Positions 1-64,000 of a DNA stretch of 64,000 nucleotides are shown in pieces (within the stretch, counting starts at the first letter, position 1; each line of letters opens with the position of its first letter). The DNA lies in assembly GCA_030142905.1 (NCBI GenBank), contig JASJOG010000295.1, positions 124,001 to 188,000 of the forward strand, read 5' to 3'. Made by a program: the position numbers and the translations under genes. The stretch comes from Heliopora coerulea. Lineage: Eukaryota; Cnidaria; Anthozoa; Scleralcyonacea; Helioporidae. A model generated the notes under the pieces. The model was given only the letters and a program-made list of their open reading frames with translations, made no database searches and was not told the origin of the DNA.

Positions 1-39
1 TATTTATGAGTTTGAGAAAGTAAGTCAAAAGACACTCAC

Positions 40-3000
40 CAGAATAATCTCCAACAGTTAATCTGTAATAGTCTGATTCATTCGCGATAGCGAATTTGTT
101 GTACACAGCATAACTTGTCTCCTTTTCAAAATCTTCCAAATCAACTCTCAAAACATTTAGACCACTTTTTGACAATCGATGTATTTTGTCCAGACCAAGC
201 CAGAACTCGCCATTGAGATCACCAAATCCTTTTCTGTACTCAGACCATACGCGATAGAAATCTACACTTCCGTCTAATCGTCTTTGAAGGACAGTCCATC
301 CACCTCCTGCGGTAGTCATATCACATCTGACCTGGAATACGCCCTGACTATCGGGGTTGATAGTGTAGATGCCATCTTCTCTTAATCCACAATTGTACCA
401 GTCAGCACAATTTTTGGGACTATAAGAAAGCATTGGGATTTAAAAAAACACATGTACAGTATATCGGGCTTAGAATCAGGTGTTTATCTCTTTGTGTTTT
501 GGGTCACACTTGCAGTGGAAGAACCAGTCTTAATCTTATATTCCCAGACTTTTTATTAATTCATGAGAATTGTCCTACCACAGAAATGTCTTACGTGAGT
601 CGACCCAAAACCCTCGTAAAGAACTAGGCAGGGGACTTGACCTGTCCATTTTAATTTTTTTCCAGTTCAAGAACGTGGAAAAAAAATCGTAGAAGTCCAT
701 GGACTTGAAGAAAGACAATTCAGTTCCTCTCCCAGTATATAAATGAGACCAACATCTGTTCTTAACTCTTTCCTGTTGGCAACTCTACCCTTGACGAGTA
801 AAATAGTCTGGCGTTAGCGAAAATACAGTAATAGAAGTCTTATGTCGCCGGGAAAGAGTTCATTTTCATGGTTTCAATGTATGTAAAATAGTTTAATACC
901 TGATTCGATTCGTTGCGTTTCGAACTTCAAATTACAGTGACCTGCCCCTCAACCGAGACAGATCTCTAAGGACACCTCTCTATGATGGACACTATGTTTG
1001 GTTCCGGCCGTTTATCCATTATTTCACTATGACCAAACTCTCTCTAAGTTGGACACCTCTCTAAGACGGAATCACGTTTGGTCCCGGCCATTTATCCATT
1101 AATTCACCAACACCTCTTTAAAACGGACAACGGACACTATTCAGGTGGAAGAACGTTCAAAATACCTCCCAGGGTGGACAGGTAATAGCTGACTTATAGA
1201 TTCGGATAATGAAACTTGAATATGTCACAATAATGAAAACAAATTGCCATTTATATGCTAATGAACTTTGTAAATATTTATTCTCTGATGATGTCCTAAG
1301 ACGCGACGAAACGTTAAAAATATTAAAACCTTTTTAAAATGCCTGTTATTCGTACTTTTTGCTGGGCTTTACTGTTATTTTAAGAAAACAATATTTCGGT
1401 AGAAATATTGGCGCTACATGAGTGGCCGAAGCTTCATCGTTTTAATCCTCATGGTCGGTTTCAGATTACGTCATCACCCTCTAAGACGGACACTAGTCTA
1501 CGACGAACCTTAAAAGTGGTCCCAAAGCGACCCATTTTAGAGGGAGTTTACTGTACTCTTCTCTGCACTCGATTTACTCTAAGTAAGAGTATCAACGAAG
1601 TTTTAAGATATCTTATGTTTTAGGACACAACAGTACTCCCGCAAATATTGACTGAACCAGTTGTTATATACAGTGGCGCATCAGCAGGGTAGGTGACTTG
1701 CCCACCAGAGAAAATGATTTAGGAAAAGTTGAAAAGAGAGGAAAGAAGGAAGGATGGAAGGAACAGATCGATATGGAAAGAATTAACAAAGGAATTTACG
1801 AAGGTAAGGATTTACCGATTTGGGAAGATAATAAAGAGCTTTAGAACTATTGGAAGGGTTTTAGGAAGAATGGAAGACATCTAGGAAAAAATGAATTTAG
1901 GAAGGAATGTGTTTAGAAATGAAGGAATTTAGGAAGGAAAAATAGATCTTTAGGGAAAGAACAACTTAGGAAAAAATTGATTCAGGAAGGATTAAGGGGT
2001 TTACGGAGGAAGAATTAGGAAGTTATCTGAAAAGGATAGGATTTACATAGAAAAGGAAAAAGCAAGAAAGACACTTAGAAAGGAGATGATTTAGGAAATT
2101 TAACTATGGATTTTAGAAACAAGGAGGATATTTACAAATCTATGAAGCAATTTAGGAAAGTTCGAGGGAGAAATCTAGGCGAAAGGCTTCAGGAAATTTT
2201 TAAAAGGTTGCCCACCTGGGTCTTTAACGCTAGGTACGCCACTGTATGGTTATATAGCATCAAACTTGTACATGAGTTGAGTATTTCCAGCGGGTTTTGA
2301 CAAGCCGTCAACTGCAATCATGTTGTATTGGTCTCGCAGCTGTTAACGGTCCAATTCGTTGACGTCTTAAATCGAGTTGACTGGTTAGGCAGTTATGCCC
2401 ACATTTTCATGGTGGTGAGCCTCCTATTGCAAGACATCAATCTAACAAGATCGTCCAAGAAATCACTTTACTCTTCTCGGTCCGTAACCGACTTTTTGGT
2501 ATTACTCTGACCTTAACGGCAGACGATTTCACTCGTCAAGGGGAGACAACTTAGACCGAAAAGGGTTAAAATAGAGAAACTTCTTCATTCGCCATCTTGT
2601 TGACTTGCGCTTTTCGCAAGCAGGATAAAGGTTAATGTTTTTAGCAAATCAAATCGGACAAGTATTTGAGTTGAACTGGTGCTCAAAAAGAATAATATAA
2701 GTGAAAATCATTGAAACATGAATTTATGGAGTTTCAAAAGCGATAAACACTGCACAGTGATAAACGTTGCACCAATATTGTTTCCTTCGACATAGAGATA
2801 AGAAACAAACTATGCGGGGAAATAGCGTCAAAATTCAGTAACCACTTGATCTTCGCAGTATTTTGGGTACTCATCGTCAATTACTATTTCTTTTTCTTAC
2901 TCAAATTGCGGGATAAATGGTTATTTAAAGACACTAAGATATTGGTACATTTCGTTTCAAAATAAATATTTTGTAGCAGCAACTGAACATTTCATTAAGA

Positions 3001-3876
3001 ACTAGAGTTTATGTTTTCGCCTCAGTCAATTTTGCTACTGAATACAAAACGGACACTTGGAAGAAAAACCCAGAATAATTTACCCTAAGATCGAAAACGT
3101 ATAACCTCATTAAAGATAATATATAAAGCCAGTTTGTTTTTTAATTTTTGTTTTTCTTTTCCACGAAAACGTTTTCACAACAATATTTGGCCGGAAAGTG
3201 AATGAAAACGGGAAATGTTGAGAACCTGTCCCACGGAGCCACAATCGAATCTCAGTCACAGAGATAAGAGACACGTCTGAACATGATTTATCCACTGAAA
3301 AAACTATGCAGACCTTGAACGACCGTGTCCAGCTGGTTAACTGTTTCCAAGCCCTAGCCCTAACCCTAACCCTGATCTTACTTCTCAGGTATACCTTCTA
3401 TCAACGACCCAAAGATTAGGACATGGTACACGATATTTTAACTCATGATAAGATACAGGGCTAACCTGGATGTTTTGGGGTTAATTTCGTCTGTTTAGTT
3501 TTATTAATTGGTTTGATACAAATGATTTTCACCGTATTCGAGCTATCTATTGGCCAGGAAGAGGCGAAAAAACTAAGACGTAACGTAAAAAGGGAAAGGG
3601 AGTTAAACTGACAACGACTCTTACAACTCACCCTTCGAACGGACATAGGATCCAGTAGTTTTGCCATCTTTCCGACATGCTTTCCTCCTCGGCAACACAA
3701 CAAGGAGACCGAATTCCACTTTGGTCACGGCAATTTTGCTTGTATTGATGCCATTCTACATTCAACTGGGTGTAATAGTCCTCGCAAAACGTTGAACGAA
3801 CGTTGATCACTTTCACCATTACAGCAGTCAACAAGAAGAATAGTTTAAAGAACTTTTCTTTCATCGTCAGAGACAT
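40..3876 (-). CDS. Secreted fibrinogen-related domain (FReD) protein, 5' two exons
   Basis: Two exons can be joined. Exon 1 (3876 or 3864 down to 3632) begins with a hydrophobic signal peptide (KFFKLFFLLTAVMVKV) followed by a Cys-containing segment ending near CPFEG. It ends at a GTGAGT donor in phase 2. Exon 2 (419 down to 40) starts after a TATAG acceptor in the matching phase and encodes the first half of a fibrinogen C-terminal domain: NCADWYNCGLREDGIYTINP, then GGGWTVLQRR, then the FGDLNGEFWLGLDKIHRL block. It ends at another GTGAGT donor, so the rest of the domain lies off the left edge. FReD proteins of this kind (ficolin/tenascin/techylectin-like) are secreted and bind glycans or matrix. 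No collagen or coiled-coil segment is seen. Two ATGs (3876, 3864) are possible starts; both keep the signal peptide. The domain call is strong; the biological role is unknown. Confidence 0.78.
970..1108. repeat. Two diverged ~57-bp direct repeats
   Basis: Copies at 970-1028 and 1051-1108 share the order GGACACCTCTCT, GTTTGGT, CCGGCC and TTATCCATTA-TTCAC with a few substitutions. A further partial copy of the CTCTAAGACGGACAC motif lies near 1480. They probably come from the subterminal region of a DNA transposon, but no transposase is present. Confidence 0.5.
1720..2200 (+). repeat. Purine-rich degenerate minisatellite (TTTAGGAAGGAA-like)
   Basis: The plus strand is dominated by A and G, with irregular recurrences of TTTAGGAAGGAA, GGAAAGAA and TTTAGGAAA at variable spacing. 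This is a degenerate simple-sequence-derived tract with strong strand asymmetry. No reading frame in it has coding character. Confidence 0.5.
3351..3373. repeat. Short interstitial telomere-like repeat (CCCTAA)n
   Basis: About four consecutive CCCTA/CCCTAA units occur here. Metazoan telomeres, including those of cnidarians, use TTAGGG. The run is too short to be a telomere and is most simply an interstitial remnant. Confidence 0.5.
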
Positions 3877-4503
3877 TATTTTGTTACTTTCACTTTCAGT
3901 AAATGCCAATGATTTTCTGCAATCAACCTGAAATAGTCAAGATACCACTGATAACTATTTAGAAACGTATTGTTCATCTTTAGTTAAACATGTTGTGGTT
4001 TAAGTATGACCTTTGGTTCAATTTTTTTATCCATATTTTTTAAAGACGGCTTTGTACTAAACTCGAAAACTTACGATTTCAACTCTTCTCCTGCTTTTAA
4101 TAAATTTATTGATTTTTTTTCAAGATGTTTCTATTGTTTGGATGTTTGTTCTTTTTGTACGTTTCTTATACCTGTTCATTGTTTTAACCAAAGTTCTTTT
4201 CATAACAACTTAGTTTTGTTCAACAAGTCCAACAATCAAGAATGCTACTGAATATAAATTAATCATCGCCAAAAACTCTCTCCCAATTCCTTCACCTTCC
4301 CTCCCCAAATCCACTTTCCTTTCCTCGTCCACCATTCCCCTCTTTTCTTCCAGATATCATACATGTTTAGTCTCCAATCCACTTTCTTACCAGCGCAGCA
4401 GAATTTAACTTCAGAAATCTCAATATCTAGTTCGCTAATCAACTGTGCCACACATGCATTTGCTTGTTTGAACAGCATTATTTATCATATTAAAAACTAA
4501 AGA

Positions 4504-6015
4504 ACAATTATTCACCAAAGTGGAGGCGAATAGTGGTGGATATGAAGGTGAATAATTGTTTTAGCAGATACTTCGCAAAATTGTTTTCACATATATTTTT
4601 TTTAAATTTTTAAAACAATTTTAAAAAACGTCGGCTTGTCGCTCTGTCGCCCATTCATCATTTGAAAACAAAACATTTTTAAACACAGCCTGAGTACATC
4701 TATCGCTAAGAAATAAAGGGAATGCATATCTTTGAGTACTTAATTGCCTAATTTTGTTGCGTTTTTGGTATTGTATGGCACGGCGATTTCGTTGATTAAA
4801 AATAGTTCTTCTTCCGTAACGTAAACGTAACAGGACGCCATCTTGCTTTGGTCGGAGGTAAATCGTGCAGGTTATTCCGAGATAGAGGAACTGATCAGGT
4901 TGCGCAAAAAACACTATACACCTCCGAACTATATCCTAATCTATGATATCCGGATCAAACCAAAATCATCTACGTGCAACTTACATAAACACCTTGCAAT
5001 ACGGAACGTTAGTTCATATTGTAATTATTTTGTTTTTATTAATAAAAAGCTTCTCCATATGTGTTAATATTTCTTGGCGAAAAAGATGTCAACTTGTTAA
5101 TGAAAGTGGACTACGACGTCTGTCTAACCCAATCCCTACCACTTTCACAATACAAGAAGGAAGTTGAAGCTATAGGGATGCAGTCGAGGTTTTTAAGAAA
5201 GAAGGAATAATGTTACACATAATGGTCGCACACACTCCTTAATTCTCCTTGTTAATCTACTGGCTTTTGTAAATAACGAATGTTCGAGGTTTGTTTTGTG
5301 GTTTTCGATTGACGAAGGAGTCACCTGCGACATAGCAGCATATGCCCACCGCATCGGAGATCTTTAAGACTGAGAAAGTTTGAAATAAAAAAAAAACAAT
5401 GATGCAACACATACAGTGACAGGCTGACATATACGGATTCTATCAACCGAGTACAAATAGTTACAGAATTATGGGTGGCAAAAGTTTATTATTCAATTCA
5501 TTTGAATAACTCAGCCCAAGTCGCCAGTCAAACAAACTACAAATTCCGTCTATATTTTATTAACATATAGCTCGCAGGTGGATAGTGTTTTTTGCGCAAT
5601 CTGATTGGTTCCTCTATCTCTTAAGATCCTGCACTATTCACCTCCGAACAAAACAAGATGGCGTCCAGTTTTGTTTAAGTTACGAAAGATCTTTTTTTAA
5701 ATAACGAAGTTGCCATGCCATACAATACCAAAAAAGAAACGAAATTTGGCAATAAAGTATTCAAAGATACGTATTTTTAATTTTTTTAGTGATAAATGCT
5801 CTCAGGATCCGATGAGCTCAAAATGTTTTGTTTACGAATGATAAGTGGGCGACAAGCCATTTGAGTTCGTTAAAATTGTTTTAAAAATTTATAAAACAAA
5901 TATGTGAAAGCAATTATGCGACGTGCATGCTAAAATAATTATTCACCTCACTGTCGGTGAATAGTGTAGATATCTATATCCACCACTATTCATTTCTACT
6001 TCGGTGAATAATTGT
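4504..6015. mobile_element. Large inverted-repeat (foldback/MITE-like) element
   Basis: The outer left arm (4504-4924) and right arm (5576-6015) are long imperfect inverted copies of each other over about 420-440 bp. Landmarks in both arms, in opposite orientation, are the terminal ACAATTATTCACC, a TTGTCGCCCA/TGGGCGACAA block, TTTTGGTATTGTATGGCA and the innermost TGCGCAAAAAACACTAT. The 650-bp centre has no transposase-like frame. Each terminus is itself partly palindromic, with GTGAATA boxes facing each other. This is a non-autonomous DNA element or foldback element. No target-site duplication was confirmed. Confidence 0.7.
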
Positions 6016-6899
6016 AAACTATCCGTATCCGTATGGCATGGTGGACACGTACGTATATTCAACTCTTCCACTGCGGGTGATTTCCCCTTAACGATTAAAA
6101 TGTCTGGCGTTAGCTGGAGTACAACAATACAAGTCTTATGTTGCTGGGAAAGAGTTAATGCAATGTTGAAAAAAATCCAAAACGTCAACGAGGTCATTTC
6201 TCTTCAGGAAAATTCGTAGTTTTGGCATTGAATCATGTTACTTCATATTACGTATTAGGAAATCAACGAATGACTGCTTTCGAGTTTCGAAAACGAGAAG
6301 TTTTTGTCGAACGTTTTAACAGGTGAATAGGATGCACTATTAGGTCACAAGTTGTTTGCCGCAGTTTCAGTTTGTTTTCAAATCATCGTCGGCAGGTTAA
6401 TCAACACTAATTATCTTTCTTTAATATAACACACTCAAAGTACTTGAAAGATTTCGCTAATAGCGTCATTAAATTGTTGAAGTCCACAATCCTTGTCTCC
6501 TTACGTTCAAACCTTAACGCCAGTGCACATGCAGCTTGTAGAGGAGAGCTTATGGCATAAAGGTTGCCACAGAACATTTCGGGGAATTAAAACTTAAAGT
6601 TGTTTCATTTCAGGGTATGTTCTAGGGTTAGATAGGCAAAGGAGATCTCAGACAAATTGGAATTCTATCTATAGAAAACTATGTTTCAACATTTACAAAT
6701 ACTTACTGTTATGACGAAAGTAAATGAGCAACGTTACTTGAAACAGTAGTTTTTACGGTTGGTTTAACCAGTATTCGTAAAAACGTAAACGGTCATAAAC
6801 ACTAAAAACAATTTTTATTTCATTCGATATATTTTGACATTTCATTAAGAAAAAATAGTGTAAAATGACGATTTTGTCGTGGTAACAAGTTTAAACAGA

Positions 6900-7156
6900 G
6901 CTTTGAGACTAGCAGATACCATGGCAAATGATAATACAATACTGGCTACTACATTCTTAACAGAACGGTTTGAAAACGTAAGTCCAAACTAAAAGTAGCA
7001 CGATGCATTTCAGCAGACGTAGCACTTGATAAGTTGTTTGCCGAAATGCATCGTGCTATTCTTTAGTTTGGACTCAAGTTTTCAAACCCTTCTTTTAAGA
7101 ACGTAGTAGATATTTATTGTATTACCATTCGTCATGGTATCTGCTAGTCTCAAAGC
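6900..7156. mobile_element. 257-bp foldback element
   Basis: The two halves (6900-7012 and about 7045-7156) are near-perfect reverse complements, starting with GCTTTGAGACTAGCAG and ending with CTGCTAGTCTCAAAGC, with a loop of about 30 bp. It contains no coding capacity. It directly touches the 3' end of the neighbouring dead LINE, so it either inserted there or served as part of that element's 3' region. Confidence 0.7.
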
Positions 7157-7160
7157 ACTC

Positions 7161-10100
7161 TTATTCTCGGCTTTTCCTTCGCTTGCGAAGATCGAGGAGG
7201 TTGATCTGATTTATTTTTTGCAGGCTCGTAGATGGCTGTAGACCCCAATCCGTGCGGCATGTACCTTTCCGCCCCTTTGGACACGGAAAGCCATGTGCTG
7301 AAGCAGTCTGAGGGTCATCCCGTTCCCGCTCTTTTCGTTTCTTCCGTTTCTCTGTTGCAGCTGACTGTCTGTCAGGCTCAAATTTCTGACAGCCTTCGGT
7401 GATATAGCGGCGCCAGGCTGCTCGGTCCATTGTTTCTTGCTGCCACGTGAGTGGGGAGATGCCGGCGAACGAGAGATGTGGTTTAAGTTGATCTTTTAAG
7501 CGTTTTCTTGGGGCACCCCTTTTGTGTTTGCCTTTGGAGAGTTCGCCAAAGATAACAGCTTTTGGGAGACGCTCGCTCTCCATCCTCGTTACGTGACCGG
7601 CAAACATAGTTGATGTTTCATGAGTATGGCTTCGATGCTCGTTAGGTTCGATCTCTCCAGCACCTCCTCGTTTGAAACAAATTCCTGCCACTTGATGTTA
7701 AGAATTTTGCGCAGGCAGCGTTGGTGGAATTTTTCCAACCGTCGCGTTTGCTTCCTGTGCAGAACCCAGGACTCTGCTCCATAGAGGACGGTGGGGATTA
7801 TCACCACCCTGTAAACTTTCAGTTTGGTTGATGTACGTAAACAGTGATCTTGCCACACCTTCTTAGAAAGGCGCCCGAGCGATCGGCAGGCATTGGACAG
7901 GCGGTTGTCTAGGTCTTTATCCGTGGTGGCATCGTTCGACATTACACTACCTAAGTAGGTGAAGTGTTCGACTGCATCAAGCCTAGTGCTATTGATCAGG
8001 ATGTTGGGTTCACAGCAGGATTTGCCAGAAGGCGGCTGGTACAAGACCTCCCTCTTCTTCAGGCTGATGGTGAGGCCGACGGCTGTTGCTGCTTTTGCAA
8101 AGCAGTCAACTATGCGTTGGAGCAAATCCTCTGTGTGTGCAAGCAGCACGCAGTCGTCTGCATACAAGAGCTCGAGCACCAATTGGTGATGAATTTTCGT
8201 GCGTGCCAGCAGACGCCTCAGGTTGAAGATGCTTCCGTCTATTCGGAAGCAGACATAGATGCTATCTTTGATGTTGTTCTTTGCCTGAGAGATTATCATG
8301 CGGAAAAAAAATAGAGAATAAAGTCGGAGCAAGGATACACCCTTGCATAACTCCATTTGACACGGAAAGGTTGTCAGACAAATTTCCAGACAGTTTGACC
8401 TGACCAAATTGGCCATCGTGAAGCTCCCGGAGTATGGTGAGGAACTTGGGCGGCCAACCAAGGCGTACTAAGATTTTCCACAAGCCCTCACGGCTCACTA
8501 TGTCAAATGCCTTAATAAGATATATAAAGGCTGCGTCCAGAGCGATATTTTGTTCCCTACACTTCTCTTGCATCTGCCTGAACATAAATGTCATGTCAGC
8601 AGTGCCCCGATTTGCGAGGAAGCTACACTAGCTCTCGGGGGTGTTTTCCTCAGCAAGCGTTGGAGTGAGCCTGTTAAGCAGGACACGGACCAGAATCTTA
8701 CCAGCAACGGAAAGCAGTGTGATACTCCTGTAGTTCGAACAGACTTGACATCTTTGCTCTTGTACAGGGGTATGAACACAGACTCCTTAAGGTCTTGTGG
8801 GACCATCCCATGCATCCAGCATGCTGCAAATAGGCTCTCAAGTCGGACACGCACGATGTCACCGCCGTTTTGGAAGATTTCCGCAGGAATTCCATCTCTA
8901 CCAGGAGATTTTCCCGATTTCATTTGGGCAATAGTCAACTCAATTTCGATAGTACTTGCTGGCACGTCGAGGTCCAGTCTTACACCCTTTTGCGGAATCA
9001 GATTTAGTGAGGATTCTGTGGCAGAATAGTTTTAATTAAATTAGTAACAAATAATAAATCGCCGCAGGACACTTATAATGGACAGCAAAGAACTACTGTA
9101 AGCCAAGCTGGACCTTGACCCTAAGGGCTAGGCTTGGCACTTGTCCTTTGGATACCATCAAAGAAGGTTGTAAAGTATTCGTACGGTGTGAAGAGAAGTC
9201 AGAGGGAAGCGTACGGAGAAAGTGAAATAAGAGAAAGATACAGTCCCTTGAGTGGAATCTACTCAATTCACGAACAACGCCGCACAACCAGACGAAGGTT
9301 GTGCGACAGATTCCTGCACAGACCGCTTATCGTTGAAGTGATTTTTGAAATGTTCTGCCCAACTTTGCATGATGGAATCCTTGTCTGTCAGGAGAACTGA
9401 CCCATCTAGAGAGCGGAGAGGTGCTTGGGTTTGATGGTGTGGACCAAACACAGGTTTGAGTGCTTCATAAAAGGGTCCGGTGTCTCCTGCATCAGCCAAG
9501 CGTTGGGTATGTCCAGTGATTTTAGTCCACCAGTTGTTTTTTTAAGGTGTGCAATGTGTCTTGGTGGGAGCTGCAGGCTTCCCGATAAGCTACCTTCGCG
9601 GAGCGATCGTTAAAACGAGCAAAGACGAGCTTATGACACGAATGTTTCTTCTCTAGTAGTTGTTCAATTTCGCTGTCTGACTCATCAAACCAATCACGGT
9701 GTTTCCTGGTCGCAAAGCCGATGGCTTCGACTGAAGCTTCTTGCAGAGCTAGCTTCCACTGTTAAATTGGGTCTTCAATAAGGGCTGTGAGACTATCCAA
9801 TTTCTATTTGATCTTGGTCTGAAGTTTCTGGACAACTTCACGGTTTCGGAGTCATTCGACAGGAAGCTTCTTTCTTATTGGGAGGAGGTTTGAAGGAGAA
9901 GGCAACCTTACAGCGAATAAGTCTGTGGTCAGTGTAGCAATCGGCGCTTGGCATCACTCTTGTTTGCAATACGTCTTTGATATCACGCTGACGTGTCAGG
10001 ACGTAATGCAAGAGGGGCTAGTGTTTGGAACGAGGATGTTGCCATGTGGTTTTAAGCATGTGTTTTTGCTGGAACAGCGTGTTCGTAACAGAAAGTTCAT

Positions 10101-10674
10101 GCTCCGTGCAAAACTGGAGTAGAAACCGTCCATTTTCATTACATTTTCCCAAGCCTTATTTTCCAAGAACTCCACGCCAAAGCTCCGAGACACTGCCCAT
10201 CCGAGTATTGAAATCCCCTAATATGATAAGTTTGTCTTTCGGGTTAATTTTCCGCAGAAGATCGTGAAGGTCGCGATAAGAGGCATCCTTTGCAGCGGAA
10301 TCACCTTGGAGGGTTGGAGCGTAGACTCTGACGAGTATGGCGAACTTGTCATTAAGCAAGAAAAGTCGCAAAGACATGAGGCGATCCGAGCGGCCGACAG
10401 ACAGACTGTGCAGTCTACGGGCTACTGGCGATTTTATCATGAAGCCCACGCCAGAGATTCTCCTCTCCTCCTTCGCTTTTCCCGACCGGAACAGCGTGCG
10501 ACCGGCACCTTGCTCTACAAGAGATCCTTGATCTGGGTAGCGAACTTCGCTGACAGCAGTAATGTCCACTTGCAGCATATCTAGCTCTCTAGCCACTAAC
10601 ACTGAACGTCTTTCGGGACGGTTGTTGTTGTCCGTATCCATAATTGTGCGTACGTTCCAGCACGCACGTTTCAA
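7161..10674 (-). pseudogene. Dead RTE-like non-LTR retrotransposon (endonuclease + reverse transcriptase)
   Basis: Reading leftwards, frame-broken segments give a full LINE ORF2 order. First is an APE endonuclease (10674-10156, with WNVRTI and ILGDFNTR; the last EN part continues in other frames to about 9960). Then come a linker (about 9499-9263), the RT N-terminus (8965-8591, GRDGIPAEIFQNGG) and the RT core (8594-8262, KAFDIVSREGLWKIL and QGCILAPTLFS). Next is the palm with LLYADDCVLLA (8461-7589), and last the C-terminal region (7691-7161, HVTRM and DRAAWRRYI). The frames change at least five times and short insertions interrupt it (for example around 9000-9260), so it cannot encode an active protein. 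The sequence type resembles RTE-like ORFs that are often misannotated as craniofacial development protein 2. The 5' UTR may extend to about 11350. Confidence 0.85.
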
Positions 10675-12900
10675 GTGTTTTCTTTATGTTTTCTCAACCG
10701 CACGAGGAGATGCCCGTTGACAGCGGCAGGCCAACCGAGTCCAGGTGAGACAAGCTGTGTTTAGACCATCTTTTCAAGGTCCCTCTCCATTTGGAACAAG
10801 CAGCGCTATTCCTAAAGAGGGCTGCTTGGTCGCTCAGGGCGCTGCCGCCCGGTGTTGTTGTCTCAGGTCAACACCAAGCAACCCATGTTCCCGAGCCACC
10901 TGCAGGTAGGATTGAAACTGCAGCTTCCAATGTCATCTTACACCTGCTGTTTTCACTTCTCTCCCATCGCTACAGGACTTTCCTCAAGCCTGCGCTAGTT
11001 CTTTATAGTGGATATCAGCTCACGCTAACTGAGTCCACTCTTTAGGCTTGTTGTCTTTCCTCGGTGGTTTAGCGAGCTAAGACGACCGGGGCGACTGCCG
11101 AGCTGTAGGTTTCTTATCAGAGTTTTCCGTCTCCTATGGGCTGCCTTCCCAGGCTAACGAGTCCCATCTACCCGGAGTCCGCTTTTAAGGCGCCAGATAC
11201 CCACCTTCACCCCTTCTAAAATCAGTAGAAACAGTTCCGCCACGTGAAGGCTGAGAGTTGGGCTTTGGTTGTCAGAGGCTATGAGGAGACGCGAGCCATG
11301 GAGGTATTTAGTGAATGGCAAGAGTTATCCTTACCATCCCCCCAGCTATAACAACCTTTGGAACCTGTTAAATACTGTTAAAAGCACTGTTAAATGCTAG
11401 TGTATATAACTATAATTGTATGAGAGCAATGACCGCGAGTTTAGGGATGCAGTATCGTCAGTTAATCCAACCTTATATTTTTAACGAACTCTTGGTTTAA
11501 CGCAACATATTGCCGTAACAAATTCTTCACAAATAGCACCGACTTTTTGTGCAATGTTTGTTTTGATAAAAATCGTCACTTATAACATTGCCTGCAGACC
11601 GCCGCTTGAATTCTTTGCGATCAGTCACGGCAGTTGCCTAGCTTTGAACTGTTTGTGTGCAGTTTGGTAGGCCGTTTTTCTTTTCTCGATCTTATGAGGA
11701 TCATTTAATGGAAAGATAAGATATGAAGTAGCGATGTGACTGGAAAAATAACTATTTTAATCCCAAAATTGCTATGTAAGAACACATTTGCGTTAACTAC
11801 TTTACATGCAACTTTATCTTAAAAATTTCATAAGAAGAGTAATAGTAGTTTAATTATTTCTGGACCACGTTCAGAACTGATACCCCGAGCCCAATTAACG
11901 TACACCTGCTCAACATCGCTGCAATACCGATATTGAATCGACCAAAAGAGAAAGAGTTGCTGTATGACACAATAGAGGTCACAATAAAAGCAATGTAAAA
12001 TTGCACAGAGAATTTAAAGAACTTTAGTTAATGTTTATTTAACAAACATTTACTGCACCAAGTGGCCAGAAAAGGGGAAAAAGACGTAACTCAGTTCATT
12101 AGCTGATGAAACACTCTTACTTTATTCATTTTTATATGTGTTCTTTGTCTTTGTATATGGGCAACCGAACTGCACACCAGAATTCGTTTTGTAGTCAAAA
12201 CGAGCTAAAAAGATTAAATGGGTATGAAACTTAATAGAAAATATCTTATTATTATATACGGCTTTCACAAATGTAAACTTACTTTGCGCTTGACTGCTGA
12301 AAGTTGAGTTGGCCGATGTAGCACTGAATAGTTTCTTTGCTATATCAAAAACTGTTCCGCTTAATGCCCTCTGGATCTTCTATTTCCATCTTTCAAGATT
12401 TGCATTTCAAGTAGTCCAGCTGGTCAACTACCACTTTCGTATACTGGAGCTACAAGTTATGATTCTGGAGGTTAAAATAGATTTTGATTATGTTTAAATT
12501 TGTGCCTCAGACATCGACTATTTTTAATGCGAAAAACGTCATCAAAATATCCCAAAATTGTAAATTCTTCTAAATTTAATTAGTGAACAACTACATTCAT
12601 AATTTTTCACAAGTGACAGCTGTGGCCCTAAAGATTCAAAAAATATAGCTCAATGTTCATCATTAAGAAAATGATGGAGATGGAGATGTGGAAATGGTGT
12701 TTTAAGACAACAAGATTTCAAATATTTCTGGGGGAGTGTAGTGCACCGAGATTCACGAACGAACACACCTCAAGGCGTTCAGTTAAAATCTGCTTTATGG
12801 TCGTTATCTTACTTATGCAGAAATAACCAAATGCGCAGTTGGTCATGCAGTTGGCTACGCAGTTGGTCATGCAGTGTAGAGTTGAGTAGAGAAGTATGTA
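10675..12900. other. Non-coding; LINE 5' region then AT-rich DNA
   Basis: From 10675 to about 11350 the sequence is GC-richer than its surroundings and contiguous with the LINE start, so it is probably the 5' UTR of that element. From about 11350 to 12900 I see AT-rich DNA with no supported gene. Confidence 0.4.
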
Positions 12901-12929
12901 TAAATACAGAGTGAGAGAATAAAAGATGC

Positions 12930-13569
12930 GTAATATTGTCTGGTGCATAAATATCTTGGGACACAACCCTGGACGTACGTTTCGGCCTTCTACAGTGGCT
13001 TCTTCAGCAGGGATTTGGGGTTGGCAGTCATTGTTAAACATTGGAAAGAAAACGGTAATCAGTATAAAATAAAATGAGATAAAATAAAATATAATTAAAA
13101 GGAGATAAAATATCTGCTCATCAGGGTTGTTGTGTGTCGTGGAAAGGCCAATTGTGCTTGCCATCGTAAACTTAAGGAGAGTTTAGTACATGTTGAGAGA
13201 AGGTGGGCATTCGTGTTAGCGTTGGACAGGTAAGGGGAACGTGAACGGGTTGTGATGTGAAGTTTAACTGAATAGTGTTTTTCGTTCCCAGTAAATAAAA
13301 GGTGTGCGGATTGAATGTGTGCTGCAAGGATAGCTGTGAAGTGTTGGGTCATAAGAGGGCCGTATTGCAAGCTGGGTTCATGTGTTGTTTGACACCATGT
13401 TAAACATCAAACAGTTTTGTGTCGTTACTAGTAAAAATGTTTTAGTTATAATCTCTTCTGAGTTATCGTCGAGTTCAGTATCTTCTTTTAACATACCTAT
13501 GTAGGTGTCGATGCCTTTGTTATTTGATGTGTTGGTATATAGACTCCTGACGCCTATAGTGACCGGCAT
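12930..13569 (-). pseudogene. Penelope-like retroelement RT fragment
   Basis: A minus-strand frame (13569-13378) contains VRSLYTNTSNNKGID followed by FLLVTTQNCLMFN. This corresponds to the Penelope-like RT signature in which DVxSLYTNIP is followed by an asparagine/phenylalanine-rich strand. The usual Asp before VRSLYTN is replaced by Gly and the downstream catalytic block is missing. Downstream, GTACGTTTCGGCC...CTTCTTCAGCA (about 12974-13009) is a motif I associate with ends of such elements. It is a short, inactive fragment; the family call is moderate. Confidence 0.45.
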
Positions 13570-13599
13570 TATGTTAATGAGTAGATTGTTGTTAAATGA

Positions 13600-16500
13600 A
13601 AGTAAGCGGAAGATTCTGTTGTTTAGTTTTTGTGTGTCATTTCTAATGTGTTATTGTCGTGATGTGGAAGGTTGGTGATGTAACAGACGATACGTGGACC
13701 TGTAACGGGGCAAATAATGTTTATTCATAAAATAATTAGAGTTACTAAAGTGGAATGTAAAAGATACAATAACAGAAAGCCACGCCTAAAGTAACTGGTT
13801 GGACAATACGATAAAAAGGGGAATTAAAAGAGGATCAGAAATCAGATGAAAAACCGAACTGCGTGGTTGTGATTACTCATAGTTTTGGATTCGTTCTCGC
13901 CACAGACCAATGACGTCCAGTGTTGTGTGACTTGCGGGTAAGGACCTGGACTCGAGTAGTCGTGGCTCGAGGATTCAGTCCAAGTTTACTACGAGTCCAG
14001 CTGATTTCCGTGCTTTTTATTTTCCCCGTTAATTTTTTTTCTCCAAAGATTGTAGAATATTTGACCTCTTACTTGAGGCAACATTCATCATCCCCAGTCT
14101 CCATGAGAATGTAAGAGAAAAAGCCCACAACTATGCAAGCTGGCAGTGAAACTACTTTCAGTAACAGATTGAAGTGCTGTAGTAGAAAGGGCCCTTTGTA
14201 CGGGATGAATCGCCATGCGTCCTCACCGAGCAGGGCTGGAGCGCAAACACTTTCGATACCTCGCGAGTAATCTTGATATGTACCTATTACTGGCTTAATT
14301 CATGCGACATGTGAGGTAGGACGCAGCTGTCTAGTGCCTGTATTAACACAAGTATGAAGGCCATTTATACATTGAACAGTCGAACTGGGACTTGCACTTG
14401 AACTCGACATGCGCAGTGATATCAAGTATCACGGCTTTGAACCCTGCCTAACGGTCTCACGGTATTTCATTTTTTGGTTGATTCTGCCTTCTGTCCTCAA
14501 TGTCGAAAAAGCCGACAAACTATAAGCTCACGGTCATTGATTGTAACTCCCATTTGGACATCACATCTCAATGACTACCTCACGTTACTTTATAGAAACC
14601 ATTATGGGGCTCTAACATGAAGTAACCTGTAAAACTCTCCTCAACCCTCTACGCACTGAGAGCATGCTGAGAATGAGGCAACAGTGTTGATAACTTGTAT
14701 TTTTCATCATCAAATTTCGCAAAATTTGGTAATGAAAATAACCGTTTCGTAATGAACTCTAGTAAATTTGGTAATTAAGAAAGTTACAATGTACCATACG
14801 GCATGTTGACCCAGGTACAATGTTCCTTGGGGGTAGTGTCCTACGGCAGCAATTTCTGGTATAGTTCTGAACGCACAATCTCACACTTTCAGACTATCGA
14901 GACTTGGAATCTTTGCATGTAATGGACTCGGACACAAAAAAGGTTGGATCGGATTGATACCGGCGGACTCGGACTTGTATTCGGAGCCTAACTGACTGGA
15001 CTCAGCGTGTTTGCCCAAGGCAAATGTTGTGGCGGGAAAATGGTTAGCCAGTCAGAACGTTGAAACAGAAGCGTATCCCACAAACAGTCTCGTTCCGCCT
15101 TTGGAGGCTAAAGCATCGTTGCTGGTGAGTTTGTATAGACTCTCATAACCAATGTTTTCAGATGGAAACACTGCAACACACAGCCTTGCACGTTTCATTG
15201 CAACATCGGCAATCAAATTGCTGCCATTTACAAGTTACTGGCAGGCGTACCATTTTTTTTCACGTCCTTTTGCGTTTCAAAGGTACGTGTTTTGCAGAAG
15301 AACTCGACGTTTGAAACCAGTTTTCTAACATGGGGAAAAATAAAAGGGCAGGACGTTTTGTTTTGCCCCAGTCCCTTTAAAAACCATAGCAAAAATCGCC
15401 CGACGAACTCTAGCCCGTGAATGACAGTAAAGGAAGCTGGTCTGAGAAAGTAAGTTTTTGTATTGCGTGCGTGTTTAAGGCCAGGTTAAACCAAGTAAAA
15501 GAGCTAGAAAAATAACATAACTGACCTCGAAAAACTCAGCTAGGGGAACAGGTGCACTTCCCCACTTGATAGGTTACCGAAGTCTATTCTTTGTCCAGTA
15601 AATTTTCGTTGAGATCCTGGTGATTCATCTCCTTCAAATATCAAAAAAAAGTTGGCTGTGGGTAAAAAGGCCAGCTATTCTTGTTCCACCACGAAAAGGA
15701 ATCATAACTTTTACAACCAGGTGACACAATTAAGTTATAGTTATCTATATGTGGCAGTACATAAAATCATAACATTTGTAAACGGTAACAAGGAAATGTT
15801 CACAACAAAATAAACACGTTTGAAATGCCATTCACTGTCTCCTTTTGGGGGCAAACAAAAATTAAGGTAATTTTACAAAATGCCAATGCCACTGTCCCCT
15901 TCGTAATCCGAGTCCAAGAACTGCATCGCCGTATCTGCCTCCAAGATATCAGAAGGCGTAGATTCATCACATTCAAAAGGATTCGTTCTTGGTTAACTAG
16001 AAGCAAACACTAAAAACAAACTCTACGCGCAAGCCACTGAAAAGATGAAGAGAGAAGTTAGGCTAGTTGAACCAGCAAAGTTCTGAGCCTTTAGATTGAG
16101 TTGTACTGTACTCAAATTTTAGTACTATCCGCACTATCCAGTTGACTGCTGAATTAGTTGTCTTATACGATTGAAAGCAAGTATTTTATAACTATTTTAA
16201 TGAACACATTTAGGCATTCATGTATTCAATAAGCTCCCTACTTACTTGGAAATTGCAGTCATTGTAGAGAAGTAAGCTCTAACAGTTTTGACACATGGAC
16301 ACCGCCATCTTGAAAACCGTGAGTGAAGTGGGCACCAGTGTTCATAAAATCTCATAAATACCGTAGAAATATAAAGTATAGTGTGTAATGTCGTAAATTT
16401 TTCACAGTACTGATTAACAACTGCCAAAACAGCTCTCGATTTACCTCATATAGAGATGGAATTCAAATTTCAAATGCCCCGTAGCCGTGTATGTTTTTTT

Positions 16501-16740
16501 TCAAATTTCAAAGTCACGTAACAGCTTTTAAAAACAAAAATTCTCGGTGCAAGATATTGATATTCAATCAACGTGTTCTTCAATAAAAAAAAAAAAAAAA
16601 AAAAGATAAAATCAAAAAATCAAAATATATTGAAAACAAAAAGAAAATCGTCTAGCCTCGTTTTCATGTTAGGTTGTTCTTATCGATTTCATACATGCGC
16701 CTTCTACAAGACTCCCAATTCATTGCTTCACTGAGTCACA
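13600..16740. other. Intergenic, no supported gene
   Basis: I see no recognisable coding exon, RNA gene or complete mobile element. A short acidic minus-strand peptide frame near 15890-15990 is noted among the rejected items. A long A-run lies near 16583-16603. Confidence 0.4.
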
Positions 16741-16767
16741 CAAGTCATCCTTTCTTTTCTTGGTCCT

Positions 16768-17553
16768 ATGAGAAAATCGCTCCAGACTAAGGATTGTAAC
16801 CTTGCAGATGCCTACCATGATGTTGCCCTAGCAAAGGATTGTATCAGCGATGTTAGAAATGATGAATGTTGGGAAAAGGTGTGGAATAGAATAGAGCAAG
16901 TCGCTGCGGTGAAGCCTCGAGCAGCAAACGTTCAAGGTCATCGAGCCAATGCAGCTGCAAGTTTGGGTGTGGACCAGAAGCCATCTGACTACTACAAAAT
17001 TACTGTTTATTATCCTTTCATTGACCAAGTGATCAGGAGCTGGAGAGCAGATTTTTAGATAACCATAAAGGACTCAGAGCTGGCCAAATTATGGTGCCGG
17101 TCCATCTACCAAAGCTGACGGAAAGTGGAGTTGATGCCATCCACACATACTACAGCAGATTTCTGTCTTATCCGGAGAAAGCCAACCTGGTGACAGAAGT
17201 AGCCAAATGGAAAAAGAATTATGATTCAGTCGAAGCGCATGAGACCGAAGACAGCTAGTGAAGCGTTACCTGAATGCTGTCCAAAAACTTTCCCAGCAAT
17301 CGGCAAAATCCTCACTATATTTCTCACAACACCAGTTGGTAGTGTTTCATGTGAAAAATCATTCCCTGCCCTCCGGCGTCTAAAGCTATGGACGCGTTCT
17401 TCAATAGCAGAAGAACGGCTAAGTGGTCTGGCAATGCTGCTAATCCATCGTGATACCAAGAACATTCCAACCCCACAGGATATTTATGAACGGAAATCTA
17501 ATTGGAGACATCTTTTACACAAAAAAGACGAATTAGGCAGATTGTTAGAATAA
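16768..17553 (+). pseudogene. Broken hAT-family transposase C-terminal half
   Basis: Three successive frames read as one protein. First is a segment with NLADAYHDVALAKD and KPSDYYKITVYYPFID (16768-17058). A middle part is in another frame (about 17059-17220). The hAT C-terminal dimerisation block (17221-17553) has SVSCEKSFPALRRLK, EERLSGLAMLLIHRD. This is the arrangement of ZMYM1/52-kDa-repressor-like hAT transposases, whose C-terminus mediates dimerisation. At least two frame changes and one stop make it inactive. The N-terminal BED/THAP part and terminal inverted repeats were not found. Confidence 0.75.
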
Positions 17554-18535
17554 CACTTCTGTGTCTACTTTAACGCGGCTGGGAGATGGTATACATGTAT
17601 GTCTCAAGTTTTCCAAACCTCGGAAATATTGTTGTAAACAGCTAAAATGTTAAAAAAAAATTGATTTTTAAGAAAAATATTTCATTAAGAATACTGAAAA
17701 TGGCATTTCACAGTAAGTAGAATTAAAATATTTCAAGGGAAGTGCCACCAGACCCCATTAATTGCTTATCTCGTCGGAACTTGTTTAACTGCCCCACCAG
17801 GAAAAATATGCTAGCTACGGCCCTGTTTAAATTGGTTAAAACGGTCATAGCGTTCCTAGTCGGTTTGATAGCTGAACTGGTAAAGCAGCGGTCCGCTATC
17901 CCGAAGATGGGAGTTCGAATTTTGCTGGAGTCAACTTTTTCAAAAGAGTTTAAGAATTTAAGATAATTGTGGAATTATAGTAACATTTACTGCATTTTGT
18001 AAGAAATCTACATTTATTTTCAAAAATGCAGTGGGTTTATTCAGTGCAGTCACCACATTCCTTTTTTGCTGATGTGATCATTTTATGTTTGGGTCCCTCA
18101 ACTCAAAACATCTGGCATGCACAATCTTTTTATGCATGTATAACCCGGCGGTAATAAGCGACAAATTTCTATTTAATAATGTCCATACTTTTCATAACTG
18201 GAATAACACAAAGGTAGGAATTCCAGCTATGCAGTTTTTAACCTTCAGTATAAATTTGTTTTGGGTTTTTGTACTCGAAACATAACAACAAAAGCATAGA
18301 TCAATTTCACCACGGCAAAATTTGTGTACCTTAACAATAGTTATCTCATGACACAACCACAATTCATTGTTTCAAAAGAAGCGTTAAATCCCTTATTCAA
18401 CTCATTACTATTCAGGAGCGTGATAACCTTACAAAAGAGTGAGATAACTATTTATAAATTCATGTTTACGTGTATTTCTTTTGTTTTTCCAGGTCGCATT
18501 AATAACTAATTTACCTCACTATAATTCATTTGTAC
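17554..18535. other. Intergenic with one degenerate tRNA-like block
   Basis: AT-rich DNA without a supported gene, except for the tRNA-like block at 17861-17934 listed separately. Confidence 0.4.
17861..17934 (+). repeat. Degenerate tRNA-like sequence (SINE head or tRNA pseudogene)
   Basis: TAGCTGAACTGGTAAAGC resembles a pol III A box/D arm and GGGAGTTCGAATT a B box/T arm, at tRNA spacing. The T stem does not close well (GGGAG/TTTGC) and the acceptor pairs only partly, so it is not a functional tRNA gene. Confidence 0.4.
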
Positions 18536-18545
18536 TAATACTACC

Positions 18546-18673
18546 TCAAGTTCGATACTCAGAAAATGGTTTCTGAGCCCCAGACGGGGATCGAACCCGC
18601 AACCTTCTGATGACCGGTGCGGGTTCGATCCCCGTCTGGGGCTAAGAAATCATTTTCTGAGTATCGAGCTTGA
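18546..18673. repeat. Palindromic pair of tRNA-SINE fragments
   Basis: The left arm (18546-18604) is the reverse complement of the right arm (18617-18673), separated by about 12 bases. The right arm reads GCGGGTTCGATCCCCGTCTG (tRNA T arm and 3' acceptor half), then AATCATTTTCTGAGTATCG and a GCTTGA tail. The tail matches that of the SINE at 28671, so this is two SINE pieces head to head. Confidence 0.65.
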
Positions 18674-18737
18674 AGATCGTTCATCTACCTTAATGTATCC
18701 AAGCTCTTACGTTTCTCAAACATCAAACTATCATAAG

Positions 18738-18787
18738 TGACGTCAAACCGGGTCCTATTAGGACTGATACGACCCGGTTTGACGTCA
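18738..18787. repeat. Perfect 17-bp palindrome with TGACGTCA boxes
   Basis: TGACGTCAAACCGGGTC (18738-18754) is followed after 16 bases by its exact reverse complement (18771-18787). Each outer end contains TGACGTCA or a near match, the cAMP-response-element octamer. It could equally be the ends of a tiny foldback element; no adjacent promoter is evident. Confidence 0.55.
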
Positions 18788-18935
18788 GCGGAGTTAGTAT
18801 TAGTTGAATTTTGGCAAACATGATATTACAAAGTAATACCATGAAATTTCGGTACATTAGCTATTAAACATCCCGCTCGATTCGAGTCATTTTGCAAAAT
18901 TTCCTTGGGGCTTCGGCCCTCGGCAAGGCTACATT

Positions 18936-19208
18936 TTCATACATTTTCACAATTTGTAAGAGAAATATACATCGTACAGAGACATGCTATGTACCAAAAC
19001 ATTCATCTCACTCAGAGGAATGTTTTGGTACATAGCATGTTCTGTACAACGTATATTTCTCTGAAAATATTGGGAAAACTGTTGTCTTTTCACCCATGAC
19101 AGAAAGGCGATATCGGAAAGGCAATATTTTTGTACATTTTCCTAATTTGTAAGAGAGATGTACATCATCCAGAGACATGCTTTGTACCAAAACATTCCTC
19201 TGAGTGAG
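18936..19208. repeat. Three copies of one ~75-bp repeat in +, -, + orientation
   Basis: The shared unit contains TTTGTAAGAGAAATATACATC, GAGACATGCT and TGTACCAAAACATTC. Copies are at about 18945-19010 (+), 19018-19072 (-) and 19135-19197 (+), with a few substitutions. This is probably a decayed inverted-repeat element. Confidence 0.6.
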
Positions 19209-19305
19209 ACGAGTCTAGTGACATATAGTATGTCCGTCTAGTAGGATAGGTATCACTTTCCCACTAAAAAATCCAAACCCTATATTGGCTTTCTGTTATG
19301 ACAGA

Positions 19306-19372
19306 CACACAGGCACACGGACACAAACACACAGACACAGACACACAGACACACGCACAGACACGCAGACAT
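19306..19372. repeat. (CA)n/(GACACA)n-rich microsatellite
   Basis: Irregular repetition of ACACAGACACA and related units over about 65 bases. Confidence 0.8.
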
Positions 19373-19595
19373 TCAGTTCAAAAGCAACTGGAGTTCAGGT
19401 TGTACTGGTATGTAGAATTTGAGTATAAACAATACTTACAATATTTAAAATATTTACACAGAAAGGCAGACAGATAGATAACTTAGTTAAACATAAAACC
19501 AACTGGATTAAGGATTAGGCCTTTCATTTTCTCTTCAGCCTCTTCTTTTGGCGGATGAATGTTTTGAATTTGTCCCCGAGTTGGGAGTAGGTAAA

Positions 19596-20590
19596 TTAGC
19601 CGCGAGGGGCAATCCCCAACTCTCTGCATCTTTTGTTTTTCCTTATGGCCTGAATTATTATGCTCCTTCTAAAATTTTCGTACGGAGGTAGGCAGCTCAC
19701 CGCATCCTCGAACACTAATTCTTCGGCTTGATTAAAGAGCCCCCGTGAACCTGACGTTTTCGAACTTGGCACGGAACGTGCTGTGCTAGTGCCACTGTTT
19801 GATTCCATTGCCCTTGGTATTCGTGGGTTTGGGATTCGTGACCTTGTCATTCCACTAGTTGACGGCTGGTTGGGGTCAGGATCAGGGTTCGGCGGGTTCA
19901 CTATCGTTTTAAGATAGGCCACGAATTGGTGGGGTGTGGCCTTGGTGTTGGGGCAGCTTGCCTGGAATACGTGGATGTCTTCCTCTCTCAGCATCTGACC
20001 TTGAAACAGCATGCCGTCAAATCTGGATAAGAGCTGCTTTTCTATGTGGAACGCCAGCTCCTCCGGAAACACTGAGGGTTCCTCGTCACCTTGGCCCATG
20101 ATGGTAGTCTTTATAAATGCCGCAGTACGTGCCCTCTCTCTGACGAGATCCGACAGATTATAAAATCTGTCGGCTGTGGCATCGGAGTGCGACATATGCT
20201 GGGCCAAGTCTCTTGTGGAAATAGACGAGGTAACCTGCGGTGGCAGCGTTCTGAAATTTGTTACAGCTGATTTTCGGATGCGCTTACCCGACATTTTGCC
20301 CTTCACTGCCGGGTAAAGTATGCTGGGCATGACAATCAACCTTTCGGAGGCCTTGTTCGAATCCATGGGATTACCATCCTTCGTAATGAAGAATGGCTCT
20401 CCCCTGGTGATGTATCCTGGTAAACAAGGGAAGATAGTCGCTTCGTTCGTGTGGAAGGGTAGAAATTTTTCGAGGTATATCTTGGCCAGTTGGTACGTTG
20501 TTCTGTCCCAACCAAGTGAAGGTGTTTTGTGTTTCACGGTGCCGGTGATGAAGAGACCATTTTCTTGGTCCCACTTACCCTTCGCGTCTT
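19596..20590 (-). CDS. Tyrosine-recombinase-like protein, C-terminal part (Crypton/YR element?)
   Basis: A 313-residue frame (counted from a GTG at 20537, open upstream to about 20590) carries a compact tyrosine-recombinase pattern. RIRKSAVTNF resembles the HxxR helix with Arg at residue 88, LAQHMSHS holds the GHS-like His at 117, and RFYNL holds the candidate nucleophile Tyr at 126. The spacing fits the C-terminal catalytic core. The first catalytic Arg and the N-terminal domain are not present here. The frame runs into a TAA just upstream, preceded on the minus strand by an AG that could be a splice acceptor, so this may be the last exon of a longer gene or a truncated element. The tail is Pro/Ser-rich and basic. 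Crypton-type or other YR retroelement/transposon origin is inferred; a domesticated gene is possible. Confidence 0.5.
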
Positions 20591-20599
20591 AATTGATCG

Positions 20600-21647
20600 T
20601 ACACACGGCTTTCAACCTCTGCTTATCGGAAGCCCACTGTCCACTGGTTTGTTTATCAATTTTGACAGTTTTATTACCTTATCTTTTAAACGTGGTTTCG
20701 TCTGCACCTTCACTTAACTGATATTATAAAATTCTCTCATCATACCACATATTTCCTGACGAGTATAATTTCAAGCTGTTAACTAACTTTAGTTCACAGC
20801 ACTTTGCTAACACACATCAACTTTCACATCTTAGACAAAACATATTTTGCAATCAAAGCTTACAATGCACGGCAGTACTGGACTGCACGAAAGCACTGAT
20901 CGCAAAGCTTTATTTAGCCACGAAACAGTTTTTTTTTCTTTTTTTTTTTTTTAGGACGCGAAAGTTGATGTGTGTTAACACAATGCTGAGAACTAAAATA
21001 CATGTTAAGATTCCATTTTGTCCCCGCAATAGACTGGACAACTGTCTTCAGCTGCATAATTTAATGTTGTGAGGTAAGATAGTTTTGAAAGGGTTCAGGA
21101 GAGCAGAAAGTGGTGAGTAGAGCATTTTACATTGCAAAACAGTCCTCGAAATACTGGCGAAATAGAAGAGCTACGAACTGTCCAACTGAATTCAGTTTAT
21201 GTACGAATTATGATAGTTCTATTCCATTATCTTTCATACCTTTTAGGATTTCATATAACCTTAAATCGACCCTGCAACAGACCAGAAAAATATCTTGCAT
21301 AATTGAAATTTTGTTCTCCCTAATGTATAGTAGAATGGTGTTAATGGTCGTCTGTTGTCGCTAAAGAATGCCCTTTGATGCAAATGGTAGCATATCTACA
21401 CTAATGAATGTCACTTTCTATCCAAAAAAAAAAAAATATGTTAATTAAAAGTGACAGAACCGTTAAAGAATGTCGATTGTATAAAATGAATGTATTTTTG
21501 CGTTAACGAATTTGAGGCTGGCATTAATGATAGTATGTTTTCTGGTAATGAACCACTGATCTCTAAATAAGACTGGATAGAGCAACTCCAGTCTCTCGCT
21601 CAGCGAAAATTGAGGCCGGAAGTGAAGCTGAAAATCTTACTGCGGCC
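20600..21647. other. Intergenic, AT-rich
   Basis: No gene supported. Contains T-rich (about 20929-20953) and A-rich (about 21425-21437) homopolymer runs. Confidence 0.4.
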
Positions 21648-21652
21648 ATATT

Positions 21653-24600
21653 AGTCGGCCGGCCGGGCTGGCAAAAAACGCTTCAAAAAAAGTCCGATGG
21701 CATTTTTTTGTTAGAAGCTGGTAACCACGCTAGAAGTTTAGTTTAGTCTTTAGTATTAACGTTTTGGGGGGTTATCACTGTTGCTTTTGAGTTTTAAACT
21801 AAAAAAATCGATGTTTTCTCGTGATTTTTGCGAACAGCCCATTCGCAGGCTATTCTACTCATCGAATGTCTATCGGGGCTTTCCTCCAAGACTGTTTACC
21901 CTGAGGTGGACGTTGATTGGCTGTTGGGAAATTTCTTAGCCAATCAACAAGCGAGATTGTAAACAACAAAAACTTGTGGATATATTTCATACTGCTGGCC
22001 ATATAATTGGAATGGATACAATTAGAAGGATAGACACAACAATAGCAACAGACATTCTGGATATGCATGAGAAGAATGGTAATGTTTACATTCCCTATGA
22101 ACTTTCACCATATGCACCTGGTCGTGTTATTCTGGCTTCATGTGATAACATTGATGTATTAGAAGCAATCATTGATGGTCAGAACATATTTCACTGCATC
22201 CAGATGATGTTATGGCAGCAGGGACCCAGAAACCTGCGGCCAAGAAAAGATTATCCAAAGATCGGATGAGCACAAACCTTGACTCCTGACATGCTGGCAC
22301 CTCTTCACAAACTAGATTCTGCCATTCTTCCAAAAGAGAAACCAAGTCCAATCTTTCCTGTTGGTGTGGAAATCACCCCAGAGAACTGGTTTGAAGTTAA
22401 TGAGGAATGGAGGGAATCAAAACTAAAAGACATGACATGGCTGCTAGCACAAATGTATGATACAGAGGAAGCCATTGCTGCATGGCCAGCATTCAATGAG
22501 ACAATTAGTTTAAATGACTCCCCTGTTACAACACCTGGAATGCTTCCCATTCTCCAAGCACTGGCAGATGACAACAACACTGTCACAACTGTAATTAATC
22601 GCTTTGTTGAAATAACATCAAAACTTGGACAACCATACACAGTGATTACTATGGATCAGCCACTTTACAGCAGAGCTAAAGAACTTGTCTGGGCAAATCA
22701 AGAGAGGTACCAAGATGTTGTTTTGGTCATGGGGCACCTTCATATTCTGTTTAATTTCCAGAAAGCCATTGGACAACACATGGAGAACACTGGTCTGGTT
22801 GATGTATGGTTAGAAGCAGGGGCATTTGCAGAGGGTAGTACTGATGCTATGATGGAAGATAAAGCATATTACAGAGCTGTTCGAGGGCACATGTTGACAT
22901 ATGAAGCATTGTGGCAAATTTACTGGAATTTTTTTAGTTCATGGTGCAATGTTGGAAAAACTATTAATTTATCAACCAAGGTGATAGGTATTGTTGAGGA
23001 ATTTAGTGCAAGCACACCAGATAATGATGGTATACAGAGATCAGTAAGTGATGTCATGGAAGCACTTGACCAAGGAAATATTGTAGAGATGACTGAGGAG
23101 TTTGATAAGAATTTTGTTGATTGTCCAAACTTTGTTGTGTGGCGAACATATATGAAGATGGTGGAAATTTTGCTAAACTTTATCAGAGCAAATCAAGATG
23201 GTGATTGGCTCCTTCATCTGAATTCATTTGCTGCAATGTTGCCCTGGATGACAATATATGACCATACTAATTATGCTCGATGGGGGCCTATCTATTTGGC
23301 TGAAATGAAAGGTTTGGAAACATCACATCCAGAATTATTTAAAGAATTCATGGCTGGTAATTTTGTTGTAAAGCATAGGAATGGAAGATTTAATCAAGTT
23401 CCAATTGACCAAGCAACTGAGTGGCAAAATAAAGTATGCAAGATATCAAGTGGAATTATTGGAATAACAAGAAATGATACAGCAAGAGACAAGTTTTGCA
23501 TCACCTGGGCTGAGCACTCTTTGGTTTCACATTTGACAACGGTAATGTTGGACTTGGAAGAAAGCAATGATGAAAAGATATCAACTAGAAAAGAAGCTCA
23601 GCCATCTAGAAAGAAGTTTGACAAAGATATAGTTAAACATTTTAAGAAGCAATTCATGCGATTTGATGTCTTCAAGTTGCCTACATCAGGAAAGGGTGCA
23701 CCTGTTATTTCACAAGATGCTGATAACCAAGAAAAGGAGTTAATTAGTCCCAGTCTTCAACTAACTTCTATAGCCACAAATGATGTTGCTACAAGTGAAA
23801 TTCAGCAAGACATGCTTTCTGAAGAGAATCTGGGAAGACAATTGGTATCTAAACATGTGACAAGCTGGTTTATTAAGAAAGAAGTCCCATTCTTTAATTC
23901 ACTTAAGAAGAACAACAGTAAGACATTCAAGACTTTGTACCAAACAACAGTTCTAGTAAAACAAAATGAACAAAATGTGATAAAAGCAGACAGAAAGTTA
24001 CTGCAGCATCTTCTCACAGCTTCAATGGCAGGCCGACAAATCAAGATGGATGAAATTCTACAACATGAACTAGCCAGTTTGCCTTTATCCTTAGCAAAAA
24101 TTAATGGAGACATGAATACTACAACCAAGGCAGATATGACTGACATATTGATGGGTGATATTGAAGTTCTACATAGTATCCCATATCAGGAAGATTCAGG
24201 TAAGACATGTATAATAATTGATGGACATGCACTCATTCAAGCTCTGGGTAAACCACCGAATTGCAAAACCTTCCAGGATTATGGAGGTGTGTTCTTGAGA
24301 GCTGTGGCAAAAGAATTGGATGAAAGCATTAAACGAATTGATGTACTATTTGATACCTATATTGAAACCTCGATGAAAGCTGCTGCCCGAGCAAAACGAA
24401 ACACCAAGAAAAGGCCAATACTTAGGGTTATTGATAGAGAGGATTTGCCTCTTCCACAAGTCTGGGGAAACTTTATCGCCTTGCCAGAAAACAAAGCTGA
24501 CTTGGCCAATTTCTTGAGTGAATATCTCATGCAACGTGGTCATGAGCTCTTAGCAAATTGTGAGCTGGTCACAAGTGGTGGATATAAAGAAACAACAAAG

Positions 24601-25865
24601 GCACGTTCAACATCTTTGGGAAATCTAACACACCTTAAATGTAACCATGAGGAAGCAGATACACGTATTATTTTGCATGCATGTGATGCAATTTTAAAGG
24701 ATTTTAATAAACGCCTTGTACATTGTAGGGACACAGATGTTTTGTTACTGCTAGTTCATTTTCTAGGTACAATTGAAGATGTTCAAACATGGATGATTGC
24801 AGAAACTTCAAGACAAAGAAAATGTTATCCTGTTCATACAATTACTGAGTGTCTACCTGCACCTATTACTAATAATAAAATAGGGTTTCATGCTTTGACA
24901 GGATGTGATACAACCTCCTCTTTCACTGGTTTTGGAAAGTGAAAATGTTGGAAAGTCTTTGAGGAATTCCCTCATTTAATTAATGGTCTTGGCAGAGATG
25001 GTACAAGTAATGAAATTGAGGAGTTTGTCGGTTGACTTTACTCTGCCCAAGATCCAAAAGCTGGAGTAAATAAATGTAGAATTGACCTATTTGAAAAGGG
25101 AAGCAAAGACCTCAAAAAACTTCCCCCGACAGAAGATGCATTGAACTTGCACATTGCCCGTGCTAACCAACAAGCTAAAGTTTGGCTCCAGGCAAATTTA
25201 AGTTGGCAAACAGTAGATTTACCATTTGAAACAATTGGTTGGGAGGTATATGAACAAAGATTAAAGATTATGTGGACAACAAAGCCATCTATACCGTCAT
25301 CATGTGTAAACTTAATATCTTGTGGATGTACAAAGAAGTGCAATACGGGTGCTTGTAAATGCTACAAAACTAGTCAGCGATGCACTCCTATATGCTCGTG
25401 TAATGCACAGGGATGCAAGAATCCTTACACTTCAAGGTAGACATAGACATTTAAAAAAATACGTGTTTTTGGGTCATAACATACCTATAAAAAGGATTTT
25501 CATGCTTCGTTATGTGGCGTTACGTTCACACATGTCTTTGTTTACAATGTCATGTCCACATTAGTATGAACTTCCGCTTTGCTTGACCAATATGAGATCA
25601 CGGCTTATTAGCAAGGGCCAATAAAAAATTGCTTATTTGTTGCATAGCAACAAAAAGTTGTAAAAATGTAGATTTCGCACCTGCCGATGCAGGCTATATT
25701 ATTGTCTAAAAAACACTAAAATTTTGGTACAAAAAATACGATTTTTGCATGGTAACCCCCCAAACCTTTAAAACTAAGCATATTTGAGTTCATCTATTGT
25801 GGTTACCAGCTTCTAACAAAAAAATGCCATTGGACGAAATATTTTGCCAGCTCGGCTGGCTGACT
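21653..25865 (+). mobile_element. Complete 4.2-kb DNA transposon with TIRs, FEN1/XPG-like nuclease
   Basis: The left end (21653-21728) and right end (25799-25865) are inverted repeats: AGTCGGCCGGCCGGGCTGGC versus, reverse-complemented, AGTCAGCCAGCCGAGCTGGC. Both then share a GGCATTTTTTTGTTAGAAG and CTGGTAACCAC block. Weaker subterminal matching (TTTGGGGGGTTA-CA) extends the pairing inwards to about 200 bp. The element is flanked by ATATT on both sides (21648-21652 and 25866-25870). If the TIR is taken one base longer, the duplication becomes TAT. The only long frame inside is the nuclease-like protein. An XPG-type nuclease domain has been described in the Academ superfamily, which is my best guess, but I could not compare sequences. 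Confidence 0.8.
21940..25440 (+). pseudogene. FEN1/XPG-like nuclease with C-terminal CXC module, three in-frame stops
   Basis: One frame spans about 21940-25440, interrupted only by TGA at 22267, 24940 and 25033; the longest open part (22279-24942) is 887 residues. Counting from 22279, a FEN1/XPG active-site series is visible. CIIIDGHALI has D648, IDVLFDTYI has D692 (like VFDG of FEN1), and NHEEADTRI has E791/E792/D794. RDTDVLLLL has D818/D820, and HALTGCDTTSSFTGFGK has D877, like the GCDY...GIGPK helix region. After 24942 the frame continues to a Cys-rich stretch (25316-25437, CGCTKKCNTGACKCYKTSQ), resembling a tesmin/TSO1 CXC DNA-binding motif. The protein fills the transposon and has no DDE triad that I can see. 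Acting as the transposase is inference. Confidence 0.7.
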
Positions 25866-25870
25866 ATATT

Positions 25871-26600
25871 GAAAGGACCCACTTGTCATTATACGGCTAT
25901 TACTGAGTTATAATTTTCACTCTTAATTGTTGTGATTTCAACAAAAACCAGCTAACCATTACATTTTCAGCAATAAAATATACTGTATCTTTCGATGGTA
26001 GAGAACCTTAAACGTGGCCAGAGTAACTGAAAATCAGCAGAAATTTGATGATTTTCGCCTGAGCGAAGACCAGTGCCGGCCACCTAATTGATGAAATATG
26101 ACTAAAGTAAGAAAAAACCGGCCGATAACATTGTATAACTTTAGCAGTTTGGCAGTGACTTAACAATAAAGAGGGGATATTACTGTTTCTGTATTCATTT
26201 TGTCTTTGTTTTTCGGATCTGGGGTTTACCAAGTATATGTATTTGAGGTTTTATTTAAATTACTGTACACATTTGTCAAGCAAATTCAACAAATTCCTGA
26301 CAATCAATGACGATGAGCTTTTGACAAAAATAAACTTTGACCAACTCTTTTGCTGGGATCAATTACTGAATAAACCATGCAAACCCAATTTACTGCAAGA
26401 TGTTGCTGATCAGAGAAGATGGGTTCTGTATTCTTATAAAGGTTCAATACATGCATTTTATTTGCACTAGTGCATGTAGTAAACTTGAGTTTTTGATATG
26501 GCTTCTAGTTACAGCTTGATCAGTATTGTACTTGTACAGTAATCAAATCATTCATGCAAATCAATGTGAAATATGTTGTTTGAAGCTGCTTTGGGCAAAA
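25871..26600. other. Intergenic, no supported gene
   Basis: AT-rich; short frames present have no recognisable content. Confidence 0.4.
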
Positions 26601-26609
26601 AGGTACTGC

Positions 26610-27290
26610 TGCAGAAAAGGCAATGTTGAAGGACTATGTAACAGCAAAGAAGATTGCAAAGAAAGAGGTTGCTTAGGCCCAGCAGGGGGAGAGAAAGAGA
26701 TTAAGAGAAAAGCTCAACATGGAAGAAAGGCAGAAATCTGTGTTCAAGATAGCAAAGCAGATAGCAAAGGAAAGGCAGGATATGGTTACAGTGAACTGCC
26801 TGAAGGATGAAAGTGGAAATATAGTTGTGAAACCGGAGATAATAAAGAAGAGATGGAGGGAGTATATGGAGCAACTATTCAATGTACAGAATGATTGGGA
26901 TGGAATTGTAGAATGTGGGATAGTTGAAGGACCAAGAGAGCTTATCACAGAGATGGAAGTAGAGAAGGCGATAGGGCAGATGAAAAGTAGGAAGGCAGGT
27001 GGTCTGATGGAATAGGTAGGAGAAACTATTCGTGCAGCTGGTCAGGTAGGCGTGAAGATGACGGAGATCTGCAATATGGTAGTGGACGAGGAAAAGATGC
27101 CAAGGGACTGGGAGCTGAGTACCCTTTTACACATTTACAAGTGGAAAGGTGACCCATTGGAGTGTGGGGTACATTGGGCAATAAAACTGTTAGAGCACGG
27201 GATGAAGGAATTTGAGAGGGTTCTGAAGAGAAGGTTGAGAGGAACCCGAGATGTACGACTTTTTGTACCAATCGGAATTGAATTTTCCTC
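26610..27290 (+). pseudogene. Truncated RTE-like LINE fragment (linker and start of RT)
   Basis: The frame around 26719-27015 reads VFKIAKQIAKERQD, EIIKKRWREYMEQLFN and EKAIGQMKSRKAGG, the linker and RT entry typical of RTE-like ORFs. One stop (27013) interrupts it. The next part (about 27052-27255) gives PRDWELSTLLHIYKWKGDPL and GVHWAIKLLEHGMKEFERVL, matching RT domains 1-2. It then stops: the catalytic palm, endonuclease and C-terminus are absent. It is unlike the LINE at 7-10 kb in sequence, so it is a separate family. Confidence 0.75.
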
Positions 27291-27390
27291 AAGCATAATT
27301 CGAGCATAACAGTTTGTTTCACGAGCATAATAGGTTGTTTTAACGAGCACTGCCTCCGGGCATAATAGCCATATTTTCGAGCATAATATA
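27290..27390. repeat. Degenerate CGAGCATAAT direct repeats
   Basis: CGAGCATAA(T/C) occurs four times, plus related GGGCATAAT and CAAGCATAAT, at irregular spacing over about 100 bases, just after the truncated LINE. Confidence 0.55.
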
Positions 27391-28080
27391 TCCAAGTCCA
27401 GTAAGTAGGGAAAACGGCCGTAAAGCGACTGTTGTTTGTTATTGTAAAAGACTTGGTAGGGGGTGCGTGTTACAGATCTCCAGTTAATCCGGTAACAGAT
27501 TCACGCAACATCCAGCAAATTTATGAGTAGATTCTTTTGCTTTTTATCTTTGAAATATAAATTTACCATTCTTTCGTCTCCGTCGTAATGTATCATAAAT
27601 AAGTATCGTAAAAGCATTTGAAATAATTCGTGTAATTACCAAAAACGAGAAGAGAATATAAGATATATGTAATCATAATAACGAGCAGTTCATACCAGAA
27701 CAGGGATTCCAGCACTTTCAGGTTCAGCTTCTTCCAGGTCCATGGACTGTCTTCTCAACAGTAAAATACATAGAACCCCACCACCCAAAATAGGCAATCT
27801 CACATGAAGAGCAGTTTTCCATTTTGGCGAGTTAAACCAAGATCGATAGCTAAAATCTGAGTTCTGTGTCGAACTCGTATCCTGTACTACGCTGGCTCGT
27901 GCAATATCGTCTCAGCTTGGCATATAATCGGAAAATTACCTTCGATTTACGTGCGTTTACCGAGAGTTTACGAAGATGCAAATCACGCCGAATTCTGCTC
28001 AACCCACAGATCAGTGGCTCAACCGCTTGAATCCAACATGGTCGGACGATTGGAATGTTAAAACTCTGGTATTTTTTGAG
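27391..28080 (+). promoter_or_regulatory. Upstream region of the ZC3H13-like gene
   Basis: This stretch precedes the first coding exon and must hold its promoter and 5' UTR. I see no clear TATA box or other defined element. A reading frame in phase with the ATG is open from 27976, so a longer N-terminus cannot be excluded, but homology begins at the ATG at 28081. Confidence 0.3.
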
Positions 28081-31000
28081 ATGTCTGAGTCACGATTGAG
28101 TAGGAAAGTAACCGTCGAGGATTTGGAAGAGATAAGCGATGGTAATGCTCGTAGAAAGAGTGTTTTTGATCGACTCTGACCTGGCACAGTAGAGGTAAAG
28201 TTTGTCATTTTTAGGATGTCAATGTGATAATGTGTAGTCCGATCAGCTATCGACATTCTGTCTATTGATGTACAGTACCATTACCTCGTCCGTTGTTAAT
28301 GCATAAGGATCCTGAACGCGGGAATTTTTTTTCGTTTATTAAAATTACTTGTTTAATGAAGGAAGGAAGAATTTATAGCGAAAGAAATTCTGAGATGTTT
28401 CCTTCGTTGTTTGAAAGAACGCGAAACGTAAAGGGAGGCGTAAGCTTCCTTTCTTCCGTTCGAAGCCTCTGCAGAATTAATGTAGATGCCGTCAAATACG
28501 TCTGATGCATGAACTTTTTCGGTAAAGTTTTCAGGCCCATAAACGTGCTGAAAAAAGCAAGTATAAATACTGTGACGAAACGATTAAATATATACATATG
28601 ACATCGTTAACATATGGTGGCTTTTGTGTAGGTCGCACGTATGTCGAACTTGCACCTTAGCTCACCATCTGAGTCTTGGTAGCTCAATGGTTAGAGCATC
28701 TCACCGGTTATCGGAAGGTTGCGGGTTCAATCTCTGTCTGGGACTCAGGAATAATTTTCTGGGTATAGGGCTTGATGAACGTTCATCTCTTATTCAAGAT
28801 ATCTCCAGGCTCTCACATATTCAAAATAAGACTAACCAGATGATCAGTTTGATTGTTTCCACTTTAATTAGTGGGAGCAATTGCATAGTACCCATCGAAT
28901 TTTTAACCTCTAGTTCTTAAAGATTTCCAGATATGCAGATACACAGTGGGCTTTCCTGAAGAACAAACCAGATGTGTTGCTTAGTAACAAGGCAGTTAGT
29001 TTATAATCCTGTCATGCAGGTATATTTTTTGGTAGATACTTGGATACACAGTGGGATTTCTTTAAGAATGATTAATCCTAACCCTCCTCTTACCCAGGCA
29101 TTCAGCTTATAACTGTTAAACATTAAGTAAATGTTTAACAGTCATGGACAAGGCTGTTCAAGTTTTTGTTAAAGAGAAAATGTTTTGAAAAAAATCATAA
29201 GCATACAGACAGACTTGTCTCTCCTGGGAATGCATGACACAAGCATGCAATGTGTTGGCACTGAGAAAAGTCAAAAAATTTAAGCTAGCGAAGAGATGTA
29301 TGAAATGGACATACATTGTGTCGGAATGCTAGAAAGGGTATGTAAATCATCAGAAGCATGGGTAAGTAACATCTCTGTGTAAACCATTCAGAGGAGTTTG
29401 TGAATGCAGAGGGCTATCACACAAACAAAATTGAAGGCCACTGGTGACAAGCTAAAGCAAAATTACCATGTTTTGGTGTGAGAACAGATATGTTCTTATC
29501 GCACGTAGCAGAGTTCCTTTGGAGATATAAACATGAAGGAAAAGACTTGTTTTATTCTTTCCTTACAGATGTTAAAAAAATTTACAGAAATTTTTAAAAA
29601 TGTCTGTTTAAATAATTGTTAACACAGCATGCTGATTAAAATGTTTTATTTGTAATAAAAAACTGAGTCACTTTCATATTTTAATTGTAAACTTTACAGC
29701 AGCACTGGTCTATATTACTGCAGACAATTTTTGCACTACATATCCATGTATCCAGTGAAAATGTGGCTATGTAATAGCATGATGGATAGCAAATGGGTAT
29801 TCTGTAATTTAGTCAATTAGTGCATGGTGATGCCAGTTAACATCACTTTCTTTATTGAGTGCTAATTTGATAAGACATACTGTAGATTAAAACTAATGTT
29901 TTGCACTATCACTTGTATCACAAAGCATCTGCCACATGTCTTGTGTCTACTGGTATGAAAACATTGACAACTAGCCCAGCTGAAAGGCCAGTTGAACAAA
30001 ATTGAAAACCTGGAAGATTTAGGCACAGTTTGCTTCAAACTTATGGCAAATTTTTCCATTTTCCTGGTTAAACTGAAACCCCTGTGGATGTGTTGCTCCA
30101 CAAGAATGTTTCATTTTCAATGTTTTATTGCCAAGTCATTTGTTATTATTACTTTTGTTGGTACCAATTGCTATTCAATTGCATACAATACACTTTCTGT
30201 TCCTGATCAAATGCTACATGCATTTAGTTAACTAAATGATTGTTTAATGTTGACACCTTGATTGGTAACTGTGATTTCAGTCTTTCTATGAGTGGGATAC
30301 TATATAATTGGACTTTCTTAGCCTTCCATGATAGCCATGTTCTTACAATTATCTGCTATCTCTTCTTCCCTGTGTTCTTTTTGTTGTTTGTGTTTTTCTT
30401 TAGTAATCCATTTCAAGCAAAGCAATTTTCTTGTGCAATCATTACCATATTATACTGAACAATCAATTTCTCATCAGGTCCATTCCTCTCTGGTGTGCAG
30501 AACCTTGTCCAAATGATTGTGCCATTTATGCACTTGCATTAAATCAGGTTTTACTAACTGACTGATTTCCTCAACTTGATAGGTTTATCATGTCAGAAGG
30601 ATAGAGTGCTGTTTAGTAGATTTCTCTGACTCAGTAAGGTTAATTGTTAAAGATGATTAGTTGTATTTGGCACTGTTGTTGTTGTTCCTCCAGCTCTTGT
30701 GTTTCAATGTTTTTATCAACTTCATGTTGTTCTCCAGTTCTTGTCTTTTATCTTTCCTTAAAATCTGATGTCTCTTGAGCTGCTAGTGTATTGACATCCT
30801 TGCTTGAAATATCTGGGATTTCTTTCAAACTGTTGATCTTTTTGGGGAGATTTTTTGCAGTAAAAGCAGCAAAACATGGTAGTGTTCCAACCACTGTTGA
30901 TGTAGCCCTTTCATTCATTTCATACTTGTAGAGGACACACTGATCAGTGGGGATAAATATCCCTCCCATTATCACCTGTAACCCTTTGTATCCTCCTTGA

Positions 31001-34000
31001 TTAATAGACAGCATTTTCTTCCACTAGAATTTTTCATTTAAGAGAAGCCTCAAAATAAATCTTGGAAATCTACCAGTCATCAAGCCAGTGGTATAAATAT
31101 GAAATTTGCCAGTCACACAGGATTTTTTTACTGGTCACATTTGCCTTTTTCCCTTGTGGCCTATTAACTTTCTTTTATCTTTGATGCAATAGTCATGGTC
31201 ATTTTTCAGCAGTTTCACTGCTTTTTGGTGGTGTTGTGAAAAAAGAACTTACTTGTGCTTGTTATCTGTTCATGGTCCACTTTTTGCCAGAAAAAGCTTA
31301 CTCGTTCTTTTCTTATCAGAATACATCCACCCTGATAATTTTCTTCACTATAGCCAAGAACACGTCACAAATGGTCACTGCACAAACTGTGCATGAATAA
31401 TTATTAATTCAGTATTCGGGCAATGACAGACAGAACAATTGTTCTCCACACTGACTAGCAAAGAGTGAGAAGGACTGCTATGTGCCACAAGGTACTGCGC
31501 ATTTGTGTGACACTGTAACTGAGATGTAAGTTTTTCAGTTGGAGAAGTTTCCATAATGCTTGCAGTGTCTTGAGGTGCAAGACATGAGCTTTTTTCCAAA
31601 CCATACATCCACAACAATAATGAAAGTAACATTTTCCGAAACAAGAGACTCGATCTCACTTGCATTTTTTTGTGAAAAAAAAAAAATTCACTCACTGGTC
31701 ATGGATGATTGGCAAATGACAATATTTGCTGGTCAAACAGGATAGTTGTACTGGTCAATGACTGGTAACTGGCACTAATTTTGAGGCTTGATTTAGGACA
31801 AAGGAAATGAAAGATTTAAAACGACAAGGATCTTGCCATATAGTGAAAATACTACTGTCATTCTTTGTGGATGTCATTGATACCTGTAGTTACTTTACTC
31901 TATTTAGATGATGTCAACCCTTAGAACATCAACATCTTTCACTTATGTTGACATTTCTGCAGACTTGGTGGATACCATAGACATGCTACATGGTACTACC
32001 AATGTGACCTTGGTCACACCAACAATCATCCTATTTCATTAGTTAATTCATTTCAAGCATTAAAATTGATGATTCACATGTATAGCCTCAGGAATTTACT
32101 AAAAGTGCTTTAACTGAAATGATGGAAATTTGCAAAATTACATGCATAGATTTTTCAAAGTCCCTCTGGGCCCTGTGTGGAAAAGATAAGACCTGCTTTG
32201 TCAATAGGTGATACCATTTATAAAGGATGACTGCTGTCTCTGTGAGCTCAATAAAATTAAAAAAAAAATGCTGTGCTACACTCTCAGTAAAGGAAACATT
32301 TATCAGTAGTCACAACTAATCATTAATTTTAACTATGATAATCTTCAAAAAGGTAAACTTTACCAGGTACATTAAAGTCATATCCATAAGGACTATCTGT
32401 CTGGATTTTTAAATTTTTTTTTTTAATTTAATTTTTTTTTTCCATGGAACTATAAACAACTTGGCCACAAAACAAGTACCTTGTTAAATGCTTTCATCAA
32501 GAGTCTGAAATCCTAAATTGTAGAAACACTATTTCATAAATTTACCTGAACAACTCCTTAGAGCTTTTAGCCTAAAAACTTGGCCTCATATGCTGTGAAA
32601 ATCTCTTCTAAGTGAGAAAGAGTATGAAATCCTGCAAAAAAATAATGGCAAAGAAAACTCCCAGTCCTGTAAATTTTTAAGTAATAGTTAAAATATGAGC
32701 AGGAGATCTTTATGGCAATATACAAAGGTGAGCTGAAGGCGAGCCATTGTTAATCACCATAAAGATCGATTGCTAATATTTTAACTTACTTATCCAATTC
32801 TGAGACAATATGATGAATACTTTGTTTGGAAGTCATAGAGAAGGTAAAAACACATAATTTTTATGCAGAAATAGCTCATTTTGAGCTACCTCTGTCTGTT
32901 AACTTTGATAAAACATTAATGTTTTATTAATCAATGCTTTATCCGCATTTACAAATGTTGATGAAATTTCATTTCTTTTGAATTTTCTTCACGAATTCTT
33001 AATGAATTTGATAAAAATTTACAAAACATGGATAACAATAATTAGTAGAATATGATTTAAATTTGAATTTTTCTAGAGAACTTAACTAAGAAGAGAGGAT
33101 CACCATGAATCCCAACATGAAAAGTGTTTTAATTGGTTAAGAGATGGTCAATGTCCCTATGGCTATAAATGCAGATATGACCATGGCTTGGCTTCAGAGA
33201 CAAAATCTAAAGTGAAAGTAATAAGAAGTGTTCTGAGGTAAATACATTAGGATTAAAAATGTGCAGTACCTTTTCAGCAGTTGTATGTGTTCATACAAAA
33301 AGGGTGTAGACCTCCATTGTTGTTAAGAAAAATGTGTGACCACAATTAGCTGGTATTTTGCCTTTAAGTAATTAAACCATTTGGGGGACAAAGGTGTACT
33401 GTAGAATTTTACTCTGGCTTGTGCCAGACAAATTTATTCTACAGAGTGGACTGCCTGACCATTAATGAGATTACCACCAACTTGGTTAACAGCCAACAGA
33501 AAACTTTTAACTCCTTAATTAATCTTTTTCTGGTTGAAGTCACCATCATTTTACTTCATAGTAATACAGTAATTATATGCAGCAATCTTGCAGCCGACTT
33601 AGCTCTTTCCAGTCTGAGATGTGTCCACCTGACAAGCAAATTCATCTGGCATTGGCCTGAGGAAAAATAATAAAAGTCATATTCAGACTGAAGTCAAGCA
33701 TTAAGTCCTCATGATTATGAACCAAGTCAGCTCTGATCTGCATGGTAACATCATAAAAATGGACAAACCTTGTGGAAAGTGCAATCTTGTGAGGAATCTT
33801 AATGCCTAGCTTGAAGTTTTTATAAGCCAATAATAATGGAGAAATTACAAAGAAATTTTGGATAAAGCCTTACACATGCCAAGCATCTACTTGGTAATTT
33901 AGAGTATTTCACCAGCAATTAGAAGGTTAAGAGTTTTACTACTGCTAGAGGCTTGGGAAACTTTCCTTATTAAAGAGCTTAACATCATTCACTCCCTTGG

Positions 34001-37000
34001 CTTGAATAAGTTTATATTACTTTACTTTTAGTGAATAAATTATCTAGCATAGTGTACTGTGTTTTACAGTAGCAATTAGTGAAGTTACCAGTATATAAGT
34101 TTTACAGGTGTTCATGCAATATAAGACTGATAAAAGAAAATTTTTTTCACCGAAATGTTAAGAGCAGATTGGCCAGGTAAAGAGCATTTGTGAGTGCTGT
34201 GATGTCTGATGTTCATAGAAGCAATTATTGATAATGGCAGGCTTGGTAAAGTCCCAGCAGGGCAAAATGGCCAGGTCAGAGTTTACCAGGATCAACTGAG
34301 GCCATAGTTGTGCTCAAGAGTTATTGAGGGCAGAAATAGTTTGCTGCTACTCAGAAGTTCCCCTTGGGAAACACTGTATGTTAACAGGGTCTCCTACTTG
34401 CCATTTAACAGATTTACTGAAATAGTGTTAACACAGTAATGTTCACCATTTGGCCTTGTCTGTAAAAGTGCCTTTTAATGTCTGATGATATTTGTTGATC
34501 ATTACATTTTGGCAGTGTTGCAATGACTTGACTTGCAGTTTTCAGCTACTCAACTTTATTTGAGTTGTTCCTGAAAAATAAAGCAACTCAACCTGAGTCT
34601 GTAACCCCATATGACTAGACTTAGACTTAACTCAACAAATCTCTGCTGTAAATAATTGATACCATAACCAACCAGTTGGAAGTACATGTAATGTTTTGCA
34701 TACTGATATGCAAAAGATTTGTTTTTTAATAATTATTAGTTTTTGTTTAGATTTGGTATATGTTAATAGTTGACCCAAAAGTCATCTTAAAGAAATGTCA
34801 AATTAACAGTTAAACTGAGAAATTGCTGAGAATCAAAGTAAAGTACCTTGATCTCAACTCACATTCTAGATGCATAGTCCAGGTGAGGGACCTGGAATGG
34901 AGAATACTGTCCACAAAACAATTCAAAACATAACTCAGTTGATGTAAATTTCAGTATTTTGCTTCATGGCAGCTATAAAGGAAACCTAAAACTAAAAGAA
35001 AATATGGAACAAAAATACACATGGACCAAAAAGGAAAAGAAAAATACGAGAAGCCCATGCCACTGGTGGGTTTCAAATTCAGAATCTGGCATGAAAAATA
35101 ACTCAATAAAAGTTTCAAACTTACTGTACACTGCTCCTTTGCTGATACAATTCAATCAGAATTGGTAAATGTTTTTGAATTTCAGCTGCTATTCATCATG
35201 TTTACATTTGCAATTTCCTCTTTCCTTGGGTTACCCTGTTTTTCAACATACCTGTTGATGAATATTACATTTAACCATTCAACAAATTCCCACAAAACCA
35301 CTCTCAAAATTAAATTACACATAATGAATGCTTGAATCAAGACATGTACTAGTTGTGGACTTATGGTTTACCATGTGGTTTTCTAATTACTCTTCTCACA
35401 CATTAATCCTAAAGTAAGATTTTGTTTGACCCTTGAATGGCCAAATTTTTTTCTTTTGTTCGTTGTTCCTTCTTTGTTTTTGCTTTGTCCATTCTGTTGT
35501 TTTTCTGTTCTGGAGGTGTCCTATTTAAAGGACTCTGGGTGTTAACATAGGATTGTTAACATAGGATTATTAACATGGGATTGTTTCCAGTCATTTTTGT
35601 CTTTTCAGATATTTGCCTTTTTTTAATCCTGTGGTGGGCAAGGGGACAAAATAGTCATTAAACATACAATGTAGACCTTTAGCTGCACTTGTTTCCTAAT
35701 GATAAAATATTCACATCTAATGAATGCCTTTTATAAATTCTGTACACATAGATAGGCTCCTTAATGTAATAAGTAATCAGTAATAGAGATAAAAACTTAT
35801 AGTAAGAATTTATGGTAAAATTATTTAAAAATCACCAGTTTTAACCTATTGAAGAGTGAGCACCATATTCTGTTGACTAAAATCATGTGATATTAGGTAG
35901 ATTTGAATGCCAAAGTGTGTCTTTGCCCATTGATGGGTTAATGTTGCCTCCAGCTCTAGTTATGGAGTGGACAGGAAATGTATTTTTCTCCAGATTGTCT
36001 TAATTTACTTCATTAACAATTCATACTCAAGAAATTTTTAACTGAAACATTATGGCAATGTTAAAAAAAATAATTATGACTAAAGAGCTAATTTATGATC
36101 AAAAGTCTTGAAGGCCACTGTTCTATTGTAGGCAGGACTGATGTAGATATAATGAAACTGGCAGTGTATCAGATGCTTTGTTGTTACAGTACTGTTATTC
36201 CTGTTATTGCTATTATTGTGATAGTTGCTGTTGTCATCATCATTCATATTCTTCTTAAAAATAAGGTATTAATTATTTCTTTTCTCTTCCATTTTTATTA
36301 CAGTAAAACAGATGAAACAGGTATGATCAAGTACATGTGTTTTATACATTAATTGGTGGTTTGAGTATTTAATTAAATAGCAAATTTTTTCAAGCAATTT
36401 TACTATTTTAAATCACCATTGTTCTATTCAAAAAGGCCAGGGTTTATGTCATTATCCGCAGAATTTGTCGTGCTGCCATAAATTCATAAATTCAATTCAA
36501 CCGTAAATTCAATTCAATTGAACCAATTTCTCAACATCCAACTAGTACAAAGGAGAATATTCCTGTTCCACTGCATGGGCAAGGGATACGATTGGATGAA
36601 AACCAAAAAGAACATGGAAAGGGTAGCAAAAAGTCGAGAAAGGATAGGAGCAAGAAAACGAAGAAGGTGAAATTATCACAAAATGAAGAAGAAACCACTG
36701 AGGGTGTCGACACGCCGGAACGCAAGCGAAAACGCGAGATTGAGGAAACAAGCAAGGAGAAACAAGTAAAGCAACCGAAGTCAAAGAATCGGGCTGAGGT
36801 TGTCGTCACACCGTGGTCTGATTTAGGAAATGATGATGACCACATTAAGGGTCAGAAGGGAGGTGAAGAAGGTAGCGGTGAAAGACCAACTCAGGGTGGG
36901 AAGGAGGTGGAGGCCACTGTAGATAGCGTCGATGAAAATAAAAGTGGTGACCAGGTATTTAGCGACTGGAGCGATGCTAGCAAGGATGCCGTCTTCAATA

Positions 37001-37280
37001 AAGTTGATACGGCTGAGCCATGTGAGGTACAGAACAGCGTAGCTGATTTAAGACCAGATGATAAAGAAGACAAACCAAGCAAAACGACCCATACTGATGC
37101 ATCATTTGAGGACGTCTATGATCCAATCAGTGATGACGAGTTTGAAGCTATGTTCGGGGGCGATGAAAACGAGACTGCAGTGAAAAAGAAAACACCTCCC
37201 CCTGCGGATGAAGTGGACTGGAGTATCCTCAGTTCATCATTAACAAAAAAAGGTATAACTACTTAAGATCTTTTTTTCTT

Positions 37281-37311
<31 letters not shown>

Positions 37312-39178
37312 CTTTCACTCTTTCTTCCTTTCTTTCTTTCTTCCATCCTCTCTTTCCTTCTTTCCTTGTTTAATTATGTATTTGTATCTCTGGGCATGGT
37401 GGGAAGGGTTTGAACGTATCAAAAGTGATCACTTCGTGGAAGAGAAAGCTAGATTGTCCTGAACCCATGCGGTACGATATCAGAAATGACAGCTAACTTC
37501 GCGTTACAAGAAAGTACAAATACTAGTAATGCTTACCTCACGGTAAGAAGTGGTGATCTATAGGTTATTCATAACTAGGCAGATCAGTTGTACAAGCAAG
37601 AATAATAAAGAGAAATGTTCGAACTCGATATTAGACTGTGTAAATTTGTCGTGATCTCTATCCATATTTCCGATTCGATTGAAAAAGAAGAAAGCTTTTG
37701 TCGCATTAGATTGTGGTAAACAGTCTCTTCAGCGTAATATATGTGGTTGTTCTTCAGGGCGTGGTTGCTTGAAAGTACTATAATCTTACTCGTACGACCG
37801 GTAAATATCAGCATTCATAACGTCTGACGTAATTCTGCAATAAAGATATTGAACCATGCAACCAAAGTATTAGAGAGCTTCTGATAATGAGAAGACTGCC
37901 TTGTAGCTCGAATCATCAGAAAATTATTTTAAGCTTCCGACGGGGATTGGACCCGTAAATTTGCAGTTCCATAGCTCGTTACGTTTTTCGAATGTTTGGA
38001 GCTCAAATCGTCCTGTAAGCATTTGAGCTTGACGAACGCGTGCAATAAACATATCATAATTCCAAGATCAAACATACCTAACATTCACGACGCAAACGAT
38101 TACTAGTTATGTAAGCTTTCTGAGATATTGTGTCTATCGAATGGAAAAGCTTACGTGATTGACATAATCATTCGTTTTCTTTTCACATAAACAACAACAA
38201 CAACAACAACAATTAGTACGAAGTTTCAATCTCACTAATTTCTTGTATTGCTTTTCATTTCTTCCCGCCTTTTTCTCATATCATAGTCTGAACCGTGAGA
38301 CTACATCAGACGATTTTCTTCTGGTAATATGTTTCCCGGAATTGAACTGTCATCTTCGTTAGCGAGACCAGCTCTTACCAAACTAGTACAGGAAAAGTGC
38401 CGTCAAGATGCGCCTGATATGAATATGAAAGACCTGCTTAACAGACCTATGGGAAAGAAATCCATTCTGGCAGCGCTGGTTGTTGCTGAGGCAAGGAAAA
38501 TTAAAGACAGAGCAAACGTTGTAAACGATATCGGACCTAGTCCTCGGGCTTTGCGCTCGAAAAGATTTTAATATCCGTAAACGACTTCGTAAACTGACTT
38601 CGACCAAGGTATGGCTGGGATAGAAGACTAATTGATCATGTAATAGTCAAAATTATTTTCTCTTTATAATACTTCATTTATATTCCATTCCACGAGCCTT
38701 TTTAATAAATTTTTAAGATATGACTTGAAATTCCTTGAAATAAGAATTGTATCGTACGTGTAAACCTCAGAAATGGTAATTTTTAAGCATAGGAGGAATG
38801 ATTGAAATGCAGGTTTTGCAATATTCTGAAAAAGATCAAACAGTGAGATCTACCTAAACCAGAACGTGAACTGTTCATTGATTATCTTCAAAGCAATCAT
38901 TATAAATAGTCCGAAGAATCGTAGTGTGTAAACCTACCATCAGGAAGAAACTTGTGCTGTGATGTTTCTTTTATTTTTCTATTTTTCCACTAAAGAGAGA
39001 TTCTTTCTTTGAGCTTGGTGCGAAGCTTGTTCTCAGCGACTTTGCTGTCGAGCCCGTGGACAGCAAACTGTTTGCGATGAGTGTTGCTCTTTATCAACGT
39101 CAAAAACATGGATTCAAAAAAGAAGTACAAATCCAGTCGCCTTTGCAACCTGAACCGTCCAATGTCAGCGTATGTTAA
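28081..39178 (+). CDS. ZC3H13: ZC3H13/Flacc-like m6A-writer subunit, five exons, two lesions
   Basis: Exons: 28081-28194, 33098-33237, 36546-37252, 38300-38608, 38996-39178; donors and acceptors are GT/AG and phases agree. Exon 1 encodes LSRKVTVEDLEEISD and RRKSVFDRL, like the start of ZC3H13. Exon 2 has a CX8CX5CX3H zinc finger (CFNWLRDGQC, then CRYDH). Exon 3 is Lys/Glu-rich, then FSDWSD, YDPISDDEFEAMFGGD and VDWSIL, all matching the human C-terminal region. Exons 4-5 give the conserved end (SSSLARPALTKLV, IGPSPRAL, NIRKRLRKL, VDSKLFAMSVALY). ZC3H13 anchors the WTAP-VIRMA-HAKAI m6A-writer complex in the nucleus. The model is about 483 residues, much shorter than the vertebrate protein, mainly in the low-complexity middle. 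TGA at 28177 stands where GGA (Gly) is expected. One extra base near 38560-38563 breaks exon 4; removing one base restores an integral frame across all five exons. Exon 2's start is the least certain boundary. Confidence 0.8.
28195..33097 (+). other. Intron 1 of the ZC3H13-like gene
   Basis: AT-rich intron of about 4.9 kb. It contains the tRNA-derived SINE at 28671-28795. No further coding sequence is supported. Confidence 0.6.
28671..28795 (+). mobile_element. tRNA-derived SINE
   Basis: 28671-28747 folds like a tRNA: the GAGTCTT/GGGACTC acceptor pairs at seven positions with G-U wobbles, GCTC/GAGC forms a D stem, and GCGGGTTCAATC is the B box. The unrelated tail (AATAATTTTCTGGGTAT, then GGGCTTGATGAACGTTCATC) recurs next to tRNA-like pieces at 18640 and, reversed, at 37905, which identifies a SINE family. 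Confidence 0.75.
33238..36545 (+). other. Intron 2 of the ZC3H13-like gene
   Basis: AT-rich intron of about 3.3 kb. A possible 17-base exon inside it was rejected because it breaks the phase. No other feature seen. Confidence 0.6.
37266..37369. repeat. (CTTT)n pyrimidine microsatellite
   Basis: About 100 bases made almost only of CTTT units with interruptions, directly after the exon 3 donor. Confidence 0.85.
37903..37985 (-). mobile_element. tRNA-SINE fragment, reversed
   Basis: On the minus strand the order is GAGCTATGGAACTG, GGGTCCAATCCCCGTCGG (B box and T arm), then AAAATAATTTTCTGATGATTCG, the same tail as the SINE at 28671. The head is degenerate. Confidence 0.55.
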
Positions 39179-40940
39179 GCTTATCTCAATGGAGAATTAT
39201 CTATCTAAACTAAAGAACTCTGTCCGATGGTGTCTATTATATTGTTTACTTCTGTTTGGGTTTTCCTTATTTTTAATGCGCGACCCGCAGTAAGAAGTCG
39301 TGTGAACTAAATCGTATTAAAACAGGAAGCATGGAATTATAACGTAGTAAAGAGCATACAGGCTGATAATTTAAGTAATGGTCTGGAGTTCAAATCTTGA
39401 AAGGTTGCACAGTAGGATACGATAATCCCGTACGATTCTTCACTTTGGCATTTGCAATTGAATCTTGAGAGCACAATTCCTTTAACTAATCGCTGGCAAA
39501 TATTGCAGTAGCTTCTGAAGACTGCTGTGAACGAATTGTATACACTTGGACAGATAATTCTTTGCGACAGTGGTATCGTGTAGATTAGGCCTCAGAGAAA
39601 TAGGCGATGTCGCAAGTACTGTAGCTAGGAAGAATCTTTTTATCCACGTAAGAAACCTCTTTCAAAACCTGTTCTGCCTTAGAACCGCAAGAAAACCGGC
39701 AGAGACAGATATAGTTATCTTCATGCCAAATTGTAGAAGAATTAATATGTATCGAAATAAAAGTACATTTTGTGTTTGGATGCCATGTTGGATGACAAAT
39801 TCGTGTCATCCAAATTGGAGAATAAAAACAAAAACGTATTTTTACCTCGCGCAACTTTCATCATCCCTGCCAAAATTTGGTATGAACTACATTGCAATGT
39901 CTGTTTACGTGTTTCTTGTGCTTTGTATTCAAATTCTGCTTTTTTTTCCAACGTTTATACCAAAGGATAAATTCAATCTGCTCACGTAACCACTTACAAA
40001 TGTGACATGTCTCTTTAAGCCGTTACCCTATTTAAGGGAACCAAAAATTAAAGTTTTAAATTACAATTTTTTATCCGATTTATCTGTTTATAGTTTCATG
40101 TCTGATAATCTAAGGGGTTGATGTCACTTGACTTTTACTAAGAAGGAAAAGTTGCATATTTCACACGACGACCAAACTTATGTTTATGAAACTTATTACA
40201 ATTTCGGTAAATGGAGTTGCTTCGGGCCAAAAATTCGTCTAGAAGAAAGTGGGTGTTCATGTGACTGCAAACAATGAACAATTTGATTTGCTGATACTGG
40301 TTCTTGTCTACGTTCTAAATTCCATGTCGGGTTAGGGTGAATAAACCTTTACGAGAAAAAAATATTACAAGGATGAAAAGTAAACCAAATAATATAACAG
40401 GAAAAACTGATCGTACCAAAATCAGCCAGTCGGACGAGATCTTGGGCCTTTTTTGTACATCTGATTGTTCCCGGGAGGAAATTGAGAGAACGAAGAAAGC
40501 GGTATTTTCCTAAAAACAACACCTATGCAGTAGGGCAAATTATTGATTATACTGGGAACAAATACATAGGCTTAAATGAGTTGCTAAAAGGCCGCCGCAC
40601 TATGGAGTAATTTATTGTAGTAATTTGAAGTGCTTTAGTTCTGTCGTCCAGGGACCCGTCGGAGGAAGCGCGTGTAGGTTATAGATATTTCCAGGAACCG
40701 AACGTAAACTTTTGCTCCACCGATACCCTCTTAAATAGAAGGATATGCCGTATGAGTTTACTCCATCAGCCGTTGTCCGTGCTGTATTCAGCTTGACTAA
40801 GTAGACGGGTGAGCAAGTGAATATTTTTTTTTGAAAACAAAACCAAACTAGTTTTGCTATTTTCTAATGCATGCTGAATAAATGGAAAATGCACAATTAC
40901 GTATAAAATTAATTCATCTAAGGTAAATAGTATCACTCTT
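39179..40940. other. 3' flank of ZC3H13-like gene and intergenic DNA
   Basis: No further coding exon recognised. An AATAAA lies at about 39756-39761, a possible poly(A) signal some 580 bases after the stop codon, unproven. Confidence 0.35.
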
Positions 40941-40941
40941 G

Positions 40942-41177
40942 GGTCTAGCCACAAGTTGCTGATATTTTTGACAAAAGTTGCTATAAAAAATCCAAAGTTG
41001 CTCCCAAAATAAAAAAAGTTTTTGTAAAACTTTTTTGAAATGCTCAAAATTTTGTAATTTTTGTTAGCAATGCCATTTCTAAAAAAGCACGTCGAGTTGC
41101 TCTTTAAACAGAAAGTTGCTCGAACACAAAAGTTGGCAAAATCAGTGAAAAGTTGCCGAGTAACTTGTGGCTAGGCC
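40942..41177. mobile_element. 236-bp MITE-like element
   Basis: The ends GGTCTAGCCACAAGTTGCT (40942-40960) and, reverse-complemented, GGCCTAGCCACAAGTTACT (41159-41177) match at 17 of 19 positions. Inside, AAGTTGCT recurs four more times as direct repeats (some with one change). There is no coding frame. Target-site duplication not evident. Confidence 0.6.
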
Positions 41178-44100
41178 TAATCTTTCCACCCCTTAACTTT
41201 CAACCTCGTAAAATATTATTCCCGTAAGACCCGAAGCGTTTATTCACGTAAGACAATCCGAACGTAATGAAAAGGGCAGCTTCGGTCTGCATTTAAAGGT
41301 AACGAATAGTTCCCCAAAATTAGCGTTGTTGGTACCATACGTTGCTATAAAAATCATTTCCCACAAAAATTTGGTATCACTTTCCCACCTCTTTTGATGG
41401 GTTTTCATCACCTGTTTTCATCTTTTCTGTCTGCTTCTAATTTAATGCTCCATATCCTCAGAAACGTCTGTATAATTAGCATTTCTTTACATTGTTTTTG
41501 GCACCAACCGCATGCCATTAGATGAATCATATAACTGTAATTCTAATTGATAACTATTTCGAAAATATCCTTGAAAGCGAAAAGTCGCTTGAATTACTTA
41601 AAAAAATTCTAGAACAAAGTTAACCATAACCAGGAGATAGGTTTAAAAAATATACATCAAAATATATTCCGACATATAATGACATCTTAAAACTCAAGAT
41701 TTGAGTTAACACCAAGATGAGATTGTTGCGAAATTATCATATTTTGACTTTATTTCAAAGTTACTATCATACAGAATGAGTGCATTAACATGCATAGGTT
41801 TATATATACGAGTGACAAGTATATAGTTAATAGACTTACCTGCAAGTAAACACTGAATTTTATAAGTTATAAAGATAAGAGTGGGACAAATTTCCTGGAG
41901 GAGGGCGAATATTCTACGAAATTCGACCTCCTGCAGAGCGAAATTACTAGGAAATTGGCCCTCCATGCTTAGAGGGAGGCGAATTTCCTGGGACACGAAT
42001 TTTTAAAGAATAATGACTGCAAATAGTTATTCCACCTAATTTTCAAATTCTTGTTATCGTAACTTTTAGAAAAATTTTCTGTCGACCCACCTAAATTAAC
42101 CGTACACTTTAGACTCGCCGAAAGGTTGTTAAGCTCTAATTTCGCGGCGCTTTCCTCACATTTAAACCTATTTAACACCTTTCCTGTATTTTCCGTACTT
42201 TATTAAATTTAAGGAAATCCGCTTACATTCACTTCCACGTGTAGTGTTCTGACACTGCAAACAAGCTGGTCATACTATTTCCGTTTATGTTTTTTCGCTT
42301 CTTAGCACCTCCTCTTCCAAGTCGAACTCCTCCTCACAGAAAGTTCACTAATAAGGAAGTTTAGTCTTTCAATGAACGTTAAAATTATATCTGGCGATTT
42401 TACGTCATTCTAACCTTTTGACTTCTGTTATATTTTCCGACCTCGTCCTTTCAATAATTCCACAACTAGCTTTCATTATTTTAACTGTCAAACTTAATTT
42501 ATGCAATCTTTTTTGCTTTACATCTAATTACTTCCTGCTATTATTAACAGCTGAGGATATGTTGATATCACCTTGTAAGTAATCCTTTAAGCCTGCTCCA
42601 CACAAGCAAATTTTCTGTGGCACGTTTTCTGTGACAAAGATTTTCACTCGTGTATAAAGACAGCAAATGCTATGAAGAAAACTCGTTTGCGTATGCGCCA
42701 GAAATGACTATCTACAGTGGAGACAAAACTGAAGAAGCCACTGGCAACCTTTGACTATGCGACAAATTGTCTGGCACGAGTCGCGCACACAAACTTTCGC
42801 ATATGAAATGTTTTCTTTGCCACAAAAACTGGCACGCCAGTTTTTCAGCAAATGCATTTGTCACATAAAATTCTGGCAAATTTTCTCATGTATTCGAGCG
42901 AATTACAATGGTCACTGAAAAACTCGCCACAGAAAAGGTGCTCGTGCGTGGACTTTGATTTACTCTGGAGACGTTAAAACGTTAATTAGCGATGAAACGT
43001 CTGTCAAATCGAAATTTAATGATGGGCGTTAATATCGCTCACGAGATAGCGTAACAGCTTTTTGCAGTTAAACAAGAAATATTTGGAAAGACGAAGCGTT
43101 GTACCTAAAAGGTCGTGATTGCATTTGTTGTATGCATGTCTCTAGCGTGGAAAAGTACCGCTGCAAAAATTTCCAGTGGTTTTTGTATGGATATTTTGAT
43201 TTAATCAATATGACAAGAGACATAAGCAGATGTCGAGAATGCTTCATCATAAATTTTTCATTCGCTATTTTTAACAAGTTTTGTCGCAACCGCCTCCCGC
43301 TGTCATTAAAAATTCTCATGGGACGTCAGGATTGGCTGAGTAATGGTGTGAGGCGCCAAATCCGTCTAGCAAGTAATTATTCAGTGAGAAGGAACGAAGG
43401 CTGTTCTTTTGATACTCCGGTGCAAGCAAGCAAGGAAGCAATCAATAGAGAAAATTTTGAGAAGACCTGGCTAATGGCAGATAAACGAAGACACTAATCT
43501 CGGAAATAAGGTAAAATTTAACTGAGGTACACTTTTACAGACTATTTTCAATGCACATACCGACAATAAAACAAACACAGCGAAAAAAAATGTGTCTCAA
43601 TTTTGCAGACTACATCCACCTTATCTTCTAGTTTTGGCGTTCTCTACGGCGTTCTTGTCCTGGGAGTTTGGTTGGTTTGAGAGTTTGAAGGTTACCTGAA
43701 AGATAAACATGAAAACGGTAAGAGGAGACAGCATTTAATATCTAAGCGAGATTTTACAGGTATTGAATGTTGCTGAGCTTTCGAAGATTCGAAAGCACGC
43801 ACCTGACAGCATGTGAGCATGGAAGTTGATTGTGGCCGGTTCGGAATACTGCCATTCTGTGGGAGGTTTGAGGTAACTTTGTCGAAAGAAATAACTTTTT
43901 TTATGCTTAGAAAACAGAAAAGCCATAGGTAAAATTGTAATCCTTTGTGTAGGGTAACCAGTTGATGAAAAGAAGCAAACTGTTCGGTAAAATGGATTGA
44001 GAAGGTGTACACAGAGCCATACGTCAAGGTACTACAGTGAAACGTTGTGTGTTTGGACTGAGACTTATGAAGTGGTGAAACGATGCTCTTGATTTTGCGA

Positions 44101-46390
44101 AGTAGCTGATTTTAACCAAGTAGAAATCTTGTTAATAGTAAATACAATTTAATAGGTTGCGGCTATATATGAAAAAGAGCATGGCATATATTAAAGGACA
44201 TTCAGGGGATTGCAACAATAGGCAAAATAAGTGTAATTAAAGAGTTTGTGTTTAATAAAAAAATAAGTTTATATGGGATGTATAAGTGAGAGTGCTGGTG
44301 GATGAAGAGAAATTACTCCCTGGACTTATCGGAAATTTATTAGAAATATTTATATAGGTAAATGTTCGTTTGTTAAGTAGTTTAGAAAATGGTAAAACCC
44401 TGGAACATGTTAATCTAAATTGATTTTAGAAGTAAACCTCAATCAGTAAGTTGTTTATTACAAGAAGTGACAACCAGAATGGCAGTTACAGGTGGATAAT
44501 TATTTCAAATGATAATAAAATTTGGTTAAAGGAAGTATAAAATAATGGATGGTAACACAGGTTGAGGTTGTACATCAGTTTGATATATTTGACTTTCAGA
44601 CACAATTAATGTTTTGCTTTATCATAAGGAAGACTAAACAATGGTGCCAATACACAGGGTAAACATTGTCATCAATGAAAACCCTCTTGTAGTTACCTAG
44701 AATGGATTAATGAGCTATATAAAAGCAATATTTGGGGAAGTAGACAAATCATATCACAAGCCCATGGCCAAAATACTAAATATAAATTATATTTATTCAT
44801 TACTGCCATTTAAGGAATAAGAACTGAGTAAGGTAATTTAGTATGAATAGTAATTCAATTATATAATACTGTAGCTGTCCAAGGCATAAGGAATTAGGTT
44901 TTTTCTGCGTGAGAACTTACAAGGAAATTGTAACATTTTGTTTTGCTGACATTGTGTTAGTAAAGCCTGGAAGTAATTCATCAAGTGCACATTAAGATTG
45001 GTTATTATATAGATGAAACAAATTATTAATAATACATATCTTGCTTTTATGTTTAAGGATATATAAACATATAACTCATGGTAATTCTTGTCAATGCATA
45101 TGCATGATGGCAATGTGGAAATCCATTTAAAAATTATAAAGCATACTAAGTGAAAAATAACATTAAATTTCACATTTTTGAAATGTAAAAATCACATTTT
45201 ATGGTCTGTTGCTATGTTTTCAGGGATGATTACCATGTGTGAAAAGTAAGCAAAACTAAAGTTAGGGTTGGGAATATCAGAGTGACGTACTACCTTTAAC
45301 CGCACAGTTAAAACTTTAAAAAAGTAATGCTTTATGGAGCTTAACACTTGTAAATTTAATGGAAAATATTAATTGCCTGAATTGGAGCTACCTTATGAAT
45401 ATTTCATGGTGGAATTTCATGGCCCACATCAGCACAAAGTGCTGCTATTTGAAAATGCAAGGTGCTGTATGGCAAGTCCTGCTGAATTTAGTAAATTTAG
45501 CAGATTGACATAAAAAGGTTCTTCAGAGATACTTGAAAAGAAAATAAATGTATTTTTTTTGTTTGAACTGTTCATGTGTTGACTTTGCCATTTACACATA
45601 CAACAGAAATAGAAAAACCAAGTAGCTGTCCAGAACTAAATTTTCTTTGTTTTTATGATAACTTTAAAACTCAAAAATAAAACTTTCAAACTTATGTAAT
45701 TTTCTGATTTCTACATCAGAATATGAGTTTCTAAATTGTGGCAGTTACATCTCTAAGGCATTATTAGATGTTGAGAGTAGAATAGGGACAAAGTTTGAGG
45801 TTGTAAGATGGAGTTTATACACAAATTGCATATTAACAGCCTGCTAAAAGTAAGTATTTTTTGTCAATGACCTGCTTACTATGCTTATAATCTTGTATGG
45901 ATAGTTTGTCAATAAAAATCCAGTCTTATGCATCAAATGGAGTGGGAAAGGAGAACTTTTGACCATCATGTAGGTCTCCAGTTTCAACTGTACTTGTTTA
46001 CCTGCTAAATATTTTCCATACAACCCTTGAAGTAAGATATTGCACATAAATACTTTTGTTAATATGCAAGTTTTCGTTGAATAATGATGTGAAAAGTGGA
46101 GTTGGTTAGAAGCCTGTCCAGTAGGTGTTATTAAAAACAGAAACATCATGAAGTACAGGTATATATGTGGTATGTTTTCTACAGCAAAGATGTAGAATAA
46201 CATGATTCCCAAAAAGTACATGTTACCAGTGTTTTGACAGAACTAATTTGTATGATTATGAAATGGGAAAAGGTTTTCATTGAAACTTTATGCATGTACT
46301 GTAGTTGACTGAAGCAATATGTATTCAATTTGAAATTAAATAATTATGGACATTGCACTTCAGCTGACCAGCTTGGCCTGCCAGATGCTC

Positions 46391-46462
46391 CCTAGTGGCT
46401 CAGTGGTGAGTCAGCAACTGGCTAGGATACAGAAGATTGGAGTTTCAAGTAGCATCTGGAGC
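46391..46462 (+). repeat. tRNA-like SINE head, degenerate
   Basis: CTAGTGGCTCAGTGGTGAG resembles an A box/D arm and TTGGAGTTTCAAGT a B box, at tRNA spacing. Stems are incomplete. It looks like a different SINE family from the one at 28671. Confidence 0.4.
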
Positions 46463-47372
46463 AAGACACAAAAATACCTGGTATTAATAATTAAGACAGA
46501 TATGAAGTATAGTACAATATACAAAATGAGCTAATTATAAAGGAGCCAAGATGTTTTAGTGTCTGGATTAGCCAAACAACAGATTGTAAGACAAGACTTG
46601 CTAAACTGAAACCTGTCTTGCAAGTTCAACTTGGACACTTAAAGGTTAGGTTTTGCAGCACTTCAATGGAGAATGAACAGGAGGTGGCAATATAATGTTG
46701 TAGAGAGTTGGAATTTTGTGAAAGCTTTAGAGAATTAGCACGTGGATGGCTGTTATACAACTAGACTGCTAAAAGTTGCCTATATCTTGTGAGACCATGT
46801 CATGCATTAAAAGGACTTTATATGGACACTCCTTCATCTTGCCTCTGAGACACTCAGAAACCATAAGTTCAGATTTAGTATCCACTTCTGGTGAAGTAAA
46901 CATGAGATTGTGGCAACAGTGCTTTTCTCATTTGAAGTGATGGAGGTGATTAAGAGTTTGACAATATTGATATGTGAGTTACTATAATAAGTTTTAGTAA
47001 TGAAGGAGAGGGAAGATTTCACAAAGGTCTACAAATCCGAATGAGTCCACTCATTTATCAAGGAGAAGAAGGAGAATGAACATAATTATATACATTAGTA
47101 TATATATATATATATATATTATATACATGTAGTAGGGAAAGTCTAGTTATCTGAATTGGTTATTGACAGAATGCTAATTAGAGAAAACTTACAGATGTTT
47201 GCCAAAAATTGATTCATTTGGATGATCCCACTTTTTAGCAACATGAAAATTGTTTTAAAATGGACCCATGTCTCTTAATGACTTAATTACCTTGCTAAAT
47301 GACTGACAAGACTGAGATGTAAGATGTTGTGTGTACAAATAGTGATTGTTTGTAATGCAATTTACAGTAGTT

Positions 47373-47417
47373 GTGAGTGAGTGAGTGAGTGAGTGAGTGA
47401 GTGAGTGAGTGAGTGAG
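47373..47417. repeat. (GTGA)n microsatellite
   Basis: About eleven uninterrupted GTGA units. Confidence 0.9.
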
Positions 47418-49754
47418 AGGTTTTATGACAAGGATTAAAAAGAGATGCATAGTTTGGATTTTGCAAGTTAGAATATCTAGCCCCCAGGGAATTTTGTTGT
47501 CAATATTTTTCCTTGTAAAGAAAAAAGTTAGATGTAGATAGGTCAGTTTCAATAGTATAAAGTGAGCAAATTCCATGAGACTTGATGCAATATGTAATGG
47601 AATATAATTTTACTCACTATGGGTATGGGCCCTGGCTGTTAAGAAACTTGAAAATAGACCTGGCAATGAAGGACAAAGTCAGAATACTTTGTTGACAAAC
47701 TGAGTTAGCACAGAAGTATAAGGCCAGGCATATGTTGTACTTAGAGATAATAGAATCTAATTGTTTAAGATGATTGATAAATATACAGTGTAAATAAAAG
47801 AGTTTGTTGTTTAACCTATTAAGAATAAGGCAGCCCATTGTCCTGAATTAAATTGTCGTAATAGCATAAGCTAAAACAGAATTCTATATTTTGACTATTG
47901 CCCTTTAACTGCTTAAGTAACAGTTGTAGTGGTTATTAGAGGAAGATGGTTGTACAATGGTACTTAGAAGAATTTGATAATTATGATCATATGAAGTTGT
48001 AATGCGGAGGCATTTGCTCTGAATGTAAGCACTGCTGGAAGTGAATTGGTTGAATTATGCAAGACTAATGGGGTAATTATTTTTGTACAATGGTTCTGTC
48101 CTTTGGTTTGAGTACTTACGCGATTATGCATTGAGCTGTTGGTACTGTGGTTGTTGTACTTGTTAAACAATACAGTTTAATAGACCTTAAAGAAGAATTT
48201 CATGACGATAGTCAGTATAACAGGAAGAGAAAAGACGACGATCTGGGATATAGTAGTGTTAAAATTTAGCGGATTTAGAATGGAGTTTGAATTTGAGAAG
48301 AATTTGGAGTAATCCATGTCAACAAGTTGAGGAAAATACTGAATATTCGTTATGAGTGATCGGTATTTCTTATAAGATTTGGCAGTTATGTAAATTACGG
48401 ATTTTTCTTTGCTAAGTGATAATTAGACTTGTAAAAACTATGATGTTAACATTTGGAATGTTTTCCTGATAACCAAAATATCTTTTTCTTACAATTGTTT
48501 TGTAGTGATGACTTTATTTATATTAAGAAGTCACTTGCCAAATCTGTGTTTGTTATGTATCAGGATATAGTTTACAGAGTAGGCGTTTGTAGTTTTGTTG
48601 AGTTTCGCGCGACCGGACGGCATGGTAAATAATTTGTGAATAGCTAAGAAAGTCGAATAAATTGAAGTATGACTTGAAAGATAAAAATGAAGATGAGGTA
48701 TAATAAATACTAATATTAGCGTAGTTTGTGAACGTGGTATTCGTTACCCTGAAAACATAAGAACAATCAAAGAAGCAAGCATCCAAGCCAATTTTTCTTC
48801 GTGTACGTGAAAATGAGATGTTCACTTTATAAGGCATGTGACTTGTTTGATTAATACGAGTGTTAAAAAGAGTGATGCTGAAATTGATTGAAATTGGAAG
48901 TGGTAAGAATAAAAATACGGCTTGCTTTCTGAAAAAATTAAGGACTAGGATTGGTCTGTGAACTGAAGGCCAAAAAAAGTGTTCCGACAGATGATTAGAA
49001 TTGCAAGATAGGCGAGGTAGAAAGATAGATTGTATTAGGTGAATTGATGTTTAACCTTCCGTTTGTTTGAGAAAGATAATGTTTGGATTGCAAACGTTGT
49101 TTCCAAAGGAAAATAAGGTAATATTAGGGTGAAACTGCGGTAATTTTAACTTACAAAATATATTTCTGTAAGGCAATATTATCAAATACAAAAATTTAGA
49201 GGCACACACCTTTTAGTTTTTAATCGATATGACGAGGACTGAGTGTATTGAGTTAATGAAGTCTCAGCGTAGGAGTTCATTGGTATTAAAAGGCAATCTT
49301 GTCATAATTTAAGGAGTTATTCTAGGTGTACGATGATGGAGTCACTGTTAATATAAAGGAATATGTAAAGGAGTGAATCGTACTTCTGTTGTGAAAAACA
49401 TAATTTCAGTGGTGATGAAACCTTTAGAACTTCAAATGAATTATTAACTTGGTATACGAATGTTTATTTGTTCACATGATTCGGCGGATGGGTGTGTCGA
49501 AAACCGTTGACTCGACAGAAGTAAATTTGAAAAATAACGGCAGTGGAGCGAAAACTTAACAACGATAGGAGTACTTTCAGGAAAGTCCGTCATTTTAATA
49601 AGTACGGAGGACTTAACCAACCAGTTGGGTAAGGCATCATTAAGCCTGATGACCCCGATCCTCTTCACACGAAGAAATGTGTGGATAGAAGTACGTTTAG
49701 ACGTGTCTGCTGATTTTATTCATGTCATTCGTATGGGAGGCTGGTTTTAAGTCC

Positions 49755-49869
49755 GTCTCGCAGCAAGGTAAATTATTTGGAAAACTTTTCATTGTACATA
49801 TGTGAGATACAATGCAAGATGCTTCGCTCCATTCGTTAGATTTTCTTTGAATCAAACTTGCTGCGAGAC
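49755..49869. repeat. 13-bp inverted repeat, 115-bp span
   Basis: GTCTCGCAGCAAG (49755-49767) is exactly reverse-complemented at 49857-49869. It lies about 180 bp before the left edge of the snRNA array and may mark a small MITE. Confidence 0.5.
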
Positions 49870-50047
49870 TTATATAAAATATTCTTTTCTAACGGGATTA
49901 GGTTGAATGCTCGACAGATTTTAAAAAATATCCCATAATGCATTTCGGTAACCGATCTAACCATGCTTGCGTTTTGTCCCTGAATTGATCTAAAGCAGTG
50001 TTTTTATTCAACACAACCTGTCAAAAACTACCGCTTCTTCCCCTAAG

Positions 50048-50201
50048 AGTATCTGTTCTTATCAGCTTAATATCTGGTATGCCAGGCAACGCCTGGCTCA
50101 TATATTAAACTGATTTTTGGACCTCGGCCATGGGATTGAAGCTTGCTTCACCCTGGCCACGGGTTGTCTCGGTCTTGCACTAAATCCGAGTACGGCCCCT
50201 T
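50048..50201 (+). ncRNA. U2 snRNA gene, 5'-truncated copy at the array edge
   Basis: Contains U2 from nt 38 (perhaps 35) to the 3' end: the ATATATTAAACTGATTTTTGG Sm-site region and stem-loops III-IV. The first 34-37 bases are missing; instead unrelated sequence ending CCCCTAAG precedes. It cannot give a working U2. Confidence 0.85.
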
Positions 50202-50215
50202 CCCCAAAGGGGAAG
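50199..50215 (+). promoter_or_regulatory. Hairpin at the U2 3' end (repeated in each unit)
   Basis: CTTCCCCAAAGGGGAAG forms a perfect 7-bp stem with an AAA loop exactly at the expected U2 3' end (also at 60031-60047 and the equivalent sites). A role in 3'-end formation is plausible but inferred. A metazoan 3' box-like AAAACGGTCAGA lies about 50 bases further on. Confidence 0.4.
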
Positions 50216-50590
50216 AACAACAATAACAATTGAAATGATATGAAAGGAAAACGGTCAGAGCAGCAAGTAATGTGTTTTGTTTGTGCGATTACATTTCAGG
50301 TCAGCTTTGAATGTGTCCCTGGAGACGAAGCGCCGTGTCTCTGGAGAGCATGATGCGGACAAGGTTGGCTGCTTGGCGATTGCAAGGAACGACAAGATGA
50401 CGAACCATCGCCCGCCCGCCCGCCCGCCCGCCCACAGTTCCAAGGAGTAGCGAAGGAAATGCTAGAGATAAAACATGGTAGGTAATCATTTCAGTCATTC
50501 CTAGCTAAGTTGATGCACCAAGCAACGTTCCTACCACATGCGACAGTGTGAAATGAACCAATCAAAACGTTGCCTTTCGCCGGAAAACGC

Positions 50591-50679
50591 ATACTTACCT
50601 GACGCGAGAGGTACTTTGATCATGAAGGAAGTCCTCTCAGGATGAGGCCCTCTCATTGCACTTCGATTGGGTTGACTCC

Positions 50680-50711
<32 letters not shown>

Positions 50712-50754
50712 TATAATTTCTGTTAGTGGGGACCTGCGTTCGCGCTCGTCCCCT
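50591..50754 (+). ncRNA. U1 snRNA gene, copy 1
   Basis: Starts with ATACTTACCTG, the 5'-splice-site-pairing end of U1. Stem-loop I contains GATCATGAAG, the U1-70K loop. Stem-loop II has ATTGCACTTC, close to the U1A site. Then come CCCCAAATGTGGGTAACTCG, the Sm site ATAATTTCTG and the closing stem-loop GGGGACCTGCGTTCGCGCTC with CCCC. Length about 164, as in other animals. It recognises 5' splice sites in the spliceosome and appears intact. It lies about 160 bases before the 5S gene. Confidence 0.95.
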
Positions 50755-50917
50755 CCCTCCCTCCCTATCAAAGCGTAAAGCTGAAGTGAAAACGGATTAG
50801 TGAGTGAAACACGATGTAGGTGATGGTGTAGTTCGGTGCGTTCCTAACAATATCTTCGTCCAGTTGGCCGCCACACACAGCGCTAGCTATAAAAATGCTA
50901 TAGTCCTTACGCCTCCT

Positions 50918-51037
50918 GTCTACGACCATACCACCGGGAAAGCACCGGTTCTCGTCAGATCACCGAAGTTAAGCCCGGTCGGGCGGAGTTAGTACTTGGA
51001 TGGGTGACCGCCTGGGAATACCCCGTGTTGTAGTCTT
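50918..51037 (+). rRNA. 5S rRNA gene, copy 1
   Basis: About 120 bases starting GTCTACGACCATACCAC and ending CCCCGTGTTGTAGTCTT, with the internal pol III control region (GAAGTTAAGCCCGGTCGGGC...GGATGGGTGACCGCC). A TATAAAAA box lies about 30 bases upstream and T-runs (TTTGTTT) follow. The U2 gene begins 108 bases downstream on the same strand. Confidence 0.95.
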
Positions 51038-51203
51038 TGTTTGCCGAACAATAAGGTACGCTACAGCAACGTCCGCTGACCAAAACGAACCACAACATGT
51101 TTGTCGGCGTTTTTCGTTCTTAAACTGATTTTTTTCCTTTTCGCTATCGCTTCTCGGCCTCTTGGCTAAGATCAAGTGTAGTATCTGTTCTTATCAGCTT
51201 AAT

Positions 51204-52950
51204 TCAGTGCTGCCTTGATCTTGGTCATTAGGTCACACTCTTGTTTACTTCAAAGTGATCGTTTGAGTATTTTTTATCGCAAGAGTGTATTTAAATTGTC
51301 TTGAGGGATTTATTAGACCTATTATTCAGCGTCGAACTTTCTACTGACCGTTTATAATTTTGAGAGAAGCCGCCATCGATCGCAAGTTATACTCTTCTAT
51401 TTCGTTGATATTTTGGTTTACTGCCTTTATTATGGTTATTCATTCCGCAAATCGAGTATCTCCGTCTCCTGGTCTTCTACCTACTCCGTCTCTTCAGCCA
51501 AATGGTGTTAATTCCGATATTCTCGTTGGCCGTTCTTATTATCCATTGCCGTATCCATTGGTTACTATCCTTGAAGGAAGTAAACTGTCCGAGCTAATTT
51601 CATGGGATATTTCTGTTTCTACTAAAATTTTGAAATTAAAATTGGATTGGTCTACTTCATCTAAAGATTACGACTCTTCATCCTTCTCTGAAATGCTACC
51701 TAACAACGTTATTCAAGCCATTAAGATCTATGAGATTTCCCAACCGTCATGGTCAATTTCTGCCTCCAAAAATAAACTGTCTACTAAGATAGAATGGCAA
51801 ATTTCTCACTCAAAGTCTAAACAATCCTCGCTCCAACCTCGAATTCCGAATGTGATCTTATCTTCGACCAAATCTTCGAATTATATCACTCCAACGCCTA
51901 AAATATTTAAAAAATCAACTGATTCGGGCTTTGGCAGTTCAAATTCAAATTCTGGTCTCCATAGCGATTCTTTTAATTGGCGCCGTACGGTCAATTTACC
52001 TTCAAATCCTAATTTCGACTCTCCTAGCCATACAACTTATCATCATGACATTTATGTTGCACCGAATTGTAAAGAAGTCAAAGCGTCAACTAAATTGTCA
52101 AAGAATTCTTCGTCAAATGTTTCTAAATCTTCTAATTCGTCTTCGCCTGTTTCTGCCCGAGAGGTCAAATCTGTTAATGTTAAACCAGAATCATCACAAC
52201 CTCAAGGGAAAACCCCATTTCGCAAAGAAATCCAAAACTCCGACATTGATCAATCTTCCTCCGATGAAAAGACTACTAACCTTGCTCCTTCAACATCTTC
52301 TACTAATCTGCCTTCGATTAAAGCTGATAATCTAGCACCAAACGTCACCTTATCATCACCTTCAAAATCGTTCGAAATTCCTGTTCCACCTAAAGGTTTC
52401 CCGAAATCGTTCCTCGATACTCCAAATCCTTTACCGATTGTTGGCGATGGTTTCCTAGATCCGAAAATTCCAGCTTGCTTTATGAATATCCAAGGTTCTT
52501 GTCGCCTTTGTAATTGCATCGTTTCGTCTCATCTTATTGATTTGCATCTCTTACAATGTTCTGGTTTAAACAGACAACCACTTGAATCCTTCGTGAAAGT
52601 TGTAATGAAAGAATCGTCCATCAAGAAGAAACAAGTGGTTGAAGCTTCTTATCTTTACTCGAAATTTGAACTAAATGAAGCAACTGTACCCAATAAATAC
52701 TTCAAAACCTTAGATAAGTACAGATCTTTTACATCAAAACTTGAAAACCTTACAAAGTTACTCACGGACATGGCCTATAAGAAGCTGAACATTTCATATA
52801 AATTAGAAAACTTTAATATTCTTAAATATAAAGCATAACCCTGATACTATATTTTTTAGTATCACCATTGTTGTAATTTATCTTTACTTTGTTGAATAAC
52901 TTAGGATAGAATACCAGTCCCATCATTTGTAAACATTTCAAGTAATAAAA
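51204..52950 (+). mobile_element. U2-specific insertion, 1747 bp, no reverse transcriptase (copy 1)
   Basis: Begins TCAGTGCTGCCTTGATCTTG and ends with AAGTAATAAAA, flanked by the 21-bp duplicate of U2 nt 38-58 (51183-51203 and 52951-52971). It has a 5' leader, one ORF on the U2-sense strand and a 112-base 3' region. The A-rich 3' end and long duplication suggest insertion by target-primed reverse transcription. It may be an ORF1-only, non-autonomous partner of a U2-targeting retrotransposon. Bases 11-24 of the element are antisense to U2 nt 18-31. Confidence 0.88.
51432..52838 (+). CDS. Orphan protein of the U2 insertion (copy 1)
   Basis: 468 residues from the first ATG (the frame is open upstream from 51348 with a TTG at 51360). 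It is not recognised as a known family. Near the N-terminus two segments resemble each other (SWDISVSTKILKLKLDW and SWSISASKNKLSTKIEW), suggesting a duplicated Trp-framed module. The middle is Ser/Pro/Asn-rich and probably disordered. Near the C-terminus is a C2HC-type zinc-finger candidate (C357-X2-C360-X11-H372-X3-C376), then a Lys-rich helical tail. No RT, endonuclease or transposase motif is present. A nucleic-acid-binding, ORF1-like role is inferred from the finger and the context. The frame is intact in all three copies. Confidence 0.75.
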   Translation: MVIHSANRVSPSPGLLPTPSLQPNGVNSDILVGRSYYPLPYPLVTILEGSKLSELISWDISVSTKILKLKLDWSTSSKDYDSSSFSEMLPNNVIQAIKIYEISQPSWSISASKNKLSTKIEWQISHSKSKQSSLQPRIPNVILSSTKSSNYITPTPKIFKKSTDSGFGSSNSNSGLHSDSFNWRRTVNLPSNPNFDSPSHTTYHHDIYVAPNCKEVKASTKLSKNSSSNVSKSSNSSSPVSAREVKSVNVKPESSQPQGKTPFRKEIQNSDIDQSSSDEKTTNLAPSTSSTNLPSIKADNLAPNVTLSSPSKSFEIPVPPKGFPKSFLDTPNPLPIVGDGFLDPKIPACFMNIQGSCRLCNCIVSSHLIDLHLLQCSGLNRQPLESFVKVVMKESSIKKKQVVEASYLYSKFELNEATVPNKYFKTLDKYRSFTSKLENLTKLLTDMAYKKLNISYKLENFNILKYKA

Positions 52951-53490
52951 ATCTGTTCTTATCAGCTTAATATCTGGTATGCCAGGCAACGCCTGGCTCA
53001 TATATTAAACTGATTTTTGGACCTCGGCCATGGGATTGAAGCTTGCTTCACCCTGGCCACGGGTTGTCTCGGTCTTGCACTAAATCCGAGTACGGCCCCT
53101 TCCCCAAAGGGGAAGAACAACAATAACAATTGAAATGATATGAAAGGAAAACGGTCAGAGCAGCAAGTAATGTGTTTTGTTTGTGCGATTACATTTCAGG
53201 TCAGCTTTGAATGTGTCCCTGGAGACGAAGCGCCGTGTCTCTGGAGAGCATGATGCGGACAAGGTTGGCTGCTTGGCGATTGCAAGGAACGACAAGATGA
53301 CGAACCATCGCCCGCCCGCCCGCCCGCCCGCCCACAGTTCCAAGGAGTAGCGAAGGAAATGCTAGAGATAAAACATGGTAGGTAATCATTTCAGTCATTC
53401 CTAGCTAAGTTGATGCACCAAGCAACGTTCCTACCACATGCGACAGTGTGAAATGAACCAATCAAAACGTTGCCTTTCGCCGGAAAACGC

Positions 53491-53579
53491 ATACTTACCT
53501 GACGCGAGAGGTACTTTGATCATGAAGGAAGTCCTCTCAGGATGAGGCCCTCTCATTGCACTTCGATTGGGTTGACTCC

Positions 53580-53611
<32 letters not shown>

Positions 53612-53654
53612 TATAATTTCTGTTAGTGGGGACCTGCGTTCGCGCTCGTCCCCT
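53491..53654 (+). ncRNA. U1 snRNA gene, copy 2
   Basis: Same as copy 1, exactly 2900 bases later; no difference seen. Confidence 0.95.
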
Positions 53655-53817
53655 CCCTCCCTCCCTATCAAAGCGTAAAGCTGAAGTGAAAACGGATTAG
53701 TGAGTGAAACACGATGTAGGTGATGGTGTAGTTCGGTGCGTTCCTAACAATATCTTCGTCCAGTTGGCCGCCACACACAGCGCTAGCTATAAAAATGCTA
53801 TAGTCCTTACGCCTCCT

Positions 53818-53937
53818 GTCTACGACCATACCACCGGGAAAGCACCGGTTCTCGTCAGATCACCGAAGTTAAGCCCGGTCGGGCGGAGTTAGTACTTGGA
53901 TGGGTGACCGCCTGGGAATACCCCGTGTTGTAGTCTT
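53818..53937 (+). rRNA. 5S rRNA gene, copy 2
   Basis: Same as copy 1, 2900 bases later, with the same upstream TATAAAAA. Confidence 0.95.
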
Positions 53938-54103
53938 TGTTTGCCGAACAATAAGGTACGCTACAGCAACGTCCGCTGACCAAAACGAACCACAACATGT
54001 TTGTCGGCGTTTTTCGTTCTTAAACTGATTTTTTTCCTTTTCGCTATCGCTTCTCGGCCTCTTGGCTAAGATCAAGTGTAGTATCTGTTCTTATCAGCTT
54101 AAT

Positions 54104-55850
54104 TCAGTGCTGCCTTGATCTTGGTCATTAGGTCACACTCTTGTTTACTTCAAAGTGATCGTTTGAGTATTTTTTATCGCAAGAGTGTATTTAAATTGTC
54201 TTGAGGGATTTATTAGACCTATTATTCAGCGTCGAACTTTCTACTGACCGTTTATAATTTTGAGAGAAGCCGCCATCGATCGCAAGTTATACTCTTCTAT
54301 TTCGTTGATATTTTGGTTTACTGCCTTTATTATGGTTATTCATTCCGCAAATCGAGTATCTCCGTCTCCTGGTCTTCTACCTACTCCGTCTCTTCAGCCA
54401 AATGGTGTTAATTCCGATATTCTCGTTGGCCGTTCTTATTATCCATTGCCGTATCCATTGGTTACTATCCTTGAAGGAAGTAAACTGTCCGAGCTAATTT
54501 CATGGGATATTTCTGTTTCTACTAAAATTTTGAAATTAAAATTGGATTGGTCTACTTCATCTAAAGATTACGACTCTTCATCCTTCTCTGAAATGCTACC
54601 TAACAACGTTATTCAAGCCATTAAGATCTATGAGATTTCCCAACCGTCATGGTCAATTTCTGCCTCCAAAAATAAACTGTCTACTAAGATAGAATGGCAA
54701 ATTTCTCACTCAAAGTCTAAACAATCCTCGCTCCAACCTCGAATTCCGAATGTGATCTTATCTTCGACCAAATCTTCGAATTATATCACTCCAACGCCTA
54801 AAATATTTAAAAAATCAACTGATTCGGGCTTTGGCAGTTCAAATTCAAATTCTGGTCTCCATAGCGATTCTTTTAATTGGCGCCGTACGGTCAATTTACC
54901 TTCAAATCCTAATTTCGACTCTCCTAGCCATACAACTTATCATCATGACATTTATGTTGCACCGAATTGTAAAGAAGTCAAAGCGTCAACTAAATTGTCA
55001 AAGAATTCTTCGTCAAATGTTTCTAAATCTTCTAATTCGTCTTCGCCTGTTTCTGCCCGAGAGGTCAAATCTGTTAATGTTAAACCAGAATCATCACAAC
55101 CTCAAGGGAAAACCCCATTTCGCAAAGAAATCCAAAACTCCGACATTGATCAATCTTCCTCCGATGAAAAGACTACTAACCTTGCTCCTTCAACATCTTC
55201 TACTAATCTGCCTTCGATTAAAGCTGATAATCTAGCACCAAACGTCACCTTATCATCACCTTCAAAATCGTTCGAAATTCCTGTTCCACCTAAAGGTTTC
55301 CCGAAATCGTTCCTCGATACTCCAAATCCTTTACCGATTGTTGGCGATGGTTTCCTAGATCCGAAAATTCCAGCTTGCTTTATGAATATCCAAGGTTCTT
55401 GTCGCCTTTGTAATTGCATCGTTTCGTCTCATCTTATTGATTTGCATCTCTTACAATGTTCTGGTTTAAACAGACAACCACTTGAATCCTTCGTGAAAGT
55501 TGTAATGAAAGAATCGTCCATCAAGAAGAAACAAGTGGTTGAAGCTTCTTATCTTTACTCGAAATTTGAACTAAATGAAGCAACTGTACCCAATAAATAC
55601 TTCAAAACCTTAGATAAGTACAGATCTTTTACATCAAAACTTGAAAACCTTACAAAGTTACTCACGGACATGGCCTATAAGAAGCTGAACATTTCATATA
55701 AATTAGAAAACTTTAATATTCTTAAATATAAAGCATAACCCTGATACTATATTTTTTAGTATCACCATTGTTGTAATTTATCTTTACTTTGTTGAATAAC
55801 TTAGGATAGAATACCAGTCCCATCATTTGTAAACATTTCAAGTAATAAAA
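54104..55850 (+). mobile_element. U2-specific insertion, copy 2
   Basis: Identical in length and ends to copy 1. Identity of both flank and insert implies that the interrupted unit was multiplied as a whole, not that the element inserted again. Confidence 0.88.
54332..55738 (+). CDS. Orphan protein of the U2 insertion (copy 2)
   Basis: Same 468-residue frame as in copy 1, with no amino-acid difference. Confidence 0.75.
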   Translation: MVIHSANRVSPSPGLLPTPSLQPNGVNSDILVGRSYYPLPYPLVTILEGSKLSELISWDISVSTKILKLKLDWSTSSKDYDSSSFSEMLPNNVIQAIKIYEISQPSWSISASKNKLSTKIEWQISHSKSKQSSLQPRIPNVILSSTKSSNYITPTPKIFKKSTDSGFGSSNSNSGLHSDSFNWRRTVNLPSNPNFDSPSHTTYHHDIYVAPNCKEVKASTKLSKNSSSNVSKSSNSSSPVSAREVKSVNVKPESSQPQGKTPFRKEIQNSDIDQSSSDEKTTNLAPSTSSTNLPSIKADNLAPNVTLSSPSKSFEIPVPPKGFPKSFLDTPNPLPIVGDGFLDPKIPACFMNIQGSCRLCNCIVSSHLIDLHLLQCSGLNRQPLESFVKVVMKESSIKKKQVVEASYLYSKFELNEATVPNKYFKTLDKYRSFTSKLENLTKLLTDMAYKKLNISYKLENFNILKYKA

Positions 55851-56390
55851 ATCTGTTCTTATCAGCTTAATATCTGGTATGCCAGGCAACGCCTGGCTCA
55901 TATATTAAACTGATTTTTGGACCTCGGCCATGGGATTGAAGCTTGCTTCACCCTGGCCACGGGTTGTCTCGGTCTTGCACTAAATCCGAGTACGGCCCCT
56001 TCCCCAAAGGGGAAGAACAACAATAACAATTGAAATGATATGAAAGGAAAACGGTCAGAGCAGCAAGTAATGTGTTTTGTTTGTGCGATTACATTTCAGG
56101 TCAGCTTTGAATGTGTCCCTGGAGACGAAGCGCCGTGTCTCTGGAGAGCATGATGCGGACAAGGTTGGCTGCTTGGCGATTGCAAGGAACGACAAGATGA
56201 CGAACCATCGCCCGCCCGCCCGCCCGCCCGCCCACAGTTCCAAGGAGTAGCGAAGGAAATGCTAGAGATAAAACATGGTAGGTAATCATTTCAGTCATTC
56301 CTAGCTAAGTTGATGCACCAAGCAACGTTCCTACCACATGCGACAGTGTGAAATGAACCAATCAAAACGTTGCCTTTCGCCGGAAAACGC

Positions 56391-56479
56391 ATACTTACCT
56401 GACGCGAGAGGTACTTTGATCATGAAGGAAGTCCTCTCAGGATGAGGCCCTCTCATTGCACTTCGATTGGGTTGACTCC

Positions 56480-56511
<32 letters not shown>

Positions 56512-56554
56512 TATAATTTCTGTTAGTGGGGACCTGCGTTCGCGCTCGTCCCCT
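56391..56554 (+). ncRNA. U1 snRNA gene, copy 3
   Basis: Same as copy 1. Confidence 0.95.
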
Positions 56555-56717
56555 CCCTCCCTCCCTATCAAAGCGTAAAGCTGAAGTGAAAACGGATTAG
56601 TGAGTGAAACACGATGTAGGTGATGGTGTAGTTCGGTGCGTTCCTAACAATATCTTCGTCCAGTTGGCCGCCACACACAGCGCTAGCTATAAAAATGCTA
56701 TAGTCCTTACGCCTCCT

Positions 56718-56837
56718 GTCTACGACCATACCACCGGGAAAGCACCGGTTCTCGTCAGATCACCGAAGTTAAGCCCGGTCGGGCGGAGTTAGTACTTGGA
56801 TGGGTGACCGCCTGGGAATACCCCGTGTTGTAGTCTT
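56718..56837 (+). rRNA. 5S rRNA gene, copy 3
   Basis: Same as copy 1. Confidence 0.95.
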
Positions 56838-57003
56838 TGTTTGCCGAACAATAAGGTACGCTACAGCAACGTCCGCTGACCAAAACGAACCACAACATGT
56901 TTGTCGGCGTTTTTCGTTCTTAAACTGATTTTTTTCCTTTTCGCTATCGCTTCTCGGCCTCTTGGCTAAGATCAAGTGTAGTATCTGTTCTTATCAGCTT
57001 AAT

Positions 57004-58750
57004 TCAGTGCTGCCTTGATCTTGGTCATTAGGTCACACTCTTGTTTACTTCAAAGTGATCGTTTGAGTATTTTTTATCGCAAGAGTGTATTTAAATTGTC
57101 TTGAGGGATTTATTAGACCTATTATTCAGCGTCGAACTTTCTACTGACCGTTTATAATTTTGAGAGAAGCCGCCATCGATCGCAAGTTATACTCTTCTAT
57201 TTCGTTGATATTTTGGTTTACTGCCTTTATTATGGTTATTCATTCCGCAAATCGAGTATCTCCGTCTCCTGGTCTTCTACCTACTCCGTCTCTTCAGCCA
57301 AATGGTGTTAATTCCGATATTCTCGTTGGCCGTTCTTATTATCCATTGCCGTATCCATTGGTTACTATCCTTGAAGGAAGTAAACTGTCCGAGCTAATTT
57401 CATGGGATATTTCTGTTTCTACTAAAATTTTGAAATTAAAATTGGATTGGTCTACTTCATCTAAAGATTACGACTCTTCATCCTTCTCTGAAATGCTACC
57501 TAACAACGTTATTCAAGCCATTAAGATCTATGAGATTTCCCAACCGTCATGGTCAATTTCTGCCTCCAAAAATAAACTGTCTACTAAGATAGAATGGCAA
57601 ATTTCTCACTCAAAGTCTAAACAATCCTCGCTCCAACCTCGAATTCCGAATGTGATCTTATCTTCGACCAAATCTTCGAATTATATCACTCCAACGCCTA
57701 AAATATTTAAAAAATCAACTGATTCGGGCTTTGGCAGTTCAAATTCAAATTCTGGTCTCCATAGCGATTCTTTTAATTGGCGCCGTACGGTCAATTTACC
57801 TTCAAATCCTAATTTCGACTCTCCTAGCCATACAACTTATCATCATGACATTTATGTTGCACCGAATTGTAAAGAAGTCAAAGCGTCAACTAAATTGTCA
57901 AAGAATTCTTCGTCAAATGTTTCTAAATCTTCTAATTCGTCTTCGCCTGTTTCTGCCCGAGAGGTCAAATCTGTTAATGTTAAACCAGAATCATCACAAC
58001 CTCAAGGGAAAACCCCATTTCGCAAAGAAATCCAAAACTCCGACATTGATCAATCTTCCTCCGATGAAAAGACTACTAACCTTGCTCCTTCAACATCTTC
58101 TACTAATCTGCCTTCGATTAAAGCTGATAATCTAGCACCAAACGTCACCTTATCATCACCTTCAAAATCGTTCGAAATTCCTGTTCCACCTAAAGGTTTC
58201 CCGAAATCGTTCCTCGATACTCCAAATCCTTTACCGATTGTTGGCGATGGTTTCCTAGATCCGAAAATTCCAGCTTGCTTTATGAATATCCAAGGTTCTT
58301 GTCGCCTTTGTAATTGCATCGTTTCGTCTCATCTTATTGATTTGCATCTCTTACAATGTTCTGGTTTAAACAGACAACCACTTGAATCCTTCGTGAAAGT
58401 TGTAATGAAAGAATCGTCCATCAAGAAGAAACAAGTGGTTGAAGCTTCTTATCTTTACTCGAAATTTGAACTAAATGAAGCAACTGTACCCAATAAATAC
58501 TTCAAAACCTTAGATAAGTACAGATCTTTTACATCAAAACTTGAAAACCTTACAAAGTTACTCACGGACATGGCCTATAAGAAGCTGAACATTTCATATA
58601 AATTAGAAAACTTTAATATTCTTAAATATAAAGCATAACCCTGATACTATATTTTTTAGTATCACCATTGTTGTAATTTATCTTTACTTTGTTGAATAAC
58701 TTAGGATAGAATACCAGTCCCATCATTTGTAAACATTTCAAGTAATAAAA
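57004..58750 (+). mobile_element. U2-specific insertion, copy 3
   Basis: Same ends, length and ORF as copies 1 and 2. It is the last interrupted unit before the intact one. Confidence 0.88.
57232..58638 (+). CDS. Orphan protein of the U2 insertion (copy 3)
   Basis: Same 468-residue frame as in copies 1 and 2. Confidence 0.75.
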   Translation: MVIHSANRVSPSPGLLPTPSLQPNGVNSDILVGRSYYPLPYPLVTILEGSKLSELISWDISVSTKILKLKLDWSTSSKDYDSSSFSEMLPNNVIQAIKIYEISQPSWSISASKNKLSTKIEWQISHSKSKQSSLQPRIPNVILSSTKSSNYITPTPKIFKKSTDSGFGSSNSNSGLHSDSFNWRRTVNLPSNPNFDSPSHTTYHHDIYVAPNCKEVKASTKLSKNSSSNVSKSSNSSSPVSAREVKSVNVKPESSQPQGKTPFRKEIQNSDIDQSSSDEKTTNLAPSTSSTNLPSIKADNLAPNVTLSSPSKSFEIPVPPKGFPKSFLDTPNPLPIVGDGFLDPKIPACFMNIQGSCRLCNCIVSSHLIDLHLLQCSGLNRQPLESFVKVVMKESSIKKKQVVEASYLYSKFELNEATVPNKYFKTLDKYRSFTSKLENLTKLLTDMAYKKLNISYKLENFNILKYKA

Positions 58751-59290
58751 ATCTGTTCTTATCAGCTTAATATCTGGTATGCCAGGCAACGCCTGGCTCA
58801 TATATTAAACTGATTTTTGGACCTCGGCCATGGGATTGAAGCTTGCTTCACCCTGGCCACGGGTTGTCTCGGTCTTGCACTAAATCCGAGTACGGCCCCT
58901 TCCCCAAAGGGGAAGAACAACAATAACAATTGAAATGATATGAAAGGAAAACGGTCAGAGCAGCAAGTAATGTGTTTTGTTTGTGCGATTACATTTCAGG
59001 TCAGCTTTGAATGTGTCCCTGGAGACGAAGCGCCGTGTCTCTGGAGAGCATGATGCGGACAAGGTTGGCTGCTTGGCGATTGCAAGGAACGACAAGATGA
59101 CGAACCATCGCCCGCCCGCCCGCCCGCCCGCCCACAGTTCCAAGGAGTAGCGAAGGAAATGCTAGAGATAAAACATGGTAGGTAATCATTTCAGTCATTC
59201 CTAGCTAAGTTGATGCACCAAGCAACGTTCCTACCACATGCGACAGTGTGAAATGAACCAATCAAAACGTTGCCTTTCGCCGGAAAACGC

Positions 59291-59379
59291 ATACTTACCT
59301 GACGCGAGAGGTACTTTGATCATGAAGGAAGTCCTCTCAGGATGAGGCCCTCTCATTGCACTTCGATTGGGTTGACTCC

Positions 59380-59411
<32 letters not shown>

Positions 59412-59454
59412 TATAATTTCTGTTAGTGGGGACCTGCGTTCGCGCTCGTCCCCT
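59291..59454 (+). ncRNA. U1 snRNA gene, copy 4
   Basis: Same as copy 1. Confidence 0.95.
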
Positions 59455-59617
59455 CCCTCCCTCCCTATCAAAGCGTAAAGCTGAAGTGAAAACGGATTAG
59501 TGAGTGAAACACGATGTAGGTGATGGTGTAGTTCGGTGCGTTCCTAACAATATCTTCGTCCAGTTGGCCGCCACACACAGCGCTAGCTATAAAAATGCTA
59601 TAGTCCTTACGCCTCCT

Positions 59618-59737
59618 GTCTACGACCATACCACCGGGAAAGCACCGGTTCTCGTCAGATCACCGAAGTTAAGCCCGGTCGGGCGGAGTTAGTACTTGGA
59701 TGGGTGACCGCCTGGGAATACCCCGTGTTGTAGTCTT
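59618..59737 (+). rRNA. 5S rRNA gene, copy 4
   Basis: Same as copy 1; precedes the only intact U2. Confidence 0.95.
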
Positions 59738-59845
59738 TGTTTGCCGAACAATAAGGTACGCTACAGCAACGTCCGCTGACCAAAACGAACCACAACATGT
59801 TTGTCGGCGTTTTTCGTTCTTAAACTGATTTTTTTCCTTTTCGCT

Positions 59846-60033
59846 ATCGCTTCTCGGCCTCTTGGCTAAGATCAAGTGTAGTATCTGTTCTTATCAGCTT
59901 AATATCTGGTATGCCAGGCAACGCCTGGCTCATATATTAAACTGATTTTTGGACCTCGGCCATGGGATTGAAGCTTGCTTCACCCTGGCCACGGGTTGTC
60001 TCGGTCTTGCACTAAATCCGAGTACGGCCCCTT
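59846..60033 (+). ncRNA. U2 snRNA gene, intact
   Basis: About 188 bases with all U2 landmarks in order. These are the 5' ATCGCTTCTCGG, the GTAGTA branch-site-pairing sequence at nt 33-38, stem-loop II (GGTATGCCAGGCAACGCCTG), the Sm site in ACTGATTTTTGG, stem-loop III (CCATGGG...CCCTGG) and stem-loop IV (CTCGGTCTTGCAC...CCGAG). It is the only uninterrupted U2 in the window and shows the empty target site of both insertions. The 3' end is estimated from the human length. Confidence 0.95.
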
Positions 60034-60422
60034 CCCCAAAGGGGAAGAACAACAATAACAATTGAAATGATATGAAAGGAAAACGGTCAGAGCAGCAAGT
60101 AATGTGTTTTGTTTGTGCGATTACATTTCAGGTCAGCTTTGAATGTGTCCCTGGAGACGAAGCGCCGTGTCTCTGGAGAGCATGATGCGGACAAGGTTGG
60201 CTGCTTGGCGATTGCAAGGAACGACAAGATGACGAACCATCGCCCGCCCGCCCGCCCGCCCGCCCACAGTTCCAAGGAGTAGCGAAGGAAATGCTAGAGA
60301 TAAAACATGGTAGGTAATCATTTCAGTCATTCCTAGCTAAGTTGATGCACCAAGCAACGTTCCTACCACATGCGACAGTGTGAAATGAACCAATCAAAAC
60401 GTTGCCTTTCGCCGGAAAACGC

Positions 60423-60511
60423 ATACTTACCTGACGCGAGAGGTACTTTGATCATGAAGGAAGTCCTCTCAGGATGAGGCCCTCTCATTGCACTTCGATT
60501 GGGTTGACTCC

Positions 60512-60543
<32 letters not shown>

Positions 60544-60586
60544 TATAATTTCTGTTAGTGGGGACCTGCGTTCGCGCTCGTCCCCT
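60423..60586 (+). ncRNA. U1 snRNA gene, copy 5
   Basis: Same sequence, 1132 bases after copy 4. Confidence 0.95.
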
Positions 60587-60749
60587 CCCTCCCTCCCTAT
60601 CAAAGCGTAAAGCTGAAGTGAAAACGGATTAGTGAGTGAAACACGATGTAGGTGATGGTGTAGTTCGGTGCGTTCCTAACAATATCTTCGTCCAGTTGGC
60701 CGCCACACACAGCGCTAGCTATAAAAATGCTATAGTCCTTACGCCTCCT

Positions 60750-60869
60750 GTCTACGACCATACCACCGGGAAAGCACCGGTTCTCGTCAGATCACCGAAG
60801 TTAAGCCCGGTCGGGCGGAGTTAGTACTTGGATGGGTGACCGCCTGGGAATACCCCGTGTTGTAGTCTT
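60750..60869 (+). rRNA. 5S rRNA gene, copy 5
   Basis: Same sequence, 1132 bases after copy 4. Confidence 0.95.
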
Positions 60870-60977
60870 TGTTTGCCGAACAATAAGGTACGCTACAGCA
60901 ACGTCCGCTGACCAAAACGAACCACAACATGTTTGTCGGCGTTTTTCGTTCTTAAACTGATTTTTTTCCTTTTCGCT

Positions 60978-61001
60978 ATCGCTTCTCGGCCTCTTGGCTA
61001 A
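60978..61001 (+). ncRNA. U2 snRNA gene 5' stub, interrupted at nt 24
   Basis: Only U2 nt 1-24 (up to TTGGCTAA) remain before unrelated sequence begins with TCGAGTTCTAGC. In the intact gene the next base is G. The rest of this U2, if present, lies beyond the window after the retrotransposon. Confidence 0.9.
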
Positions 61002-61374
61002 TCGAGTTCTAGCGATCGCAGTAAAGAGCCTTGTGTTCCAAGCTGTTTTTGAGGTGCTTTTGTGGACGAATGCTTGGGGAGTCCTCCCCATAACACTCAA
61101 GTATCCTTTGGTTTCGTTCTTCGAGATTTCCACGAGTATTGGCTACGAGATCTTCGCCTCCGTTCCTGCAGTTGGTTCGACATTCTACCGGGTTTGGCAA
61201 CGTGTTCTTCGCCTACCTCCACTGCAGTTGGCCTCTCTGGTTTACCTGGCAGACCTTCTGGCTGTTGACCTTCTTACCACTTGGTCCAGCGGACGATCGC
61301 ATACCGGACTCCGTGTGTTCACCTTTTGGGGATTTAGTGTGTGCAACCCAAAAAGGTCAGTGTGATTTATTACC

Positions 61375-62955
61375 ATGTCCATACCGTATGCGAACCGCTC
61401 AGCTGTTGCTGTGATCCCAACACTGGCAACAAGAGAGCTGCCTAGGATAAATTTGGACGAAGTCTTAGAAGACTTCAACGGACAGTACGAGCCATTGGGC
61501 AAGTACTTTTACTGTGTGCAGTTCATTTCTTCGAAAAAACTGCGCATAACATTTAACACAGCCGCGCTGATGGAGGATTGCCTCAGCGCCGGACTTTCGC
61601 TCCGAGGGTTTCCTCTCGAACCTCAACCCATTTCATGCAAAAAATGGGTCTCAGTACAACGTTTGGCCATTGGTATCCCTATGGAGGCCGCAACCCGTAT
61701 CCTTGGAAAGTACGGGAAAGTTTATTCGGCTAAACACGAGACCAAGAGAGGCATATACACGGGCACCCTTTCTGTATTGATGGAGGTGCTTAAAAACATC
61801 CCGTCAACCCTGCGTATTCGAGGGCATACCTGCCTTATCTTTTATCGCGGACAAGTACGGACTTGTTTCCGGTGCCAGTCGCCGGACCATACCACCCGCG
61901 ACTGCCCCTACATGCAGTCTCGCACTTCCGCCACTGCCGACGACCCTCCCCCCACTTACGATGGGGAAACGCAGGACCAACCGTCCCCGTCAGCGGAGAC
62001 TGAAACGCCGTCCGACCACCACACCCCAGAGGCATCCGCCCCTGGTGACACGGCTTCTCCGCCGCCCGTCCACACGACCGACATGGATGGCACCCACCCC
62101 GACGCCTCCCAACAGACTCCCATCCCTATGGAAGGGACCAATATGGAAGGCCTCGAACACGAAGGGGCAACCAGCCCCCTCACCCAGGATCGAACTGATC
62201 CCGACTCCGGCTCTGACCGGGGTAACGAAGTTAGAACTGCGGAGACTGATGCTACCGCCCATTCTCCCAGTCACGATGCTGACGCTTCTGCTACGCCCAG
62301 CACCGCGCTCACCGGCCTCGCCAACGACGCCGCCGGTGAAACAAAAGACACGGGTACAGCCACCCCAAACACCACCGCCAGTAATACCACCAGTTCCTCC
62401 TCGGCCGCCGAGAAGAACGCCTCAGACGGCAGCGAACTACTGGCCCCGCCGGCCTCTTACGCCAGCGCTGTGGATCCTCGGGTAACCACCGTGACCACTA
62501 CCAGCGGTTCCCAACCTAGTGTGCTGTCCTCATACCCCCAGGAGTTCCCGCCCATCGCGAGCCCATCGGTGCAGGATACCGACACGGATGGCTTTAAAGT
62601 CCCACGCCGTCAGCGCCGACCACCCAGCCGTAACTCCAACCGGATGCGCTCTCGGTCGCGCTCCGCGTCGAGCACCGACTCGACCTCCTCGTCCGGACCA
62701 CCAACCCGGAAACGTACCCAACCGTCCCTGGTTGGTACAGGCGTATCTTCACGCCGCTCCACCAGAGACATCGATATTACCTTGGGCCAATTTGGAGCCC
62801 TCTACGACCTAGTCCCGGGCACTGGGGAAGTCCCTGACATTCGCCTGTCCGCCTCCGGAAACATCCTTCCCGATTCGCAACCCGAAGGGAATCTTGGACC
62901 TCGGCCTACCTCCGAGCTGGACTTAACCTTGGAGTCTCTCCTGAACTTGAAATGA
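61375..62955 (+). CDS. ORF1 (gag-like) protein of the U2-inserted LINE
   Basis: 526 residues from an ATG in good context (ACCATGT). Residues about 40-155 look like an RRM-type RNA-binding region (GKYFYCVQF and ILGKYGKVYSAKHETKRG). A retroviral-type zinc knuckle follows (C164-X2-C167-X4-H172-X4-C177, CFRCQSPDHTTRDC). The rest is Pro/Thr/Ser/Asp-rich and probably disordered, with an Arg/Ser stretch (RMRSRSRSASSTDS) near residue 425. This is the architecture of ORF1 proteins of L1/Tx1-type LINEs, which coat the element RNA. The stop codon overlaps the ORF2 start (ATGA at 62952-62955), which suggests reinitiation or stop-coupled translation of ORF2. Identity as ORF1 is well supported; the exact family is not. 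Confidence 0.85.
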   Translation: MSIPYANRSAVAVIPTLATRELPRINLDEVLEDFNGQYEPLGKYFYCVQFISSKKLRITFNTAALMEDCLSAGLSLRGFPLEPQPISCKKWVSVQRLAIGIPMEAATRILGKYGKVYSAKHETKRGIYTGTLSVLMEVLKNIPSTLRIRGHTCLIFYRGQVRTCFRCQSPDHTTRDCPYMQSRTSATADDPPPTYDGETQDQPSPSAETETPSDHHTPEASAPGDTASPPPVHTTDMDGTHPDASQQTPIPMEGTNMEGLEHEGATSPLTQDRTDPDSGSDRGNEVRTAETDATAHSPSHDADASATPSTALTGLANDAAGETKDTGTATPNTTASNTTSSSSAAEKNASDGSELLAPPASYASAVDPRVTTVTTTSGSQPSVLSSYPQEFPPIASPSVQDTDTDGFKVPRRQRRPPSRNSNRMRSRSRSASSTDSTSSSGPPTRKRTQPSLVGTGVSSRRSTRDIDITLGQFGALYDLVPGTGEVPDIRLSASGNILPDSQPEGNLGPRPTSELDLTLESLLNLK

Positions 62956-64000
62956 ACTGTAAAATATTGACCTTAAATATCCAGGGACTTCGATCCTTGG
63001 AGAACAGACAAACTTTAACATCATGGCTAAATTGTTTTAAGCCATCCATAGTTTGCCTTCAAGAGACGCACTCCATCTCGGAGGAGGAATTTTCAGACTG
63101 GTTTACTAACCCCATCATAACTAATACTAACTATAAATGTATATCCTCGCCCGGTACGGCACGTAGTCGCGGTGTTGCCATCCTTTACCGTCCCGAGGCC
63201 TTGTCGGTGGTTAGTAGTTGGAAAGACGACTCTGGGAGACTGGTTATTGCGGAATTTTCCCGTAATAATTTAAACTTCCAGGTCGCAAGTCTTTACGGCC
63301 CTAACAACAAAAAAGACGGTAGTCTCTTTTTCGAATCCTTTTACCAAGCCCTAGACCCAGACCTCCCAGTGTTACTGTGTGGGGACTTTAACACAGTGGT
63401 AGATCCGTGCTCGGATCGCCTCGGATGTAATCCGAGGTCCCCCTGGGCTTACAACTGGTCACCTTCTCTGCGTGATTTAACCACCTCCTTCGAACTCTGC
63501 GATGTATGGCGCGCTATGCATCCCGGGGTCGAGGAGTTCACGTGGAGGAGGCCCGGTGGCGGCCAGGCCTCCCGGATCGACATGATCTGGTTACCACAGC
63601 GATACCTGGGTCTCGTCTCGTCAGTGGGGATCTTTCCCTTCTTTCGATCAGATCACTCCTATGTGTATCTGGACATCAACCTTCCATCTGGGGTTGATAG
63701 GGGCAAAGGATTATGGAAGTTCAACACCTCTCACCTCAAGGATGAGGCCTTCTGCAACGAAATCGCAGGATTTTGGGTGGATTGGCGTCGTGAGCGGAAT
63801 CGTTTTTCTTCTCTCTCATCATGGTGGGATGCCGGCAAAGTCCGGATTAAAAGGTTGATCCGTCGTTTCTCGCGGGAGAAATCTCAACAGCAGCGACGCA
63901 AAATCAAATCGTTGAACGCTACCGTCGAACATGTCCAAAGGCGAATTGATAACGGTGAGCAGCTCCCCGGTCTGCTGGAGGAAGTGAGAGCAGAGCTAGC
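62952..64000 (+). CDS. ORF2 of the U2-inserted LINE, APE endonuclease domain (partial)
   Basis: Open to the window end (349 codons visible). The apurinic-like endonuclease is complete. It has LNIQGL (N9), CLQETH (E38), SLYGPN near residue 115, LLCGDFNT (D145, N147), SRIDMIWL (D210) and RSDHS (D234, H235); all catalytic positions are conserved. GLWKFNTSHLKD follows, the block that links EN to RT in L1/Tx1 elements. The RT itself is beyond the edge. The endonuclease would nick the target and so determine insertion in U2. It starts at the ATG overlapping the ORF1 stop. No frame break seen. Confidence 0.88.
   Translation, partial: MNCKILTLNIQGLRSLENRQTLTSWLNCFKPSIVCLQETHSISEEEFSDWFTNPIITNTNYKCISSPGTARSRGVAILYRPEALSVVSSWKDDSGRLVIAEFSRNNLNFQVASLYGPNNKKDGSLFFESFYQALDPDLPVLLCGDFNTVVDPCSDRLGCNPRSPWAYNWSPSLRDLTTSFELCDVWRAMHPGVEEFTWRRPGGGQASRIDMIWLPQRYLGLVSSVGIFPFFRSDHSYVYLDINLPSGVDRGKGLWKFNTSHLKDEAFCNEIAGFWVDWRRERNRFSSLSSWWDAGKVRIKRLIRRFSREKSQQQRRKIKSLNATVEHVQRRIDNGEQLPGLLEEVRAEL

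Follow-up and report, generated by a model that had tools for sequence, protein, structure and literature searches.

Protein-coding insertions without a reverse transcriptase at one nucleotide of U2 snRNA genes in Heliopora coerulea, probably mobilised by an R2/Utopia-type LINE

The U2 snRNA genes of Heliopora coerulea harbour a family of insertions, here termed class A, whose members have inserted site-specifically, seemingly in more than one event. Judged by its sequence, class A is likely to be a protein-coding, non-autonomous non-LTR retroelement that is mobilised in trans by target-primed reverse transcription carried out by an R2/Utopia-type LINE with a restriction-like endonuclease (RLE). 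This reading builds on features read directly from the DNA. They are the junctions with their target duplication, repeats that have diverged around almost identical copies, selection on the open reading frame (ORF), and ends shared with a reverse transcriptase (RT)-bearing element.

Boundaries of the element and the class A family

We analysed a window of 64,000 nucleotides (C218:124001-188000, i.e. contig JASJOG010000295.1 of GCA_030142905.1) and searched the whole assembly, which comprises 769 contigs (429.8 Mb). From position 50591 onward the window is occupied by a tandem array of U1, 5S and U2 genes, and linked tandem U1/U2/5S genes have been reported in the coral Acropora pruinosa (PMC8167085). 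Three 2,900-bp repeats, starting at 50591 (50591-53490), 53491 and 56391, do not differ by a single base and each carries an element inside U2. Instead of the one insertion described in the first-pass annotation there are thus three identical copies (51204-52950, 54104-55850 and 57004-58750; all window features lie on the forward strand), which count as one insertion that was amplified, the surrounding repeats agreeing base for base. The next repeat measures 1,132 bp and has an uninterrupted U2 gene (59846-60037; Rfam RF00004, 181.8 bits), and the repeat beyond it contains a different insertion from 61002. Sequence is also joined to U2 at window position 50048.

In the first repeat the insertion follows U2 nt 1-38 (51146-51183), and ATCTGTTCTTATCAGCTTAAT occurs at 51183-51203 and again at 52951-52971. 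The empty site is known because the intact U2 gene stands at 59846-60037, as had been recognised in the first-pass annotation. Its 21-bp duplication of U2 nt 38-58 is present as an exact 21-base repeat and is best read as a duplication of 20 bp, nt 39-58 (51184-51203 and 52952-52971), because in the other 21 class A inserts that were read the U2 flank begins at nt 39, several times behind a tail whose last base is not A (as in ...AAAC followed by TCTG). The A at 52951 is therefore assigned to the element tail. The boundaries had been given as certain to within a base; the 3' boundary of the window copy is indeed ambiguous by a single A, and its assignment shifts by counting this A as tail. The junction is not due to chance: the 21-base duplication is exact, its empty site is known, and further, diverged elements are joined to U2 in the same way.

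The remaining description of the element as 1,747 bp of RT-less DNA interrupting U2 is borne out: the insert at 51204-52950 gives no match to an RT or endonuclease, contains a single intact ORF of 468 codons (51432-52838) and has an A-rich tail that terminates in AATAAAA. Rfam finds U2 at both junctions and nothing else, which together with the coding capacity rules out a SINE. None of the 25 inverted pairs listed, from a total of 33, unites the element ends, and this along with the constant 20-bp duplication rules out a DNA transposon.

A DNA search of the genome with a query of 1-1789, whose outermost 21 bases at each end are U2, returned 45 matches, 15 of them spanning the entire query, at identities of 69-100%. 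We read 22 class A inserts that were picked via their U2 flanks from fetched stretches, which biases the junctions toward U2; a protein census independent of U2 served as the check on copies elsewhere. The 22 inserts measure 1,743-1,925 bp. On the 3' side all of them meet U2 at nt 38/39, and all have the 20-nt duplication, with one extra matching base in three cases. An ORF of 466-529 aa is kept in 20 of them, being broken in A635_52 and shortened to 400 aa in A635_15. The census gave 39 matches, grouped as 27 near-full loci and three fragments (one weak in C263 and two in C446) that stand outside the junction count. The frame is unbroken in 24 of the 27 near-full loci. Inserts already read account for 24 of the 27, with the three window copies counted singly, and the insertion nucleotide is the same in all 24; in the remaining three loci (C735 twice, C613) the DNA alignment extends through both U2 ends. 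By our grouping the 27 loci form about 14 lineages. A search for further U2 insertions with the same junctions, which had been proposed as a check, thus finds them in several lineages. Class A is a family with site-specific insertions, and one U2 nucleotide seems to have been struck repeatedly.

Related proteins occur outside this genome: 16 were found in public contigs (ena, lgn), none with a precomputed Pfam domain, and for 10 of the 16 the longest contig has 1,752-2,037 bases, about the length of one element. A profile search for RT-bearing relatives gave 17 rows among the best 8,000 candidates scored, none with a Pfam domain; they comprise 15 of the 16 known relatives and two new short proteins.

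The encoded protein and an RT-bearing element at the same site

The satellite protein has a conserved N-terminal part, a variable Ser-rich linker and a C-terminal part with the pattern C-x2-C-x11-H-x3-C. In the window this putative zinc finger spans residues 357-376 (52500-52559); it is named from the pattern, and zinc binding is a guess. The motif AGAGAAGYC precedes the ATG in all 22 class A inserts. From this motif to the ATG the frame stays open, a hydrophobic stretch included, in 13 of 13 checked sequences with an intact ORF (51363-51431 in the window), and the annotated ATG may differ from the true start.

Selection on the ORF was estimated by the Nei-Gojobori method for 13 class A ORFs. 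Protein identity between distinct lineages is 28-63% (75 pairs), and dN/dS is 0.21-0.55 in the 69 pairs with unsaturated dS, the other six being saturated. For the window ORF the ratio is 0.25-0.47 in 10 of 12 comparisons, i.e. those with unsaturated dS. Three further, near-identical pairs give 0.16, 0.24 and 2.14, the last value coming from A_262 and A446_151 with very few changes (pS 0.00, pN 0.01). These ratios indicate purifying selection on the class A ORF. Without selection, a frame of 1.4 kb would have closed at such protein identities. Database searches with the protein yield nothing above the Pfam cut-off (best E 0.059), no NCBIfam match for the three family members searched, and a best E of 0.1 in the PDB.

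An RT-bearing element of 4,792 bp at C218:266878-271669 has the same U2 junctions and 20-bp duplication as class A. Its single intact ORF encodes 1,333 aa with a Pfam RVT_1 match (1.3e-32), and its closest solved relatives in the PDB are R2 proteins (6e-54). C2H2-type matches in the N-terminal region (best 4.1e-4) each fall below their Pfam cut-off. In the C-terminal region, where Pfam is silent, CCHC and RPD...D motifs can be recognised by eye, which may correspond to a zinc finger and an RLE. The GC content of this element (37%) lies within the 36-39% of the class A satellites. It is probably an R2/Utopia-type RLE LINE and a probable helper of class A. The first-pass annotation had suggested looking for a longer, RT-bearing relative with shared ends, and this element at the same site answers that description. 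Utopia is an RLE-type LINE of U2 whose 3' flank begins at nt 39 in Phytophthora and which makes 20-bp duplications in reptiles; several families can occupy one array, with tandem insertions in Nasonia, and the order in its protein is zinc finger, RT, zinc finger, RLE (PMC4640811). Utopia resembles the presumed helper, and not the satellite; the 3' flank of the presumed helper likewise begins at U2 nt 39.

In the genome search with the window element the presumed helper shows terminal matches of 93% (query 1-54) and 85% (1737-1789), in each of which 21 bases are U2. BLAST detects a 5' match to the helper in most class A inserts, mostly over 31-33 nt at 85-91%; in the window the 5'-terminal 33 nt (51204-51236) agree at 88%. 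BLAST 3' matches of 33-93 nt at 76-85% are found for A446_154, the A591_11 group, A635_15, A635_52 and A102_315, and none is reported for the window copy. In a comparison with 300 shuffles, the 3'-terminal stretch of the window copy (52891-52950), which has CCCATCA, is related to the RT-bearing element with a z of 6.4 over 60 nt. Among 13 lineages, the 5' end reaches z>=5.6 against the shuffles in all but A102_268 (12 of 13), while for the 3' end 10 lineages have z>=4.6; the 3' match is weak or absent in A591_43 (z 3.2), A102_268 (z 1.6) and A591_20 (z -0.4). For a second RLE LINE, with an ORF of 1,431 aa, the 3' end has no match in any of the 13 lineages (best z 1.6). Beyond the ends, BLAST of the helper against class A reports nothing with E <1. 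RNAalifold predicts a weak structure in the 5' region (-5.0) and none in two other regions.

RT relatives gave at least 43 matches, with 35 candidates scored of 5,327; 29 lie in C218, C613, C635, C446 and C102, 12 in C90 and one each in C144 and C408. Unbroken elements are the C218 copy and a second lineage with the 1,431-aa ORF in C102 and C446, the C102 copy of which measures 5,650 bp and has the same 20-nt duplication. Among these matches the presumed helper lineage has a single unbroken copy; its relatives in C635 (95%) and C613 (78%) contain stops.

Similarity between the satellite protein and the protein of the RT-bearing element is undetectable (hhalign probability 0.4%), and homology of the two was rejected on this ground. 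Since the presumed helper has a single ORF and this shows no similarity to the class A ORF, the latter is not a homologous LINE ORF1. The earlier label 'ORF1-only' is thus unsupported for class A.

Movement, mechanism and related systems

Near-identical class A copies occupy diverged repeats. A_262 in C218 and A446_151 and A446_171 in C446 are 99.5-99.7% identical as elements, and the 900-nt flanks of A_262 agree with those of both C446 copies at 87% identity with 100-114 gapped positions on each side, even though conserved genes lie in the flanks compared. Similarly, A102_268 and A446_107 share 99.2% of the element and 87.2% of the 3' flank (the 3' side alone was compared). Conversely, A_262 and A_281 have identical 5' flanks around elements that are just 76% identical. 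In C635, C218 and C102 insertions form chains at one site with the 20-nt target between members; each insertion restores the target. From these comparisons we excluded the A102_315 5' flank (74.0%) and the B_265 3' flank (72.6%), which are other insertions, and the A_281 3' flank values (84.9%), as no U1 is found there and the array goes on elsewhere; A_win versus A635_52 was left out. Because near-identical copies reside in repeats with about 87% identical flanks, class A elements probably move. It is improbable that class A spread without transposition, solely because repeats were amplified and U2 arrays exchanged sequence by gene conversion: such a process would have to place near-identical elements between 87% identical flanks, on both sides for one pair, put different elements into repeats with an identical 5' flank, and build the same-site chains in three contigs. 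Amplification as such does occur, as the three exact 2,900-bp repeats of the window and five C591 copies of identical length (two compared, 100%) demonstrate, and conversion tracts could end inside the U2 gene.

We propose that class A RNA probably starts at the host U2 promoter and that the RT of the RLE LINE copies it into U2 in trans, recognising the 3' end, as the shared ends suggest. The bottom strand would be cut between U2 nt 38 and 39 and the top strand after nt 58, which would produce the 20-bp duplication. The most likely role of the satellite protein is to coat or escort the RNA that encodes it and to hand this RNA to the helper RT. In this proposal, selection would hold the ORF open because each copy needs its own product, as has been proposed for HeT-A. 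None of the 22 class A inserts, which were picked by their U2 flanks from chosen stretches, is a short derivative without an ORF (the smallest has 1,743 bp), and this fits a cis-acting protein.

Two other readings of the protein have to be weighed against mobilisation in trans of an independent satellite. Class A could be a SIDE, that is an internally deleted RLE LINE with joined ends, its ORF being a coding remnant. R2 SIDEs and R2/R1 SIDEs, RT-less elements with LINE ends at the exact rDNA site of the LINE, provide a precedent (PMC3414825), and class A and the LINE do have the ends and little else in common. Against this, the two proteins give an hhalign probability of 0.4%, the DNA between the ends has no similarity at E <1, and the ORFs of 466-529 aa belong to a diverse family under selection, which makes this origin quite unlikely. 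Alternatively, the satellite protein could be a trans-acting accessory that the RLE LINE needs, the two forming a split two-component mobile system in place of a parasite and its helper, which would be compatible with mobilisation in trans. The single ORF of the presumed helper would suit this arrangement, as would the weakly similar class C protein (see below) at the site of the second RLE-LINE lineage. R2 retrotransposition, however, works with a single protein, and Utopia as a rule also encodes one (PMC4640811); we therefore regard the accessory role as rather unlikely.

The proposed mobilisation of class A in trans resembles that of a known telomeric element, HeT-A of Drosophila. HeT-A has no RT of its own; it encodes a LINE Gag and extends telomeres. 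It targets one kind of place, its Gag binds its own RNA by cis preference, and it is commoner than TART and TAHRE; the RTs of these two elements are described as 'likely critical' for HeT-A (PMC6114517). Class A is likewise RT-less with one conserved ORF and directed to one place. Unlike HeT-A, it does not encode a known Gag, its presumed helper lacks an ORF1, and it targets a single U2 nucleotide with a fixed duplication. Class A may thus work in a HeT-A-like manner, yet with an ORF that is not homologous to a LINE ORF1 or Gag. With SIDEs it has in common the ends shared with a same-site LINE (5' in 12 and 3' in 10 of 13 lineages); the LINE-derived or missing body of a SIDE is replaced by a 468-aa ORF without detectable relation to the LINE. 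R2 SIDEs are described as joined LINE ends, with no protein of their own mentioned in the abstract of PMC3414825, whereas class A has its own ORF. The words 'nonautonomous' and 'non-autonomous' do not occur in PMC4640811, and in the part of the literature searched, the titles and abstract openings on Utopia, Keno, SIDEs and HAL1 mention no satellite that encodes a protein, lacks an RT and belongs to an RLE LINE or a U2 element.

If the proposal is true, an element that contributes its own, unrelated protein can exploit single-ORF RLE LINEs in trans, and such a protein is preserved across deep divergence (28-63% identity). The R2 group is under study for targeted gene insertion. The class A lineages offer a dozen natural versions of the RNA ends potentially used by a U2-site RT, and the hypothesis is therefore testable in a purified reaction.

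Other insertions in the U2 arrays

A search for other inserts at the class A site led to four loci (L031-L034) with two distinct sequences, termed class C. These inserts measure 2,168-2,219 bp, have the same duplication and contain intact ORFs of 591-612 aa, with a dN/dS of 0.34 past the first 90 codons. In hhalign the N-terminal part of the class C protein is colinear with the class A protein across 153 columns (probability 37%, E 3.5e-4), which is only suggestive of a relationship between the two. L032 and the decayed X635_54 resemble a decayed RLE LINE, X635_56, over their last 37-59 nt (81% and 73%; E 0.003 and 0.001). L031 has no such 3' similarity to X635_56, and at the 5' end class C and the RLE LINE look unrelated.

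The insertion that begins at 61002 in the window, preceded by U2 nt 1-24 (60978-61001), is an APE-type LINE of 6,025 bp. Its 5' part (61002-64000) includes ORF1 (61375-62955) and the start of ORF2 (from 62952), and the element extends past the window to about C218:191011. Two copies were read, of which this is the one beginning in the window. The APE-type LINE was ruled out as the helper of class A, because its insertion site in U2 differs and its DNA matches no class A element. Like Keno, it is an APE-type LINE in U2; the 3' flank of Keno is said to be the same as that of Utopia (PMC4640811), whereas the element here inserts at about U2 nt 24.

Near the same position, at U2 nt 21-25, we found ten short inserts of 1,639-1,834 bp (class B), all of which have an ORF of 456-486 aa. 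The class B protein aligns to ORF1 of the APE-type LINE; in Pfam an RRM lies slightly over and a zinc knuckle slightly under the cut-off. The 3' ends of class B and the APE-type LINE have up to 173 nt in common at 77%. The 6,025 bp of the LINE as cut contain U2 nt 24-38 at the end, and as the ends as cut include these nucleotides, class B and the APE-type LINE have scant or no duplication. dN/dS is 0.15-0.30 in seven of 15 class B pairs, the other eight being saturated. Judged from these sequence comparisons, class B consists of ORF1-only 'half-LINE' satellites at U2 nt ~24, paired with the APE-type LINE.

A genome search for class B gave at least 91 matches (91 of 268 candidates were scored), and 15 relatives of its protein occur in public contigs. 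The nine weakest matches (32-38% identity) look like ORF1 of full LINEs; for eight of these nine the frame has 572-743 codons. Since most of the 91 matches are not of this kind, half-LINEs appear to outnumber LINEs. HAL1 is not known to be site-specific in this sense. HAL1 (half-L1), a LINE derivative that is non-autonomous and encodes ORF1p alone (PMC5753468), is otherwise a good fit for class B; class A encodes no ORF1 of its helper. The hallmark of HeT-A and HAL1, an ORF homologous to the ORF1 or Gag of an autonomous LINE, is thus present in class B and absent in class A.

Tentatively, the class A and class C proteins may form one ancient, self-standing 'retro-satellite' family, solely parasites of U2-specific RLE LINEs. 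Each lineage would have acquired its 3' end from one particular helper, the protein lineage being independent of that helper, as in virophages of giant viruses, and one genome's U2 arrays would hold three parallel helper-satellite pairs.

The extent to which U2 is interrupted was estimated from exact counts. U2 nt 39-63 occur in 232 places (reversed control 0), nt 34-63 in 187 and nt 17-63 in 47. By subtraction, 45 right halves have other sequence before nt 39 and 140 have other sequence near nt 24, although point changes in U2 would likewise reduce the nt 34-63 and nt 17-63 counts. Uninterrupted right halves amount to 47 of 232, about one in five, and the interruption of some 80% raises the question of how sufficient U2 for splicing is provided in this genome.

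Class A copies and the class C reading frame

Two copies of class A, the RT-less satellites inserted at U2 nt 38/39, differ from their nearest relatives in the C-terminal part or the 3' end (C446:154533-156457 and C446:144683-146605) and look as if they were recombinant. The 3' end of C446:154533-156457 is nearest to that of the presumed RT-bearing helper (z of 11.1 against 300 shuffles).

Comparison of the two loci L031 and L032 of class C, the second satellite family at this site, shows that the first 90 codons of the ORF are far more conserved than the remainder. Because this includes silent sites (pS of 0.13 versus 0.57 in the rest), the segment may represent a conserved RNA leader instead of protein.

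The LINE at U2 nt 24 and class B-like ORFs

The 6,025-bp APE-type LINE spanning window positions 61002-64000 and continuing in C218 is inserted at U2 nt 24, and its target duplication is minimal or absent. The insertion site reported for Keno and Utopia is another one. A second copy (C218:195525-201549) is 99.97% identical. Outside the contigs whose inserts were read, ORFs at C457:664882-666295, C769:174798-175862 and C345:124214-125098 resemble those of class B, the ORF1-only satellites at about nt 24.

Further window features

The ORF list contains an 887-codon ORF at 22279-24942. At 50048-50205, a U2 right half adjoins unrelated non-U2 sequence on its left; the junction, at about nt 36-38, could mark either where the array ends or a further insertion.
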